Shown: in pieces, positions 1-55,124 of the stretch
How the letters are laid out: the number at the start of each line of letters is the position of its first letter
How positions within the stretch are numbered: the stretch's first letter is position 1
NCBI GenBank assembly: GCA_017437095.1
Contig: JAFSBW010000035.1
Coordinates: 1 to 55,124 of the forward strand
DNA length: 55,124 bases
Direction: 5' to 3'
Source: Oscillospiraceae bacterium
Lineage (GTDB): Bacteria; Bacillota; Clostridia; Oscillospirales; Oscillospiraceae
Notes under the pieces: generated by a model
The model's database searches: none
Told to the model about the DNA's origin: nothing
What the model saw: the letters and a program-made list of their open reading frames with translations, nothing else
Program-made: the position numbers and the translations under genes

Positions 1-528
1 CAGTACAGCCTCACCTGCACCCCTCTGGAGAAGGCGGAGACGACCTTGAGGCTCATCAAGTCTCAGGGCTACGAGCGGATCATGATCTTCTGCAATACCA
101 AGCATATGTGCCAGCGTCTTACCGATGATTTCCAGCGGGCGGGAATGGACTGCCAGTGCATCCATGGCGATATCCGCCAGAGCCAGCGGGAAAAGACCAC
201 GCAGCGGTTCCGGGATGGTAAGCTGGCCATTCTGGTGGCCACAGACGTGGCCTCCCGGGGCATTGACGTGGACGATGTGGACTGCGTCATCAATTACGAT
301 ATTCCTGAGGAAAATGAATACTACGTCCACCGGGTCGGCCGTACCGGACGGGCCAAGCGCAAGGGCATTGCATGGAGCCTCGTGAGCAATTTCCCGGAGA
401 AGGCAAAGCTGGATGAGATCTGCAAGTTCTGCCGGTTTACTGTCAGTCCCATGGTGATGGCAGCAGATGGCAGCCTATCCGAGGAGGAAGTGAAGGCTGC
501 GCCTGCACCCAAGAGGCGGTTTCGTTGA
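1..528 (+). CDS. DEAD-box RNA helicase, C-terminal part (5' end outside window)
   Basis: The reading frame is open from base 1, so the gene starts upstream and only about 175 C-terminal residues are seen. They form the second RecA-like domain of a superfamily 2 RNA helicase: motif IV (IMIFCNTK), motif V (VATDVASRGIDV) and motif VI (YVHRVGRTGRAKRKG) are intact. Such enzymes unwind RNA duplexes with ATP in ribosome assembly or RNA turnover. The tail after the core is short and ends in basic residues (PAPKRRFR), with no long RNA-binding extension. The stop codon overlaps the TTG start of the next gene by four bases, suggesting coupled translation. The exact subfamily (CshA/DeaD type) cannot be assigned without the N-terminus. 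Confidence 0.93.
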   Translation, partial: QYSLTCTPLEKAETTLRLIKSQGYERIMIFCNTKHMCQRLTDDFQRAGMDCQCIHGDIRQSQREKTTQRFRDGKLAILVATDVASRGIDVDDVDCVINYDIPEENEYYVHRVGRTGRAKRKGIAWSLVSNFPEKAKLDEICKFCRFTVSPMVMAADGSLSEEEVKAAPAPKRRFR

Positions 529-1418
529 ACGCCCGGGAGAAGGGCTTCCTGCTGCTGGGAAGCCACCTTGGAGATCCCGGGAGAAAACCCCTGACACCGG
601 CCCAGCTTCGAACGCTGGCAGACCGGGTCAGGACAATGGAAAGACCCGCAGAGGACCGGGAGCTGGAGATGAAGGATCTGCTGGCACTGGGCTATGGCCG
701 GGATATGGCCGGACGGATTTTGACCCTGCTTTCTCAGGAGGAGCTGCTGGAGTATTATCTGCAAAGGGGCAGACAGGCCGGCTGCGTTCCTCTGACCCGG
801 GCAAGTGAAGCATATCCCGCACTGCTTCGCAGACGTCTGGGGGCGGACAGCCCGGGCTGCCTGTGGGTACGGGGAAATCTGTCGCTGCTGCACACACCGT
901 CTGTTGCGCTGGTGGGAAGCCGGGATCTGGCGGAACCCAACCGGGCCTTTGCCTGGGCGGTGGGGAGCCATGCGGCCCGGCAGGGTCTGACTCTGATCTC
1001 CGGCAATGCCCGGGGAGCGGATAAAACTGCGCAGGAGGCTTGTCTGGTAAATGGCGGCAGGGTCATCAGCATCGTAGCAGATGGGCTTGTGAAGCATTCT
1101 CCCGGAGAAAATGTGCTGTACGTCAGCGAGGATGGGTACAGTGAGGCATTTTCCGCCCAGAGAGCCATCAGCCGCAACCGGTGTATCCATGCCATGGGGC
1201 GAATGACCTTTGTGGCTCAGGCAAGACTGGGACAGGGCGGCACATGGGATGGTACGCTGAAAAATCTGCGCAGCGGATGGAGCAGCGTGGCCTGCTTTCG
1301 GGATGGCAGCGAGGCGGCGGCAGAGCTGGAGCGGCTTGGTGCCTATCTGGTCGGGCTGGAGGACCTGCAGGATCTGGGATCCCTCCCCGAAGAAAATGAG
1401 AGCCTGTTTGACCGGTGA
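525..1418 (+). CDS. DprA-like DNA-processing protein
   Basis: 297 residues from a TTG start that overlaps the helicase stop (TTGA). The centre has a DprA/Smf-type Rossmann fold: the sequence around VALVGSRDL and then LISGNARGADKTAQEAC match the GSR and SG-A-G-D motifs of the family. DprA binds incoming single-stranded DNA and loads RecA during transformation. Here the usual SG-A-GID motif reads SGNARGAD, and the protein is shorter than typical DprA (about 360 residues) with no clear C-terminal winged helix. A DprA-like Rossmann protein is therefore safer than a true competence DprA. The first 80 residues may hold a helix-hairpin-helix-like region. An intrinsic terminator overlaps the stop codon. 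Confidence 0.75.
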   Translation: MNAREKGFLLLGSHLGDPGRKPLTPAQLRTLADRVRTMERPAEDRELEMKDLLALGYGRDMAGRILTLLSQEELLEYYLQRGRQAGCVPLTRASEAYPALLRRRLGADSPGCLWVRGNLSLLHTPSVALVGSRDLAEPNRAFAWAVGSHAARQGLTLISGNARGADKTAQEACLVNGGRVISIVADGLVKHSPGENVLYVSEDGYSEAFSAQRAISRNRCIHAMGRMTFVAQARLGQGGTWDGTLKNLRSGWSSVACFRDGSEAAAELERLGAYLVGLEDLQDLGSLPEENESLFDR

Positions 1419-1439
1419 CGGATGTCGCCGGTCTTTTTT
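1410..1439 (+). terminator. Intrinsic terminator overlapping the dprA-like stop
   Basis: Arms GACCGGTGAC (1410-1419) and GTCGCCGGTC (1424-1433) form a 10-bp stem with one G-T wobble and a GGAT loop, followed by six T (1434-1439). The hairpin contains the stop codon of the upstream gene. Confidence 0.85.
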
Positions 1440-1465
1440 GCTGCACGGAAACGTGCAGCTTTTTT
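1440..1465 (+). terminator. Second intrinsic terminator, abutting the first
   Basis: GCTGCACG (1440-1447) pairs with CGTGCAGC (1452-1459) around a GAAA tetraloop, followed by six T. It starts the base after the previous T-tract. The ribosome binding site of the endolysin gene begins only about ten bases later, so no promoter fits between this terminator and that gene. Confidence 0.88.
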
Positions 1466-1490
1466 CCTTTCTATGAAAGGGGGAATGAAA

Positions 1491-2081
1491 ATGACAGACA
1501 GACAAAAACAGCATCTTCTGGCGTTTCTGGGGTTTTATGGGGGCGCAGTGGATGGTATCTGGGGAGAACAGTCCCGGCAGGCAACGGTGGACTTTCAGTG
1601 CGCCTACATGGAAAGCCCGGATGGGGTCTTTGGACCCGAGACGCAGCGGAGGATCCGGCAGGTGATCGGAAATTCCGAAAAGCCGGCAGCACAGAGCAGC
1701 GATTTCTGGAAGGAGATCACCTGCTTTTCCCGGGCAGAATTCCGATGCACCTGCGGCGGCCGGGGCTGTGATGGGTTTCCGGCGGAGCCGTCGGAGCGTC
1801 TGGTGCGGAATGCACAGACAGCAAGGGTGCATTTTGGAAAAATCGCGGATGTATCCAGCGGTGTTCGTTGTCAGCTTCGGAATGCAGAGCTTCCCGGCAG
1901 TGCGGCGAACAGCCTGCACTTGCGGGGAAAGGCCATGGATTTCCGGATCCGAGGCATCGATTCCCAGAGCCTGTGTGCCTATGTGCGCACCTTGCCCGGG
2001 GTAGATGAAGCCTACGCCATTGACAGCCAGTATGTCCATATGGGTGTGGAGAAATACGAAAGGGGAACGGAAAATGAATGA
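1491..2081 (+). CDS. M15-family D,D-carboxypeptidase/endolysin with peptidoglycan-binding repeats
   Basis: 196 residues. The start at 1491 is chosen because AAAGGGGG (1477-1484) sits at normal spacing, whereas the in-frame ATG at 1485 is too close. The N-terminus has two peptidoglycan-binding-like half repeats (AVDGIWGEQSRQ and DGVFGPETQ). The C-terminal half is an M15A zinc peptidase: SLHLRGKAMDF supplies the S-x-H-x6-D ligands and YVHMGV the last His. This fold cleaves D-Ala peptide bonds in peptidoglycan and is common in phage endolysins. No signal peptide is visible, so export would depend on the holin encoded next, whose start overlaps this stop by eight bases. Without other phage genes nearby, it could be a domesticated lysis or secretion pair. 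Confidence 0.87.
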   Translation: MTDRQKQHLLAFLGFYGGAVDGIWGEQSRQATVDFQCAYMESPDGVFGPETQRRIRQVIGNSEKPAAQSSDFWKEITCFSRAEFRCTCGGRGCDGFPAEPSERLVRNAQTARVHFGKIADVSSGVRCQLRNAELPGSAANSLHLRGKAMDFRIRGIDSQSLCAYVRTLPGVDEAYAIDSQYVHMGVEKYERGTENE

Positions 2082-2538
2082 AAAATGGATGAGACTGAAG
2101 GCGGCCATCACCGCAGCGGCCACGGCAGTGACAGCGTTGCTGGGCTGGAAGGGCGCCATGCTTCTGGTCTGGGTGGGTGTGATGCTGCTGGATTATCTGT
2201 CGGGGACACTGGCCGCCTGCCGGGAGGGTCAGTGGAGCAGCGCGGCAGCCCGGCAAGGACTGTGGCATAAAGGTGGTATGATCCTTGTGGTGACGGCGGC
2301 AGCCATCTCTGACTGGGTGCTGCTGGTATGGTCGCAGCATATGCCTCTGGGGATCCGGTGGACGGGATTGATCCTGCCGCTGGTTCTGGTCTGGTATATC
2401 CTCACAGAGTTGGGATCCATTCTGGAAAATGCTGTGAAAATGGGAGCCAGAGTGCCGGAATTTCTGCGGAAGCTCCTGAAGGCCGGTACTGCGCTGACGG
2501 ATGCGGCAGGAGCCGGTATTGCAGATGAACTGAAATAA
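2074..2538 (+). CDS. Phage holin, TcdE/holin_4_1-like
   Basis: 154 residues from the ATG at 2074, which overlaps the endolysin stop; the frame is open further upstream but only this start has endolysin-coupled context. It has three or four hydrophobic segments (about residues 15-38, 62-80 and 86-104) and the family pattern LDYLSGTLAA, then a Gly/Ser-rich linker and GLWHKGGMILVV. This is the PF05105 holin type that includes TcdE and UviB, which form membrane lesions that release endolysins or, in some clostridia, large toxins. The C-terminal 40 residues are amphipathic. Followed by a strong terminator, it closes a two-gene unit. The family call is good; the role (lysis, secretion or remnant) is inference. 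Confidence 0.85.
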   Translation: MNEKWMRLKAAITAAATAVTALLGWKGAMLLVWVGVMLLDYLSGTLAACREGQWSSAAARQGLWHKGGMILVVTAAAISDWVLLVWSQHMPLGIRWTGLILPLVLVWYILTELGSILENAVKMGARVPEFLRKLLKAGTALTDAAGAGIADELK

Positions 2539-2551
2539 ATAAGGCAGCTTA

Positions 2552-2585
2552 CGCCCCGCTCCCGATAAGGAGCGGGGCGATTTTG
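2552..2585 (+). terminator. Intrinsic terminator after the holin gene
   Basis: Perfect 11-bp stem CGCCCCGCTCC (2552-2562) / GGAGCGGGGCG (2569-2579), six-base loop, then ATTTTG. Confidence 0.9.
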
Positions 2586-2672
2586 TTAACATTCTGTTTA
2601 TATATTACGGGAATCTGTGTAATTTATGTACACATTTTGGAAAAATTAAGTTTTTTTTAGGTGATTTGCAAA

Positions 2673-2701
2673 TGGACATTTTTTCCGTTTCCCGCTAATA
2701 T
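2673..2701 (+). promoter_or_regulatory. Sigma-70-type promoter for glf
   Basis: TGGACA (2673-2678), 17-bp spacer, TAATAT (2696-2701), in an AT-rich gap between the holin terminator and glf. Confidence 0.6.
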
Positions 2702-2758
2702 GATACACATTAATACAGAATCAGCCGATGGAATACCGGCGTGGAAAGGATATGCTGT

Positions 2759-3886
2759 ATGTATGATTATCTAGTGGTGGGTGCGGGGCTATTTGGCGCG
2801 GTGTTTGCCCAGCAGGCAAAGGAGAAGGGCTTCTCAGTGCTGGTGGTGGACAAGCGGGATCATATCGCCGGAAATGTCTATTGCGAGACGGTGGAGGGGA
2901 TCCATGTTCACAAGTATGGCGCCCATATTTTTCACACCAATGACGAGAAGGTGTGGCAGTATGTAAACCGATTCGCTGACTTTAACCGGTTTACCAATTC
3001 TCCCGTGGCGAATTACAAAGGAGAGCTGTACTCCCTGCCGTTTAATATGTACACCTTCAACCGGATGTGGGGTGTGGTCACTCCGGAGCAGGCCAGAGAG
3101 GTGATCGAAGCCCAGCGCAATGCAGCCGGGATCCGGGAACCCCGGAATCTGGAGGAGCAGGCCATTTCTCTGGTGGGAACGGACATTTATGAAAAGCTGG
3201 TGAAGGGCTATACGGAAAAGCAGTGGGGCCGCGCCTGTACGGAACTGCCTGCCTTCATCATCCGCCGGCTGCCGGTGCGCTATACCTTTGACAACAACTA
3301 TTTCAATGCAAAATATCAGGGCATTCCCGAAGAAAGCTACACCGGCCTTGTGAAGGCCATGCTGGAGGGGATCGAGGTCCGTCTGGGCGTTGACTATCTG
3401 GAGCACAAAGCACAGCTGGATGCGCTTGCAAGGCGCGTGGTGTATACCGGCCCTATTGATGCATATTTTCACTACTGCCATGGCCCGCTGGAATACCGCA
3501 GCGTCCGCTTTGAAACGGAGCTGCTGGAGATTCCCAATTTTCAGGGCAATGCAGCCGTGAACTATACAGACCGGGATACACCCTGGACCCGGATCATTGA
3601 GCATAAGTGGTTCCGGTTCGGAAAGGACGATGCGGGCAACGACCTGCCCAAAACCGTCATCAGCCGGGAGTATTCCTCGGAATGGAAGCCCGGGGACGAG
3701 CCCTACTATCCGGTGAATGACCAGCGCAACAGTGTGCTGTACGCCGCCTACCGGCAGCTTGCGGAGCAGGAAACCAATGTTCTGTTCGGCGGACGGCTGG
3801 CGGAATACCGCTATTACGATATGGATGCGGTGATCGCCTCTGCGCTGAGCTGCGCAGAAAAAGAATTTGCGGAAAGAAAGAAGTAA
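2759..3886 (+). CDS. glf: UDP-galactopyranose mutase
   Basis: 375 residues, close to the usual length. The ATG at 2759 has GGAAAGGA eight bases upstream; an in-frame GTG at 2741 lies within the leader. It interconverts UDP-galactopyranose and UDP-galactofuranose with reduced FAD, supplying galactofuranose for cell-surface glycans. Visible features are the N-terminal dinucleotide-binding GAGLFG, the RDHIAGNVY stretch, KYGAHIFHT at the FAD/substrate site, and EYSSEWKPGDEPYYPV near the C-terminus. It is followed after five bases by a family 2 glycosyltransferase, a likely user of the product or co-worker in the same glycan. Confidence 0.96.
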   Translation: MYDYLVVGAGLFGAVFAQQAKEKGFSVLVVDKRDHIAGNVYCETVEGIHVHKYGAHIFHTNDEKVWQYVNRFADFNRFTNSPVANYKGELYSLPFNMYTFNRMWGVVTPEQAREVIEAQRNAAGIREPRNLEEQAISLVGTDIYEKLVKGYTEKQWGRACTELPAFIIRRLPVRYTFDNNYFNAKYQGIPEESYTGLVKAMLEGIEVRLGVDYLEHKAQLDALARRVVYTGPIDAYFHYCHGPLEYRSVRFETELLEIPNFQGNAAVNYTDRDTPWTRIIEHKWFRFGKDDAGNDLPKTVISREYSSEWKPGDEPYYPVNDQRNSVLYAAYRQLAEQETNVLFGGRLAEYRYYDMDAVIASALSCAEKEFAERKK

Positions 3887-3891
3887 ATACT

Positions 3892-4920
3892 ATGAAACTC
3901 ATCAGTTTTGCAATCCCCAGCTATAATTCCCAGAATTATCTCCGGCACTGCGTGGATACGCTGCTGTCCGGCGGCGAGGATGTGGAGATCCTTATCATCA
4001 ATGACGGCTCTAAGGATGCAACCGCAGCCATTGCCGATGAATACATGGAAAAGTATCCGACTGTGGTCCACGCCATCCACAAGGAGAACGGCGGCCATGG
4101 CTCCGGTGTCAACCGGGGCAGAGAGGAGGCCACCGGGTTATACTTTAAGGTGGTGGATTCCGATGACTGGGTAGATGAACAGGCACTGAAAACGCTGCTG
4201 GATACCATCAGGACCCACATGGCGGAAAATACGCTGCCGGACCTGTACATCACCAATTTTATTTATGACCATGCCTATGACAATACCCAGTTCACCAGAA
4301 GCTGGGAAAAGCAGTTTCCCGTGAACCGTCTGTGTACATGGAAGGAAGTGGGCCATTTTTATGGTGCGCAGGTGCTGCTTATGCACAGCCTGATGTACAA
4401 AACGGAGCTGCTGCGGAAAAGCGAGACCATTCTGCCGGAGCATACCTTCTATGTGGACAACTATTTTGCCTATAAGCCTCTGCCCCTGATGGAAACGATC
4501 TTCTATCTGGATGTTGACCTGTATCACTATTTCATCGGCCGGGATGACCAGTCCGTAAACATCAAGAATTTTGTGAAGCGGTATGACCAGCAGCTTCGGG
4601 TTATGCGGTGTATGGTGGATGCCTATTCCTATAAGGAAATTGATAAAATGGAGAAGCCTTTGCGCAGCTATATGCTCCACTGCCTCAGCGCCATCATGAT
4701 GAATACCATGATGTTCTGCTGCTCCGGTGGCTGCGAGCCGGAGCGGATCGAGGCCCATGATGCCCTGTGGGAATACATCCGGGAGACAGATCCCCAGTTG
4801 TATGCCTGCTTGACCCGGCGCAGTCTGCCTGCGCTGCTGAAATGGATGCCATGGAAGCTCCGGGGAAAGGTGATGCTTTTTGGCTACAAGCAGCTCTGCC
4901 GGTTTGTGAAGCTGGGATAA
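3892..4920 (+). CDS. Family 2 glycosyltransferase
   Basis: 342 residues. The N-terminal 110 residues are a GT-A fold: FAIPSYNSQNYL at the start, IINDGSKDAT for nucleotide binding, and the metal-binding DSDDW at residues 89-93. GT2 enzymes transfer a sugar from a nucleotide donor in the cytoplasm or at the membrane during surface polysaccharide synthesis. The C-terminal 200 residues carry no obvious membrane segment. It follows glf with a five-base gap, so it may use UDP-galactofuranose, but donor and acceptor cannot be read from sequence. A terminator follows at 4953. Confidence 0.9.
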   Translation: MKLISFAIPSYNSQNYLRHCVDTLLSGGEDVEILIINDGSKDATAAIADEYMEKYPTVVHAIHKENGGHGSGVNRGREEATGLYFKVVDSDDWVDEQALKTLLDTIRTHMAENTLPDLYITNFIYDHAYDNTQFTRSWEKQFPVNRLCTWKEVGHFYGAQVLLMHSLMYKTELLRKSETILPEHTFYVDNYFAYKPLPLMETIFYLDVDLYHYFIGRDDQSVNIKNFVKRYDQQLRVMRCMVDAYSYKEIDKMEKPLRSYMLHCLSAIMMNTMMFCCSGGCEPERIEAHDALWEYIRETDPQLYACLTRRSLPALLKWMPWKLRGKVMLFGYKQLCRFVKLG

Positions 4921-4952
4921 TACCGGTTAAAACTTATATAAAATCATGGAGG

Positions 4953-4977
4953 GCCGGAGGAAATACTCCGGCTTTTT
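4953..4977 (+). terminator. Intrinsic terminator after glf-GT2
   Basis: GCCGGAG (4953-4959) / CTCCGGC (4966-4972), then five T. Confidence 0.85.
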
Positions 4978-4987
4978 CTGTAAATCA

Positions 4988-5016
4988 TTGACGAACAGGG
5001 AAAAAAATGATACTAT
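4988..5016 (+). promoter_or_regulatory. Promoter for the secreted-protein gene
   Basis: TTGACG (4988-4993), 17-bp spacer, TACTAT (5011-5016). An alternative TATAAT begins three bases downstream. Confidence 0.6.
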
Positions 5017-5043
5017 AATCGGACAGACAAAAAATGAGGTTTT

Positions 5044-6195
5044 ATGATGAAAAAATACCTGTTTCGCCTGTTAAGCCTGTGCGTGGCGTTACTTCTTCTT
5101 ATTCCGCCAATTTCGGCTGCCGCTGCGCAGGAGCCTGCCGTCAATCTGAACCGAAAAATCAAAAACAGCGAAAAGCGGCATTTTGTAGAGACGATGCTGA
5201 ACTTCCATCTTCAGGAAAATACCATGGTGCAGCAGACGCTGGAAGAGGGATACAGTGCGGTGTTTTTCTTTGAGGGCTGCTCGGACAATATGGATGATCC
5301 GGAACTTTCGGATCTGTCCTATTACAGAGTGTCCGCAGTGTGCATCGTTCTTGCGCTGGACCGTCAGGGAAAGGTGGAGTTGACGTATTTCAATGATGCC
5401 TGCAGCACCCTGCCGGACAGGCCGCTGGAATATGGCGCATGGTATCTGGAGGAGATCGGAGAGGTCGGCCCGGCTACGGTCTGCGACGGTACATATGAAC
5501 TGTATTCCGTTTACCACAGCGGTTCCTATGAGGCGCTCCATCTGCGCACCAGCTATGAAGACGACACCATTGCTGCGGTGTACATGATGCCGGAGGGCTT
5601 TGTCACCAGTGCGGCGGATGCCATTAATATCCACACCAGAACGGGAAACCATGTGATCGAAAAGGCCATGTGGTCTGCCGGGTGTATGCTGGTGGGGGAC
5701 GGAGATTTTCAGGAATTTACGGATCTTATCGAGGCTACCTATTATTCCAATTACCGGTTTTTCTACCCCGGCCAGCGGGTCGGCTGCGTAACCATCAACC
5801 GGCAGCAGATCCAGCAGCAGATGTATGAGCTGTATCAGAATCCGGATGCCGTGGATACGGTGCTGGCAAGCTCGCGGTATGAAACCCCGGGGATCTATCT
5901 GGAACGCTGTACGGAAAGGACCTCCTTTCCGGAACGAACCGTTCAGGCAGCATTTCCCACGGTGCTGATGAGCCTGCCCTGCGGCAGCGAGGTGGATTCC
6001 CGCTCTCTTCCGGTCACCAGCCTTGTGGAGGAGGAACGGATCAACATCTGCGGCAGTATCCGCAATACACTGGGAGAGGTGTGGTATGAGGTGGCTTTTG
6101 TAGGGGAGAACTGCTATGTTCCGGCGGATGCCGTCGAGGAGATCCCTGAAAAAACATGGTTCGACAAGGTGAAAGAATTCTTTTCCTTTCTGTAA
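5044..6195 (+). CDS. Secreted protein with L,D-transpeptidase-like motif
   Basis: 383 residues; the start could be 5044 or the adjacent ATG at 5047. A typical signal peptide is present: KK, a hydrophobic run, then likely cleavage in SAAAA near residue 28. Two features in the middle, INIH (His197) and WSAGCMLVG (Cys214), resemble the His and S-x-GC catalytic segments of YkuD/L,D-transpeptidase-like domains. The expected Arg after the Cys is missing (Cys-Met-Leu), so activity is uncertain. Residues about 315-370 look like an SH3-type beta domain (GEVWYEVAFVGENCYVPAD). It has its own promoter and terminator. A role in cell-wall attachment or modification is inferred; no named family was recognised with confidence. 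Confidence 0.7.
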   Translation: MMKKYLFRLLSLCVALLLLIPPISAAAAQEPAVNLNRKIKNSEKRHFVETMLNFHLQENTMVQQTLEEGYSAVFFFEGCSDNMDDPELSDLSYYRVSAVCIVLALDRQGKVELTYFNDACSTLPDRPLEYGAWYLEEIGEVGPATVCDGTYELYSVYHSGSYEALHLRTSYEDDTIAAVYMMPEGFVTSAADAINIHTRTGNHVIEKAMWSAGCMLVGDGDFQEFTDLIEATYYSNYRFFYPGQRVGCVTINRQQIQQQMYELYQNPDAVDTVLASSRYETPGIYLERCTERTSFPERTVQAAFPTVLMSLPCGSEVDSRSLPVTSLVEEERINICGSIRNTLGEVWYEVAFVGENCYVPADAVEEIPEKTWFDKVKEFFSFL

Positions 6196-6201
6196 ATAGA
6201 T

Positions 6202-6234
6202 GCAGGACGCTGCCACGGCAGCGTCCTGCTTTTT
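6202..6234 (+). terminator. Intrinsic terminator
   Basis: GCAGGACGCTGCC (6202-6214) pairs with GGCAGCGTCCTGC (6217-6229), then five T. It lies between the secreted-protein gene and a convergent glycosyltransferase gene. Confidence 0.85.
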
Positions 6235-6274
6235 GTTCCGGGACTACAAGGGTCAGACTCTGCGGATGGAAGAA

Positions 6275-7375
6275 TCAAAAATAGTTGCGATAGATTTCCA
6301 TGTTGCGAGCTACCCACGTGTCAATACCGTAGTTCTTTGTAACATACTCTTTTTGCTTGCGGTTGATTTCTGCAAGGTCAGGGCTGCTTTTACGATCAAT
6401 GGCATCCAAAATTGCGTTTGTTATGCTTTGTACGCTATTTGGCTCAACCCATATGATGCCTGGAATATCCTTCATGGTATTTTGTCCGGGAACATCAGAT
6501 GCAATTACCTGACAGTTGCAATATGAGGATTCAGCAACAGCATAGGCAAACGCTTCGGACCGAGAGGGAGAAATAAATGCATCAACGCTGTCATAAAGGT
6601 CTTTTACATCACGGATAACATCCATTACCTGAATGTTGCTTGAATTGGGTGCATATTGATTTACTAATTCTTCAGCGACGCTTGTGGGATGTGCAGTAAT
6701 TAACAAGGAGCATTTGATATGATGGTTCAGATTGATCTGCTCAACGGCTTGAATTGCAAGGTCAACGCCTTTTCTGATAAAATGGCTGCCATGAATTAAA
6801 AGCCTAAATTTCTCCGGATCACTGGGAGCCGATTTTGAAGAGCCTGAAGAGTAACTGTCGAGACTATCAAAATCAATGGCATTTGTGATGCATTCACATT
6901 TGGAGAACTTAAAATAGGAATGAAGCTTGGAGGTAACTGGTTCACTGACACCGATAATGATGCTTTTGCAGTAGATGATGCTGCATACTATTTTTCTAAT
7001 TTTTCTTTTGATGGTATTATCATCAGGAGCTGCCATATGATAATGACATACATTATGTCTAAAACATAATTTTACGGCAAGTAGATGCAGGAAATCAATA
7101 AAATGTGTATGTGCAATGGTAGAATGCTTGCCAATTTTCGATGCAATTTTCTTGCAACAGAAATATAGTGCTTTGGGAGAGAAATCACAAAAGAAGATTC
7201 GATCAGGGGAAACAGGGAGCATAGATAGCCAGGGTGCTTGGCGTGCCTGTGTGGGAAATAGAAAATAAACAGTATATTGTTTTTGCGATTCAGCAGTTAG
7301 CTTAGCCAGACTGGCAATAAAATTTCCCGGGTAACTTGGGGAAAAATAGCAAATATGGATTATATTTTGTTTCAT
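6275..7375 (-). CDS. Family 4 (GT-B) glycosyltransferase, AT-rich
   Basis: 366 residues from an ATG (complement of 7373-7375) preceded by CGAGGT at normal spacing; the frame runs 14 codons further upstream without a good ribosome site. The N-terminus (IHICYFSPSYPGNF) and the C-terminal donor-site stretch with the E-x7-E pattern (SRSEAFAYAVAESSYCNCQVIASD) mark a GT4-like retaining glycosyltransferase for exopolysaccharide, capsule or lipid glycosylation. The gene is clearly more AT-rich than its neighbours and uses many A/T-ending codons, a sign of transfer. It is convergent with the envelope genes to its left and reads in the same direction as rpsI but behind that operon's hairpin. Acceptor and donor are unknown. 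Confidence 0.85.
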   Translation of the reverse strand: MKQNIIHICYFSPSYPGNFIASLAKLTAESQKQYTVYFLFPTQARQAPWLSMLPVSPDRIFFCDFSPKALYFCCKKIASKIGKHSTIAHTHFIDFLHLLAVKLCFRHNVCHYHMAAPDDNTIKRKIRKIVCSIIYCKSIIIGVSEPVTSKLHSYFKFSKCECITNAIDFDSLDSYSSGSSKSAPSDPEKFRLLIHGSHFIRKGVDLAIQAVEQINLNHHIKCSLLITAHPTSVAEELVNQYAPNSSNIQVMDVIRDVKDLYDSVDAFISPSRSEAFAYAVAESSYCNCQVIASDVPGQNTMKDIPGIIWVEPNSVQSITNAILDAIDRKSSPDLAEINRKQKEYVTKNYGIDTWVARNMEIYRNYF

Positions 7376-7419
7376 CACAGACCTCGAATGTGTCGATAGA
7401 TAACGGCAATATTGCAAAC

Positions 7420-7447
7420 AGCTCCAAAATCGAATGATTTTGGAGCT
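7420..7447 (-). terminator. Hairpin ending the rplM-rpsI operon
   Basis: Perfect 12-bp stem AGCTCCAAAATC (7420-7431) / GATTTTGGAGCT (7436-7447), directly after the rpsI stop on the minus strand. The following U-tract is short (TGTTTG), so termination may be weak. Confidence 0.65.
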
Positions 7448-7463
7448 GCTAATGGATAGAATA

Positions 7464-7868
7464 TTATCTCTTGGAGAACTGGGGAGCGCGACGTGCGGCC
7501 TTCAGACCGTACTTCTTTCTCTCCTTCATTCTGGGGTCGCGGGTCATGAAGCCAGCGGCCTTCAGGGAAGCGCGGTACTCGGGGTTCAGCAGAACCAGAG
7601 CGCGGGAAATGCCGTGACGGATAGCGCCGGCCTGACCGGAAACGCCGCCGCCGGCGACAGTGACAACGATGTCGACCTTGCCAACCAGATCAGTGGTGAC
7701 CAGAGGCTGACGGACGATCAGCTTCAGGGTCTCCAGACCGAAGTAATCGTCGATGTCGCGGCCGTTGATGATGATGGAACCGGTGCCGTTCTCGTAAACG
7801 CGAACGCGGGCAACGGAGGACTTACGACGGCCGGTGCCGTAAAAATACTTCTTCTTGCTCTCGTACAT
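7464..7868 (-). CDS. rpsI: 30S ribosomal protein S9
   Basis: 134 residues. The body from [16 protein letters not shown] to the C-terminal RRAPQFSKR is typical S9; the SKR tail reaches the P-site tRNA in the small subunit. The family is usually about 130 residues, the extra ones being an N-terminal MYESKKK. It follows rplM with a 17-base gap, the standard bacterial rplM-rpsI arrangement, and is co-transcribed from the promoter upstream of rplM. Codons are biased toward the forms used in abundant proteins. Confidence 0.98.
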
Positions 7869-7885
7869 TCTAAGTTACCTCCAAA

Positions 7886-8314
7886 TTACAGGGTCCATGC
7901 TTCGGGCTTCTGAGCAGCGTGGTTATGCTCGGCGCCCTTATACAGGTGCAGGCGGGTCATGGCGTTGCGGCCGATGGAGTTCTTGGGCAGCATACCCTTA
8001 ACAGCATGCTCAACAGCGTAGTCGCTGCGCTTTTCCATCATGATGCGGGCCTTGGTTTCCTTCAGGCCGCCGATCCAGCCGGATACGCGGTAGTAGTTCT
8101 TCTGCTCCAGCTTATTGCCGGTGAGAACTGCCTTGTCGGTGTTGATGATGATGACATAGTCACCGCAGTCAACGTTGGGGGTGAAATCTACCTTGTGCTT
8201 GCCGCGCAGCAGGTTGGCAGCGACAACAGCGGTACGGCCCAGGGGCTTGCCGGCAGCGTCGATGACATACCACTTGCGCTCAACGGTTTCCTTCTTGGCG
8301 AGAGTAGTGGACAT
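7886..8314 (-). CDS. rplM: 50S ribosomal protein L13
   Basis: 142 residues, the usual length. The start at 8314 is chosen because GGAGGAAAG precedes it at correct spacing; an upstream in-frame ATG at 8359 has none. Family features include KWYVIDAAGKPLGR at the N-terminus and KGMLPKNSIGR toward the C-terminus. L13 is an early-assembly protein of the large subunit. It is the first gene of the rplM-rpsI operon. No hairpin resembling a known L13 leader stood out in the roughly 75-base leader. Confidence 0.98.
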   Translation of the reverse strand: MSTTLAKKETVERKWYVIDAAGKPLGRTAVVAANLLRGKHKVDFTPNVDCGDYVIIINTDKAVLTGNKLEQKNYYRVSGWIGGLKETKARIMMEKRSDYAVEHAVKGMLPKNSIGRNAMTRLHLYKGAEHNHAAQKPEAWTL

Positions 8315-8395
8315 TGTGCTTTCCTCCGATTTATAGGTTAAAATATTTTGACAAATCAAGGCTCAGGCTGTACAATTACATCTAAGCGCCCCAAC

Positions 8396-8424
8396 TTTAT
8401 ATCACAGCAAAAATCAAATGTCAA
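8396..8424 (-). promoter_or_regulatory. Strong promoter for rplM-rpsI
   Basis: Read on the minus strand: TTGACA (8424-8419), 17-bp spacer, TATAAA (8401-8396). Confidence 0.82.
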
Positions 8425-8472
8425 CACCTTTTTTTGGGAAATTTATGAAATCCTAAAAGAACTCGCAAAAAC

Positions 8473-8504
8473 TCTTAAATGCTCCCAAATGCTCTTAAAT
8501 GCTC
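8473..8504 (+). repeat. Tandem 10-bp direct repeats upstream of ttcA
   Basis: Three copies of a 10-base unit (CTTAAATGCT / CCCAAATGCT / CTTAAATGCT) run without gaps, one helical turn apart, in the rplM-ttcA divergent gap. They could be a regulator binding array or simply slippage. Confidence 0.6.
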
Positions 8505-8543
8505 ACTTTGCAATTTACATATTTTTCGGAGGTTTTTCAAAAA

Positions 8544-9290
8544 ATGCAGAAGTTAATTGGCCTGGTTCGCCGCTGCGTGGAAGACTATAAAATGATCTCC
8601 CCGGGGGATAAGATCGCCGTTGGTGTTTCCGGCGGAAAAGACTCTTTGTCATTGCTGGTTTTCCTGGCTGAGCTGCGCAAATACCACAGCGCCAGCTTTG
8701 ATCTGGAAGCCATTACCATCGATATGGGCCTGGGTATGGATTATAGCAAAATCTGCGCCCTTTGTAAAGAGCTGGATGTACCTTATACTATTGTGCCTAC
8801 CCAGATCGCTCCGGTGATCTTTGACCACCGCAAGGAAAAGAATCCCTGCTCCCTTTGCGCCAAGATGCGCCGGGGCGCCCTTAATCAGGCGATCTTAGAC
8901 CGGGGGCTGCACAAGCTGGCCCTGGGCCACCACTATGACGATGCGGTAGAAACTTTTGTTATGAATCTGCTGTTTGAAGGCCGTATTGGCTGCTTCCAGC
9001 CGGTTACGGATCTGGATAGAACGGGCATCGTGCAGATCCGGCCTATGCTGTACCTGCATGAGCGAACAATAGACAATTTTGCCCTTAGAGCCGATCTGCC
9101 GGTTATCGAAAACCGCTGCCCGGTGGATAAGGAAACCAAGCGGGAAGAGGTAAAGCAGCTGGTGTTCCAGCTGAGCAGCCGCTACCCGGAGCTGAAAGAG
9201 CGCATTTTTGGCGCTATGCAGCGCCTGCCCCTGCCGGAATGGGAGCCCCAGGGCCGCTACAACCGCCCTAAGGAGCAGCCCCAGGATTAA
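8544..9290 (+). CDS. ttcA: TtcA-like tRNA 2-thiocytidine synthetase
   Basis: 248 residues from the ATG at 8544 with GGAGG upstream; the frame is open earlier but lacks a ribosome site. It is a PP-loop ATPase: SGGKDS at residues 29-34 activates the target carbonyl with ATP. Two Cys pairs, CALC (71-74) and CSLC (102-105), match the TtcA pattern for an iron-sulfur cluster and sulfur transfer; GHHYDDAVET follows. TtcA thiolates cytidine 32 of certain tRNAs. The protein is shorter than E. coli TtcA (about 310), as in clostridial members. The next gene starts 48 bases downstream and may be co-transcribed. Confidence 0.88.
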   Translation: MQKLIGLVRRCVEDYKMISPGDKIAVGVSGGKDSLSLLVFLAELRKYHSASFDLEAITIDMGLGMDYSKICALCKELDVPYTIVPTQIAPVIFDHRKEKNPCSLCAKMRRGALNQAILDRGLHKLALGHHYDDAVETFVMNLLFEGRIGCFQPVTDLDRTGIVQIRPMLYLHERTIDNFALRADLPVIENRCPVDKETKREEVKQLVFQLSSRYPELKERIFGAMQRLPLPEWEPQGRYNRPKEQPQD

Positions 9291-9337
9291 AGCGCCGCCC
9301 CTCTGGCTATAATCCCCCTGGGAAAGGAGGGGAGAGC

Positions 9338-9592
9338 ATGGTCAAGGGAATTTCCCGGCAGGTGATCGTTGTGCAGCCGTCTGCCCAGGAGATCTTCGAG
9401 CAGGCGATTTTCCTGCTGAAGGACGATGCGCCCGTTGTCAGCGAAGAGCGGCTTTTGCAGGAGGCCAAAAAGCTGGCCGGGGCATCTATGCAAAGCAAAA
9501 AGCTGCCGCTATACCTGTACGGCCCGGTGTGGGCCGCAGGGGGCGCGCTGCTGGTTGGGTTTGTGTGGCTGTTGACAGCTATGGTATACTGA
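9338..9592 (+). CDS. Small single-pass membrane protein, unknown
   Basis: 84 residues with a good ribosome site (AAAGGAGGGGAG). The first 60 residues are soluble and partly helical, with an acidic stretch EEIFEQ-like around QEIFEQAIF. One hydrophobic segment at about residues 60-82 (VWAAGGALLVGFVWLLTAMVY) ends the protein, suggesting a tail-anchored topology with a cytoplasmic N-terminus. It lies between ttcA and a dihydrouridine synthase, two tRNA-modification genes, and is spaced for co-transcription. I do not recognise the family and infer no function. Confidence 0.75.
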   Translation: MVKGISRQVIVVQPSAQEIFEQAIFLLKDDAPVVSEERLLQEAKKLAGASMQSKKLPLYLYGPVWAAGGALLVGFVWLLTAMVY

Positions 9593-9613
9593 AAGAAAAA
9601 AGGAGGGATGCCC

Positions 9614-10579
9614 ATGAAGCTGGGTAATTTAGATATAGAGAATCCTCTGGCCCTTGGCCCTATGGCCGGGGTGACGGATTGGGCATTCCGCACAGTATGC
9701 GCCGAAATGGGGGCAAACATTACCGTTACAGAGATGGTAAGCTCCCGGGCCTTGGTATATCAGGATAAAAAGAGCGCCGCTTTGTTGAAAAAAACGCCTA
9801 CCGGCATCTGCGGCGCCCAGATCTTCGGCAATGACCCTGCCATTATGGCCCAGGCCGCCCAGCTGGCTATGGAGATCTCCGGGTGCGACTTTTTGGATAT
9901 CAATATGGGCTGCCCCATGCCCAAGATCGCCAATTCCGGCGACGGCTGCGGCCTGATGCGCACCCCGTCTTTGGCTGGGCAGATCGTAGAGGCTGTTAAA
10001 AAGGCGGTGAGAGTACCCGTTACGGTAAAATGCCGCCTGGGGTGGGACAAAGGCTCTGTAAATGTGCTGGATTTTGCCAAACGGATGCAGGACTGCGGCG
10101 CGGATCTGCTTACCGTCCACGGCCGTACCCGCAGCCAGCTTTATTCCGGCGTAGCGGATTGGGATACCATTCGTAAAGTCAAGCAGGCGGTTTCCATCCC
10201 GGTGATCGCCAACGGCGATATCGTGGGCGGGGAAAGCGCTGTAAAGTGCCAAAAATGGACGGGCGCAGACGGCGTAATGATCGGCAGAGCCTCCTTTGGC
10301 GATCCCTGGATCTTCGCCGAAGCTGCGGCTGCCCTTCGGGGGGAGCAGATTCCGGAGCGCCCACCTCTGGCCCAAAGGGTAGATGTGGCGCTCAGGCAGT
10401 TTGAGCTTGCCTACCGGGACAAGGGGGAGAAGATTGCCTGCCTGGAAGCCAGAAAGCACTTTGCCTGGTACTTACGGGGCGTTGCCCACGCCGCCTACTA
10501 TAAAACCCAAATTTCCGCCATTTCTACTATGGAGGATATCTACCGCATTGCCCAGGGCATCAAGCAGGATCTGAAATAA
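9614..10579 (+). CDS. dusB: tRNA-dihydrouridine synthase
   Basis: 321 residues. AGGAGG at 9601-9606 is seven bases from the ATG at 9614 but only one from the ATG at 9608, so 9614 is preferred. The FMN-binding barrel signature is clear: LGPMAGVTDWAFR near the N-terminus, DINMGCPMPK with catalytic Cys100, then VKCRLGW, HGRTRSQLYSG and IPVIANGDI, which bind FMN and substrate. It reduces uridine to dihydrouridine in tRNA D-loops. The length and the lack of a long C-terminal extension fit the DusB group common in Bacillota. A bidirectional-looking terminator follows. Confidence 0.94.
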   Translation: MKLGNLDIENPLALGPMAGVTDWAFRTVCAEMGANITVTEMVSSRALVYQDKKSAALLKKTPTGICGAQIFGNDPAIMAQAAQLAMEISGCDFLDINMGCPMPKIANSGDGCGLMRTPSLAGQIVEAVKKAVRVPVTVKCRLGWDKGSVNVLDFAKRMQDCGADLLTVHGRTRSQLYSGVADWDTIRKVKQAVSIPVIANGDIVGGESAVKCQKWTGADGVMIGRASFGDPWIFAEAAAALRGEQIPERPPLAQRVDVALRQFELAYRDKGEKIACLEARKHFAWYLRGVAHAAYYKTQISAISTMEDIYRIAQGIKQDLK

Positions 10580-10624
10580 AGGCTTTTGCGGTTTGATTTG
10601 GGCCATTATTTATAATGTATATGT

Positions 10625-10659
10625 AAAAAGCAGGCCAGGGTAGACCGGGCCTGCTTTTT
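10625..10659. terminator. Terminator after dusB
   Basis: AAAAAGCAGGCC (10625-10636) pairs with GGCCTGCTTTTT (10648-10659), giving a T-tract on either strand. Confidence 0.85.
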
Positions 10660-10737
10660 GCAAATGTTTCAGCCACAAGAACAAGACAGCATATTCGTCT
10701 TTCCGTCAAAGAATACAATTTTTTCTGCATTTTCCCC

Positions 10738-10766
10738 TTTACAAACCGGGCCTACTGGTGTATAAT
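10738..10766 (+). promoter_or_regulatory. Promoter of the pyr operon
   Basis: TTTACA (10738-10743), 17-bp spacer, TATAAT (10761-10766). The predicted transcript leader to pyrC is only about 25 bases, too short for a PyrR-type attenuator. Confidence 0.85.
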
Positions 10767-10797
10767 ACACAAAATGCGGTTTGCGGGAGGTTTTGTT

Positions 10798-12018
10798 ATG
10801 GCACACTCTAAGCTCAAGAATTTGGCGTACCCCATGGGTGAGTGTTCTTTTGTTTCCTCTGCTGCTGTAGAGGCTGCTCTTTCTTCCTCTAATTGTAATA
10901 GTGTTGCTGTTTTTCCCGGCTTTTGTGATGTGCATGTGCATTTCCGTGAGCCGGGTTTTTCTTATAAAGAAACGGTTGCTACCGGCTCTTTGGCTTCTGC
11001 CCGGGGCGGCTATACCGCTGTGTGTACCATGCCCAACCTAAACCCGGTGCCGGACAGCGTGGAAAATCTGGAGCAGCAGCTTGCCATCATCCGGCGGGAT
11101 GCCTGCATCCATGTGTATCCCTACGGCGCGATTACAGTGGGGGAGAAGGGCGAAGAACTGGCGGATCTGGAAGGCATGGCCCCCAATATTAAGGGCTATT
11201 CCGACGACGGCCGGGGCGTGCAGAGCGACGAAATGATGCTCGCTGCCATGCGCCGGGCCAAAGCGCTGGGTCTGCCCATCGTAGCCCATTGCGAGGTAAA
11301 CGAGCTGCTGCGCGGCGGCTATATCCACGATGGCGAGTACGCCAAGGCCCATGGCCACCGGGGCATCTGCTCCGAGAGCGAATGGGGGCAGATCGCCCGG
11401 GATCTGGAGCTGGTGCGCCAAACCGGCGTTAAGTACCATGTTTGCCATATCTCTACCAAAGAGAGCGTAGAGCTGATCCGCAAGGCCAAGGCCGAAGGCC
11501 TGGATGTTACCTGTGAGACCGGGCCGCACTACCTGATCATGGACGACAGCGAGCTGCAAGAGGACGGCTGGTTTAAAATGAATCCGCCTATCCGGGGCAG
11601 GGAAGACAAAGAGGCGCTGCTGCAGGGCGTTCTGGACGGCACCATCGACATGATCGCTACCGACCACGCCCCCCACTCCGCTGAGGAAAAATCCAAAGGC
11701 CTGGAAAAGAGCGCCTTTGGCATCGTAGGCATTGAAACTGCCTTCCCGGCGCTGTATACCTACCTTGTAAAGCCCGGCATCCTTTCCTTTGAAAGGCTGC
11801 GTGAGCTTTTGGTTACCAACCCCCGCAAGCGTTTTGGAATCCCCATGGGCAGCGATTACTCTGTATGGGATCTGGAAGCCTGCGAGGCGGTAGACCCCAA
11901 CCAATTCATTTCCAAAGGTCACGCAACGCCCTTTGCAGGGCGTATGCTCTACGGCAAATGCCTGCTTACGGTGTGTGACGGCAAGATCGTATATCAACAG
12001 GAGGATCATCATGGCTAA
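10798..12018 (+). CDS. pyrC: Dihydroorotase
   Basis: 406 residues from the ATG at 10798 with GGGAGG upstream. It is a class I (multifunctional-enzyme-like) amidohydrolase: DVHVHFREPG holds the H-x-H metal pair (His46, His48); further ligands lie in VAHCE and VCHIST, and ATDHAPHS supplies the catalytic Asp. It closes carbamoyl-aspartate to dihydroorotate in the cytoplasm. The first about 60 codons are markedly T-rich (TCT, GCT, GTT, TTT), unlike the C-ending style of the rest, which may keep the 5' end of the mRNA unstructured. It is first in the pyr operon; its last eight bases overlap carB. Confidence 0.96.
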   Translation: MAHSKLKNLAYPMGECSFVSSAAVEAALSSSNCNSVAVFPGFCDVHVHFREPGFSYKETVATGSLASARGGYTAVCTMPNLNPVPDSVENLEQQLAIIRRDACIHVYPYGAITVGEKGEELADLEGMAPNIKGYSDDGRGVQSDEMMLAAMRRAKALGLPIVAHCEVNELLRGGYIHDGEYAKAHGHRGICSESEWGQIARDLELVRQTGVKYHVCHISTKESVELIRKAKAEGLDVTCETGPHYLIMDDSELQEDGWFKMNPPIRGREDKEALLQGVLDGTIDMIATDHAPHSAEEKSKGLEKSAFGIVGIETAFPALYTYLVKPGILSFERLRELLVTNPRKRFGIPMGSDYSVWDLEACEAVDPNQFISKGHATPFAGRMLYGKCLLTVCDGKIVYQQEDHHG

Positions 12019-15000
12019 AAGAACAGACATTAAGAAAATTTTGATCATTGGCTCCGGCCCTATCGTTATCGGCCAGGCCGCGGAGTTTGACTATGCAGGC
12101 ACTCAGGCTTGCCTGGCTCTGCGGGAAGAGGGCTACGAGGTTGTGCTGGTAAACTCCAACCCCGCCACCATTATGACCGATACCGTAATTGCTGACAAGG
12201 TATATATGGAGCCGCTGACTCTGGAATACATTGCCAAGATCATCCGCTATGAGCGCCCGGATGCCATCGTTCCCGGCATCGGCGGCCAGACCGGTCTGAA
12301 CCTGGCCATGCAGCTGGAGAAGAAGGGCATCCTCAAGGAGTGCCGGGTAAAGCTGCTGGGTACCAGCTCCGCTTCCATTGAGCGGGCAGAGGACCGGGAG
12401 CTGTTCAAGGAGCTGTGCGAGAGCATCGGCGAGCCGGTCATCCCCTCTGAGATCACCTACGACCTGGAGCAGGCCAAGCAGGCTGCCCAGCGAATCGGCT
12501 ACCCCGTTGTTCTGCGCCCTGCCTTTACCCTGGGCGGTACCGGCGGCGGCTTTGCCAACAACGAAGAAGAGCTGATCGAAGTAGGCCTGAACGCCTTCAA
12601 GCTTTCTCCCGTGCATCAGGTGCTCATCGAAAAGAGCGTAAAGGGCTATAAAGAGATCGAGTTTGAGGTCATGCGCGATTCCGCCGACCATGCTATTACC
12701 ATCTGCGGCATGGAAAATATCGACCCCGTGGGCGTTCACACCGGCGACAGCCTGGTGGTTGCCCCCATTATGACCCTCAGCGACCACGACTATAAGATGC
12801 TCAACGATTCCGCCATCAAGCTGATCCGTGAGCTGAAGATCGAGGGCGGCTGCAATGTTCAGTTTGCCCTGAATCCCAATTCCAGCGAATACTACCTTAT
12901 CGAGGTAAACCCCAGAGTTTCCCGCTCCTCCGCTCTGGCTTCCAAGGCTTCCGGCTATCCCATCGCCCGGGTAACTGCCAAGATTGCCGTGGGCATGGAG
13001 CTGAGCGAGATCGCCATTGCCAATACCAACGCCTCCTTTGAGCCCAGCCTGGACTATGTCATCGCCAAGCTGCCCCGCTTCCCCTTCGATAAATTCGCTT
13101 CCGCCTCCAACCTGCTGGGCACCCAGATGAAGGCCACCGGCGAGGTCATGGGCATCGGCTCTACCCTGGAAGAGTGCCTGCTCAAGGGCATTCGCTCCCT
13201 GGAGATCGGCGTAAACCATATCTACCTTTCCAAGTTTGACAATATGTCCGACCAGGAGATCATGGACTATATCTCCTCCTTCCGGGATGACAATATCTAC
13301 GCCATCGCCGAGCTGCTGGCCCGGGGCGTCAGCGTAGAAAAGGTGCATGAGATCACCAAGATCACCGCCTTCTTCCTGGAAGCCATCAAGCGCATCGTGG
13401 ACATGGAGGAGACCCTGAAGGCCAACCCCTATGATCTGCAGATCCTTACCGCCGCCAAGAAGATGGGCTTTAGCGATAAGTATGTAGGCCGCATGTGGAA
13501 GTGCGACGAGCTGGATGTGTACAACTTCCGCAAGGCTAACAACCTCTTCCCCGTGTTCCGCATGGTAGATACCTGCCATACCGGCGCTTATATCCCTTAT
13601 TTCTACTCTTCCTATACCGGCACCAACCAGTCTGTGCTTACGGGTAAGAAGAAGATCGTAGTTCTGGGCGCAGGCCCCATCCGCATTGGCCAGGGCGTAG
13701 AGTTCGACTATTCTACTGTCCACGCGGTTATGACCATTAAAAAATCCGGCTACGAGGCTATTATCATCAACAATAACCCCGAAACCGTATCTACCGACTA
13801 TACCACCGCCGACAAGCTGTATTTCGAGCCCCTGACCCCCGAAGATGTTATGAACATCATCGAGTTTGAAAAGCCCGAGGGCGTTATCGCTTCCCTGGGC
13901 GGCCAGACGGCCATCAACCTGGCAGAGCCGCTGATGAAGCGGGGCGTAAAGATCATCGGTACTGATTGCGCCGCCATCGACAAGGCTGAAAACCGGGATT
14001 CCTTTGAAAAGCTCCTTTCCGAGCTGAACATTCCCCAGCCCAAGGGCAAGGCGGTTACTAAGATCGAAGACGGCATCGCTGCCGCCGCGGAGATCGGTTA
14101 CCCCGTGCTGGTGCGCCCCAGCTTTGTTCTGGGCGGCCGGGCTATGCAGATCGTTGCCAACGAGACCCAGCTGCGCCACTACCTGCGCACCGCGGTCGAG
14201 ATCGACGAGGAGCGCCCCGTGCTGGTAGATAAGTATATCTCCGGCAAGGAGGTAGAGGTGGATGCCATCTGCGATGGCCACAATGTGTTCGTTCCCGGCA
14301 TTATGGAGCTGGTAGAGCGTACCGGCGTTCACTCCGGCGACTCTATGAGCGTTTACCCCACCTTCTCCATCTCTGATAAGGTAAAGGGCACTATCCTGCA
14401 GTACGCCAAGAAGCTGGGCCTGGGCATCGGCATCGTGGGCCTTTACAACATCCAGTTTATTGTGGATAAGGACGATAACGTATTCATCATCGAGGTCAAC
14501 CCCCGCTCTTCCCGTACCGTTCCTTTCCTGAGCAAGTCTACCGGCTACTCCCTGGCAGACATTGCTACCGAGGTCATCCTGGGCAAGAGCCTGAAAGAGC
14601 TGGGCATTTTCGATATCTACCCCGATGAGAAGAAGCGCTGGTATGTAAAAGCCCCTGTATTCTCCTTCAACAAGCTGCGGGGCATGGATTCCTACCTCTC
14701 TCCCGAGATGAAGTCCACCGGCGAAGCCATCGGCTACGACGATAAGCTCAACCGCGCCCTGTATAAGTCCCTCCAGGCTGCGGGTATGCACCTGCAGAAC
14801 TACGGCACTGTGCTGGCTACCATCGCCGACACCGATAAGGAAGAGGCCCTGCCCCTGATCCGCCGTTTCTACAATCTGGGCTTCAACATCGAAGCCACCG
14901 CCGGCACCGCTGCCTTCCTCAAGCGCAACGGCATCCGCACCCATGTGCTGGGCAAGATCAGCGAAGGCTCCAACGAGATTCCCGAGGCGCTGCGCCAGGG

Positions 15001-15184
15001 CCATATCGCTTATGTGATCAACACCAAAGACCCCGCTGCTGACAGCCGGGCTACCGATGGCCACCAGATCCGCCAGATGGCCACGGAAAACAATGTAACC
15101 ATCTTCACCGCCCTGGACACCGTCCGGGTGCTGCTGGATGTTTTGGAGGAAACTACCCTTACCGTTTCCACCATCGACGCATGA
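12011..15184 (+). CDS. carB: Carbamoyl-phosphate synthase large subunit
   Basis: 1057 residues from the ATG at 12011, preceded by CAGGAGG inside the end of pyrC. Two homologous ATP-grasp halves are seen, each starting with a nucleotide-binding stretch (KKILIIGSGPIVIGQ; KKIVVLGAGPIRIGQG), each with a glycine-rich loop (LGGTGGG; VLGGRAMQI). The C-terminal methylglyoxal-synthase-like region (about 930-1057) is the usual effector domain. It makes carbamoyl phosphate from bicarbonate, two ATP, and ammonia delivered by CarA. carA is not next to it nor anywhere in this window, so the small subunit must be elsewhere. An imperfect hairpin separates it from pyrK. Confidence 0.97.
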   Translation: MAKRTDIKKILIIGSGPIVIGQAAEFDYAGTQACLALREEGYEVVLVNSNPATIMTDTVIADKVYMEPLTLEYIAKIIRYERPDAIVPGIGGQTGLNLAMQLEKKGILKECRVKLLGTSSASIERAEDRELFKELCESIGEPVIPSEITYDLEQAKQAAQRIGYPVVLRPAFTLGGTGGGFANNEEELIEVGLNAFKLSPVHQVLIEKSVKGYKEIEFEVMRDSADHAITICGMENIDPVGVHTGDSLVVAPIMTLSDHDYKMLNDSAIKLIRELKIEGGCNVQFALNPNSSEYYLIEVNPRVSRSSALASKASGYPIARVTAKIAVGMELSEIAIANTNASFEPSLDYVIAKLPRFPFDKFASASNLLGTQMKATGEVMGIGSTLEECLLKGIRSLEIGVNHIYLSKFDNMSDQEIMDYISSFRDDNIYAIAELLARGVSVEKVHEITKITAFFLEAIKRIVDMEETLKANPYDLQILTAAKKMGFSDKYVGRMWKCDELDVYNFRKANNLFPVFRMVDTCHTGAYIPYFYSSYTGTNQSVLTGKKKIVVLGAGPIRIGQGVEFDYSTVHAVMTIKKSGYEAIIINNNPETVSTDYTTADKLYFEPLTPEDVMNIIEFEKPEGVIASLGGQTAINLAEPLMKRGVKIIGTDCAAIDKAENRDSFEKLLSELNIPQPKGKAVTKIEDGIAAAAEIGYPVLVRPSFVLGGRAMQIVANETQLRHYLRTAVEIDEERPVLVDKYISGKEVEVDAICDGHNVFVPGIMELVERTGVHSGDSMSVYPTFSISDKVKGTILQYAKKLGLGIGIVGLYNIQFIVDKDDNVFIIEVNPRSSRTVPFLSKSTGYSLADIATEVILGKSLKELGIFDIYPDEKKRWYVKAPVFSFNKLRGMDSYLSPEMKSTGEAIGYDDKLNRALYKSLQAAGMHLQNYGTVLATIADTDKEEALPLIRRFYNLGFNIEATAGTAAFLKRNGIRTHVLGKISEGSNEIPEALRQGHIAYVINTKDPAADSRATDGHQIRQMATENNVTIFTALDTVRVLLDVLEETTLTVSTIDA

Positions 15185-15189
15185 TGATC

Positions 15190-15227
15190 CTATAGGGGCC
15201 AGTGCCAAAAGGCGCTGACCCCTATAG
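15190..15227 (+). other. Long hairpin between carB and pyrK
   Basis: CTATAGGGGCCAGTGCC (15190-15206) pairs with the segment 15211-15227 around an AAAA loop: 17 positions with one mismatch and one G-T wobble. No T-tract follows, so it is more likely an RNA processing or stability element than a terminator. Confidence 0.65.
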
Positions 15228-15252
15228 CCGCGCAATGGGAAAGGAGATTTTT

Positions 15253-15987
15253 GTGAAACAAAGCATTTTTGAGATCGTCAGCAACCAAGCGCTGACGGCA
15301 AATGTATACCGCATGGAGCTGCGGGGCGATACCTCCGCAATTACCGCTCCCGGCCAGTTTGTAAACATTCAGCTTGACGGCATGTATCTGCGCCGACCTA
15401 TTTCCGTTTGCGATGTGCAGGGGGATATCCTTACCATCGTATACAAAGTGGTGGGCAAGGGCACGGAGGCCATGAGCCGAATGGAAAGCGGCAAGCTGGA
15501 TATCCTTACCGGCCTGGGCAACGGCTACGATCTTACCCTGGCAGGGGAGAAGCCCGTGCTTCTGGGCGGCGGCGTTGGTGTGCCGCCTATGTATCTGCTG
15601 GCCAGAAAGCTCAGGGAACAGGGCAAGGAGGTTTCCGTGATCCTGGGCTTCAACACCAAGGACGAAATCTTCTACGAGCAGGAGTTCAAGGCTCTGGGCT
15701 GCGCCGTTACAGTCACTACGGTAGACGGCAGCTACGGCCTGAAGGGCTTTGTTACCGATGCTCTGAAGACTATGGACTATACCCATTTCTATACCTGCGG
15801 CCCGGAGCCTATGCTCAAGGCCGTGTACCGCGCCAGCGTTACCTCCGGCCAGATGAGCTTTGAGGAGCGTATGGGCTGCGGCTTCGGCGCTTGCATGGGC
15901 TGCTCCTGCAAGACCCTTACGGGGTATAAGCGCATCTGCAAGGATGGCCCGGTTATGATGAAGGAGGAGATCTTATGGGCGCAATGA
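15253..15987 (+). CDS. pyrK: Dihydroorotate dehydrogenase electron-transfer subunit
   Basis: 244 residues from a GTG at 15253, six bases after AAGGAG; an upstream ATG at 15235 lacks such a site. The order of parts is typical: an FAD-binding barrel with RRPISV (47-52), an NAD-binding region with LLGGGVGVPP (103-112), and a C-terminal [2Fe-2S] site with Cys209, Cys214, Cys217 and Cys229. PyrK passes electrons from PyrDB to NAD+. It overlaps pyrD by 13 bases, consistent with coupled synthesis of the two subunits. Confidence 0.95.
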   Translation: MKQSIFEIVSNQALTANVYRMELRGDTSAITAPGQFVNIQLDGMYLRRPISVCDVQGDILTIVYKVVGKGTEAMSRMESGKLDILTGLGNGYDLTLAGEKPVLLGGGVGVPPMYLLARKLREQGKEVSVILGFNTKDEIFYEQEFKALGCAVTVTTVDGSYGLKGFVTDALKTMDYTHFYTCGPEPMLKAVYRASVTSGQMSFEERMGCGFGACMGCSCKTLTGYKRICKDGPVMMKEEILWAQ

Positions 15988-16886
15988 ATGTAAATCTGTG
16001 CGGAATCGAGCTGGATAATCCCATCATTCCCGCCTCCGGCACCTTCGGCTACGGCTACGAGTTCGCCGAGCTGTATGATATCAACTGCCTGGGCAGCTTC
16101 TCTTTCAAGGGTACTACCCGGGATCCCCGCTTCGGCAACCCCACCCCCCGCATCGCCGAATGCACTGCCGGTATGATCAACGCTGTGGGCCTGCAAAACC
16201 CCGGTGTGGAAAAGGTCATTTCCGAAGAGCTTCCTAAGCTGAAAAAAGTTTTCCACAAGCCGGTCATGGCCAATGTTTCCGGCTTCTCTATTGAAGATTA
16301 CGCCTATACCTGCCAAAAGCTGGATGCCCAGGAGCAGGTAGGCTGGCTGGAAGTGAATGTCAGCTGCCCCAATGTCCATGGCGGCGGCATGAGCTTCGGC
16401 ACAGACCCCAAGGCCGCCGCTGAGGTTACCAAGGCGGTCAAGGCGGTTACCACCAAGCCGGTGATCGTAAAGCTTTCTCCCAATGTTACGGATATCGTTT
16501 CCATCGCCAAGGCCTGCGAGGATGCCGGCGCTGACGGCATCAGCCTGATCAACACCCTTTTGGGCATGCGTATCGACCTAAACCGCAGAAAGCCCGTCAT
16601 TGCCAACAAAATGGGCGGCTTCTCCGGCAGCGCCATCTTCCCAGTGGCGGTGCGCATGGTGTATCAGGTAGCCAACGCGGTGAACATCCCCGTTGTGGGC
16701 ATGGGCGGCGTAAGCAGCGCAGAGGATGTGCTGGAAATGATGCTCGCTGGCGCTACCGCTGTAGAAGTAGGCGCTGCCAACCTGGTCAACCCCTACATCT
16801 GCCGGGATATGGTAGAAGATCTGCCCCGGGTGATGGATAAATACAGAGTCAATAATTTAAATGAAATAATAGGAGGCGCAAAGTAA
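15975..16886 (+). CDS. pyrD: Dihydroorotate dehydrogenase, NAD-dependent class 1B catalytic subunit
   Basis: 303 residues. An FMN barrel oxidises dihydroorotate to orotate. The catalytic base is Cys131 in EVNVSCPNVHGG, the class 1 signature. KGTT near residue 45 and the C-terminal GMGGVSSAEDVLEM phosphate-binding stretch are also present. The class 1B assignment follows from the neighbouring pyrK. The ribosome site AAGGAGGAG lies inside pyrK. The stop (TAA) shares its final A with the ATG of pyrF. Confidence 0.96.
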   Translation: MGAMNVNLCGIELDNPIIPASGTFGYGYEFAELYDINCLGSFSFKGTTRDPRFGNPTPRIAECTAGMINAVGLQNPGVEKVISEELPKLKKVFHKPVMANVSGFSIEDYAYTCQKLDAQEQVGWLEVNVSCPNVHGGGMSFGTDPKAAAEVTKAVKAVTTKPVIVKLSPNVTDIVSIAKACEDAGADGISLINTLLGMRIDLNRRKPVIANKMGGFSGSAIFPVAVRMVYQVANAVNIPVVGMGGVSSAEDVLEMMLAGATAVEVGAANLVNPYICRDMVEDLPRVMDKYRVNNLNEIIGGAK

Positions 16887-17584
16887 TGGGTAAGGATGTA
16901 ATCGTAGCTTGTGATTTTGCAAGCGCAGAGCAGGTGTTCAGCTTTCTGGACAAGTTCACCGGCAAGAAGCCCTTTGTAAAGATCGGCATGGAGCTGTACT
17001 ATGCGGAAGGCCCTGCCATCGTTAAGGAGATCAAGGCCCGTGGCCATAAGATCTTCCTGGACCTGAAGCTTCACGACATTCCCAACACCGTAAAGAAGGC
17101 CATGGCCGTTCTTTCCCGCCTGGATGTGGATATTACCAACCTCCACGCCGCCGGCACCAAGAATATGATGAAGGCCGCTCTGGAAGGTCTGACCCGGCCC
17201 GACGGCAGCCGTCCTCTGCTCATCGCCGTTACCCAGCTTACCTCTACTGACCAGCAGAGCATGGAAGAAGATCTGCTGATCCGCGAGCCTATCGACAAGG
17301 TGGTTATGCACTACGCCAAGTGCGCCGAGGAAGCAGGCCTTGACGGCATCGTCTGCTCCCCTCTGGAAGCCGGCAAGGTTCACGATACCTGCGGCAAGAG
17401 CTTCCTGACCGTTACCCCCGGCGTCCGCTTTGCCGACGGCGATGTGGGCGACCAGAAGCGGGTCATGACCCCCGCCCAGGCCAAGGCAATCGGCTCTGAC
17501 TATATCGTGGTAGGCCGCCCCATTACCGCCGCTGCCGACCCCGTAGCCGCCTACGAGCGCTGCGTCGCCGAATTCTGCGACTAA
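16886..17584 (+). CDS. pyrF: Orotidine 5'-phosphate decarboxylase
   Basis: 232 residues, usual length for the short bacterial form. The catalytic D-x-K-x-x-D-I motif is DLKLHDI with Asp59, Lys61 and Asp64; the phosphate-binding loop near the C-terminus is VVGRPIT. It removes CO2 from OMP to make UMP. The start overlaps the pyrD stop as TAATG. The next open frame begins just two bases after its stop, but that gene is not a pyrimidine enzyme. Confidence 0.97.
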   Translation: MGKDVIVACDFASAEQVFSFLDKFTGKKPFVKIGMELYYAEGPAIVKEIKARGHKIFLDLKLHDIPNTVKKAMAVLSRLDVDITNLHAAGTKNMMKAALEGLTRPDGSRPLLIAVTQLTSTDQQSMEEDLLIREPIDKVVMHYAKCAEEAGLDGIVCSPLEAGKVHDTCGKSFLTVTPGVRFADGDVGDQKRVMTPAQAKAIGSDYIVVGRPITAAADPVAAYERCVAEFCD

Positions 17585-17585
17585 T

Positions 17586-18044
17586 ATGTACTACCGAATT
17601 TCCAAATACGACCCCCGCTTCCGAAAAAACGGTGTGTATACCCAAAACGTATGGACAAGCTTTTCTGACATTGGCAGTTCTTTTGATGGTGAAATACTGA
17701 CAACTGAGCAGTATATCGAGGTAGAAAACCGATATCTTGCCTGTGTGGAAAGCGTATTGCAGGCCAGCTATATTCCAGAGCTTAAGATTTCCCGATTGGA
17801 GAATTATAATGGTTTAACATCGTGGAAAAACGGCGAAAAGCTGGCAGGTGATATCCTCAAGGAATTTCTCAGGGATGGATTGCGAGAAAAATGCTGGGCA
17901 AGGCTAAGCGGCGGCGCTGTCTGTTTGGACTTTGGGTTTGAGTTTTATTTGCATGTTGGCTGTCCACTGGAATGGATACAAATGGAAAACATCGTTCGTG
18001 CCCACGGTTTGTTTCTTGAACCGTGGCACGCTCCGGAAGAATAG
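17586..18044 (+). CDS. Hypothetical protein inserted in the pyr operon (immunity-like?)
   Basis: 152 residues starting two bases after the pyrF stop with no clear ribosome site of its own, so coupling to pyrF is likely. It is rich in aromatic and acidic residues (YYRISKYDPRFR; VWTSFSDIGSSF; LTTEQYIEVENRYL). There is no signal peptide or membrane segment. Base and codon use are more A/T-rich than the flanking pyr genes. The pattern resembles small cytosolic immunity-type proteins found as orphans in Bacillota, but that is impression, not a match I can prove. A 56-bp palindromic repeat follows and separates it from pyrE, suggesting it arrived with, or next to, that repeat. Confidence 0.7.
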   Translation: MYYRISKYDPRFRKNGVYTQNVWTSFSDIGSSFDGEILTTEQYIEVENRYLACVESVLQASYIPELKISRLENYNGLTSWKNGEKLAGDILKEFLRDGLREKCWARLSGGAVCLDFGFEFYLHVGCPLEWIQMENIVRAHGLFLEPWHAPEE

Positions 18045-18072
18045 ATTAGAATGTAAAAATAATAGTATTTTA

Positions 18073-18128
18073 TGTAGGGGCGGGCATTGCCCGTCCGAAA
18101 AGGACCGTCCGGGAGGCCGGTCCCTACA
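18073..18128. repeat. 56-bp REP-like palindromic repeat before pyrE
   Basis: Outer arms TGTAGGG (18073-18079) and CCCTACA (18122-18128) enclose two smaller palindromes (GCGGGCATTGCCCGTC-type and GGACCG...CGGTCC). It is similar in layout to short dispersed repeats at 32111 and 33626. Confidence 0.75.
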
Positions 18129-18155
18129 AAGAATCATGAAGACAGGAGATATATC

Positions 18156-18809
18156 ATGGAAGCTTATAAAAGAGAGTTTATTGAATTTCTGCAGGAAGCC
18201 GGTGTGCTGAAGTTTGGCGATTTTACCGCCAAGTCCGGCAGAAAGATCCCTTATTTCGTAAATGCCGGCATGATCAAAACCGGCGACCAGATCACCAAAA
18301 TGGGCGAGTTCTACGCCAAGGCATATTTCGATAAGCTGGGCAACAAGCCCGCCGTTCTCTACGGCCCTGCCTACAAGGGCATTTCTCTGTCCATTTCCGC
18401 TGCCGTTGCCCTTTCCAAGAACGGCCTGAATGTTCCCTTCTTCTTCAACCGCAAGGAGGTTAAGGACCATGGCGAAGGCGGCATGTTCGTTGGCTATGTA
18501 CCCCAGGCAGGGGAGGAGATCGTCATCATTGAAGACGTTATTACCGCCGGCACTGCTATCCGCGAGAGCATGGCCATCCTGAGCCATCTGGAAGGAACCA
18601 AGGTTGCCGCTACCTTTATCATGGTAGACCGCAAGGAGAAGGGCCAGACCGAAAAGGGCGCTATGCAGGAGATCGAGGAGCAGTTCGGCTTCCCCGTATA
18701 CTCCGTAGTAGATGTGTATGACATCATCGAGTATCTGGAAGAAGATCCTGCCAACGAAGAGAATGTTAAGCGCATCAAGAACTACCTTGCCGTGAACGGA
18801 GCTAAGTAA
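18156..18809 (+). CDS. pyrE: Orotate phosphoribosyltransferase
   Basis: 217 residues from the ATG at 18156, eight bases after AGGAG. The PRPP-binding motif EDVITAGT (126-133) is intact, as is [13 protein letters not shown], the flexible catalytic loop with Lys and Asp/His. It joins orotate and PRPP to give OMP. The frame extends upstream into the palindromic repeat without a plausible start. The stop TAA overlaps the pyrB start (TAATG). It may have its own transcript entry because the repeat lies just upstream. Confidence 0.96.
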
Positions 18810-19903
18810 TGAGAAGCCTCATTGATATTGTAGATTTTTCCGTTGAGGAGCTGCAGCAGCTCATGGACACCGCCTGCGACATCAGCGCCCATCCTGAAAA
18901 ATACCAGGATGCCTGCCGCCATAAGAAGCTGGCTACTTTGTTCTTTGAGCCCTCTACCCGCACCCGTCTGAGCTTTGAAGCCGCCATGCTGGAGCTGGGC
19001 GGCAGCGTTATCGGCTTTAGCGAGGCCGGCAGCTCTTCCGCCGCCAAGGGCGAGAGCGTATCCGATACCGCTATGATGATCTCCTGCTACGCCGATATCA
19101 TGGCCATGCGCCACCCCAAGGAGGGCGCTCCCTATGTGGCCTCCCGGGCGGCTACCATCCCTGTGATCAACGCCGGCGACGGCGGCCATTGCCACCCCAC
19201 CCAGACCCTGGCCGACCTTTTGACCATCTACCGGGAAAACGGCCGCCTGGACAACCTGACCGTTGGCTGCTGCGGCGACCTGAAGTACGGCCGCACGGTG
19301 CATAGCCTGATCTCCGCCCTGGGCCGCTACAAGAATATCAAGATCGTGCTGATCTCCCCGGAGGAGCTGCGGCTTCCTAAGTATGTGAAGTACGAGGTGC
19401 TGGACAAAAACGGCATGGAGTATGTAGAGATGACCTCTCTGGAGGAGGCGATCCCTGAGCTGGATGTTCTTTACATGACCCGCATCCAGCGGGAGCGCTT
19501 TGACAGTTTCGACGAGTATGAGCGCCTGAAGGATAGCTACATCCTTACCGCTGAAAAAATGAAGCTTGCCAAAGAAACCATGCGTGTGCTTCACCCCCTG
19601 CCCAGAGTGAACGAGATCAGCGTAAAGGTGGACTCCGACCCCCGGGCAGCTTATTTCCGCCAGGCTCTGAACGGTAAGTTCATGCGCATGGCGCTGATCC
19701 TGAAGCTTCTGGAAGAAGCCAAAGATCCCCAAAAGGAAGCCGCGCCTGCCAATGTTTTGGTGAACGAGCTGATCTGCGATAACCCCAAGTGCATCAGCTC
19801 TACGGAGCAGGAGCTGGACCATATTTTCAAGTGTGTCAGCCCCGAAAACGGCATTTACCGCTGCATCTACTGCGAGGCCAAAAAGAAGGTTCCCGTCGGG
19901 TAA
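18809..19903 (+). CDS. pyrB: Aspartate carbamoyltransferase with a fused PyrI-type zinc domain
   Basis: 364 residues, about 55 more than a standard catalytic chain. Residues 1-310 are normal Pyr[14 protein letters not shown] (carbamoyl-phosphate loop, STRT 49-52), [17 protein letters not shown] and VLHPLPR. From about residue 315 there is an added domain with Cys323, Cys328, Cys352 and Cys355. The spacing C-x4-C-x23-C-x2-C equals that of the zinc site of E. coli PyrI (109, 114, 138, 141), and the surrounding NVLV, CIS and YCE also match. In PyrI this zinc domain contacts PyrB, while a separate N-terminal domain binds ATP/CTP; that allosteric domain is absent here. A structural rather than nucleotide-sensing role is inferred. 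Confidence 0.94.
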
Positions 19904-19995
19904 AAAGCCTACCAACTTTTTTCACAAAAACGCCCCCGAATCCCGGGGCGTTGGTGGCTAAAAGGGCGAAAAAACTTTGCCGCCTTCGACACTTC

Positions 19996-20024
19996 TTGAC
20001 AGTCATTTTCTTCCGTGGTAAAAT
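19996..20024 (+). promoter_or_regulatory. Strong promoter of the purine operon
   Basis: TTGACA (19996-20001), 17-bp spacer, TAAAAT (20019-20024), placing transcription start near 20031, just before the riboswitch. Confidence 0.85.
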
Positions 20025-20040
20025 TTTAGTGTTCTTTTCA

Positions 20041-20120
20041 TAAGGCTTCTTGCGACTGACGGAAATTGTGGAGCACCACAGGGGACCAGGAAGTTTTTTC
20101 AATGCCGACCGTCTGGGCGT
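20041..20120 (+). promoter_or_regulatory. ZTP (pfl) riboswitch
   Basis: The leader contains the conserved pfl-motif cores: GCGACTGACGG, a hairpin around GTGGAGCACCAC, then GGGGACC, and downstream GCCGACCGTCTGGGC. The class binds ZMP/ZTP, intermediates that pile up when 10-formyl-tetrahydrofolate is short. The last GGGC of the aptamer is also the first strand of the terminator at 20115, so ligand binding should block termination and switch the purine genes on. Confidence 0.9.
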
Positions 20121-20154
20121 ATTTAGCTTTTATGGGCTAAGTACGCCCTTTTTT
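20115..20154 (+). terminator. Riboswitch-controlled terminator
   Basis: GGGCGTATTTAGC (20115-20127) pairs with GCTAAGTACGCCC (20136-20148), one G-T wobble, then six T. It overlaps the 3' end of the ZTP aptamer. Confidence 0.9.
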
Positions 20155-20176
20155 CAGTTCTTATGGAGGTTTTTCT

Positions 20177-20665
20177 ATGAAAAAAGTTGGAATTATCATG
20201 GGAAGCGACAGCGATCTTCCTATCGTGAAGAAAGCTACCGATATGCTCAAAGCTCTGGACATTCCCTTTGAGGCCCATGTTTACTCTGCCCACCGTACTC
20301 CGGTGGAGGCCCGGGATTTTGCCCTGAACGCCCGCAGCAACGGTTTCGGCGCCATCCTTGCCTTTGCGGGTATGGCTGCCCATCTGGCCGGCGCTATCGC
20401 CGCCAATACCACCCTGCCGGTTATCGGCGTTCCCTGCAAGGGCGGCGCTCAGGACGGCATGGATGCCCTGCTTTCTACCGTGCAGATGCCTACCGGCATT
20501 CCCGTAGCTACGGTAGCCATCAACGGCGGCGCCAACGCCGCTCTGCTGGCGGCCCAGATCCTGGCCGTTACCGATGCTGAACTTGCTGCCAAGCTGGATG
20601 CCAAGCGGGCAAGCGATGCCAAGGCTGTTCTTGAAAAAGACGCTTCCATTATGGAGCGTTTATAA
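20177..20665 (+). CDS. purE: N5-carboxyaminoimidazole ribonucleotide mutase (PurE class I)
   Basis: 162 residues. GSDSD (9-13), SAHRTP and FAGMAAHLAGAIAANT are the substrate and catalytic segments of PurE; the His in SAHRTP acts in CO2 transfer. It converts N5-CAIR to CAIR. Bacterial class I PurE normally works with PurK, which is not in this window. It is the first gene after the ZTP riboswitch and is preceded by TGGAGG. purC follows after 42 bases. Confidence 0.96.
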   Translation: MKKVGIIMGSDSDLPIVKKATDMLKALDIPFEAHVYSAHRTPVEARDFALNARSNGFGAILAFAGMAAHLAGAIAANTTLPVIGVPCKGGAQDGMDALLSTVQMPTGIPVATVAINGGANAALLAAQILAVTDAELAAKLDAKRASDAKAVLEKDASIMERL

Positions 20666-20707
20666 TAAGTTAGTAATTTTTCTGCTGAACAAAAGGAGAT
20701 CATCATT

Positions 20708-21394
20708 ATGGAAAAGACTCTTGTGTACACCGGTAAGACCAAGGACGTTTTCGCTCTGGAAAACGGCAACTATCTGCTCAAGTTTAAGGACGACTGCACC
20801 GGTAAGGACGGCGTGTTCGATCCCGGCGAAAACAGCGTTGGCCTGACCATCGAGGGCGTGGGCGATGTCAACCTGCGCATGTCCATTTATTTCTTCGAGA
20901 AGATCAATGCTGCCGGCATCCTGACCCACTATGTCAGCGCCGATCTGAACAACACCACCATGGAAGTTCTGCCCGCCAAGGTCTTCGGCAAGGGTCTGGA
21001 AGTTATCTGCCGCTACAAGGCTGTCGGCTCCTTCTTCCGCCGCTACAGCGACTACTGCGAGCTGGGCCAGGATCTTCCCGCCTATGTAGAAACTACCTTT
21101 AAAAACGACGCAAAGGGCGATCCCCTGGTTACCAAGGACGGCCTGGTAGATCTGGGCGTTATGACCGCTCAGCAGTATGATGACCTGAAGGCTATGACCC
21201 AGGCCATCACCAAGATCGTTGCCGATGATCTGAAGGCCAAGGGCCTGGATCTGTACGATATCAAGTTTGAGTTCGGTTACGATGCTCAGGGCCGTGTAAT
21301 GCTCATCGATGAGATCGCCTCCGGCAATATGCGCGTATATAAGGACGGCCAGTATATCGACCCCATGACCCTCAACGGCCTGTTCTTTGCTTAA
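20708..21394 (+). CDS. purC: SAICAR synthetase
   Basis: 228 residues, slightly shorter than E. coli PurC. Early residues YTGKTKDVF form the ATP-binding loop; [16 protein letters not shown], and near the C-terminus [13 protein letters not shown], are family signatures. It joins CAIR and aspartate with ATP. AAAGGAG lies upstream. A large hairpin without a clear U-tract separates it from purF. Confidence 0.95.
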
Positions 21395-21408
21395 TTAGAT
21401 TTTTCAAA

Positions 21409-21440
21409 CCGGCAGGGGAGAGCTGCTCTCCCCATGCCGG
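21409..21440 (+). other. Hairpin between purC and the purF-like gene
   Basis: CCGGCA (21409-21414) with GGGGAGAG pairs with CTCTCCCC and TGCCGG (to 21440), one bulged A. A weak T-tract (CTTTTTC) appears nine bases later, so partial termination or mRNA processing is possible. Confidence 0.6.
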
Positions 21441-21469
21441 CATTGGCTTTTTCAAAGGAGGACTGTAAT

Positions 21470-22894
21470 ATGGGTGGTTTTTTTGGGGCTATTTCCCGCA
21501 AAAACTGCAGGTATGATGTCTTTTTCGGCACAGATTACCATTCCCACCTGGGCACCCGCCGGGGCGGTATGGCGTTTTACGACAGCCAGAGCGATAGCTT
21601 CCAGCGCCAGATCCATAGCATTGAAAATACACCCTTCCGCACCAAGTTTGAGGGCGACCTGGTAAAGCTGGGCGGCACCTCCGGCATCGGCTGCATCTCC
21701 GATACCGACCCTCAGCCCCTGCTTTTCCGCTCCCATTTGGGTATGTTCGCCCTGGCGACCGTGGGTATTATCAACAATGCGGAAGAGCTGGTCAGCAACG
21801 CCTTTTCCGGGCCCGGCCATCAGTTCGCGGCCATGTCTTCCGGCAAGGTGAATGCTACGGAGCTTACCGCAGCGCTGATCAACCAAAAGGAAGACCTGGT
21901 GGAGGGCATTCGCTACGCCCAGGAGGTCATCGACGGCTCCAGCACCATTTTGATCCTTACCAGAGATGGCATCATTGCTGCCCGTGATAAGCTGGGTCGC
22001 CTGCCTGTGCTGGTGGGACAGAATCTGGAAGGCTGCTGCGTTTCCTTCGAGTCCTTTGCTTACCATAAGCTGGGCTATCAGGATTACTATGAGCTTGGCC
22101 CCGGCGAGATCGTGAAGATCACTGCCAACGGCGTTGAGCAGCTTGCCGCCCCTGGCGACAAAATGAAGATTTGCGCCTTTTTGTGGACCTACTATGGCTA
22201 CCCCAACTCCAATTACGAAGGCAAGAATGTGGAGGTAGTTCGCTACCGCAACGGCGAGATCATGGCCCGCACGGAAGAAGAAGCAGGCACTATGCCGGAT
22301 GTGGATTCCGTTTGCGGCGTGCCGGATTCCGGCGTGCCCCATGCCATTGGCTATGCCAACCATTCCCACAAGCCCTTTGCCCGGCCTTTTGTCAAGTATA
22401 CCCCTACCTGGGCCCGTTCCTTTACCCCCAGCAACCAGGAAATGCGCAATCTCATTGCGGAGATGAAGCAGATCCCCGTGCCGGAGCTGATCCAGGGCAA
22501 AAAGCTGCTGCTGGTAGACGATTCTATCGTCCGTGGCACCCAGCTGCGGGAAACGGTGGATTTCCTCTACCAAAGCGGCGCCAAGGAAGTGCATATGCGC
22601 TCCGCCTGCCCGCCTATTATGTATGGCTGCAAGTACCTGAATTTCTCCCGGAGCAATTCGGAAATGGAGCTGCTTGCCCGCAAGACCATCCAGCGCCTGG
22701 AAGGGGATGAGGGGCAGCAGCATATCGCCGAGTATTCTGACGGCCGCACCCAGCGGGGCAAATGCCTGCTCAAGTCTATCTGTGAAGAGCTGGGCTTCGA
22801 TTCTCTGGGCTATCAGAATCTGGACGGCCTTTTGGAGGCCATCGGCCTGGATAGGGACAAGGTTTGTACCTACTGCTGGACTGGCGAAGAATAA
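21470..22894 (+). CDS. PurF-like amidophosphoribosyltransferase lacking the N-terminal catalytic Cys
   Basis: 474 residues from the ATG at 21470, with AAAGGAGG at ideal spacing. The N-terminus reads MGGFFGAISRK: the second residue, Cys in functional PurF glutaminase domains, is Gly, while the rest of the Ntn-hydrolase region (GTDYHSHLGTRRGGMA) is kept. The phosphoribosyltransferase half is intact, with the PRPP motif DDSIVRGT at 350-357, and a C-terminal VCTYC pair is present. PurF makes phosphoribosylamine from PRPP and glutamine. Without the nucleophile this protein could use free ammonia, work with another glutaminase, or be regulatory. It sits in purF position between purC and purM. A second, Cys-containing PurF may exist elsewhere. 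Confidence 0.9.
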   Translation: MGGFFGAISRKNCRYDVFFGTDYHSHLGTRRGGMAFYDSQSDSFQRQIHSIENTPFRTKFEGDLVKLGGTSGIGCISDTDPQPLLFRSHLGMFALATVGIINNAEELVSNAFSGPGHQFAAMSSGKVNATELTAALINQKEDLVEGIRYAQEVIDGSSTILILTRDGIIAARDKLGRLPVLVGQNLEGCCVSFESFAYHKLGYQDYYELGPGEIVKITANGVEQLAAPGDKMKICAFLWTYYGYPNSNYEGKNVEVVRYRNGEIMARTEEEAGTMPDVDSVCGVPDSGVPHAIGYANHSHKPFARPFVKYTPTWARSFTPSNQEMRNLIAEMKQIPVPELIQGKKLLLVDDSIVRGTQLRETVDFLYQSGAKEVHMRSACPPIMYGCKYLNFSRSNSEMELLARKTIQRLEGDEGQQHIAEYSDGRTQRGKCLLKSICEELGFDSLGYQNLDGLLEAIGLDRDKVCTYCWTGEE

Positions 22895-22949
22895 TTCCCC
22901 GTTTGCCCTCGGGCAAACCTACTAGAAATTACTAAAGGAGCAACTGATC

Positions 22950-24002
22950 ATGGATCATAAGAACTCTTTCTCTGCCAGCTATGCTGCCGCGGGTGTGGAT
23001 ATTACTGCCGGCTATAAGGCTGTAGAGCTGATGAAGAAGCATGTTGCCCGCACCAAGAACGCCGGCTGCCTGGACGATGTAGGCGGCTTCGGCGGCTGCT
23101 TTGGCCTGGATCTGGCCGGTATTTCCGAGCCCGTTCTGGTTTCCGGCACCGACGGCTGCGGCACCAAGGTAAAGCTGGCTATCCTTATGGATAAGCACGA
23201 TACCATCGGCGTGGACGCCGTGGCTATGTGCGTAAACGATATTATCTGCTGCGGCGCAAAGCCTCTGTTCTTCCTGGATTACATTGCCTGCGGCAAGAAT
23301 ATCCCCGAAAAGATCGCAACCATTGTTGGCGGCGTTGCCGAGGGCTGCGTGCAGTCCGGCGCTGCCCTCATCGGCGGCGAGACCGCTGAGCATCCCGGCA
23401 TGATGCCCGTAGACGAGTACGACCTGGCAGGCTTTGCCGTAGGTATCGTAGATAAGAAAAAGATCCTGGACAATACCCGCATGGCCGAGGGCGATGTGGT
23501 GATCGCTCTGGCTTCTACCGGCATCCATTCCAACGGCTTCAGCCTTTGCCGCAAGGTGTTCAATATCGACAATAACGATCCCATTCTCTATACCAAGCCT
23601 GAAAGCCTGGGGGGCAAGACCGTTGCCGAGGCTCTGCTGGTGCCTACCAAGATCTATGTTAAGTCCGTTCTGGCCCTGCTGGAAAAGGTGGATGTTAAGG
23701 GCATTTCCCATATCACCGGCGGCGGCTTCTACGAGAATATTCCCCGCAGCATTCCCGATGGCCTGTGCGCCCAGATCGACCGCAGCGCCATCCGCATCCT
23801 GCCTATTTTTGACCTGATCGCGTCCATCGGCAACATCCCCGAGCGGGATATGTTCAACACCTACAATATGGGCGTTGGCATGAGCATCGTTGTTCCGGCT
23901 GACCAGGTTGAGCAGGCTCTGGACATTCTTACTGCTCAGGGCGAAACGGCCTATGTTATTGGCAAGATCGTCAAGGGCGAAGAGAAGATCACCATTAACT
24001 AA
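22950..24002 (+). CDS. purM: AIR synthetase
   Basis: 350 residues. The family motif GTDGCGTKVKLA and the stretches GVDAVAMCVNDIICCGAKPLFFLDY and GGETAEHPGMM are present; these build the ATP/FGAM site. It closes FGAM to AIR. AAAGGAG precedes the start. A structured 63-base gap follows before purN. A start a few codons off is unlikely, because the ribosome site fits this ATG only. Confidence 0.96.
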   Translation: MDHKNSFSASYAAAGVDITAGYKAVELMKKHVARTKNAGCLDDVGGFGGCFGLDLAGISEPVLVSGTDGCGTKVKLAILMDKHDTIGVDAVAMCVNDIICCGAKPLFFLDYIACGKNIPEKIATIVGGVAEGCVQSGAALIGGETAEHPGMMPVDEYDLAGFAVGIVDKKKILDNTRMAEGDVVIALASTGIHSNGFSLCRKVFNIDNNDPILYTKPESLGGKTVAEALLVPTKIYVKSVLALLEKVDVKGISHITGGGFYENIPRSIPDGLCAQIDRSAIRILPIFDLIASIGNIPERDMFNTYNMGVGMSIVVPADQVEQALDILTAQGETAYVIGKIVKGEEKITIN

Positions 24003-24008
24003 CCAAAT

Positions 24009-24045
24009 AAACTGCCTGTGGTAATGCTTTTGCTACAGGCGGTTT
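24009..24045 (+). other. Hairpin between purM and purN
   Basis: AAACTGCCTGTGGTAA (24009-24024) and TTGCTACAGGCGGTTT (24030-24045) pair over 16 positions, three of them G-U. No long U-tract follows; it may be a processing or stability element. Confidence 0.6.
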
Positions 24046-24066
24046 GCCGTGAATGGGGGAAATGAA

Positions 24067-24669
24067 TTGGAAAAGAAAGTGAAAATTGCGGTAATGGTTT
24101 CCGGCGGCGGCACCAATCTGCAGGCTATTTTGGATGCCGAAAAAAGCGGAATCTTGCGCTCCGGCAAGGTAAGCCTGGTGCTTTCCAACAAGGCTTCTGC
24201 CTACGCCCTGGAGCGGGCAAAAAACGCCCAGGTAGAAACGGCGGTGATCCTGCGTAAGGATTATGCCTCCCAAAGAGAATATGAGGATGCCATGATCGAT
24301 CTGTTTACCCAAAAGGGGATCGATCTGATCGTTCTGGCTGGGTTTATGAATATCCTCAGCTCCCATTTTACGGATACTTATCCCAAGCGCATCATCAATG
24401 TGCATCCCAGCCTGATCCCCGCCTTCTGCGGCGAGGGCTTCTACGGCCTGCGGGTACACCGCGCCGCTCTGGATTACGGGGTTAAGGTTACCGGCGCTAC
24501 GGTGCATTTTGTAAACGAGATCCCCGACGGCGGCGAGATCATCGCCCAAAAAGCGGTGGAGATCCTCCCCGGCGATACGCCTGAGATTTTGCAAAGACGG
24601 GTCATGGAGCAGGCAGAATGGATCCTGCTGCCCCAGGCTCTGGAAACGGTAAGTAAAAGCTACTGCTGA
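24067..24669 (+). CDS. purN: Phosphoribosylglycinamide formyltransferase
   Basis: 200 residues. A TTG at 24067, six bases after GGGGGA, is preferred; an upstream GTG (24049) has no site. Signatures are MVSGGGTNLQAIL (phosphate loop), NVHPSLIPAF with catalytic Asn and His, and VTGATVHFVNEIPDGGEII with catalytic Asp. It formylates GAR using 10-formyl-tetrahydrofolate, the cofactor whose shortage the ZTP riboswitch reports. Confidence 0.94.
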   Translation: MEKKVKIAVMVSGGGTNLQAILDAEKSGILRSGKVSLVLSNKASAYALERAKNAQVETAVILRKDYASQREYEDAMIDLFTQKGIDLIVLAGFMNILSSHFTDTYPKRIINVHPSLIPAFCGEGFYGLRVHRAALDYGVKVTGATVHFVNEIPDGGEIIAQKAVEILPGDTPEILQRRVMEQAEWILLPQALETVSKSYC

Positions 24670-24684
24670 GAAAGGAAACAAAAC

Positions 24685-25401
24685 ATGAACGTATACGAAG
24701 TAGGTTCCCTGAAAGAAAAGCTGTCCACCAATGCTTACCCCGGCCGTGGCATCGTGCTGGGCATTACCCCCGATGGCCGCAACGCCGTGGCTGCCTATTT
24801 TATTATGGGCCGCAGCGTCAACAGCCGCAACCGGGTGTTTGTTGCCGAGCCTGATGGCATCCGCACCGAAGCCTTTGACCCCAGCCTGATGAAGGACCCC
24901 CACCTGATCATCTACCATCCCGTCCGGGAAGCCGGCTGCGGCCTGATCGTTACCAATGGCGACCAGACCGATACCGTCTGGCAGTACCTTTCCAAGGGCG
25001 AAAGCTGGGAAGCTGCCCTGCGCACCCGGATGTTTGAAGACGACGGCCCCAACTGGACTCCCCGCATCTCCGGCCTGCAGGCCATTGACGGCAGCTACAA
25101 GATGTCTATTTTAAAGGCAGCCGACCCGGAGGGCAAGGGCTGCGCCCGGTTTTTCTATGAGTACCCCGGCGAAGCTGGCCTGGGCCACTTCCTGCATACC
25201 TATGTCTGTGACGGCAACCCCGTGATCCCCACTTTCCAGGGCGAGCCTGAGCGGGTGGCTATGGATAACGATATGGATGCCTTTACCGCTATGCTCTGGG
25301 AAAACCTGAATGAAGCCAACAAGATCTCTCTGTTTGTCCGCTATACCGACCTGGCTACCGGCGAATATAAGCAGACCATCCTCAATAAACATACCAAATA
25401 A
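24685..25401 (+). CDS. purO: IMP cyclohydrolase, PurO family
   Basis: 238 residues. It is not the PurH N-terminal domain; the sequence YPGRGIVLGITPDGRNAVAAYFIMGRS-type opening, with Arg and Asn after the phosphate region, matches the archaeal-type PurO family, which also occurs in clostridia. It closes FAICAR to IMP, the last step of the pathway. It sits between purN and the separate AICAR transformylase, 10 bases from the latter. The split explains why no bifunctional PurH is present. Confidence 0.88.
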   Translation: MNVYEVGSLKEKLSTNAYPGRGIVLGITPDGRNAVAAYFIMGRSVNSRNRVFVAEPDGIRTEAFDPSLMKDPHLIIYHPVREAGCGLIVTNGDQTDTVWQYLSKGESWEAALRTRMFEDDGPNWTPRISGLQAIDGSYKMSILKAADPEGKGCARFFYEYPGEAGLGHFLHTYVCDGNPVIPTFQGEPERVAMDNDMDAFTAMLWENLNEANKISLFVRYTDLATGEYKQTILNKHTK

Positions 25402-25411
25402 GGAGCGCATT

Positions 25412-26596
25412 ATGAAGAATTTTGAACTGAAATACGGCTGCAACCCCAACCAGAAGCCTTCTTCCATCTACATGCATGACGGCAGCGACCTGCCCATTAC
25501 CATCCTCAACGGCCGCCCCGGCTATATCAACTTTTTGGATGCCTTCAACTCCTGGCAGCTGGTAAAAGAGCTGAAGGAAGCTACCGGCCTTTGCGCCGCT
25601 ACCTCCTTTAAGCATGTTTCTCCCACCTCTGCCGCCGTTGGCCTGCCTCTGGATATTGGCCTGAAAAAGGCTTGCTTTGTAGAGGATTGGGAAGGCCTGG
25701 ACGAAAGCCCCCTGGCCTGCGCCTATGTCCGCGCCCGGGGTACCGACCGCCTTTGCTCCTTTGGCGACTGGGTTGCCCTTTCCGATGTTTGCGATGTTAC
25801 TACCGCTAAGCTCATCGCCCGTGAGGTTTCCGACGGCATCATCGCCCCCGGCTATGAGCCCGAAGCTCTGGAGATCCTGAAATCCAAGCGCAAGGGCGGC
25901 TACAACATTGTGCAGATCGACCCCAATTATGTTCCTGCCGAGCAGGAGACCAAGCAGGTATTCGGCATCACCTTCCAGCAGGGCCGCAACAATTTCAAGA
26001 TCGGTAACCACTTGCTGGAAAATGTGGTAACCGCCAATAAGGATTTGCCTGAAAGTGCCAAGCGGGATCTGGTTGTTGCCCTGATCACCCTGAAGTACAC
26101 CCAGTCAAACTCCGTTTGCTTTGCCTATAACGGCCAGGCCATCGGCGTAGGCGCCGGCCAGCAGAGCCGTGTGCATTGCACCCGTCTTGCCGGCGGCAAG
26201 GCCGATACCTGGTTCCTGCGCCAGCACCCCAAGACCCTGAATCTGCCCTTTATCCCCACCATGGGCCGCCCCGAGCGGGACAATGTGATCGACGGCTACA
26301 TCAACGGCAACGAAGAGGATGTATGCGCCGAGGGCATCTGGCAGAACTATTTTACCTCCCGTCCCGAGCCCCTTACCCAGGAAGAGCGCAAGCAGTGGCT
26401 TGCCAGCTTCAAGGGCGTTGCTCTTGGCTCCGATGCTTTCTTCCCCTTTGCGGATAATATCAAGCGGGCTGCCGCTTCCGGCGTAACCTATGTTGCCCAG
26501 CCCGGCGGCTCTATCCGCGATGATCTGGTCATCGCCGAGTGCGACAAATGGGGCATGGCAATGGCCTTCACCGGCATGCGCCTGTTCCACCATTAA
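25412..26596 (+). CDS. AICAR transformylase, standalone
   Basis: 394 residues from the ATG at 25412 after AAGGAG. It matches only the transformylase part of PurH (no N-terminal cyclohydrolase). The K-H catalytic pair is Lys67-His68 in SFKHVSPTSAAVG; further family stretches are RYTQSN-like KYTQSNSVCF, GAGQQSRVHCTRLA and SDAFFPFADNI. It formylates AICAR (ZMP) with 10-formyl-tetrahydrofolate, so its substrate is the ligand of the operon's riboswitch. The next purine gene, purD, is displaced by the inserted cassette at 26601. Confidence 0.93.
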   Translation: MKNFELKYGCNPNQKPSSIYMHDGSDLPITILNGRPGYINFLDAFNSWQLVKELKEATGLCAATSFKHVSPTSAAVGLPLDIGLKKACFVEDWEGLDESPLACAYVRARGTDRLCSFGDWVALSDVCDVTTAKLIAREVSDGIIAPGYEPEALEILKSKRKGGYNIVQIDPNYVPAEQETKQVFGITFQQGRNNFKIGNHLLENVVTANKDLPESAKRDLVVALITLKYTQSNSVCFAYNGQAIGVGAGQQSRVHCTRLAGGKADTWFLRQHPKTLNLPFIPTMGRPERDNVIDGYINGNEEDVCAEGIWQNYFTSRPEPLTQEERKQWLASFKGVALGSDAFFPFADNIKRAAASGVTYVAQPGGSIRDDLVIAECDKWGMAMAFTGMRLFHH

Positions 26597-26600
26597 GACT

Positions 26601-27016
26601 AGATTGAAGAGTTAAGATTGGAGAGTGAAGATCGTGCAGACTGAAAGCATTGCGTATCAGAGTGCTGTTAACTTTGGTAAGCGCATCGTATTGCTGAGTA
26701 AGCATTTACGGCAGGAGCATCAGGAATTTACACTCTCTAGACAAGTTTTAAGAAGCGGAACCAGCATTGGGGCGAATATTGCAGAAGCACGTTGTGGCTT
26801 TAGCCGAAAAGATTTTACTGCAAAGATATATGTTGCACTAAAAGAATGTGTGGAAACGCAGTATTGGCTTGAACTTTTACTGGCAGGTGAATATCTGACA
26901 AGTGCAGAACATCAATCCTTGAGTGATGATTGTGAGCAATTACGTCGAATGTTGTCAGCAACTACGCGTAGTCTTCGATAAGAAATCTTCACTCTTCACT
27001 CACAAATCTTCAATCT
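26601..27016. mobile_element. Intervening-sequence-like cassette with 32-bp inverted repeats
   Basis: The left arm (26601-26632) and right arm (26985-27016) are inverted repeats matching at 27 of 32 positions, with perfect 10-bp outer and inner ends (AGATTGAAGA and GAGTGAAGAT). They enclose a single gene of the 23S rRNA intervening-sequence protein family. The layout copies that of rRNA intervening sequences, a hairpin with a four-helix-bundle ORF in its loop, but here lies in the purine operon between the AICAR transformylase gene and purD. No obvious target duplication was found. Confidence 0.75.
26634..26981 (+). CDS. Four-helix-bundle protein, S23/23S rRNA intervening-sequence family
   Basis: 115 residues if the GTG at 26634 is used (GGAG ten bases upstream); a GTG at 26625 is too close to that site. 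The sequence FGKRIVLLSKHLRQ, SRQVLRSGTSIGANIAEA, and KIYVALKECVETQYWLELL is the four-helix-bundle family found in 23S rRNA intervening sequences and related to the accessory protein of diversity-generating retroelements. The molecular role is not established; RNA or DNA binding through its basic surface is plausible. More AT-rich than its purine neighbours, and enclosed by 32-bp inverted repeats. Confidence 0.9.
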   Translation: MQTESIAYQSAVNFGKRIVLLSKHLRQEHQEFTLSRQVLRSGTSIGANIAEARCGFSRKDFTAKIYVALKECVETQYWLELLLAGEYLTSAEHQSLSDDCEQLRRMLSATTRSLR

Positions 27017-27035
27017 ACAAAAGGGGTTTTGATTT

Positions 27036-28304
27036 ATGAAACTACTGGTTGTTGGTGGTGGCGGCAGAGAACATGCCATCATTAAAAGCTTAAAAAAGAA
27101 TCCGAATGTATCTGAGATCTTTGCTCTGCCCGGCAATGCAGGCATGGCAAAGGATGCTACCTGCGTTGCCATCGGCGCAAAGGACATTGACGGCATCGTA
27201 AATTTCGCGGTGGAAAACGCCATCGACTATGCTGTTGTTGCCCCGGACGATCCTCTGGTTTTGGGCTGCGTAGATGCTCTGGAAGCCAAGGGGATCCCTT
27301 GCTTCGGCCCTCGGGCCAACGCCGCTATCATTGAGGGCAGCAAGGTGTTCTCCAAGAACCTTATGAAGAAGTACGGCATTCCTACTGCTGCCTACGAAGT
27401 GTTTGATAACATGGCAGCGGCCCTGGCCTACCTGGAAACTGCTCCCATCCCTACGGTTATTAAGGCCGACGGCCTGGCCCTGGGCAAGGGCGTGATCATC
27501 GCCATGACACGCCAGGAAGCTATGGATGCTGTGCGCTCCATGATGGAAGACAAGGTCTTCGGCGCCAGCGGCGATCATATCGTTATCGAGGAATTCCTGG
27601 AAGGCCCGGAGGTTTCCGTTCTGGCCTTTACCGATGGCAATGTGGTCAAGCCCATGGTTTCCTCTATGGACCATAAGCGCTCCGGCGACGGCGATACCGG
27701 CCTGAACACCGGCGGCATGGGCACCATCGCCCCCAACCCCTACTATACCGAAGCCATTGCCCAGCGCTGCATGGAGGAGATCTTCCTGCCTACCGTTGCC
27801 GCTATGAACGCCGAGGGCCGCACCTTTAAGGGCTGCCTTTACTTTGGCTTGATGCTTACCAAGAACGGCCCCAAGGTGATCGAGTACAACTGCCGTTTCG
27901 GCGATCCTGAAACCCAGGTTGTTCTGCCCTTGCTGGAAAGCGACCTGCTTACCGTTATGCAGGCTACTACCAACGGCACTTTGGCGGAAACTGAGGTTAA
28001 GTCTGCCGACAAGCATGCCTGCTGTGTCATTATGGCATCCAAGGGCTATCCCACCGCTTACCAAAAGGGCTTCGCCCTTACCATTCCCCAGCAGATCGCC
28101 GACAGCGTATATGTAGCCGGCGCTGCGGAAAAAGACGGCGTTTTGGTAACCAACGGCGGCCGTGTTCTGGGCGCAACTGCCATTGCCGACACTCTGGAAA
28201 ATGCCATTTCCGCTTCTTACCAAATGGTAAAAACCATTCATTTTGACAATGCGTTCTATCGCAGCGATATTGGCCAGCGGGCCTTAAACGCCGGGAGGAA
28301 TTAA
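27036..28304 (+). CDS. purD: Phosphoribosylamine-glycine ligase
   Basis: 422 residues. It starts with the nucleotide-binding LLVVGGGGREHAI and has the ATP-grasp pieces PTVIKADGLALGKGVIIA, GPEVSVLAFTDG and EYNCRFGDPETQ, the last being the metal-binding signature. It joins phosphoribosylamine, the product of PurF, with glycine. The right repeat arm of the inserted cassette ends 20 bases before the start, and AAAAGGGG lies in that gap. purL follows after one base. Confidence 0.96.
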   Translation: MKLLVVGGGGREHAIIKSLKKNPNVSEIFALPGNAGMAKDATCVAIGAKDIDGIVNFAVENAIDYAVVAPDDPLVLGCVDALEAKGIPCFGPRANAAIIEGSKVFSKNLMKKYGIPTAAYEVFDNMAAALAYLETAPIPTVIKADGLALGKGVIIAMTRQEAMDAVRSMMEDKVFGASGDHIVIEEFLEGPEVSVLAFTDGNVVKPMVSSMDHKRSGDGDTGLNTGGMGTIAPNPYYTEAIAQRCMEEIFLPTVAAMNAEGRTFKGCLYFGLMLTKNGPKVIEYNCRFGDPETQVVLPLLESDLLTVMQATTNGTLAETEVKSADKHACCVIMASKGYPTAYQKGFALTIPQQIADSVYVAGAAEKDGVLVTNGGRVLGATAIADTLENAISASYQMVKTIHFDNAFYRSDIGQRALNAGRN

Positions 28305-28305
28305 A

Positions 28306-31300
28306 TTGGTATACCGTATTTTTGTAGAAAAAAAGCAGGGCCTGGACAACGAAGCCCGTGGTCTTCTGAACGAGGCTAAAAACCTGCTGGGCATTTCTGC
28401 CCTGGAAAATGTTCGCCTTTTCAACCGTTACGACGCTCAGGACCTGGAAAAGGAGCTGTTTGACTACGCCGTCAAGACCGTCTTCTCCGAGCCCCAGCTG
28501 GACGATACCTATGCCGCCCTGGAGCTGCCCGGCGCTGTGGTGTTTGCGGTAGAGCCTCTGCCCGGCCAGTTTGACCAGCGGGCGGATTCTGCTGCCCAGT
28601 GTATCCAGATCCTCAGCCAGGGCGAGCGGCCCACTGTCCGCTCCGCCAAGGTCTATGCCCTCTATGGCGATCTGGCAGAAAGGGACATTGCCGCCATTAA
28701 AAAGCATGTTATCAACGCCGTGGAAAGCCGGGAAGCTTCTCTGGAGCTGCCCGAAACTCTGGTAGCCCAGTACGCCGCTCCGGAAACGGTAGCAACCGTT
28801 GAGGGCTTTATCTCCATGGATAGCGATGCCCTGGCCGCCCTGCTGGACAAGCTGGGCCTGGCTATGGACCTGGACGATTTGAAGTTCCTGCAGAACTATT
28901 TTGCTTCTACCGAGCGCCGCGATCCTACCATTACTGAGATCCGGGTAGTAGATACCTACTGGTCCGACCATTGCCGCCATACTACCTTCTCTACCCATAT
29001 TGACGATGTGGTTGTTGACGATCCCGCCGTTGCTGAGGCCTATGAGCGGTATCTGGCCGCCCGGGTAGAGGTCTACGGCGAAGAAAAGGCCGACAAGCGC
29101 CCCCAGACCCTGATGGACATTGCTACCATCGGCGCTAAGACCCTGAAAAAGCGGGGCCTGCTCCCCGAGCTGGACGAGAGCGAAGAGATCAACGCCTGTT
29201 CCATCCATGTTACCGCCAAGGTAAACGGCGAGGATCAGGATTGGCTGCTCATGTTCAAAAATGAGACCCATAACCACCCCACCGAGATCGAGCCCTTTGG
29301 CGGCGCTGCTACCTGTATCGGCGGCTGCATCCGTGACCCCCTGTCCGGCCGTGCCTATGTCCACCAGGCTATGCGCGTTACCGGCGCAGGCGACCCCCGC
29401 AAGAGCCTGAGCGAAACTCTGCCCGGCAAGCTGCCCCAGCGCAAGCTCTGCCAGACCGCCGCTGCCGGCTATTCTTCCTACGGCAACCAGATCGGCCTGG
29501 CTACCGGCCATGTTGCCGAGCTGTACCACGACGGTTTTGTGGCCAAGCGCCTGGAATGCGGCGCCGTGGTTGCCGCTGCCCCTGCCTGGAATGTGCGTCG
29601 TGAGCGCCCTGCCGCCGGGGATGTGATCATTCTGCTGGGCGGCCGCACCGGCCGTGACGGCATCGGCGGCGCTACCGGCTCTTCCAAGAGCCATAATATG
29701 AAGAGCCTTACTACCATGGCTTCCGAAGTCCAGAAGGGCAACGCCCCCGAGGAGCGGAAGATCCAGCGGCTGTTCCGCAACGCAGAGGTTACCCGCCTGA
29801 TCAAGCGCTGCAATGACTTTGGTGCCGGCGGCGTATCTGTTGCCATCGGCGAGCTGGCTCCCGGCCTGCGTATTGACCTGGATGCTGTTCGCAAAAAGTA
29901 TGAGGGCCTGGACGGCACCGAGCTGGCTATTTCCGAATCCCAGGAGCGTATGGCTGTTGTAGTAGAAGCCAAGGATGCCGATAAGTTCATCGCTTTTGCC
30001 CAGGCTGAAAACCTGGAAGCCTATCGGGTGGCAGTTGTTACCGAGGAAGAGCGCATGGTTATGACCTGGAAGGGGCAAACCATCGCCAACCTTTCCCGGG
30101 CTTTCCTGGATACCAACGGCGCTGTAAAGCACACCCGGGTGCAGGTTACTAAGAAGGATCTGTCCGTTCTCTCCAAGGCCCTCTACGGCTCTGTTCGGGA
30201 AATGGCGGCAGACCTGAAGACCGCCAGCCAGCGGGGCCTGGTAGAGCGCTTTGACAGCACCATCGGCGCCGGCAGCCTTACCGTACCCTTCGGCGGCAAG
30301 ACCCAGAAGACCCCCGCCCAGGCGATGGCCGCTCAGCTTCCCGTGCTTCCCGGCCAGGAGACTGACCAGGGCAGCGTAATGGCCTGGGGCTGTGATCCGG
30401 ATGTGCTTTCCCTCGATCCCTATACCGGCGCTTACTCCGCCGTATACACCTCCGTTGCCAAGCTGGTAGCTTCCGGCGCGGATTACCGCAAGGCTTACCT
30501 GACTTTGCAGGAGTTCTTTGAAAAGCTGCGCAATGAGCCTGCTCGCTGGGGCAAGCCCTTTGCCGCCCTGCTGGGCGCTCTGGATGCCCAGCTGGAGCTG
30601 GGCGCTGCCGCCATCGGCGGTAAGGACTCTATGAGCGGCTCCTTCCTGGATAAGGATGTACCGCCCACTCTGATCTCCTTTGCCATCGCCCCCATCGCCG
30701 CCGGCGAGATCCTTACCCCCGAGTTTAAGCAGACCGGCAACCCCGTATACCTCTTCGGCGCCGCCGACGATTCTGCTGATGCTGTAAAGGCAACCTGGGA
30801 GCGCTTCTATGAGCTGCACCTGGCCGGCAAGGTCAAGGCAGCCTGGGCTGTGGAAAACGGCATGGCAGAAGCGGTTATGAAGATGTCCTTCGGCAATAAT
30901 ATCGGCTTTAAGAGCAACGGCGCAGCCCTGGGCCAGTGGCATATGGGCGGCTTCTGGGGCTTCCTGGTAGCCGAGCTTACCGAGGATGTGGAGCTTCCCG
31001 GCGTAATGAAGCTGGGCGAAACCACCGCCGAGCCTGTCATCGACCTGGATGGCGACAAGGCCACTATCGCTGAGCTGCTGGCTCTCCATGAGGGCGTTCT
31101 GGAGGATGTTTACCCCACCCAGACCCCTGGCCAGGACAAGAAGGTGCCTACCTTCTCCTTTGATCAGCCCAGCTCCCTGGCTCCCGCTGTTAAGTGCGCC
31201 AAGCCCAAGGTGCTGATCCCCGTATTCCCCGGCACCAACTGCGAGTACGATTCCGCCCGGGCGGTTATGGCTGCCGGCGCTGAGCCGGAGATCGTGGTCA

Positions 31301-31998
31301 TCCGCAACCTGACGGCAGAGGATGTTTCCCGCAGCGTAGAGCTGGTATCCAAGCAAATCGCTTCCAGCCAGATGATCTTCATCCCCGGCGGCTTCTCCGG
31401 CGGCGACGAGCCGGACGGATCTGCCAAGTTTATTACCGCCTTCTTCCGCAACCCTGCGGTCAAGGAGCAGGTAACCAAGCTTCTGGAGGAGCGGGACGGC
31501 CTGATGTGCGGCATCTGCAACGGCTTCCAGGCGCTGATCAAGCTGGGCCTTGTGCCCTACGGCAAGATCATCGACACCGATGAAACCTGCCCCACCTTGA
31601 CCTTTAATAACATCTCCCGCCACCAGAGCCGCATTGTCCATACCCGCATCGCTTCCAACAAGTCTCCCTGGCTGAGCCTGATGAATGTGGGCGATATCGT
31701 CAATGTTCCCATCTCCCATGGCGAGGGCAAGTTCCTGGCCAGCAAGGAGCTGGCAAAGGCTCTGGCAGCCAACGGCCAGATCGCTACCCAGTATGTGGAT
31801 CTGAACGGCGAGCCCACTATGGATACCGCCTTCAACCCCAACGGCTCCCTCTTTGCCATCGAGGGCATTACCTCTCCCGATGGCCGCGTGCTGGGCAAGA
31901 TGGGCCACAGCGAGCGCATCGGCAAGAATCTCTACCGCAATGTCCCCGGCAACTACGATATCCGTATGTTCGAGGCAGCTGTTAAGTACTTTAAGTAA
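28306..31998 (+). CDS. purL: Phosphoribosylformylglycinamidine synthase, large single-chain form
   Basis: 1230 residues from a TTG start that follows purD directly, with GGGAGG upstream. Order: N-terminal PurS-like region, two AIR-synthase-like halves (for example DTYWSDHCRHTTF and KNETHNHPTEIEPFGGAATCIGG), and a C-terminal glutaminase domain with GTNCEYDSARA, the nucleophile Cys in MCGICNGFQ and the His in ISHGEGKF. It converts FGAR to FGAM using glutamine. So this pathway step has its own glutaminase while the PurF-like protein does not. A strong terminator follows and ends the operon. Confidence 0.96.
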   Translation: MVYRIFVEKKQGLDNEARGLLNEAKNLLGISALENVRLFNRYDAQDLEKELFDYAVKTVFSEPQLDDTYAALELPGAVVFAVEPLPGQFDQRADSAAQCIQILSQGERPTVRSAKVYALYGDLAERDIAAIKKHVINAVESREASLELPETLVAQYAAPETVATVEGFISMDSDALAALLDKLGLAMDLDDLKFLQNYFASTERRDPTITEIRVVDTYWSDHCRHTTFSTHIDDVVVDDPAVAEAYERYLAARVEVYGEEKADKRPQTLMDIATIGAKTLKKRGLLPELDESEEINACSIHVTAKVNGEDQDWLLMFKNETHNHPTEIEPFGGAATCIGGCIRDPLSGRAYVHQAMRVTGAGDPRKSLSETLPGKLPQRKLCQTAAAGYSSYGNQIGLATGHVAELYHDGFVAKRLECGAVVAAAPAWNVRRERPAAGDVIILLGGRTGRDGIGGATGSSKSHNMKSLTTMASEVQKGNAPEERKIQRLFRNAEVTRLIKRCNDFGAGGVSVAIGELAPGLRIDLDAVRKKYEGLDGTELAISESQERMAVVVEAKDADKFIAFAQAENLEAYRVAVVTEEERMVMTWKGQTIANLSRAFLDTNGAVKHTRVQVTKKDLSVLSKALYGSVREMAADLKTASQRGLVERFDSTIGAGSLTVPFGGKTQKTPAQAMAAQLPVLPGQETDQGSVMAWGCDPDVLSLDPYTGAYSAVYTSVAKLVASGADYRKAYLTLQEFFEKLRNEPARWGKPFAALLGALDAQLELGAAAIGGKDSMSGSFLDKDVPPTLISFAIAPIAAGEILTPEFKQTGNPVYLFGAADDSADAVKATWERFYELHLAGKVKAAWAVENGMAEAVMKMSFGNNIGFKSNGAALGQWHMGGFWGFLVAELTEDVELPGVMKLGETTAEPVIDLDGDKATIAELLALHEGVLEDVYPTQTPGQDKKVPTFSFDQPSSLAPAVKCAKPKVLIPVFPGTNCEYDSARAVMAAGAEPEIVVIRNLTAEDVSRSVELVSKQIASSQMIFIPGGFSGGDEPDGSAKFITAFFRNPAVKEQVTKLLEERDGLMCGICNGFQALIKLGLVPYGKIIDTDETCPTLTFNNISRHQSRIVHTRIASNKSPWLSLMNVGDIVNVPISHGEGKFLASKELAKALAANGQIATQYVDLNGEPTMDTAFNPNGSLFAIEGITSPDGRVLGKMGHSERIGKNLYRNVPGNYDIRMFEAAVKYFK

Positions 31999-32046
31999 GC
32001 CAAAGCCCCGGCAGCAAACAGCCGCTTTGCTTGCATAAATCCAAAT

Positions 32047-32080
32047 AAAACTGGCAGGTTGCTTCAACCTGCCAGTTTTT
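32047..32080 (+). terminator. Terminator of the purine operon
   Basis: AAAACTGGCAGGTT (32047-32060) pairs with AACCTGCCAGTTTT (32066-32079), loop GCTTC, T-tract to 32080. Confidence 0.92.
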
Positions 32081-32110
32081 GTATATATCTACCTGGAGCT
32101 AACCAACCAC

Positions 32111-32137
32111 ACCGTAGGGCGGGGGCTTGCCCCCGCC
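32111..32137. repeat. Palindromic repeat, left of the immunity-like gene pair
   Basis: ACCGTAGGGCGG then GGGC-TT-GCCCCC: a 27-bp unit with an internal GGCGGGGGC/GCCCCCGCC palindrome. An inverted copy lies at 33626-33651. Confidence 0.75.
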
Positions 32138-32159
32138 GAAATGTAAAACGCCGCATATG

Positions 32160-32188
32160 TTGATAATTCGCCCCGGCTGTGATACAAT
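32160..32188 (+). promoter_or_regulatory. Promoter for the two-gene island
   Basis: TTGATA (32160-32165), 17-bp spacer, TACAAT (32183-32188). Confidence 0.7.
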
Positions 32189-32226
32189 CATCTTAACAAT
32201 TTAAATATGGCAAGAGGGCCGGCAAT

Positions 32227-32853
32227 ATGGGTTTATTTCATATATTTCAAAAACAAGAAAAGCAAAGTTTCCCGCTTACAACCATTAAGGTAGGAGATTG
32301 GGTTACCCAGTATAGTGCGGGCTATTGGAAAGTTATCAGTATTTATCCAAAGTTCGCAGATGAGGATTACAACTACAATGGTAAGTCCTGGAAAAGGGGA
32401 GACCGTATTGGGGATTGGGTAGTCCTGAAGAAAGGTTTTACGCCTAAAATGAAACCCAGCAATGCTTGCGACCTTGCTGATGCGCAATGGTGCAAGCCGG
32501 TATCCGAGGAAATTTTACAATCAATCCAGGCGATGTTTAACGAGGACGCAAAGCTCCGGCAGAAATTTGAAAAGGCGCCCAATATGCCAAAACCTTCCGT
32601 TGCCAGTGTATGGCTGGCGCTATCAGATGAACAGGCAGAATCCTTTTCCCAACTCATTTTGCGTTTTCCTGAAAAGTTTACTTTGGAACAGTTTTGGATA
32701 CGGTGTGCTGATTACCGTAAGTATATTGCTGACCCTTCTGAGGCTACACACATTTTGTACTTATACAGCTATTTGTGGGAAATCAGTGATAATTTTGACC
32801 CCTTACATTTTGGGCCAGAGCTTAAGAAACTTGATTTTTCTCATCATACATAG
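32227..32853 (+). CDS. Hypothetical cytosolic protein, possible immunity-type
   Basis: 208 residues with its own promoter. No signal peptide or membrane segment. The N-terminal part is a beta-rich, aromatic stretch (VGDWVTQYSAGYWKVISIYP; KRGDRIGDWVVLKKGF), which looks like a small barrel; the rest is helical. Codon use is A/T-ending, unlike the purine operon beside it. I do not recognise a named family. Pairing with an ankyrin-repeat gene and lying between inverted repeats suggests an imported accessory cassette; orphan immunity genes of polymorphic toxins often look like this, but no toxin is present. Confidence 0.7.
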   Translation: MGLFHIFQKQEKQSFPLTTIKVGDWVTQYSAGYWKVISIYPKFADEDYNYNGKSWKRGDRIGDWVVLKKGFTPKMKPSNACDLADAQWCKPVSEEILQSIQAMFNEDAKLRQKFEKAPNMPKPSVASVWLALSDEQAESFSQLILRFPEKFTLEQFWIRCADYRKYIADPSEATHILYLYSYLWEISDNFDPLHFGPELKKLDFSHHT

Positions 32854-32896
32854 AATCTAAACCTGCCCAAACAGCAATTTATAGGGGGTGTTACCT

Positions 32897-33556
32897 TTGA
32901 AGAAGTTATTTAAAGCAATCAGAGATAAAGATTTGGAGCTGGTAAGGCTTTTGATCGATAGCAAACCGGAACTTGTAAATTGTACAGCGAAACAGCCCCC
33001 CAAAAAGGATGACGGCCAATCGCCGTTGCAAGTTGCGTTGAAAACAGGCGCTTTTGATATTGCCGATTATTTGATTGACCAAGGGGCTGATCTGAATTTT
33101 ATGGAAGACGAGTCTTGCTGCAATGCATGGCGGGCTCCGGTAATCCATGATGCAATTAACGCCGCGGTAATGAGCAGCCGATGGAATACCAATAATCCGT
33201 ATACCGGTTTTGAGGTGTTCTCTTCGGAAGAAAAAGCCGTATATTCAAGGACGATACTAGAGAAGATGCTGCAAAAGGGCGCCAATGTCAACAAGCTGGA
33301 TTCATTTGGTAATTCGGGTATTTGGAGATTCTGTGTGCAAGTAAATCAAATTTTACCAAGTTTCAATTATGCCACCAATACTGAAAGCGATGATAGAATT
33401 TTTACGATTGAGCTGGAAACGGATTTACTGATTGTATTAAATTTGCTGTGCAAATACGGTGCTGACTTGGGTTATGTATCTCCTAATACAGGCCTTACCG
33501 TTAAAGAGTTTTACCCCAACGGCTCGATGGCCAAATTATTAAGCCATGTAGAGTGA
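32897..33556 (+). CDS. Ankyrin-repeat protein
   Basis: 219 residues if the TTG at 32897 is used (AGGGGGTG nine bases upstream); a GTG at 32888 overlaps that site. Ankyrin repeats are visible: FKAIRDKDLELVRLLIDSKP, then SPLQVALKTGAFDIADYLIDQGADLN, LEKMLQKGANVNKLDSFG and LLCKYGADLGYV. Cytosolic, no signal peptide. Ankyrin proteins mediate protein contacts and include immunity proteins against secreted toxins. A/T-rich codon use, like its upstream partner (44-base gap), indicates common origin. A terminator and then the right inverted repeat close the island. Confidence 0.85.
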   Translation: MKKLFKAIRDKDLELVRLLIDSKPELVNCTAKQPPKKDDGQSPLQVALKTGAFDIADYLIDQGADLNFMEDESCCNAWRAPVIHDAINAAVMSSRWNTNNPYTGFEVFSSEEKAVYSRTILEKMLQKGANVNKLDSFGNSGIWRFCVQVNQILPSFNYATNTESDDRIFTIELETDLLIVLNLLCKYGADLGYVSPNTGLTVKEFYPNGSMAKLLSHVE

Positions 33557-33581
33557 CAAAATCCTTTTTTCTAAATAATTA

Positions 33582-33616
33582 ACCGCAGCGCTTTTGTGAG
33601 CGCTGCGGTAATTTTT
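33582..33616 (+). terminator. Terminator of the two-gene island
   Basis: ACCGCAGCGCT (33582-33592) / AGCGCTGCGGT (33599-33609), then AATTTTT. Confidence 0.88.
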
Positions 33617-33625
33617 GGCGTTTGC

Positions 33626-33651
33626 GGCGGGGCAAGCCCCCGCTCTACGGT
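33626..33651. repeat. Palindromic repeat, right of the immunity-like gene pair (inverted)
   Basis: The reverse complement reads ACCGTAGAGCGG then GGGCTTGCCCCGCC, matching 32111-32137 except for one substitution and one missing C. Confidence 0.75.
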
Positions 33652-33691
33652 ACATATTTGTAAATGATATGGGATGAAAAGTGCTGGGAAG

Positions 33692-34372
33692 TTAGTTTAC
33701 TTCTATTACGGTCAGCTTGTCATCTTCTACGGTAAAGCGAATGTCGCAGCCGGCAAAGCTTATGCCGTAGATCCGGCCGGGTTTGCGCTGGTAGCTGGGC
33801 CGGGGATCGTGGGAAAGCACCGCCTTGGCGGCTTCCCGCTTATCTTCCGGCAGCTTTTCCAGCAGGGGAGCGGGAAAGCTTACCTCCAGCAGGTATTCCC
33901 CGGCGGTGTCCGTAAAGCCGCCGGTGGCTTCCGGCCGGCAATCGGCATAGGGGATATAGGGCTTGATGTCGAAGATGGGCGTGCCGTCCATCAGGTCAGC
34001 CCCGGCTACATGGATCACCGTGCCATACTCGGCAGTTTTTTCTACCCCCAGAAGCCGAACGCAGGAAAGCCCCAAATTGTTGGGTCGGAAAGGGGAGCGG
34101 GTAGCGAACACGCCCAGCCGGGTATTCCCCCCCAGCCGGGGCGGCCTTACAGTAGGGGACCATCCGCTTCTTACCGCTTCGGAAAACTGCCAGATGATCC
34201 ACAGATGGCTAAAGCCCTCAAGCCCCCGCAGGGCATCTTCGTTGCGGTATTCCGGCTCAAAGATGATGGTAGAGCGAAGCTCCTGCACCAGGCCGCTCTG
34301 CCGGGGGATGCCAAATTTGGTGGCAAAATCGCTTTTCATCCGGGCGATCACCTGAATATTTACGTTCTCCAT
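33692..34372 (-). CDS. trmO: TrmO/TsaA-like tRNA methyltransferase
   Basis: 226 residues. Family motifs: IFEPEYRNEDALRGLEGFSHLWIIWQF, the SAM-site RSPFRPNNLGLSCVRLL, and DLMDGTPIFDIKPYIPYAD. TrmO methylates the threonylcarbamoyl group at A37 of some tRNAs. A C-terminal about 80-residue domain is present, as in E. coli TrmO. It begins one base after the end of the metal transporter permease gene and is probably co-transcribed, an arrangement with no clear functional reason. It converges with the island upstream in coordinates. Confidence 0.9.
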   Translation of the reverse strand: MENVNIQVIARMKSDFATKFGIPRQSGLVQELRSTIIFEPEYRNEDALRGLEGFSHLWIIWQFSEAVRSGWSPTVRPPRLGGNTRLGVFATRSPFRPNNLGLSCVRLLGVEKTAEYGTVIHVAGADLMDGTPIFDIKPYIPYADCRPEATGGFTDTAGEYLLEVSFPAPLLEKLPEDKREAAKAVLSHDPRPSYQRKPGRIYGISFAGCDIRFTVEDDKLTVIEVN

Positions 34373-34373
34373 A

Positions 34374-35213
34374 TCAGCCGCGCACCTTTCTGAAACCGAA
34401 GGAAACTGCGAAAATCAGCGCCAGCACCAGGCTGATGGCAGCGCCTGCGGAAGCGCCTAAGTAGTAGGAGATCACAAGGCCGGCAATGCCTGCCGCCAAG
34501 GCAAATACTACAGAAAAAATGTGGTACTGCTTAACATTGCGGCTGATGTTCCGGGCGGATGCCGCGGGAAGCACCAGCAAAGAGTTGAGGATCAGCAGGC
34601 CCACCCAGCTGATGGCCAGAGTTACTACCACAGCGATAGCAACGGTAAACCCGGTATTCACCAGCCCTACCTTTATGCCGCGGCTGGAAGCCAGCTGGGG
34701 ATGCACACTGGCCAGGAGCATTTTATTGCCGCAAACGGCCCAAAACGCAGCAACCGCACCCAGCACCAGCGCCAGCATACCAATCTGCCCGGGGGTTACG
34801 CTGAGAATATCGCCAATGAGATATTGGTTATATTTGGTGAAGCTGCCGCCGCCCAGGGTGGCGATAAAAATGCCCAAAGCAACCGCGGTGCTGGAAAATA
34901 CGCCGATGATGGTATCCGCCGCCTGGTTGCTGCGGCTGCGCACAAAGCTAAACAGCAGCGCAAAGCCTACCGCGAACAAAACCGCTACCCAGGTAGGCGC
35001 TGCCACGCCGCAGATGCAGCCGATGGCAATGCCGGTAAAAGCGGAGTGGCCCAAAGCATCGGAGAAAAAGCTCATGCGCCCGGTAACTACCATCGTGCCG
35101 CAAAGGCCAAACAGCGGGGCCATGAGGATCACAGCCAGCAAGGCGTTTTTCATAAAGTCCCATTGCAAAAATTCCAGGGAGAGAGCCTCGCAGAGCCAAT
35201 ACCAGACAGCCAT
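34374..35213 (-). CDS. znuB: Metal (zinc/manganese) ABC transporter permease
   Basis: 279 residues from an ATG at 35213 with AAAGGAGGG upstream; the frame is open earlier but overlaps the ATPase gene. About eight hydrophobic segments; GRMSFFSDALGHSAFTGIAIG near the N-terminus is the ABC-3 family signature, where the permease meets its ATPase. It forms the membrane channel for the metal delivered by the lipoprotein encoded upstream. The C-terminus is short and basic. Confidence 0.92.
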   Translation of the reverse strand: MAVWYWLCEALSLEFLQWDFMKNALLAVILMAPLFGLCGTMVVTGRMSFFSDALGHSAFTGIAIGCICGVAAPTWVAVLFAVGFALLFSFVRSRSNQAADTIIGVFSSTAVALGIFIATLGGGSFTKYNQYLIGDILSVTPGQIGMLALVLGAVAAFWAVCGNKMLLASVHPQLASSRGIKVGLVNTGFTVAIAVVVTLAISWVGLLILNSLLVLPAASARNISRNVKQYHIFSVVFALAAGIAGLVISYYLGASAGAAISLVLALIFAVSFGFRKVRG

Positions 35214-35214
35214 A

Positions 35215-35964
35215 TCAAAGCCCTCCTTTCCGGTGGAACACCTGGCGGAAGCTTTCGCTGGAAAGCACAGCTTCCGCAGATCCCTGGCAAACCAGGCCAT
35301 GGTTGATCAGCACAACCTGGTCGGCGTACCGGGGGAGCATATCAAAATCGTGGGTGGTCATAAGGATGGAAAGGTCATATTTTTTGCGGATCTCGTCCAG
35401 CATGTCCATAAGCAGGCCCATACCCTCGGCATCTACGCCGGAGAGGGGCTCGTCCAGGATCAGAATGTTAGGCAAAGGCTCCAGAGCCAGGGCCAGCAGC
35501 ACCCTTTGCAGCTCGCCGCCGGACAGAGCGCCCAGGCGTTTATGCAGCAGCTCTTCGCCGTGTACCCGCTCCAGGCAACGCAGCACCTTTTCTTCCATTT
35601 TTTTGCCCGCTCCCAGAAATACCGGGCGCTTACCCATGCAGCAGGCGAACAGATCCAGCACAGATACCGGGTCGCCGGGGTCAAAGGCCGGGCTTTGGGG
35701 TACATAGCCGATGCGGGGGGCTCTTTTGTGCCGCAGGCCGGGAGCAGAGAAGGACACTACGCCCTCGTATTCTCTTTGGCCCAGAATGGCCTTTAGCAGG
35801 GTGCTTTTTCCCGCACCGTTGGGGCCAATGAGTGCCACCATCTCCCCGCAGTGGATATGCAGGGAAACATCTTTCAAAATATCGTCCTTGCCGATCTTTA
35901 CGGAAAGGTTTTGGATCTTCAGGCAGCAGGAGTCGCCGCAGCCGTTGATATGCAGATCCTTCAT
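35215..35964 (-). CDS. znuC: Metal ABC transporter ATP-binding protein
   Basis: 249 residues. Walker A GPNGAGKST, signature LSGGELQRV, Walker B LILDEPLSGVD and the switch His (MTTHDFD) are all present. It drives metal uptake through the permease next to it. An unusual N-terminal NGCGDSCC may add metal-binding Cys residues. The start overlaps the end of the binding-protein gene by four bases. Confidence 0.94.
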   Translation of the reverse strand: MKDLHINGCGDSCCLKIQNLSVKIGKDDILKDVSLHIHCGEMVALIGPNGAGKSTLLKAILGQREYEGVVSFSAPGLRHKRAPRIGYVPQSPAFDPGDPVSVLDLFACCMGKRPVFLGAGKKMEEKVLRCLERVHGEELLHKRLGALSGGELQRVLLALALEPLPNILILDEPLSGVDAEGMGLLMDMLDEIRKKYDLSILMTTHDFDMLPRYADQVVLINHGLVCQGSAEAVLSSESFRQVFHRKGGL

Positions 35965-36851
35965 TTGCCCAGCGCCTCCTTTAATACATCAATGTTGCGG
36001 TACATGGCTTCCAAATAATCATCCCCGGCCATGGCCATATCCAGGGTGAACACCTTTACGCCGGTTTCTGAGCGGATAATAGAAGCGGCAGAGGTGCTGC
36101 CATTGGCTTCTACGAAGATAGCGGGTAGCTCATGCTCCTGCACCAAGCCGATCAGGTGGATCAGCTCCTTGGCGGAAGCCTCGCTGCCGGATTCTTCCTC
36201 CACAGCTTCCAGAATGGTCAGATCAAAGCTTTCCGCCAGGTAGGAAAAACCGTCGTGAAAGGTAATGATCTCCCGGCAGGAAAGATCTGCCAAAGCAAGC
36301 TCACCGTAAGCTTGCAGGGCATCCAGGTCGGCTTCCAAAGCGGCCAAATTTGTTTGGAAAATATCTGTATATTGGGGATAATCCTGGCATAAGCTGTGGC
36401 AAATGTTATGAGCCATTTCCTTGGCGTTTTCCGGGGAGAGCCAAATGTGAGGGTCTTCTTCGTGCATATGCCCGGCGTGGTCATGGCCGTGATCGTGGTC
36501 ATGGTCATGGCCGCCTTCCAAAAGCTCCATATCTCCGGCAGCTTCGCAAACACGCTTACCATGCAGAGCATCCTGCAAAAATTCTTCCAGCCCCGCCCCG
36601 GAGATCACGATCAATTCCGCCTGCTCAATGGCTCGCATTTGGCCAACCTGCAGCGAATAGTCATGCAGGCAGCTTACATTTTCCGTAACCAGCCGGGTAA
36701 CCGTTAGGGGCGTGCCCTGGCACAGCCGCTGGGTAAAACAGTAGACCGGCATGGTGGTGGCTGCGATCTGGGCCTTTTCTCCCTTGGGAGCGCAGCCGCT
36801 CATACAAAGCAGAGCCATGCTCAGCAATAGGGCCGCTATGCGTTTTTTCAT
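35961..36851 (-). CDS. znuA: Zinc-binding lipoprotein of the ABC transporter
   Basis: 296 residues. It is a lipoprotein: signal peptide with lipobox MSGC, lipidated Cys20. It belongs to the cluster A-I metal-binding family, with His ligands in CLHDYSL, DPHIWLSP and ITFHDGFSYL. A loop at residues 115-130 is packed with His and Asp (HDHDHDHGHDHAGH), typical of zinc-specific ZnuA/AdcA proteins. So zinc is favoured over manganese. First gene of a three-component transporter. Confidence 0.93.
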   Translation of the reverse strand: MKKRIAALLLSMALLCMSGCAPKGEKAQIAATTMPVYCFTQRLCQGTPLTVTRLVTENVSCLHDYSLQVGQMRAIEQAELIVISGAGLEEFLQDALHGKRVCEAAGDMELLEGGHDHDHDHGHDHAGHMHEEDPHIWLSPENAKEMAHNICHSLCQDYPQYTDIFQTNLAALEADLDALQAYGELALADLSCREIITFHDGFSYLAESFDLTILEAVEEESGSEASAKELIHLIGLVQEHELPAIFVEANGSTSAASIIRSETGVKVFTLDMAMAGDDYLEAMYRNIDVLKEALGK

Positions 36852-36883
36852 AAAGCCTGCGCTCCTTTCTCCATACTTTACTA

Positions 36884-36892
36884 ATTATATCA
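36884..36892 (-). promoter_or_regulatory. Extended -10 promoter of the zinc transporter operon
   Basis: Minus strand reads TGATATAAT (TGnTATAAT). A TTGACA lies upstream at 13-bp spacing, too close to be an ideal -35; TTGCTT fits at 17. No canonical Zur box was seen. Confidence 0.55.
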
Positions 36893-36912
36893 TAGCATAT
36901 CCTGTCAAGCAA

Positions 36913-36943
36913 AAAGCGGAGGCAAGCATTTTGCCTCCGCTTT
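36913..36943 (-). terminator. Terminator of the 76-residue protein gene
   Basis: 13-bp stem 36913-36925 / 36931-36943 (AAAGCGGAGGCAA and complement), followed on the minus strand by five T. Confidence 0.85.
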
Positions 36944-36952
36944 ATGTTTTAT

Positions 36953-37183
36953 TTAGTGGTTCTCGACCCACTCGTTTACCTTAGCCTTTGCCAGGCGCAG
37001 GATGTCTTCGGTGGGGTAGGGAGAAGCCTCGCCGCCATTTACGTACAGGAAGTACAGCCCGGCAGGAGTCTGGTAAAGGCTCTCTTCGTAGCCGGCGGGA
37101 TCGCCAAGGAAGCCGTACACGCACTTTTTAACCAGGGTAGCGGTCTCGGTGTCGTACTCTCTCTTGCAGATGATCTTCTTCAT
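36953..37183 (-). CDS. Small protein, mobile-element-type family of unknown role
   Basis: 76 residues from the ATG at 37183 after AAAGGAGG. The pattern MKKIICKREYDTETA ... YEESLYQTPAGLYFLYVNGGEASPYP resembles a family of very small proteins common in clostridial phages and conjugative elements (KKIING-x-YDTETA ... EESLY-x-KK-x-GEFFL-x-GEGG). Function unknown; no membrane segment. It has its own promoter and terminator, and stands alone between the transporter operon and a GNAT gene. Confidence 0.78.
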   Translation of the reverse strand: MKKIICKREYDTETATLVKKCVYGFLGDPAGYEESLYQTPAGLYFLYVNGGEASPYPTEDILRLAKAKVNEWVENH

Positions 37184-37222
37184 GGAACGAACCTCCTTTC
37201 CAAAAGTAGTTTGAACGGGCAT

Positions 37223-37250
37223 ATTATACATAAAACCAATCAAAAATCAA
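37223..37250 (-). promoter_or_regulatory. Promoter for the 76-residue protein gene
   Basis: Minus strand: TTGATT (37250-37245), 16-bp spacer, TATAAT (37228-37223). Confidence 0.7.
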
Positions 37251-37384
37251 TAGATGGCCCAAAAGTCTGGCGTCTGGGCTGGTTTTTTAAGGTTTATAAA
37301 GGCTTAAAACAGTCAATCTGCACAAAAAATACTGCTAAAATTAGGCAATACCAACAAGCTACTTTCCGCCGCTGCTACTTTTTC

Positions 37385-37413
37385 TTGCATGACTTCCGCC
37401 GTTATGGTATGCT
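37385..37413 (+). promoter_or_regulatory. Promoter for the GNAT gene
   Basis: TTGCAT (37385-37390), 17-bp spacer, TATGCT (37408-37413). Confidence 0.6.
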
Positions 37414-37430
37414 AAGCAGGAGGTGATACC

Positions 37431-38069
37431 ATGCGGGATTTCCCTATGTTTACAACTGAAAACGGTGTGGCATCCTTAATATTCCGGGAAGTGCCCTACC
37501 GGGGCATTGCTTATATCCATATCCGCAGCAGCGAAGCCCCCTTGGCGCTGCTGGCGGAATGCGCAGATTTTGCCAATGCCGTAGGCGCCCAGCAGATCTT
37601 TGCTACCGGCCATGCCGCGCTGGAGCAGTACCCCTTCCATACGGCGATCCTTTCCCTGCGGGCAGAAAAAGCAAGGATAGAACAAGGCAGCGCGGCGCTG
37701 TTTCCCGTTACGGAGCAGACCCTGGAGCGCTTCCGGGAGATCTACAACCAAAAGATGGGGTGTGTTCCCAACAGCGTCTATATGAACGATGCCATGGCCA
37801 AAGAGACCCTGCAAAAGGGGCAGGGCTACTTTGTCCACCAAAACGGCCGGCTTCTGGGTATCGGTATGGTAGAGGGGGAGAAGCTGCTGGCCCTGGCCTC
37901 CTGCGCTCCCGGCGCGGGCAAAGAGGTGCTGCGCTGCCTTTGCCATGGGATATTCAGCGATTCGGTGCAGCTGGAATGCGCCGGCGAAAACAAAAAAGCC
38001 ATGGCTTTATATACCGCCGAGGGCTTTACCGTTACCAAAGAGCTTTCCCGTTGGTATCGGGTAAAATAA
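37431..38069 (+). CDS. GNAT-family acetyltransferase-like protein
   Basis: 212 residues, AGGAGG upstream. The C-terminal half has the GNAT pattern: GYFVHQNGRLLGIGMVEGEKLLALASCAPGAGKEVL-type strands, where the acetyl-CoA loop would be APGAGKEV, and a final NKKAMALYTAEGFTVTKEL, the usual end of the fold. The N-terminal 100 residues look like a degenerate second GNAT fold. Substrate unknown. It has its own promoter; the ylxM-ffh operon follows with an independent one. Confidence 0.8.
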   Translation: MRDFPMFTTENGVASLIFREVPYRGIAYIHIRSSEAPLALLAECADFANAVGAQQIFATGHAALEQYPFHTAILSLRAEKARIEQGSAALFPVTEQTLERFREIYNQKMGCVPNSVYMNDAMAKETLQKGQGYFVHQNGRLLGIGMVEGEKLLALASCAPGAGKEVLRCLCHGIFSDSVQLECAGENKKAMALYTAEGFTVTKELSRWYRVK

Positions 38070-38077
38070 TTGCTTCG

Positions 38078-38152
38078 TGTCAAGGAAAAATACTTGACAA
38101 AGGGGATGCTTTGTGGTATTCTATGTCAGGTGTCAAGGGAAAAGCCTTGACA
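38078..38152 (+). promoter_or_regulatory. ylxM-ffh promoter bracketed by two TGTCAAG/CTTGACA dyads
   Basis: Promoter: TTGACA (38094-38099), 17-bp spacer, TATTCT (38117-38122). Dyad 1: TGTCAAG (38078-38084), 8 bases, CTTGACA (38093-38099), its right arm being the -35 box. Dyad 2: TGTCAAG (38131-38137), 8 bases, CTTGACA (38146-38152), just before the ribosome site. Their centres are 53 bp apart, about five helical turns, as expected of operators bound by one protein. Confidence 0.65.
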
Positions 38153-38165
38153 AGGAGGCAAAACT

Positions 38166-38510
38166 ATGGACGCTTTGGAGATGACCCTCCTTTTTGATTA
38201 TTACGGCGATCTGCTTACCCAGCGCCAGAAGCAATGCTTCGACCTGCGCTACAATCAGGATCTTTCCCTGGGAGAGATCGCCGAGGAGCTTCAGGTCAGC
38301 CGCCAGGGCGTGTACGATAATCTCAGCAGAGCAGAAGCTTTGCTGAAGAATATGGAAGATAAGACCGGCTGTGTCATGCGGGATCTGAAATGCCGGGAAG
38401 CGCTGCGCAATATTGCGGCGCTGGCCCAGGGCTTGGCCCACCACGCAGACGCGAAGGTTTCCCAGGCTGCCGCTGAGATAATATCCCAGGCAGCCCTACT
38501 TGAGGAGTAA
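38166..38510 (+). CDS. ylxM: YlxM/p13-like DNA-binding protein
   Basis: 114 residues. The N-terminal 70 residues are a sigma-factor-like helix-turn-helix: YYGDLLTQRQKQCFDLRYNQDLSLGEIAEELQVSRQGVYDNLSRAEALL. The family (UPF0122) sits beside ffh or ftsY and was linked to the signal recognition particle; its precise role is unsettled. It ends two bases before ffh. As it has a DNA-binding fold and two matching dyads lie upstream, self-regulation is possible. Confidence 0.9.
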   Translation: MDALEMTLLFDYYGDLLTQRQKQCFDLRYNQDLSLGEIAEELQVSRQGVYDNLSRAEALLKNMEDKTGCVMRDLKCREALRNIAALAQGLAHHADAKVSQAAAEIISQAALLEE

Positions 38511-38512
38511 TT

Positions 38513-39859
38513 ATGGCATTTGAAGGCTTAACTGAAAAACTTTCCAACGCTTTCAAAAAGCTTCGGGGCAAAGGCCGCCTGAAGGAGGCCGATGTCAGGG
38601 AGGCTATGCGCGAGATCCGCATGGCTCTGCTGGAAGCGGATGTCAGCTATAAAGTATGTAAGGATTTTACCAAGGCTGTTACCGAGCGCTGTGTCGGCAC
38701 GGATGTTCTGGAATCCCTTACCCCTGCCCAGATGATCGTTAAGATCGTCAACGAAGAGCTTACCAAGCTTATGGGCAGCGACACCAAGCACATTACCATC
38801 AGCCCCAACGGCCCTACGGTGGTTATGCTGGTTGGCCTGCAGGGCGCCGGTAAGACCACTAACGGCAGTAAGCTGGCTGGCCTTATGAAGCGCCAGGGCA
38901 AGAATCCTTTGCTGGTCGCCTGCGATATTTACCGCCCCGCTGCTATCCAGCAGCTGAAGGTCTGCGGCGAAAAGCTGGGCATCCCGGTTTACGAGCAGGG
39001 CCAGATCGACCCTGTGAAGATCGCGAAAGACGCGGTTTGGTACGCCCGGCAGCATGGCCACGATATGGTATTTTTGGATACCGCCGGCCGTCTGCATGTG
39101 GACGAAGCCCTTATGGAAGAGCTGCAAAACATCAAAGCCGCCGTCAAGCCCAGCGAGATCATGCTGGTGGTTGACGCTATGACCGGCCAGGACGCTGTAA
39201 ACGCGGCCCAGAGCTTCAACGAATGGCTGGATATCGATTCGGTCATGCTTTCCAAGCTGGATGGCGATGCCCGTGGCGGCGCGGCCCTTTCCGTAAAGGC
39301 CATTACCGGCAAGCCTATCAAATTCGCCGGTATGGGCGAAAAGCTGGAAGACATCGAGCCTTTCCACCCGGACCGTATGGCGTCCCGCATTTTGGGCATG
39401 GGCGATGTGCTTAGCCTCATCGAAAAGGCGGAAAAGGCCTACGATGCCAAGCAGGCCGCTGCCATGGAGGAAAAGCTTCGCACCAACCGCTTTACCCTGC
39501 AGGATTTTTACGACCAGCTGATCCAGCTGAAAAGCATGGGCTCTATGCAGGATATTTTGGCTCAGCTCCCCGGCGGCGCCGGTATGAAGAATATCGACCT
39601 GGACGAAAAGGCCATGGCCCATACCGAGGCTATCATCCTTTCCATGACGCCTAAGGAGCGGGAAAACCCCAGCATTATCGGCTCCAGCCGCAAAAAGCGC
39701 ATTGCTGCCGGCTGCGGCCTGCGGGTAGAGGATGTAAACAAGCTGCTCAAATCCTTTGAGCAGATGCGCAATCTTATCCGCCAGTTCTCCGGCCCCGGCG
39801 CCGGCAAGAAGATGAAGCGCATGCGCGGCATGGGCGGCTTTGGAGGCTTCGGCTTCTAA
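38513..39859 (+). CDS. ffh: Signal recognition particle protein Ffh
   Basis: 448 residues, full length. N domain helices, then GTPase motifs GLQGAGKTT (108-116), DTAGR, and SKLDGDARGGAAL; the C-terminal methionine-rich M domain binds 4.5S RNA and signal peptides and ends in GGFGGFGF. Together with 4.5S RNA and FtsY it sends nascent membrane proteins to the translocon. It follows ylxM and precedes rpsP, the common Bacillota order. Confidence 0.97.
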   Translation: MAFEGLTEKLSNAFKKLRGKGRLKEADVREAMREIRMALLEADVSYKVCKDFTKAVTERCVGTDVLESLTPAQMIVKIVNEELTKLMGSDTKHITISPNGPTVVMLVGLQGAGKTTNGSKLAGLMKRQGKNPLLVACDIYRPAAIQQLKVCGEKLGIPVYEQGQIDPVKIAKDAVWYARQHGHDMVFLDTAGRLHVDEALMEELQNIKAAVKPSEIMLVVDAMTGQDAVNAAQSFNEWLDIDSVMLSKLDGDARGGAALSVKAITGKPIKFAGMGEKLEDIEPFHPDRMASRILGMGDVLSLIEKAEKAYDAKQAAAMEEKLRTNRFTLQDFYDQLIQLKSMGSMQDILAQLPGGAGMKNIDLDEKAMAHTEAIILSMTPKERENPSIIGSSRKKRIAAGCGLRVEDVNKLLKSFEQMRNLIRQFSGPGAGKKMKRMRGMGGFGGFGF

Positions 39860-39933
39860 CAATGTTCGTTTAAAGCATTTTGGCTTTACGATATAAAGAA
39901 ATCTGTTTTATATTACTTTTGGAGGTGAAACTC

Positions 39934-40173
39934 ATGGTTAAGATCAGACTCAGAAGAATGGGCGCTAAGAAGGCTCCTTTCTATCGCATCGTTGTTGCTG
40001 ATTCCCGCAGCCCCCGCGACGGCCGCTGCATCGAAGAGATCGGCACTTACAACCCCATGGACGAGAAGGCTGCTATCACTGTTGATGCCGAGAAGGCTCA
40101 GACCTGGATCAAGAACGGCGCACAGCCCACTGACACCGTTCGTGGCCTGCTGAAGAAGGCTGGCGTACTGTAA
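39934..40173 (+). CDS. rpsP: 30S ribosomal protein S16
   Basis: 79 residues from the ATG at 39934 with GGAGG eight bases upstream. The N-terminus [20 protein letters not shown] and [19 protein letters not shown] are typical of S16, which helps assemble the 5' domain of 16S rRNA. The common ending is present. It starts an rpsP-khpA-rimM-trmD group. Confidence 0.98.
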
Positions 40174-40196
40174 GCAATTCCCTAAGGAGAAGCGCA

Positions 40197-40427
40197 ATGA
40201 AAGAACTTTTGTCTTATATGGCAAAGAATCTGGTGGACAATCCTGAGGCAGTCACCGTCACCGAAATCAAGGACGACGAAGGCACCATCCTCGAGCTTCG
40301 TGTTGCCGAAGGCGACATGGGCAAGGTCATTGGCCGCCAGGGTCGGATCGCCAAGGAGATCCGTACCATCGTGAAGACCGTGGCGCAGCGCTCCGGCGAG
40401 AAAGTTACGGTAGAAATCGTGGATTAA
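40197..40427 (+). CDS. khpA: KH-domain RNA-binding protein KhpA
   Basis: 76 residues. A single KH domain with the GxxG loop (VIGRQGRIAKEIR). It forms dimers, often with KhpB/Jag, and affects cell division and RNA metabolism in Gram-positive bacteria. Its place between rpsP and rimM is the standard one. A small hairpin follows the stop. Confidence 0.94.
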   Translation: MKELLSYMAKNLVDNPEAVTVTEIKDDEGTILELRVAEGDMGKVIGRQGRIAKEIRTIVKTVAQRSGEKVTVEIVD

Positions 40428-40433
40428 CGGGTG

Positions 40434-40458
40434 TGCGTGGCGTTTGCCACGCATTTCT
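40434..40458 (+). terminator. Weak terminator-like hairpin after khpA
   Basis: TGCGTGGC (40434-40441), loop GTTT, GCCACGCA (40446-40453), then TTTCT. Confidence 0.55.
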
Positions 40459-40514
40459 CGTATTCCCCTAGTTTATACAAACTCTTAATAAAACCCTTTC
40501 ATTTTCGCCGGTCA

Positions 40515-40592
40515 AAATTTCGCCATAATGCGTTCTCGTCCTAGGTGGGCAGCCAAGCCCACCGTCGTCCTCGGCCTTTTCTGGCGAAATTT
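40515..40592. repeat. 78-bp palindromic element between khpA and rimM
   Basis: Outer arms AAATTTCGCCA (40515-40525) and TGGCGAAATTT (40582-40592); inner hairpin GGTGGGC (40544-40550) / GCCCACC (40557-40563). No ORF. It resembles a non-coding mini-repeat, related in the inner GGGC/GCCC core to other repeats in the window. Confidence 0.75.
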
Positions 40593-40602
40593 ATCCTCGA
40601 CG

Positions 40603-40642
40603 AATTCTTAAAGTTTTCTATTAAGAATTTGTATTAGAAAAC
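40603..40642 (+). promoter_or_regulatory. Interlocked inverted repeats (possible pseudoknot) before rimM
   Basis: AATTCTTAA (40603-40611) pairs with TTAAGAATT (40621-40629), and GTTTTCTA (40613-40620) pairs with TAGAAAAC (40635-40642). The pairs interlock, so they form either an H-type pseudoknot or two exclusive hairpins, ending one base before the AAGGAG of rimM. Confidence 0.5.
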
Positions 40643-40655
40643 AAGGAGATACATT

Positions 40656-41147
40656 ATGAAACTCCAATATATAAAAGCCGGCGAGATCGTTACTACCCAC
40701 GGCGTGCGTGGCGAGGTTAAGGTTTTGCCCTGGATCGACAGCCCGGAAGACCTTTGCGATTTTGACCGCTGCCGCATCGACGGAAAGGAATATGAGATCC
40801 AAGCCTGCCGGGTGCAGAAGACCTGCAACCTGGTAAAGCTTTCCGGCATCGATACTATGGAAGCCGCCCAGGCTATGCGGGGCAAGGTGCTGGAGCTGTA
40901 CCGGGAAGATATTGACGATGAGGTCATCTTTGCCGATGAGCTGCTGGGGGTAAAGGTTTTTGCCGACGGTGAGCAGATCGGTAAGATCGTGGATGTGCTG
41001 GATTATCCCGGCAACAAGGTATATGTGGTTAAGGGCGAGTATGAATATATGATCCCTGCGGTGTCTGCCTTTGTACTGGATACCAACATGCAGGAAGAAA
41101 CCATGCAAGTGCGCCTGATCGAAGGGATGCGTTCTGATGAGAGTTGA
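40656..41147 (+). CDS. rimM: Ribosome maturation factor RimM
   Basis: 163 residues. The N-terminal domain begins IKAGEIVTTHGVRGEVKVLPW, the family signature; the C-terminal PRC-barrel includes DYPGNKVYVVKGEYEYMIP, which binds S19. It helps mature the head of the 30S subunit. It overlaps trmD by 11 bases. It is set apart from khpA by about 230 bases of repeats rather than the usual few bases. Confidence 0.96.
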   Translation: MKLQYIKAGEIVTTHGVRGEVKVLPWIDSPEDLCDFDRCRIDGKEYEIQACRVQKTCNLVKLSGIDTMEAAQAMRGKVLELYREDIDDEVIFADELLGVKVFADGEQIGKIVDVLDYPGNKVYVVKGEYEYMIPAVSAFVLDTNMQEETMQVRLIEGMRSDES

Positions 41148-41883
41148 CATTCTTACCCTCTTTCCCGATACTGTGGGCGATGTGCTTTCTGAGAGCATTC
41201 TGGGCCGGGCCCAGGAGCGGGGCTTTATCCGCATCGAAGCCCACCAGATCCGCACCTATACCACCAACAAGCAAAACCAGGTAGATGACTACCCCTACGG
41301 CGGCGGCCGGGGCGCTGTTATGCAGGCAGACCCGCTTTACCGCTGCTGGGAGGCGGTAAAGGCTATGGCTCCCGAGCCGGTGCATACCATCTACCTTTCC
41401 CCCTGCGGTAAGACCTTTACCCAGGTCGATGCCATACGCCTGAGCAAGCTGCCCCGGCTGGTGCTGGTTTGCGGCCACTACGAGGGGATCGACCAGCGCT
41501 TTATTGACGAATGCGTGGACGAGGAGATCTCCCTGGGAGATTTTGTGCTCACCGGCGGCGAGATCGCTGCCATGGCGGTTACCGATGCGGTTTGCCGTAT
41601 GGTGCCCGGCGTGCTGGCAGACCCGGAATGCTTCGAGGACGAAAGCCATTATAACGGCATGCTGGAATACCCCCAGTATAGCCGCCCCGCCGTATGGCAC
41701 GGCAGGGAAGTGCCTGCTATTTTGCTTTCCGGCGACCATAAGAAGGTAGCCCTCTGGCGGCGTAAAATGTCCATCCGCCGCACCCGTGACCGCCGCCCGG
41801 ATATGTATGAAAAGCTGGATCTTTCCAGCAAGCAGGATAAAAAGCTTCTGGCAGAAATTGCGGAAGAAGACAACGGTCAATAA
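41137..41883 (+). CDS. trmD: tRNA (guanine-37-N1) methyltransferase
   Basis: 248 residues. The trefoil-knot SAM site is shown by YLSPCGKTFTQ, LVLVCGHYEGIDQRF and ISLGDFVLTGGEIA; the N-terminus is MRVDILTLFPD. It methylates G37 in tRNAs to prevent frameshifts. rplS, which usually follows in this operon, is absent; a strong terminator follows instead. Confidence 0.97.
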   Translation: MRVDILTLFPDTVGDVLSESILGRAQERGFIRIEAHQIRTYTTNKQNQVDDYPYGGGRGAVMQADPLYRCWEAVKAMAPEPVHTIYLSPCGKTFTQVDAIRLSKLPRLVLVCGHYEGIDQRFIDECVDEEISLGDFVLTGGEIAAMAVTDAVCRMVPGVLADPECFEDESHYNGMLEYPQYSRPAVWHGREVPAILLSGDHKKVALWRRKMSIRRTRDRRPDMYEKLDLSSKQDKKLLAEIAEEDNGQ

Positions 41884-41887
41884 TTAC

Positions 41888-41926
41888 AAGGAGCCGGCAG
41901 CAATCACTGCCGGCTCCTTGCTTTTT
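41888..41926 (+). terminator. Terminator after trmD
   Basis: AAGGAGCCGGCAG (41888-41900) / CTGCCGGCTCCTT (41907-41919), then GCTTTTT. Confidence 0.92.
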
Positions 41927-41946
41927 ACCGCTTGGGGTGCTATGAT
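41918..41946 (+). promoter_or_regulatory. Promoter of the sirtuin gene
   Basis: TTGCTT (41918-41923), 17-bp spacer, TATGAT (41941-41946). The -35 box overlaps the tail of the trmD terminator. Confidence 0.6.
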
Positions 41947-41974
41947 AGAAAAAACGGCCAAAGGAGGCGTTCTT

Positions 41975-42688
41975 ATGGATAATCTGGAAACCTTAAAGCA
42001 GTGGATAAGCGAAAGCGGCGCTATGGTCTTTTTTGGCGGCGCTGGAGTAAGCACAGAATCCGGCATTCCGGATTTTCGCAGTGTGGACGGCTTGTACAGC
42101 CAGCGCTTTGAATATCCCCCGGAAGAGATCATCAGCCATAGCTTTTTTGTAAAACGCCCAGAGTATTTCTTCCGCTTCTACCGGGAGAAAATGCTCCCGC
42201 TAGGGTTTGCCCCAAACATTACCCATAACACCCTGGCCCGCTGGGAGCAAGAGGGAAAGCTGGCCGCTGTGATCACCCAGAATATCGACGGCCTGCACCA
42301 AAAGGCGGGCAGCCGGAATGTGCTGGAGCTTCACGGCAGCGTTTTGCGCAACTACTGCACCCGCTGCCACAAGGCCCACAGCGCCCAGTTTGTAAAAAAC
42401 GCGCCGGGTATTCCCAGGTGCGATTGCGGCGGTATTGTTAAGCCGGATGTGGTGCTTTATGAGGAAAGCCTGGATGGGGAAACTCTGGAAAAGAGCATTC
42501 ATTTTATCGCCAATGCCGACCTAATGATCGTAGCCGGCACCAGCCTGACGGTCTACCCGGCGGCAGGGCTTCTGCGCTACTATCGGGGGAACCGCCTTGT
42601 GCTGATCAATCGGGATGCTACGCCCTACGACAGCGCCGCAAACCTGGTATTTCACACTTCTTTGGGAGAGGTATTCTCCAAGCTTTAA
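41975..42688 (+). CDS. NAD-dependent protein deacylase (sirtuin)
   Basis: 237 residues from the ATG at 41975 after AAAGGAGG. NAD-binding GAGVSTESGIPDFRS, TQNIDGLH, catalytic His in ELHGS, and a zinc site with Cys pairs CTRC and CDC. CobB/Sir2-type enzymes remove acyl groups from lysines. Family members in clostridia are close in length. The gene stands alone between terminators. Confidence 0.94.
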   Translation: MDNLETLKQWISESGAMVFFGGAGVSTESGIPDFRSVDGLYSQRFEYPPEEIISHSFFVKRPEYFFRFYREKMLPLGFAPNITHNTLARWEQEGKLAAVITQNIDGLHQKAGSRNVLELHGSVLRNYCTRCHKAHSAQFVKNAPGIPRCDCGGIVKPDVVLYEESLDGETLEKSIHFIANADLMIVAGTSLTVYPAAGLLRYYRGNRLVLINRDATPYDSAANLVFHTSLGEVFSKL

Positions 42689-42693
42689 AAAAT

Positions 42694-42722
42694 CCGCCCG
42701 CTTTCTTCGTGAAAGCGGGCGG
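42694..42722. terminator. Bidirectional terminator
   Basis: CCGCCCGCTTTC (42694-42705) / GAAAGCGGGCGG (42711-42722) with TTT on the plus side and six T on the minus side; serves both convergent genes. Confidence 0.88.
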
Positions 42723-42729
42723 TTTGCTG

Positions 42730-44487
42730 TTATTTCTGGGTGGGGTCGTACTCTACTACGATGCCCATGTCAGTTAAGAATTTTACCTCGGTAACCTTGG
42801 TGCCAAATACCTTGACCTTGACCAGCATGGGGCAGTTTTCCAGAGGCTCTACCGTTTCGATCTCCTCGTTGTGGTCCATAAACACATTGTTCAGATAGGG
42901 AAGGCCGGACAGAGGCTCCAGGCTAAGCAGCATATTGTAGGAGCCGTCAATGGTAACCAGGGGCAGCTGCTTGGAAAACTGGGGCAGCTCCGGCACTTGG
43001 TTGTGGGAGAAATCCAAATAGGTAAGCTTGGTTAGTGCGGACAGGGGAAGAATATCCAGAACATTATTGTTTGCAATGTTCAGATGCTCCAGCTGCAGGC
43101 ATTTTTCCAGGCCGGAATCGGGGCTTCCCGGCAGACCGTCGGCAAACAGAGCGGTGATATTGTTGTTCTGGCAGTCCAGATACCGCAGCTGGGACAGATC
43201 GCCGATATTACCCAGGCTGCTGATATTATTAGCGCTTACATTCAGCACCTCCAAAGAAGGCAGAATGCAGATCGGATCGATAACGGAAATGGCGTTGTTG
43301 GAAACCTCCAGCACCTGCAGCTGGGTAAGCCCGCTCAGGGGAGAAAGATCCATGATGGCGTTGTGGCTCAGGTACAGCTCCTTCAGGTTGGGGCAGCCTA
43401 CCAGCGGGCCAAGATCCTGCAGGGAGTTATAGCGGTAGTCCAGATATTCCAGGTTGTGGGCAGCGGACAGGGGAGCGATGCTGGGCCGCCCGCAGTTTAC
43501 CAGGGTCAGCTTTGTCAGCTCCGGCAGCGTAGCAATGGCGGCAAAGTCCTTTTCGCTCAGGGTGGTGTCTGTAATATGAAGCTCCTGAATGGCTTTCAGC
43601 CCGGCGATATACCCCAGCTCTTCGGAAATGCCATTTTCAATGGTCAATTTGGTAAGGTAGGGCAGATACTGCAGGTCTGCATAGGAAGTAGCATCGGCGG
43701 GCATAGTAAACTCTTCCACAGCCCAAAGCTCATCGGTATACACATAAGGCCGGTCCACCAGGCCCAGCTGGGTGCGAAGGCTCTGCTCCACAGCAGGGTC
43801 AGAAAAGGTTACCGGCTCAATAATGCCGCCTATGGTATAAGAGTAGACAGCCAGGGGGCTGACCAGGCCGTTTTCCCCAACGGTAACGGCGTAAATAACG
43901 GTTTCGCCGGCGCTCAGGGGGATGGGCTCAGTAAGCGCTCCGCTTTCCAAAGAGGGGTAGCTGCCGTCGGTAGTGGCGTAGATCTTGCCGCTGGGGGCGG
44001 AAAGCTCTATAGAAATGTATTCGTTGTACAATACGCTGGGGTCGTAATTGGTGCTGGGTACCATGGGGCGCATGGCGTTCAGCTCGGCGCGGATGGCGGA
44101 ATCGGAAATGGAGTCCAGCATGTTTACGGAATCCATCAGCTTGTCCTGGGCAACGAAGATACGGCTGCGCTCCGCGTACAGCTTGGCAGAGCCGCCGTCG
44201 GAGATCGCCTGGTAGAGGGTATATTCCGCTTTGGTGTAGTTACCGTCTTTTTCGTATTGCCGGGCAAGCTCGATGGCTACATCTTCATCCTGGCTGGAGA
44301 AGTTGTAGGCCAGGTCGTAAAACCATTCGCCCAGCTTGTGATAACCGGAGGCCTCGGACTTTCGTGCCTGGTTAAGCAGCATATCCCGGGTAAAATCCCG
44401 GTCATAAACCGTCAGATACCATACTGCGCTGGCGATCAGCACAGCGATCAGCACCAGCGGCAGCAATATTTTCAATGCTCGTTTCAT
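42730..44487 (-). CDS. Membrane-anchored leucine-rich-repeat protein
   Basis: 585 residues. One N-terminal membrane segment (about 7-28), then a tetratricopeptide-like helical region (about 40-140), a chitobiase/hexosaminidase C-terminal-like beta domain (about 155-215, IYATTDGSYPS), and at least eight leucine-rich repeats of about 22 residues (for example LKELYLSHNAIMDLSPLSGLTQ and LQVLEVSNNAISVIDPI). LRR surface proteins mediate binding to proteins or host. No cell-wall anchor motif is visible, so it is probably membrane-held facing outward. Confidence 0.85.
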   Translation of the reverse strand: MKRALKILLPLVLIAVLIASAVWYLTVYDRDFTRDMLLNQARKSEASGYHKLGEWFYDLAYNFSSQDEDVAIELARQYEKDGNYTKAEYTLYQAISDGGSAKLYAERSRIFVAQDKLMDSVNMLDSISDSAIRAELNAMRPMVPSTNYDPSVLYNEYISIELSAPSGKIYATTDGSYPSLESGALTEPIPLSAGETVIYAVTVGENGLVSPLAVYSYTIGGIIEPVTFSDPAVEQSLRTQLGLVDRPYVYTDELWAVEEFTMPADATSYADLQYLPYLTKLTIENGISEELGYIAGLKAIQELHITDTTLSEKDFAAIATLPELTKLTLVNCGRPSIAPLSAAHNLEYLDYRYNSLQDLGPLVGCPNLKELYLSHNAIMDLSPLSGLTQLQVLEVSNNAISVIDPICILPSLEVLNVSANNISSLGNIGDLSQLRYLDCQNNNITALFADGLPGSPDSGLEKCLQLEHLNIANNNVLDILPLSALTKLTYLDFSHNQVPELPQFSKQLPLVTIDGSYNMLLSLEPLSGLPYLNNVFMDHNEEIETVEPLENCPMLVKVKVFGTKVTEVKFLTDMGIVVEYDPTQK

Positions 44488-44528
44488 AGCGCATAGCTCC
44501 GTATTCTAAAAAGTTATATTTTGTAACT

Positions 44529-44557
44529 ATTATACTCTTAAGGGCTTAAGCTGTCAA
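44529..44557 (-). promoter_or_regulatory. Promoter of the leucine-rich-repeat gene
   Basis: Minus strand: TTGACA (44557-44552), 17-bp spacer, TATAAT (44534-44529). The spacer contains the palindrome CTTAAGGGCTTAAG, a candidate operator. Confidence 0.8.
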
Positions 44558-44674
44558 GTATTTACGAATGCCGATGCTCCCGGTCTATAATGCCTGCAAC
44601 AAATTTTTTCCGGCTCCGCCGGGGCGATGGATTTCGTTTTAGCCTTGTGTTAGCATCCTCCCGGAGGGATACTT

Positions 44675-44851
44675 ATGAAAAAAACTTTGCATGAAATTTT
44701 TTTGGCCATTTTTATCGGCCTGGGCATTCCGTCGCTGATTTTCGGCGTATTGACCGTGGCAGGCCATTATGAGCCGCCGGATACGGCTCCCCCTGCGCAA
44801 ACTTCAGCGCAGATATCGCCGCAGCCAAGCTACGAATTCACCGGGCCTTAG
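44675..44851 (+). CDS. Small single-pass membrane protein (58 residues)
   Basis: The ATG at 44675 follows GGAGGG at six-base spacing; the frame runs 58 codons to a TAG. Residues 1-8 are basic/polar (MKKTLHEI), 9-30 hydrophobic (ending in FGVLTVAG), and the rest is a Pro/Gln/Ser-rich tail likely outside the membrane. It lies in the gap between the LRR gene and metA. No family recognised; size and layout suit an exported micro-protein. Confidence 0.65.
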   Translation: MKKTLHEIFLAIFIGLGIPSLIFGVLTVAGHYEPPDTAPPAQTSAQISPQPSYEFTGP

Positions 44852-44882
44852 AACGGGGCCATAGCAAAACCGCGCAGGAAAG

Positions 44883-44911
44883 TTGACAAAATCTGTTTTA
44901 TCTAGTAGAAT
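44883..44911 (+). promoter_or_regulatory. Promoter of metA
   Basis: TTGACA (44883-44888), 17-bp spacer, TAGAAT (44906-44911). The leader to metA is too short for a SAM riboswitch. Confidence 0.78.
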
Positions 44912-44943
44912 AACCAATAATGTTTGCCAAAGGAGGATGCCCC

Positions 44944-45867
44944 ATGCCCATTCAGATTCCCAATGATCTGCCTGCCGCTGCGGCGCTGCAGCAGGAGAAT
45001 ATCTTTGTTATGACGGAAAACCGGGCCTGCACTCAGGACATCCGCCCGCTGGAGATCGTTCTGCTGAATTTGATGCCTACCAAGATCGTTACCGAAACCC
45101 AGCTTTCCCGCCTTTTGGGCAATACCCCATTGCAGGTGCGGCTGGAGCTGATGCATACTACCTCGCACCGCTCTAAGAATACCTCTGCGGAGCATATGCT
45201 CAATTTCTACAAGTCTTTTGATGAGCTGAAGCACCGCAAGTTTGACGGCATGGTCATTACCGGCGCGCCGGTAGAGCAGATGGATTTTGAAGATGTGGAT
45301 TACTGGCAGGAGCTTTGCCGGATCATGGAGTGGAGCAAGACCAATGTGCATTCTACCTTCCATATCTGCTGGGGCGCTCAGGCCGGGCTTTACTACCACT
45401 ACGGCATCCAGAAAAAGCCCCTGGAAGAAAAGCTTTTCGGCGTATTTCAGCACCGGGCGGATTATAAGCGCTCTATTTTGCTCCGTGGCTTTGACGATAC
45501 CTTTTGGGTGCCCCATTCCCGGCATACAACGGTGCTTCGCCAGGACATTGAGGCCGTTCCCGAACTGAAGATCCTGGCATCCTCGGAAGAAGCCGGCGTT
45601 TATGCCATTGCTACCAAGGAAGGCCGCCAGATATTTGTAACGGGTCACTCAGAATACGACCCCGATACGCTGCGCAAGGAGTACCTGCGGGATAAGACCG
45701 CGGGCCTGCCCATCAGCGTGCCTAAGAATTATTTCCCCGGCGATGACGATACCCTGGAGCCTATGGTGCGCTGGCGCGGCCATGCTAACCTGCTGTTTTC
45801 CAACTGGCTCAATTACTTTGTTTACCAAACAACTCCCTACGATATTATGTCCATCGGCAACCAATAA
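44944..45867 (+). CDS. metAA: Homoserine O-acetyltransferase (MetA family)
   Basis: 307 residues from the ATG at 44944 with AAAGGAGG upstream. Catalytic Cys142 lies in [15 protein letters not shown]; the His and Glu partners are in TGHSEYD. The family is annotated as succinyltransferase, but residue 111 (GAPVE) is Glu, which in characterised members makes acetyl-CoA the donor, while Gly gives succinyl-CoA. It activates homoserine in methionine synthesis. It is monocistronic. Confidence 0.93.
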
Positions 45868-45873
45868 AATGGC

Positions 45874-45909
45874 AAAGGCGTATTGCAAAAGCTGCAATGC
45901 GCCTTTTTT
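45874..45909 (+). terminator. Terminator after metA
   Basis: AAAGGCGTATTGCA (45874-45887) pairs with TGCAATGCGCCTTT (45893-45906), one G-T wobble, and a T-tract to 45909. Confidence 0.88.
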
Positions 45910-45923
45910 ATGTTTGAAGAATC

Positions 45924-45952
45924 TTGACAGAAGCTGGAAAAAGGTATATAAT
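45924..45952 (+). promoter_or_regulatory. Promoter of feoAB
   Basis: TTGACA (45924-45929), 17-bp spacer, TATAAT (45947-45952). Confidence 0.88.
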
Positions 45953-45954
45953 GC

Positions 45955-45972
45955 AGTTAGCAACAGCTAACT
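45955..45972 (+). promoter_or_regulatory. Candidate iron-regulator operator at the feo start site
   Basis: AGTTAGCAACAGCTAACT is a 7-bp dyad with a four-base centre, three bases after the -10 box. TTAG/CTAA half-sites recall DtxR/IdeR-family operators. A protein bound here would block transcription start. Confidence 0.5.
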
Positions 45973-45989
45973 AACATTTGGAGGATATT

Positions 45990-46220
45990 ATGACACTGGA
46001 TGATTTAAAGATCGGCCAAAGCGGCACCATCGCCCGGGTTGGGGGAGAGGGTGCTTTGCGGGTGCGTCTTTTGGACATGGGGCTGATCCCCGGCACAAAA
46101 GTTCTGCTGCAAAAGGTAGCCCCTATGGGCGACCCTATCCAGATCCATCTGCGGGGCTATGAGCTTACCATTCGCCGGGAGGATGCCAAAAAAATTGACC
46201 TGAGGGAGGAAAAAGCATGA
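45990..46220 (+). CDS. feoA: Ferrous iron transport protein A
   Basis: 76 residues from the ATG at 45990 after GGAGG. An SH3-like fold: LDDLKIGQSGTIARV, LLDMGLIPGTKVLL, DPIQIHLRGYELTIRR. FeoA is a cytosolic partner of FeoB. It overlaps feoB by four bases (ATGA). Confidence 0.95.
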   Translation: MTLDDLKIGQSGTIARVGGEGALRVRLLDMGLIPGTKVLLQKVAPMGDPIQIHLRGYELTIRREDAKKIDLREEKA

Positions 46221-48217
46221 TTTTTGCGCTAGCCGGCAACCAGAACTGCGGCAAAACCACCCTTTTCAACGCCCTTACCGGCGCCAATCAGCATGTGGGC
46301 AATTTCCCCGGGGTGACTGTAGACCAAAAATCCGGCACCATTAAGGGCACCAATCATACCGTGGTGGATCTGCCGGGCATTTACTCCCTGCGTCCTTATA
46401 GCCAGGAAGAGATCGTAACCCGGGATTTCATCCTGGAGCAAAAGCCGGATGCTATTTTAAACATCGTAGACGCTACCAACATGGAGCGCAACCTATATTT
46501 AAGCCTGCAGCTGCTTTCTCTGCAAGTGCCTATGGTCATCGCCCTGAATATGATGGATGAGCTTCGGGGCAACGGCGGCAGCGTGGATGTAAACAAGATT
46601 TCTAAAATGCTGGGCGTTCCCGTTGTGCCTATTTCCGCGGCGAAAAACGAGGGCGTTACCGAGCTGGTGGATACTCTGATACAAACCGCCAAGGCCGGCC
46701 AAAAGCCCAAGGTGCAGGATTTTTGCCCCGACGGGCCGGTGCATCGTTGCATCCATGCGGTGTGCCATATTATAGAAGACCACGCCCGGGAAGCGGGCAT
46801 CTCCCGCCGTTTCTGCGCTACCAAGCTCATCGAAGGCGAAGAAGAGTTCTTTGAAAAGCTGAAGCTGAGCCAAAACGAAAAGGAGCTTATCGACCATTCC
46901 ATTATCGAGATGGAGTACGATTCCGGCTTGGATCGCAATGCTGCCCTGGCGGATATGCGCTATAATTTTATAGAGCAGGTTTGCGAAACCTGCATGGTCA
47001 AGGCAAAAGAAAGCAAGGAACATCTGCGCAGTGTGGCCATTGACAAGGTGCTTACCAATAAATATCTGGCTCTGCCTTTGTTTGTAGCCATTATGGGCCT
47101 GGTGTTTTATATGACCTTCAGCCTGGTAGGCGCCTGGCTTTCCGATCTGATGGCCTATGCGGTGGACGGTATTACCCTGGCGGCAGACAAATCCCTTACC
47201 GCTTACGGCCTGAACCCTACGGTACATAGCCTGATCATTGAGGGCATTTTTGCGGGCGTAGGCAGTGTGCTTAGTTTCCTGCCCCAGATCGTTACCCTGT
47301 TTTTCTTCCTTTCCATTTTGGAAGATTCCGGCTATATGGCCCGGGTAGCTTTCGTTATGGATAAGCTGCTTCGCAAGATAGGCCTTTCCGGTCGCAGCTT
47401 TGTGCCTATGCTCATTGGCTTCGGCTGCAGCGTGCCCGCCATTATGGCTACGCGCACCCTTTCCAGCAACCGGGACCGGAAGATGACCATTTTGCTTACC
47501 CCCTATATGAGCTGCTCCGCAAAGATCCCTATTTATGTTATGTTTGCCTCCGCCTTCTTTAAGGGCCGGGAGCTTCCGGTTATGATCGCGCTGTATTTTG
47601 GCGGCATGGCCGTGGGCGTGCTGATCGCCCTGATCCTAAAAGGCACAGCCTTCCGGGGCAAGCCCGTTCCCTTTGTTATGGAGCTGCCCAATTACCGCCT
47701 GCCTTCTATGAAGAGCGTGGCGCTGCTTATGTGGGAAAAGGCAAAAGATTTTCTTACCCGGGCCTTTACGGTGATCTTCCTGGCAACCATTATCATATGG
47801 TTTATGCAGAACTATGATACCCGGCTGAATGTGGTTACCAGCGGGGAAGAGAGCATCCTTGCCGCTTTGGGCAAGCTGATCGCCCCCGTGTTCGCGCCCC
47901 TGGGCTTCGGCGATTGGCGCATGGTTACTGCCCTGGTATCCGGCTTTACGGCGAAGGAATCTGTAGTCAGCACCTTCGGCGTTATTCTGGGCGTATCTAC
48001 CGAGCAGCTGGGCGCTGCTCTGCACAGCTTGTTTACCCCGGCTTCTGCCGCCAGCTTCCTTACCTTCTGCCTGTTGTATACCCCCTGTATGGCAGCGGTG
48101 GCAACCATCCGCCGGGAGCTTGGCTCACGCACCAAGACGCTGGGCGTAGTTGTCATGCAGTGCGTCGTTGCCTGGCTGGTAGCGCTGGCGGTATACCAAG
48201 TGGGGTGCTTGCTGTGA
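46217..48217 (+). CDS. feoB: Ferrous iron transport protein B
   Basis: 666 residues. The N-terminal G domain has GNQNCGKTT (7-15), the switch region with NFPGVTVDQKSG, DLPGIYSL and NMMDE (the guanine-specificity motif). About eight membrane segments follow from residue 280, with the conserved Gate signatures GFGCSVPAIMATR and STFGVILG. It imports Fe2+. Somewhat short for the family, through the loops. The next tiny gene overlaps the stop. Confidence 0.97.
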   Translation: MIFALAGNQNCGKTTLFNALTGANQHVGNFPGVTVDQKSGTIKGTNHTVVDLPGIYSLRPYSQEEIVTRDFILEQKPDAILNIVDATNMERNLYLSLQLLSLQVPMVIALNMMDELRGNGGSVDVNKISKMLGVPVVPISAAKNEGVTELVDTLIQTAKAGQKPKVQDFCPDGPVHRCIHAVCHIIEDHAREAGISRRFCATKLIEGEEEFFEKLKLSQNEKELIDHSIIEMEYDSGLDRNAALADMRYNFIEQVCETCMVKAKESKEHLRSVAIDKVLTNKYLALPLFVAIMGLVFYMTFSLVGAWLSDLMAYAVDGITLAADKSLTAYGLNPTVHSLIIEGIFAGVGSVLSFLPQIVTLFFFLSILEDSGYMARVAFVMDKLLRKIGLSGRSFVPMLIGFGCSVPAIMATRTLSSNRDRKMTILLTPYMSCSAKIPIYVMFASAFFKGRELPVMIALYFGGMAVGVLIALILKGTAFRGKPVPFVMELPNYRLPSMKSVALLMWEKAKDFLTRAFTVIFLATIIIWFMQNYDTRLNVVTSGEESILAALGKLIAPVFAPLGFGDWRMVTALVSGFTAKESVVSTFGVILGVSTEQLGAALHSLFTPASAASFLTFCLLYTPCMAAVATIRRELGSRTKTLGVVVMQCVVAWLVALAVYQVGCLL

Positions 48218-48342
48218 GCGTTCTGGATTATTTGCTGCTGGCAGCGATCATTGGCTACAGCGCCTATTTGATTTTTCGTAAAAAGAAACCCTCTTGCAGC
48301 GGCAACTGCGCTGCATGCCAAAGCGGCTGCAAGAAGCATTAA
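48214..48342 (+). CDS. FeoB-associated Cys-rich membrane protein
   Basis: 42 residues from a GTG that overlaps the feoB stop (GTGA). One membrane segment (residues 4-22) is followed by KKK and a Cys-rich tail, C-x4-C-x2-C-x4-C. This is the small family found after feoB in many Bacillota (PF12669), proposed to handle iron or redox at the inner side. Start and length fit known members. Confidence 0.88.
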   Translation: MSVLDYLLLAAIIGYSAYLIFRKKKPSCSGNCAACQSGCKKH

Positions 48343-48357
48343 GAAAGGAAGCGCCTT

Positions 48358-50058
48358 ATGGAACTGTGGATCGATGGCAAAAGCATCTGCCCCAACCAGG
48401 GGGAAACTCTTCTGGAGCTGGTGAAAAGGCTAAAGCTCAACAGCGCGGATATAGCTGAGTGCCCTTTGGCGGCAAAGATCGCCGGCGAGGTATTCAACCT
48501 GAACTATGTACCCCTGCGCCAGCAGGAGCAGGACCCGGACCGCCCCTCCATCCGCCGTGCCATGGCAGCTTCCCAGGGCAAGGTAGAACTGCTGCGCATC
48601 GGCGACCCTACCGGCTGGGATGTATATACCAGAACGGCCCAGTTTGTGGTATTTTTGGCCATATCCCAGCTGTATCCCAACGCCCGGGCCATGATGCATT
48701 GCACCCTGGGCTCTGCGCTGTATATCGAAGTGCGCAGCCAGGAGCCTTTCAGCGCCGCGGCGCTGAAGGAGCAGGTGCAAAACCTAGTGGATGAAAATAT
48801 TCCCCTGATCCGCAGCCGGGTAACTACCCCGGAGGCCATCGTAAACTTCCGCAAGCAGGGCCAGGAGGACAAAGCCAGGCTTTTGTCCTGGCGTACCGAG
48901 GATTATTTCGATCAGTATACCTGCGGCGATTTTTCCGATTATTACTACGGCGAGCTGGCGCCCTCTACCGGCTACCTTACGGTATGGGATATTATTCCGG
49001 CAGAAGGGGGCTTTTTCTTCCTCTTCCCGGACCGGCAGGAGCCTACCCAGGTAGCCCCCCTGCAGAATATGCCCAATTTCCTCAGCGTATTTCAGGAAGG
49101 GGAGCGCTGGTGCGAGCTGATGGAGTGCCAAACCGTGGCGGACCTGAACGATATGGTGCGCACCGGCGGTATCCGTGAGCTGATCCGGGTGAACGAAGCC
49201 CTCCACGAAAAGCGCTATGCCCAGGTGGCGGATATGGTCTGCCAGAGGGGAGCAAAGGTTGTGCTGTTGGCAGGGCCGTCCTCCTCCGGTAAGACCACCT
49301 CGGCCAACCGCCTGGCCACCCAGCTGCGGGTGCATGGCAAAAAGCCCATCCTTATGAGCTTGGACGATTACTACATCGACCGGGATAAGATCGCCCCCGG
49401 GCCGGACGGAAGCGTGGATCTGGAGCATATCAACACCATCGATACCGAGCTTTTCAGCTGGCATATCGCCAGCCTCCTGGTGGGCGAAGAGGTGGAGCTT
49501 CCTACCTTTAATTTCCTTACCGGCAAGCGGGAATGGAAGGGCTATACTCTGCGTCTGGAAGAAAACACGGTGATCATCGTAGAGGGCCTGCATGCTCTTA
49601 ACCCCCAGCTGCTGCCCATGGCTATGGATGAAAGCAGGCTTTTCCGTATGTATGTAAGCCCCCTGCTGCCATTGAATCTGGATGACCACAACCGTATTCC
49701 TACCAGCCTTTTGCGCCTTATGCGGCGCACCGTGCGGGATCTGGAGAGCAGAGGCTCTTCCGTGCAGCGCACTATGAGCATGTGGGACTCCGTGCGCCGG
49801 GGTGAGCACCGCTGGATCTTCCCCTTCCAGGAAAACGCGGATGTGATCTTTAACAGCTCTACGCTTTATGAGCTTGCTGTGATCAAAAAGCATATCTACC
49901 CCTTGCTCCTAGCCATTGAGCCGGAAGAGCCCTGCTATGAGCAGGTGCGCAGCCTGGTTAAGATCCTTAACTATGTCTGCCAGGCAGATGTGGACGATGA
50001 GATTCCGCCCACCAGCCTTGTGCGTGAATTTATCGGCGGCAATTCTTTCTACCGCTAA
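48358..50058 (+). CDS. TGS-domain nucleoside (uridine) kinase-like protein
   Basis: 566 residues. Residues 1-60 form a TGS-like domain and the following region resembles the second domain of threonyl-tRNA synthetase. From about 285 a P-loop kinase appears: LLAGPSSSGKTTSA, LMSLDDYYIDRD, VIIVEGLHAL, RDLESRG, typical of uridine kinase/phosphoribulokinase proteins. Such fused proteins are common in clostridia and annotated as nucleoside kinase; the substrate is not proven. Its terminator is the site of the inserted element described below. Confidence 0.88.
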   Translation: MELWIDGKSICPNQGETLLELVKRLKLNSADIAECPLAAKIAGEVFNLNYVPLRQQEQDPDRPSIRRAMAASQGKVELLRIGDPTGWDVYTRTAQFVVFLAISQLYPNARAMMHCTLGSALYIEVRSQEPFSAAALKEQVQNLVDENIPLIRSRVTTPEAIVNFRKQGQEDKARLLSWRTEDYFDQYTCGDFSDYYYGELAPSTGYLTVWDIIPAEGGFFFLFPDRQEPTQVAPLQNMPNFLSVFQEGERWCELMECQTVADLNDMVRTGGIRELIRVNEALHEKRYAQVADMVCQRGAKVVLLAGPSSSGKTTSANRLATQLRVHGKKPILMSLDDYYIDRDKIAPGPDGSVDLEHINTIDTELFSWHIASLLVGEEVELPTFNFLTGKREWKGYTLRLEENTVIIVEGLHALNPQLLPMAMDESRLFRMYVSPLLPLNLDDHNRIPTSLLRLMRRTVRDLESRGSSVQRTMSMWDSVRRGEHRWIFPFQENADVIFNSSTLYELAVIKKHIYPLLLAIEPEEPCYEQVRSLVKILNYVCQADVDDEIPPTSLVREFIGGNSFYR

Positions 50059-50062
50059 TCGA

Positions 50063-50087
50063 GAAGCCCGGAGACAACTCCGGGCTT
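50063..50087 (+). repeat. Left copy of a duplicated terminator hairpin
   Basis: GAAGCCCGGAG, ACA, CTCCGGGCTT-type hairpin of 25 bp, identical to 50342-50366. No T-tract follows here because the 254-bp element begins at the next base. Confidence 0.88.
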
Positions 50088-50341
50088 CAGTCTGTCGAAA
50101 AAGTATTTTTCGACAGACTGTCAGAGGTCAAGAAAGCCACAAAGACAAGCAAACCGCACTCGTCGGCGTACAGGTGGTACGGTAGAGGGCGGTTTGCGCA
50201 GTAAGTCAAAATGCCTTGCGAAGCAAGCTTTTTCCCTTCATCCTAAGCAAGTGTTTTGTTTAAAACAAGCTACAGTCCTGAAAATTCACTCCAAACTGCT
50301 CAAAATTGCATTTTGACGGTTTGGGGCTTTATTGACACTCT
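50088..50341. mobile_element. 254-bp non-coding element (copy 1), MITE-like
   Basis: The element starts with a perfect 15-bp hairpin (50088-50102 / 50106-50120), has an internal cruciform bounded by GCAAACCGC and GCGGTTTGC, and ends in GACACTCT. Its two ends are imperfect inverted repeats (11 of 15). It is flanked by identical 25-bp copies of the upstream terminator hairpin and has a second, inverted copy at 54895-55124 with 9 differences over about 225 bases. No credible protein is encoded. This stretch fills the gap between the kinase gene and the scpA promoter. Confidence 0.85.
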
Positions 50342-50370
50342 GAAGCCCGGAGACAACTCCGGGCTTTTCC
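50342..50370 (+). terminator. Right copy of the hairpin, with its T-tract
   Basis: 25-bp hairpin identical to 50063-50087, followed by TTTT; presumably the functional terminator of the upstream gene. Confidence 0.85.
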
Positions 50371-50392
50371 TACGAAAAATCCCCGAAAGCTC

Positions 50393-50421
50393 TTGCGCTT
50401 GGGGGTAAACCGTGTTATAAT
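50393..50421 (+). promoter_or_regulatory. Promoter of the scpA operon
   Basis: TTGCGC (50393-50398), 17-bp spacer, TATAAT (50416-50421). Confidence 0.7.
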
Positions 50422-50459
50422 GTACTGGATTATAAGGAAAACTATACCAAGGAGCCGTT

Positions 50460-51278
50460 ATGTTAGAGCCGCAGTACCGTTTGGAGGGCATCGTCCATAC
50501 CCGCAGCGAGGTCATGGAAGATTTTGAAGGCCCTCTGGATGTTATTTTCTTGCTGCTGAGCAAGAATAAAATTGAAATTCAGGATGTTTCTATTTCGGCG
50601 ATCCTTGAGCAGTATCTTGCTTACCTGGAGGAAATGAAGCGGCTGGATATGGAAATCGCCAGCGAATTCATTACCATGGCAAGCCACCTTATGCTCATTA
50701 AAACCAAGATGCTCCTGTCCAAGGCCGAGCAGGAGGAAGCCCAGAGCGAGCTGGATGTGCTTCGCCAGAGCCTATTGGAGCGCCAGCGCAAGGAGGCTAT
50801 TGAGCAGATCCGCAGCGCTATGGCGGTTTTGGAGCCGCGCAACGAGATCGGCCGCTGCATTTTTACCAAACAGCCAGAGCCCCTGCGCCGGGACAGCGCC
50901 TACCGCTACCGCCATGAGCCGAAGGATCTTTTGCTGGCTCTGGATGAGATCGCCCAGCGCAGCGAGCGTATGCTCCCGCCGCCTACTGCCAATTTTAAGG
51001 GCATTGTAGGTAAAGAGCCCTATCCCGTGGGCAAAAAGGCCGCCCAACTGATCCGTACCCTGGTGCTGCGGGGCGTAGAAAAGCTCAAAAACCTTTTTAA
51101 AGGCAACCGCAGCCGCAGCGAAGTGGTAGCTACCTTCCTTGCGCTGCTGGATCTTTGTAAGACCAATTCTGTTTCGCTGGAAGATGATCTTTCCGGCGAG
51201 AATCCCAATGTTCGCCTGATCCGCAACCCTGACCAGGTGAGAAAGGAGGCAGCAGGTGGAACTGACACAATTGCATAG
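50460..51278 (+). CDS. scpA: Segregation and condensation protein A
   Basis: 272 residues. N-terminal FEGPLDVIFLLLSKNKIEIQDVSI and EFITMASHLMLIKTKMLL are the kleisin signature that binds SMC; the C-terminal part has a winged helix. It joins SMC and ScpB in the condensin complex that organises the chromosome. It overlaps scpB by 23 bases. The middle part contains a basic Arg-rich stretch (RRDSAYRYRHEP) of uncertain use. Confidence 0.95.
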   Translation: MLEPQYRLEGIVHTRSEVMEDFEGPLDVIFLLLSKNKIEIQDVSISAILEQYLAYLEEMKRLDMEIASEFITMASHLMLIKTKMLLSKAEQEEAQSELDVLRQSLLERQRKEAIEQIRSAMAVLEPRNEIGRCIFTKQPEPLRRDSAYRYRHEPKDLLLALDEIAQRSERMLPPPTANFKGIVGKEPYPVGKKAAQLIRTLVLRGVEKLKNLFKGNRSRSEVVATFLALLDLCKTNSVSLEDDLSGENPNVRLIRNPDQVRKEAAGGTDTIA

Positions 51279-51828
51279 AGCGTTGGAAGCCATTTTGTTT
51301 GCTTCCGGTGAGCGCATTGAGCTTAAGCGGCTCAGTGAGGTTTTGGAAGCGGATGCCAAAGAGGTAGAAGCTGCCTGCCTGGAGCTGGCGGATGACTATG
51401 CCTTCCAGCGCCGGGGCATGCGCATTTTGAAGCTGGACAGCGGCTTCCAGATGGTATCCTCCGGCGAAATGGCAGACTATGTTACCAAAGCCCTGGAAAC
51501 CAGAAAGCCCCCAAAGCTTTCTGCTTCCCAGCTGGAGGCCCTTACCATCATTGCTTACTACCAGCCGGCTACCAAAGCCATGGTAGAGCAGATCCGGGGC
51601 GTTGACAGCTCTTATTCTGTAGCCGCGCTGATGAACAAAAAGCTCATCGAGGAAGCCGGCCGCCTGAATGTGCCCGGCCGCCCCATCCAGTACAAGACCA
51701 CGCCGGACTTTTTGCGTACCTTCGGCCTTTCCTCCTTGGAGGAGCTGCCGCCCATTGAAAAGGTCAGCTTCGGCGAGCCTTTGGACGATGCCCAGCTGGA
51801 GATCCAGCCGGTGCAGGAGGGCAGCTGA
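51256..51828 (+). CDS. scpB: Segregation and condensation protein B
   Basis: 190 residues from a GTG start within the end of scpA (AAAGGAGG upstream). Two winged-helix domains; LSASQLEALTIIAYYQPATKAMVEQIRGVDS and RPIQYKTTPDFLRTFGLSSLEELPP are family features. ScpB dimers bridge the ScpA subunits. The stop overlaps the next start (TGATG). Confidence 0.96.
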   Translation: MELTQLHRALEAILFASGERIELKRLSEVLEADAKEVEAACLELADDYAFQRRGMRILKLDSGFQMVSSGEMADYVTKALETRKPPKLSASQLEALTIIAYYQPATKAMVEQIRGVDSSYSVAALMNKKLIEEAGRLNVPGRPIQYKTTPDFLRTFGLSSLEELPPIEKVSFGEPLDDAQLEIQPVQEGS

Positions 51829-52574
51829 TGGGGTGGTGGATCGCGCTGGCCGTGCTGGTGCTGCTGGCGGCAATGCCTTTGGGCGTCAGCGTTGTGTACG
51901 ATGCTGACGGCCCGCTCATCAAGGTAATTGCGGGCTTCATCCGGCTAAAGGTTTTCCCGGCCAAGAAGAAAAAGGAAAAACCTAAGAAAGAAAAGAAAAA
52001 AGACAATAAAAAAGACCCTGCCCCGGAGCAATCGCCCCAGGAGCCTGCTGCCCAGGAAGCCCCTGCGGAAGATACGGCAGCCCAGGAAGCCCCTGCGGAA
52101 GAAGCGGCTGCCCAGGAGCAAAAGACAGATGCCGGCCATAAGCTTTCCGACAAAGCCAAGGCAGAGGAAGCTGCCCGCAAGAAAAAAGGCGGCAGCATTC
52201 TGGATTTTCTGCCCCTGGTAAAGGTTGGCCTGGATTTTCTGGCAGAGTTTTTTGGCAAAAAGCTTCATGTCAACTGTCTGGAGCTGAAGCTTACCCTGGC
52301 CGGCGGCGATCCCTGCGATCTGGCCCTGAATTACGGCCGGGCATGGGAAGCCCTGGGCAACCTCTGGCCCCGCTTGGAGCGGATGATGGTCATCCAAAAG
52401 CGGGACATCAACATTCAATGTGATTTCGAGGGCGATAAAACCCTCATCTATACCAGGCTGGATATTTCCATCACCTTGGGCCGCTTGCTTGGCATTGCGG
52501 TGCGCTACGGATGGCGGGCCCTGGTAACATTCTTAAAAATTCGTAAAAAACGTAAAGGCGGTACAAAAACATGA
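51828..52574 (+). CDS. DUF2953-type membrane protein with Lys/Glu/Ala-rich linker
   Basis: 248 residues. Residues 2-22 are a membrane segment; residues 45-125 are low-complexity: first lysine-rich (KKKEKPKKEKKK), then Pro/Ala/Glu/Gln with two exact repeats of AAQEAPAE. The C-terminal half (about 125-248) has a conserved beta/helix region like the DUF2953 proteins encoded between scpB and ytfJ in spore formers. Function unknown. The linker is longer than expected for the family. Confidence 0.78.
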   Translation: MGWWIALAVLVLLAAMPLGVSVVYDADGPLIKVIAGFIRLKVFPAKKKKEKPKKEKKKDNKKDPAPEQSPQEPAAQEAPAEDTAAQEAPAEEAAAQEQKTDAGHKLSDKAKAEEAARKKKGGSILDFLPLVKVGLDFLAEFFGKKLHVNCLELKLTLAGGDPCDLALNYGRAWEALGNLWPRLERMMVIQKRDINIQCDFEGDKTLIYTRLDISITLGRLLGIAVRYGWRALVTFLKIRKKRKGGTKT

Positions 52575-52975
52575 GTCAGACCCTTCCTACTATGATGGAG
52601 CAGACAATTGCTAAAATTCGCGAGATGGTGGATGTAAACTCCGTCATCGGCAACCCCATTACCACCCCCGACGGTGTGACCATTATCCCCATTTCCAAGG
52701 TCAGCATCGGTTTCGGCGGCGGCGGCTCCGATTTCGTATCCAAGAATGCCAACAAGCAGGAGAACCCCTTCGGCGGCGGCTGCGGCGGCGGTGTTAAGAT
52801 CAATCCCATCGCCTTTATCGTGGTAAAGGACGGCAATGTGCGTATGCTGCCCGTAGCGGCTGCTGCCAATACTACTGCCGACCGCGTGGTAGAGATGGTG
52901 CCCGATGTGCTGGACAAGATCTCTGCCTTCATCGATTCCCGTACTGCCAAGAAGGCTGAGGGAGCGGCGGAATAA
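52571..52975 (+). CDS. ytfJ: GerW-family sporulation protein YtfJ
   Basis: 134 residues, overlapping the previous gene by four bases. The family core is VIGNPITTPDGVTIIPISKVSIGFGGGGSDF and Gly-rich GGGCGGG, then FIVVKDGNVRMLPV. GerW/YtfJ affects spore germination in Bacillus. Its presence suggests a sporulating ancestor at least. Confidence 0.93.
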   Translation: MSQTLPTMMEQTIAKIREMVDVNSVIGNPITTPDGVTIIPISKVSIGFGGGGSDFVSKNANKQENPFGGGCGGGVKINPIAFIVVKDGNVRMLPVAAAANTTADRVVEMVPDVLDKISAFIDSRTAKKAEGAAE

Positions 52976-53014
52976 TTTGCTTCTTGCCCGGGCATACTGT
53001 CTTCGGGTGAGAAC

Positions 53015-54100
53015 ATGAAAAAACTGCTTTGCATGGCGGTGGCAATGTTTATGGCCGCCGCCATCTTTTTACCGGCAAAAGCCGAGGCGATCTCCGCGGA
53101 AAAATGGATCTTGGTGGACGCAGCTACCGGCCGTGTGCTTTCGGAAAACAATGCCGACAGCCAAAGCCTCATCGCCAGCACTACCAAGATCATGACGGCA
53201 TTGATCGTATGCGAGCAATGCAATGTGCTGGATAGAATGCGCATCCCCAAGGAAGCTGTGGGCATAGAAGGCTCTTCCATGTACCTGAAGGAGGGGGAAG
53301 TGCTTACTATTCAGGATCTTCTGTATGGCCTTATGCTTTCCAGCGGCAACGATGCGGCGGTGGCCCTGGCTATTTATTGCGGCGGCACAGTAGAAGGCTT
53401 TGCCGGGCTAATGAATGACAAAGCCCATGCCCTGGGCATGGAGGGCAGCCATTTTGTAAACCCCAATGGCCTGGATGCCCCCGGCCACTATTCCACAGCC
53501 AGAGATCTGGCCATTCTTTCCGCCTACGCCATGGCAAACCCCATCTTCCGCCAAACGGTGTCTACCAAGACTGTAAGGGTAGGGGACAGAGTCCTGCAAA
53601 ACCACAATAAGCTTTTGTGGCGCGTTCCCGGAGCAGATGGGGTAAAAACCGGCTATACCCAGGCGGCAGGGCGGATCTTGGTATCTTCCGTTACCCGCCA
53701 GGGTCGTCGCCTGATCGCCGTAACCATTAACGACCGCAATGACTGGGCGGACCACGAAGCCCTTTATAATCAGGGTTTTACCAATTATACTGTCCAAAGT
53801 ATCGTATCCCGGGGGGATGTGCTGGGGTGGGTGGAAGTTGCCGGGTCAGCAGGGGAGAAGGCGGCCTTGATCGCCGATGAAGACTTTTCCTATGCCCTGG
53901 CGGCAAACGAAACCCCTCAGATCGATCTATCCGGGCCGGGCTTTGTGTACGCCCCGGTAGAGCAGGGGGAGGAAGCGGGGGTAGCCCATATCCTCCTGGG
54001 CGGGAAGGCCATAGGCAGCGTCCGCCTGGTGTACGGCGACACGGTGGCCCAGGAAAAGCCCTCTCCCAAGCGCCCTTTTTGGCGGCGCCTTTTGGGCTAA
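53015..54100 (+). CDS. dacF: D-alanyl-D-alanine carboxypeptidase, DacF type
   Basis: 361 residues. Signal peptide (about 1-24, cleavage in AKAEA). Penicillin-binding motifs: S-x-x-K as Ser55-Lys58 (STTK), SGN at 110-112, KTG at 211-213. It trims the terminal D-Ala of peptidoglycan stems outside the membrane. The C-terminal 100 residues form the usual beta-rich domain. Neighbouring ytfJ and scpB suggest the sporulation-linked DacF/DacB type. No starting-codon doubt: GTGAGAAC precedes the ATG loosely. Confidence 0.94.
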   Translation: MKKLLCMAVAMFMAAAIFLPAKAEAISAEKWILVDAATGRVLSENNADSQSLIASTTKIMTALIVCEQCNVLDRMRIPKEAVGIEGSSMYLKEGEVLTIQDLLYGLMLSSGNDAAVALAIYCGGTVEGFAGLMNDKAHALGMEGSHFVNPNGLDAPGHYSTARDLAILSAYAMANPIFRQTVSTKTVRVGDRVLQNHNKLLWRVPGADGVKTGYTQAAGRILVSSVTRQGRRLIAVTINDRNDWADHEALYNQGFTNYTVQSIVSRGDVLGWVEVAGSAGEKAALIADEDFSYALAANETPQIDLSGPGFVYAPVEQGEEAGVAHILLGGKAIGSVRLVYGDTVAQEKPSPKRPFWRRLLG

Positions 54101-54150
54101 ACCACCACAAGATAGAGCATTCTATCTTGTACATAACAAGGAGCATACTT

Positions 54151-54849
54151 ATGAAAGAAAGGTTACAAAAGCTTCTTTCTGCCCGGGGCGTGGCTTCCCG
54201 GCGCAAAGCGGAGGAAATGATCTTAGCGGGCAGAGTAAGCGTAAACGGCGCGGTGGCAGCCCTGGGCGCGACTGCTGACCCGGCTGCTGACGATATCCGT
54301 ATCGACGGCCAGCCCCTGCCTCAAGCGCAAAGCCATGTATATATCATGCTGCATAAGCCCCGGGGCTTTGTAACCACGCTTTCCGATGAAAATGGCCGCC
54401 GGGCGGTTACCCAGCTTGTGGCGGATTGCGGCGCCCGGGTGTACCCCGTAGGCCGGCTGGATATGGATTCTGAAGGCTTGCTGCTGCTAACCAGCGACGG
54501 CGATTTTGCCAACCGCCTGATGCACCCAAAGCACCGGGTGGATAAAACCTACCATGTATTCGTAGAGCATTACAGCCCGGAAAAGCTGGAAAAGCTGGCC
54601 CAGCCCATTACCCTGGACGGCTATACCATCCAAAAGCCGGAGATCTCCCTCCTGGGCGCAAAGGGCGCAGGGGCAAAGCTTTCGGTTACCATCCATGAGG
54701 GGCGCAACCGCCAGGTGCGCCGTATGTGCGATGCCGCCGGGCTGCATGTAACCCGGCTCATCCGGGTAAGCGAGGGCAGCCTCCGGCTGGGGGACTTGCC
54801 CAAGGGCAAGTGGCGCTATTTAACGCCGGAGGAGCTGGCGCAGCTGTAA
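54151..54849 (+). CDS. rluB: rRNA pseudouridine synthase, RluB/RsuA family
   Basis: 232 residues from the ATG at 54151 after AAGGAG. An N-terminal S4 RNA-binding domain (RLQKLLSARGVASRRKAEEMILAGRVSVNG), then GRLDMDSEGLLLLTSDG with the catalytic Asp104, and NRQVRRMCDAAGLHVTRLIRV. It turns a uridine into pseudouridine in 16S or 23S rRNA; RluB (23S 2605) is most likely in this operon. Its terminator hairpin abuts copy 2 of the mobile element. Confidence 0.94.
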   Translation: MKERLQKLLSARGVASRRKAEEMILAGRVSVNGAVAALGATADPAADDIRIDGQPLPQAQSHVYIMLHKPRGFVTTLSDENGRRAVTQLVADCGARVYPVGRLDMDSEGLLLLTSDGDFANRLMHPKHRVDKTYHVFVEHYSPEKLEKLAQPITLDGYTIQKPEISLLGAKGAGAKLSVTIHEGRNRQVRRMCDAAGLHVTRLIRVSEGSLRLGDLPKGKWRYLTPEELAQL

Positions 54850-54865
54850 AATGCAATATTTTGCA

Positions 54866-54893
54866 AGACCCCTTGCATTTTTGCAAGGGGTCT
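54866..54893 (+). terminator. Terminator hairpin after rluB, T-tract displaced
   Basis: AGACCCCTTGCA (54866-54877) pairs with TGCAAGGGGTCT (54882-54893). No T-tract follows, since the inverted element starts two bases later. Confidence 0.8.
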
Positions 54894-54894
54894 C

Positions 54895-55124
54895 AGAGTG
54901 TCGATAAAGCCCCAAACCGTCAAAATGCAATTTTGAGCAGTTTGGAGCGAATTTCCAGAACTGTAGCTTATTTTAAACAAGACACTTGCTTAGAATGAAG
55001 CGAAAAAGCTTGCTTCGCAAGGCATTTTGACTTACTGCGCAAACCGCCCTCTACCGTACCACCTGTACGCCGACGAGTGCGGTTTGCTTGTCTTTGTGGC
55101 TTTCTCGACCTCTGACAGTCTGTC
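54895..55124. mobile_element. Non-coding MITE-like element (copy 2, inverted, cut by the window end)
   Basis: The reverse complement matches 50112-50341 with 9 differences over about 225 bases, including the GCAAACCGC/GCGGTTTGC cruciform. Two of the substitutions lie in a small stem (TTGTTT/AAACAA) and keep pairing through G-T wobbles. The element continues past the window. Nothing coding is seen here. Confidence 0.85.

What the first reader, a model, noticed from the sequence alone, without database searches (positions are those of the whole stretch)
50063..50370. A 254-bp non-coding element that seems to insert at a terminator hairpin and duplicate it
The element 50088-50341 is bounded by two identical 25-bp direct copies of a whole terminator hairpin (50063-50087 and 50342-50366). 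Only the right copy still has its T-tract. That is what an insertion at the hairpin, with a 25-bp target duplication, would leave. Its ends form imperfect inverted repeats and it opens with a perfect 15-bp hairpin. I know of insertion sequences that prefer terminator stems (IS1272-type), but not of a small non-coding one duplicating the complete hairpin.
Basis: partly seen in the sequence, partly recalled or inferred. Interest (0 to 1): 0.72.

Follow-up and report, generated by a model that had tools for sequence, protein, structure and literature searches.

The report
Mobile structured element duplicating terminator hairpins
A short gene-free mobile DNA element with a conserved fold inserts exactly at the hairpins that end bacterial transcripts and leaves a copy of the whole hairpin on each side, and relatives of it occur in 11 families of one bacterial order.

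Summary
50088-50342 (255 bp) is one of at least 21 copies in this genome, bracketed by two identical 24-nt terminator hairpins. In 67 of 73 copies of this element and of related insertion sequences (60 by fixed threshold, 7 more by reading) the same hairpin stands on both sides. It differs from site to site: 0 of 3540 mismatched left/right pairs reach the threshold. Duplication length follows hairpin length (21-41 nt, r = 0.95 in 44 copies; one 64-nt case). In relatives at two sites this duplication was not found.

IS1182-family insertion sequences in the same genus have near-identical ends and the same target rule. The closest published element that I found, IS1272, deletes or replaces the hairpin; whole-hairpin duplication is drawn there only as a possibility.

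Unexpectedly, the element has a strongly conserved fold: 51 of 62 pairs show compensatory changes across the order. It is therefore not just a decayed insertion sequence.

Best reading: a structured MITE inserted by IS1182-type strand transfer at the two feet of an extruded hairpin. Helper and function of the fold are unproven: in 26 element-bearing genomes no IS1182 transposase reached the family cut-off (partial matches in 7).

The parts
50064..50087 (+). Left copy of the duplicated terminator hairpin (target duplication, 24 nt); no T-tract follows it
50088..50342 (+). The mobile element, 255 bp, CAG...CTG
   Evidence: copies and boundaries:
50088..50103 (+). Left terminal inverted repeat CAGTCTGTCGAAAAAG
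   Evidence: near-identical ends in IS1182-family elements
50088..50120 (+). 5' terminal hairpin (left end plus its inverted copy); stem changes are compensated between species
50122..50135 (+). 5' strand of closing stem P1, pairs with the right end 50328-50342
50149..50197 (+). Core stem-loop P3/P4 with a strongly conserved internal loop (GUCGG / GUA)
50327..50342 (-). Right terminal inverted repeat (reads CAGAGTGTCAATAAAG on the - strand)
50343..50366 (+). Right copy of the duplicated terminator hairpin, followed by the T residues of the original terminator
54894..55124 (-). Second copy in the window, cut by the contig end, with its own different hairpin beside it

Best explanation
[quoted passage not shown] Shown: the copies, the ends, the target rule, single hairpins at comparable sites of relatives, and that duplication length tracks hairpin length. 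Inferred: the terminator palindrome is extruded as a cruciform; the transposase recognises the four-way junction, not a sequence, and joins the element's 3' ends to the two strands at the feet of the two hairpin arms. In the junction the two feet are next to each other whatever the arm length, so one enzyme geometry gives duplications of 21-64 nt. Gap filling then leaves one hairpin on each side. The downstream copy keeps the T-tract, so the terminator should survive and the host be little harmed. The transposase is most likely supplied in trans, perhaps transiently. The core fold is under selection as a single strand, probably RNA, and its job is unknown; I think most likely it helps the element's own mobility or expression.
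For: 32 places in own genome, 10 complete. Same site-specific hairpin on both flanks in 60 of 73 by threshold plus 7 by reading (44 of 52 elements, the second-type element and 15 of 20 insertion sequences by threshold); 0 of 3540 direct cross pairs. Duplication length against hairpin length measured from the left flank alone: r = 0.95 in the 44 of 60 direct, unambiguous, gap-free cases, equal in 26; a 64-nt perfect palindrome is duplicated at L178. No such duplication in relatives at two sites. Related ~1.5 kb insertion sequences with near-identical ends: transposase matches NF033551 IS1182 at 388.8 bits, cut-off 270, with the same duplication in 17 of 20. A MITE and an IS fused in one unit share outer hairpins at L173. 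In other taxa, 6 of 11 IS1182 loci that I chose also show the hairpin duplicated (Lactococcus, Streptococcus phages, Providencia). Fold: 62 pairs, 98.4% of cells paired, 24 pairs compensated, 0/500 shuffles; order-wide 51 of 62 pairs.
Against: No IS1182 transposase over the cut-off in 26 element-bearing genomes; partial or low-scoring matches in 7, of which two (G029, G632) lie at a contig edge and may be cut by the assembly; the single-contig genome G531 has only two low-scoring stretches. In a 300-genome family sample none of the 12 genomes with strong element hits (E <= 1e-10) is among the 32 with this transposase clade (expected about 1.3, so weak). Six of 73 copies have different hairpins on the two sides, and 6 of 24 outside the genus. 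A few copies have the loop inverted, which a plain fill-in does not explain. Five of the 11 IS1182 loci from other taxa do not show a clear direct duplication. The cruciform itself was not observed.
Confidence: 0.72

Rival explanations
1. The element is mobilised by a helper other than an IS1182 transposase, for example another transposase family or an RNA-based route in which the folded transcript takes part; the resemblance of the ends to IS1182 is ancestry or convergence.
For: 0 of 26 element-bearing genomes hold an IS1182 transposase over the cut-off; the fold is conserved over 11 families, which a passive IS derivative does not need; wobble pairs favour the + strand, G-T 44 against A-C 7 cells and 58 against 17 order-wide, though the fold was chosen by programs that allow G-U and not A-C.
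Against: End sequence and the unusual target rule are both shared with IS1182 elements, and one compound MITE-IS unit is seen. None of the 52 elements measured is gene-sized (135-267 bp).
Confidence: 0.2
2. Hairpin-replacing insertion as in IS1272, next to terminators that were already doubled.
For: At L125 one copy may have replaced the terminal hairpin of another. One relative (G042) has two loop-inverted hairpins 115 bp apart at the window site, without this element.
Against: Four relatives at the window site have one hairpin and 0 of 23 at a second site have a duplicated one; doubled, site-specific hairpins would be needed at dozens of unrelated sites.
Confidence: 0.03
3. The flanking hairpin is part of the element or an assembly artefact.
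For: The genome is a draft and 22 of the 32 places end at a contig end.
Against: The hairpin differs from site to site; the pattern recurs in named public assemblies, plasmid and phage records and a viral contig.
Confidence: 0.01
4. The fold is only a by-product of symmetric transposase-binding ends and not a functional RNA or single-stranded DNA structure.
For: The 5' hairpin and stem P1 involve the ends, where both arms could be kept alike by transposase binding.
Against: Internal stems P3 and P5, away from the ends, have 11 of 12 and 7 of 7 pairs compensated order-wide (helices 4 and 6; that alignment is fitted to the model), and the same stems are predicted anew on an unfitted alignment: 38 pairs, 26 compensated.
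Confidence: 0.1

Closest known systems
IS1272 and TnSha1 (IS1182 family, staphylococci)
   Same: Targets hairpins and terminators by structure and not by sequence; same transposase family as the related autonomous elements here
   Different: Reported to delete or replace the hairpin with no target duplication (abstract and passages of PMC5678879, passages of PMC4923244); here the whole hairpin is duplicated. Whole-stem-loop duplication appears there as hypothetical pathway b of Fig 13 (legend and text passage).
MITEPye1 (Paracoccus yeei; IS1182-related MITE)
   Same: Short gene-free element with IS1182-like ends and a foldable sequence
   Different: 159 bp with 4-bp direct repeats and 1-3 copies per chromosome (passages of PMC11578231); no hairpin duplication in the passages seen
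IS1182-family elements of Lactococcus, Streptococcus phages and Providencia examined here
   Same: Flanked by a duplicated hairpin (6 of 11 loci)
   Different: Carry a transposase gene, about 1.5-1.6 kb
REP-targeting insertion sequences (e.g. ISPsy8, ISRm22)
   Same: Insert in palindromes
   Different: Cut inside the palindrome and give short direct repeats of 3 or 6 bp (passages of PMC1525189)
bcr1-type structured repeats of the Bacillus cereus group (recalled, not looked up)
   Same: Mobile repeat with a conserved RNA fold, as I recall it
   Different: Different sequence, and a short fixed target duplication, as I recall it

Membership tests
MITE | Short, no coding capacity, multi-copy | tested here: met
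   255 bp; 32 places, 10 complete and 22 at contig ends, so 21 to 32 copies; no listed ORF of 60 aa or more lies wholly inside it
MITE | Terminal inverted repeats | tested here: met
   CAGTCTGTCGAAAAAG / CAGAGTGTCRATAAAG, imperfect; 38 exact matches to a joint pattern in own genome, 0 in the reversed control
MITE | Target duplication and empty sites | tested here: met
   empty sites only in other species
MITE | Ends shared with an autonomous element | tested here: met
   IS1182-family elements of the genus and of named public genomes; near-identical, not identical
MITE | Helper transposase present in the same genome | tested here: inconclusive
   0 of 26 over the cut-off, partial or low-scoring matches in 7, two of them at contig edges; drafts lose repeats
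IS1182 family (the autonomous relatives, not the window element) | Transposase matching the family model | tested here: met
   NF033551 388.8 bits, cut-off 270; DDE_Tnp_1_6 and DUF772
IS1272-type hairpin-replacing insertion | Hairpin removed, no target duplication | tested here: not met
   Hairpin duplicated in 67 of 73
Known Rfam RNA family | Covariance-model match over the gathering score | tested here: not met
   Only a ZTP riboswitch elsewhere in the window; no match over a gathering score in six element loci
Structured RNA | Compensatory base changes beyond controls | tested here: met
   the shuffles do not fully correct for relatedness
Structured RNA | Transcribed in vivo | not testable with these tools
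   No expression data; one promoter-like site in the region, on the - strand, against 0.6 expected

The most novel reading that the evidence does not exclude
A distinct class of mobile element: a ~250-nt folded RNA (or single strand), conserved across an order, whose structure is needed for its own spread, and which is inserted at DNA four-way junctions so that any terminator hairpin, 21-64 nt, is duplicated whole and transcription termination is preserved.
Probability: 0.3. Interest if true: 0.85.

Novelty: new variant of a known kind. Interest (0 to 1): 0.68.

Why it matters
A target duplication whose length is set by the target's own fold, from 21 to 64 nt, is hard to explain with the fixed stagger of a DDE transposase on linear DNA and is what attack on an extruded cruciform predicts; it gives a sequence-level, testable footprint of hairpins extruded in living cells. 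It also turns a hypothetical pathway for the IS1182 family into an observed, frequent outcome, shows a way to land in terminators without destroying them, and uncovers a structured mobile element for which I found no description.

Tried and rejected
Autonomous partner in the own genome: an end-pattern search found only element ends, one single end, one match without a hairpin beside it and one second-type element. Orientation relative to the terminator: no bias (T>A 16, A>T 19, tie 9 of 44), so steady transcription of one strand from the upstream gene is not supported; an ORF-based version was too noisy and is not used. Swapped-partner test for the mismatched copy L036: its right hairpin occurs only once in that draft genome, inconclusive. 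Viral contigs: a terminal-hairpin pattern found nothing; a core pattern found two contigs, one with duplicated hairpins. The duplicate-hairpin script missed the filled window site itself (L142), so at that site I rely on reading; at the second site it detected the filled copy, found no hairpin at all in 4 of the 23 relatives and left out one short locus. Model hits weaker than 1e-10 in the family sample (27 of 39 genomes, mostly 50-75 nt) are not counted as the element; 6 of those 27 genomes have the transposase clade. Literature: ten searches listed no report of whole-hairpin duplication that I could recognise, beyond the hypothetical pathway in PMC5678879; passages only of seven papers were seen, plus the outline and abstract of PMC5678879. 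Most subscription papers are not held, and two papers that I asked for by DOI, meant as IS reviews, were not held, so a mention elsewhere is possible. I recall that IS catalogues give the IS1182 family a wide range of direct-repeat lengths.

Full report
What is there. Upstream lies a 566-aa kinase-like ORF, downstream a 272-aa scpA-like ORF (ORFs; the names are recalled and come from no call). The right hairpin keeps T residues, the left has none.

Copies. The own genome (85 contigs, 77% complete) has 32 places: 10 complete and 22 cut by contig ends, some of them halves of one copy, so 21 to 32 copies. All 10 complete copies have the same hairpin on both sides, and the 10 hairpins differ from each other; L009 and L010 have the loop inverted. 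By reading, five pairs of contig ends can be matched by their hairpins: L022/L015, L025/L028, L021/L027, and, with small differences, L014/L024 and L017/L029. In the genus, 13 of 61 genomes, own included, have matches.

Test of the duplication. I compared 73 copies with both ends readable: 52 elements of the genus, one second-type element (L083) and 20 IS1182-family insertion sequences. 60 pass a fixed threshold: 44 of 52, 1 of 1 and 15 of 20. Seven more are the same hairpin on reading: L060, L118, L119, L128 and L179 with small changes, L125 as two elements in tandem, and L173 as an element fused to an IS. Six do not match: L036, L116, L136, L182, L209 and L199, the last with only 35 nt of right flank before the contig end. 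Insertion-sequence loci whose second end was off the contig or too diverged were not counted: of the 80 loci, 19 entered the count, plus L088. Control: 0 of 3540 cross pairs reach the direct threshold, maximum 2, against 57 of 60 true pairs; L010, L083 and L178 pass only by the inverted match, for which 0 of 2652 cross pairs of the 52 elements pass, maximum 6. In the 44 of 60 that are direct, unambiguous and gap-free, the duplication is 21-41 nt, median 30; against hairpin length measured from the left flank alone r = 0.95, equal in 26. The hairpin foot lies exactly at the junction in 40 of 60. L178 has a 64-nt perfect palindrome on both sides.

Empty sites. At the window site both neighbour genes were found on one locus in 20 distinct relatives (12 of 29 loci, 10 of 19, two genomes seen twice). 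Four have kinase and scpA adjacent with a 128-131 bp gap and one hairpin (L152, L156, L157, L165); the window has 404 bp, and 404 - 255 - 24 = 125. L270 has a 162-bp gap, L255 an 88-bp gap without a hairpin, and the other 14 have a longer spacer of 483-1186 bp. One of these (G042) has two loop-inverted hairpins 115 bp apart that belong to something else. At a second site, downstream of a phosphofructokinase-like gene (name recalled), 0 of 23 relatives has a duplicated hairpin in 420 bases, while the filled copy was detected. These relatives are different species: the nearest scpA DNA match among 136 genomes of the genus is 78% identical.

The related insertion sequences. Searching the genus for the DUF772 domain found 15 of 61 genomes and none in the own genome. 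Some of these loci carry ends CAG(C/T)TTGTCAAAAAA...TTCTTTGACAGACTG or similar about 1.5 kb apart, with hairpins duplicated (L088, L095, L099; degenerate in L097). The transposase matches the IS1182 model well above its cut-off. A scan of named public genomes kept 80 of 97 loci, mostly titled Oscillospiraceae; of the 20 insertion sequences with both ends readable, 17 have the same hairpin on both sides. In other taxa, 6 of 11 IS1182 loci that I chose from plasmid and phage records have the hairpin on both sides (L273, L275, L276, L278, L279, L281); the other five (L272, L274, L277, L280, L282) do not show it clearly, L272 being cut at the record start and L282 having an inverted copy. Two DUF772 loci of another IS1182 subgroup in the genus showed no such ends (L090, L101).

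Mechanism. A DDE transposase on linear DNA makes a fixed, short stagger (recalled). Here the stagger follows the palindrome. If the palindrome is extruded, the two feet are adjacent whatever the arm length, and joining the element there, then filling in, gives what is seen. Wan and co-workers drew this as pathway b of their Fig 13 but reported that IS1272 takes the replacing route (passages); Furi and co-workers also report hairpin deletion (passages). Shown here: the outcome. Inferred: the cruciform, the chemistry, and the helper acting in trans. Loop inversion in L009, L010 and L083, probably L180, and L371 may record template switching or cruciform processing; it is unexplained.

The fold. 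26 element copies from several species, out of the 52, fold into one structure: 62 pairs, 98.4% of cells paired, 24 pairs with changes on both sides, 0 of 500 shuffles as high for paired cells, compensated pairs, compensated cells or covariation score; only the number of pair types is unremarkable (45 of 500). A model of it finds the element in 32 of 394 genomes of the order at E <= 1e-10, in 16 of 168 genera and 11 families. On 31 rows across the order (30 elements and one short partial match) 51 of 62 pairs are compensated; that alignment is fitted to the model, but an unfitted 13-sequence alignment, folded anew, gives 38 pairs, 26 compensated. G-T mismatches exceed A-C mismatches, 44 to 7 cells, and 58 to 17 order-wide on 30 rows, though not in every stem (P6 is 4 to 7); this suggests folding of the + strand as RNA or single-stranded DNA, with the caution that the folding programs allow G-U and not A-C. 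No Rfam family matches over its gathering score. 18 of 24 copies outside the genus also have one hairpin on both sides; the maximum of 552 cross pairs is 14, true pairs score 15 or more (L316 only just), and L317, L319, L320, L363, L365 and L369 do not match. One IMG/VR viral contig carries a copy with duplicated hairpins (L385), another a core with different ends (L386).

Results against. Helper: of 26 genomes with the element, none has an IS1182 transposase over the cut-off; 7 have partial or low-scoring matches, two at contig edges. In the family sample the 12 genomes with strong element hits and the 32 with this transposase clade do not overlap. Orientation to the terminator is unbiased, so the + strand is not steadily read from the upstream gene. 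Function of the fold is unknown.

Verdict. The thing is best called a structured MITE with IS1182-type ends, and whole-hairpin duplication is a frequent outcome in part of that family. The order-wide conserved fold is the more surprising result and is what should be followed.

Noticed in passing
window 20042-20125 (+): ZMP/ZTP riboswitch, 64.6 bits against a gathering score of 39.
   Followed up: no
window 54894-55124 (-): Second copy of the element, cut by the contig end, with a different terminator hairpin beside it; 22 of 32 places in this draft genome end at a contig end.
   Followed up: partly
L083 (own genome C85 near 11900): A second MITE type with similar ends but a different core, also at a duplicated hairpin, loop inverted.
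   Followed up: partly
L173: Element and IS1182 insertion sequence fused into one unit, with the same hairpin outside both outer ends.
   Followed up: partly
L125: Two elements in tandem between one hairpin pair; the second lacks its own 5' hairpin, as if that hairpin had been replaced or lost by unequal recombination.
   Followed up: partly
L009, L010, L083, L180, L371: The two flanking hairpins differ by inversion of the loop (L180 less surely); cause unknown.
   Followed up: partly
L386 (IMG/VR contig), about 600-900: The folded core with different terminal repeats.
   Followed up: no
L316: A family-level copy whose 5' terminal hairpin is an unrelated hairpin.
   Followed up: no
L150 / L257 (G042): Two loop-inverted hairpins GGGAGGGTCA(T/A)TGACCCTCCC 115 bp apart beside scpA, perhaps another small repeat.
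   Followed up: no
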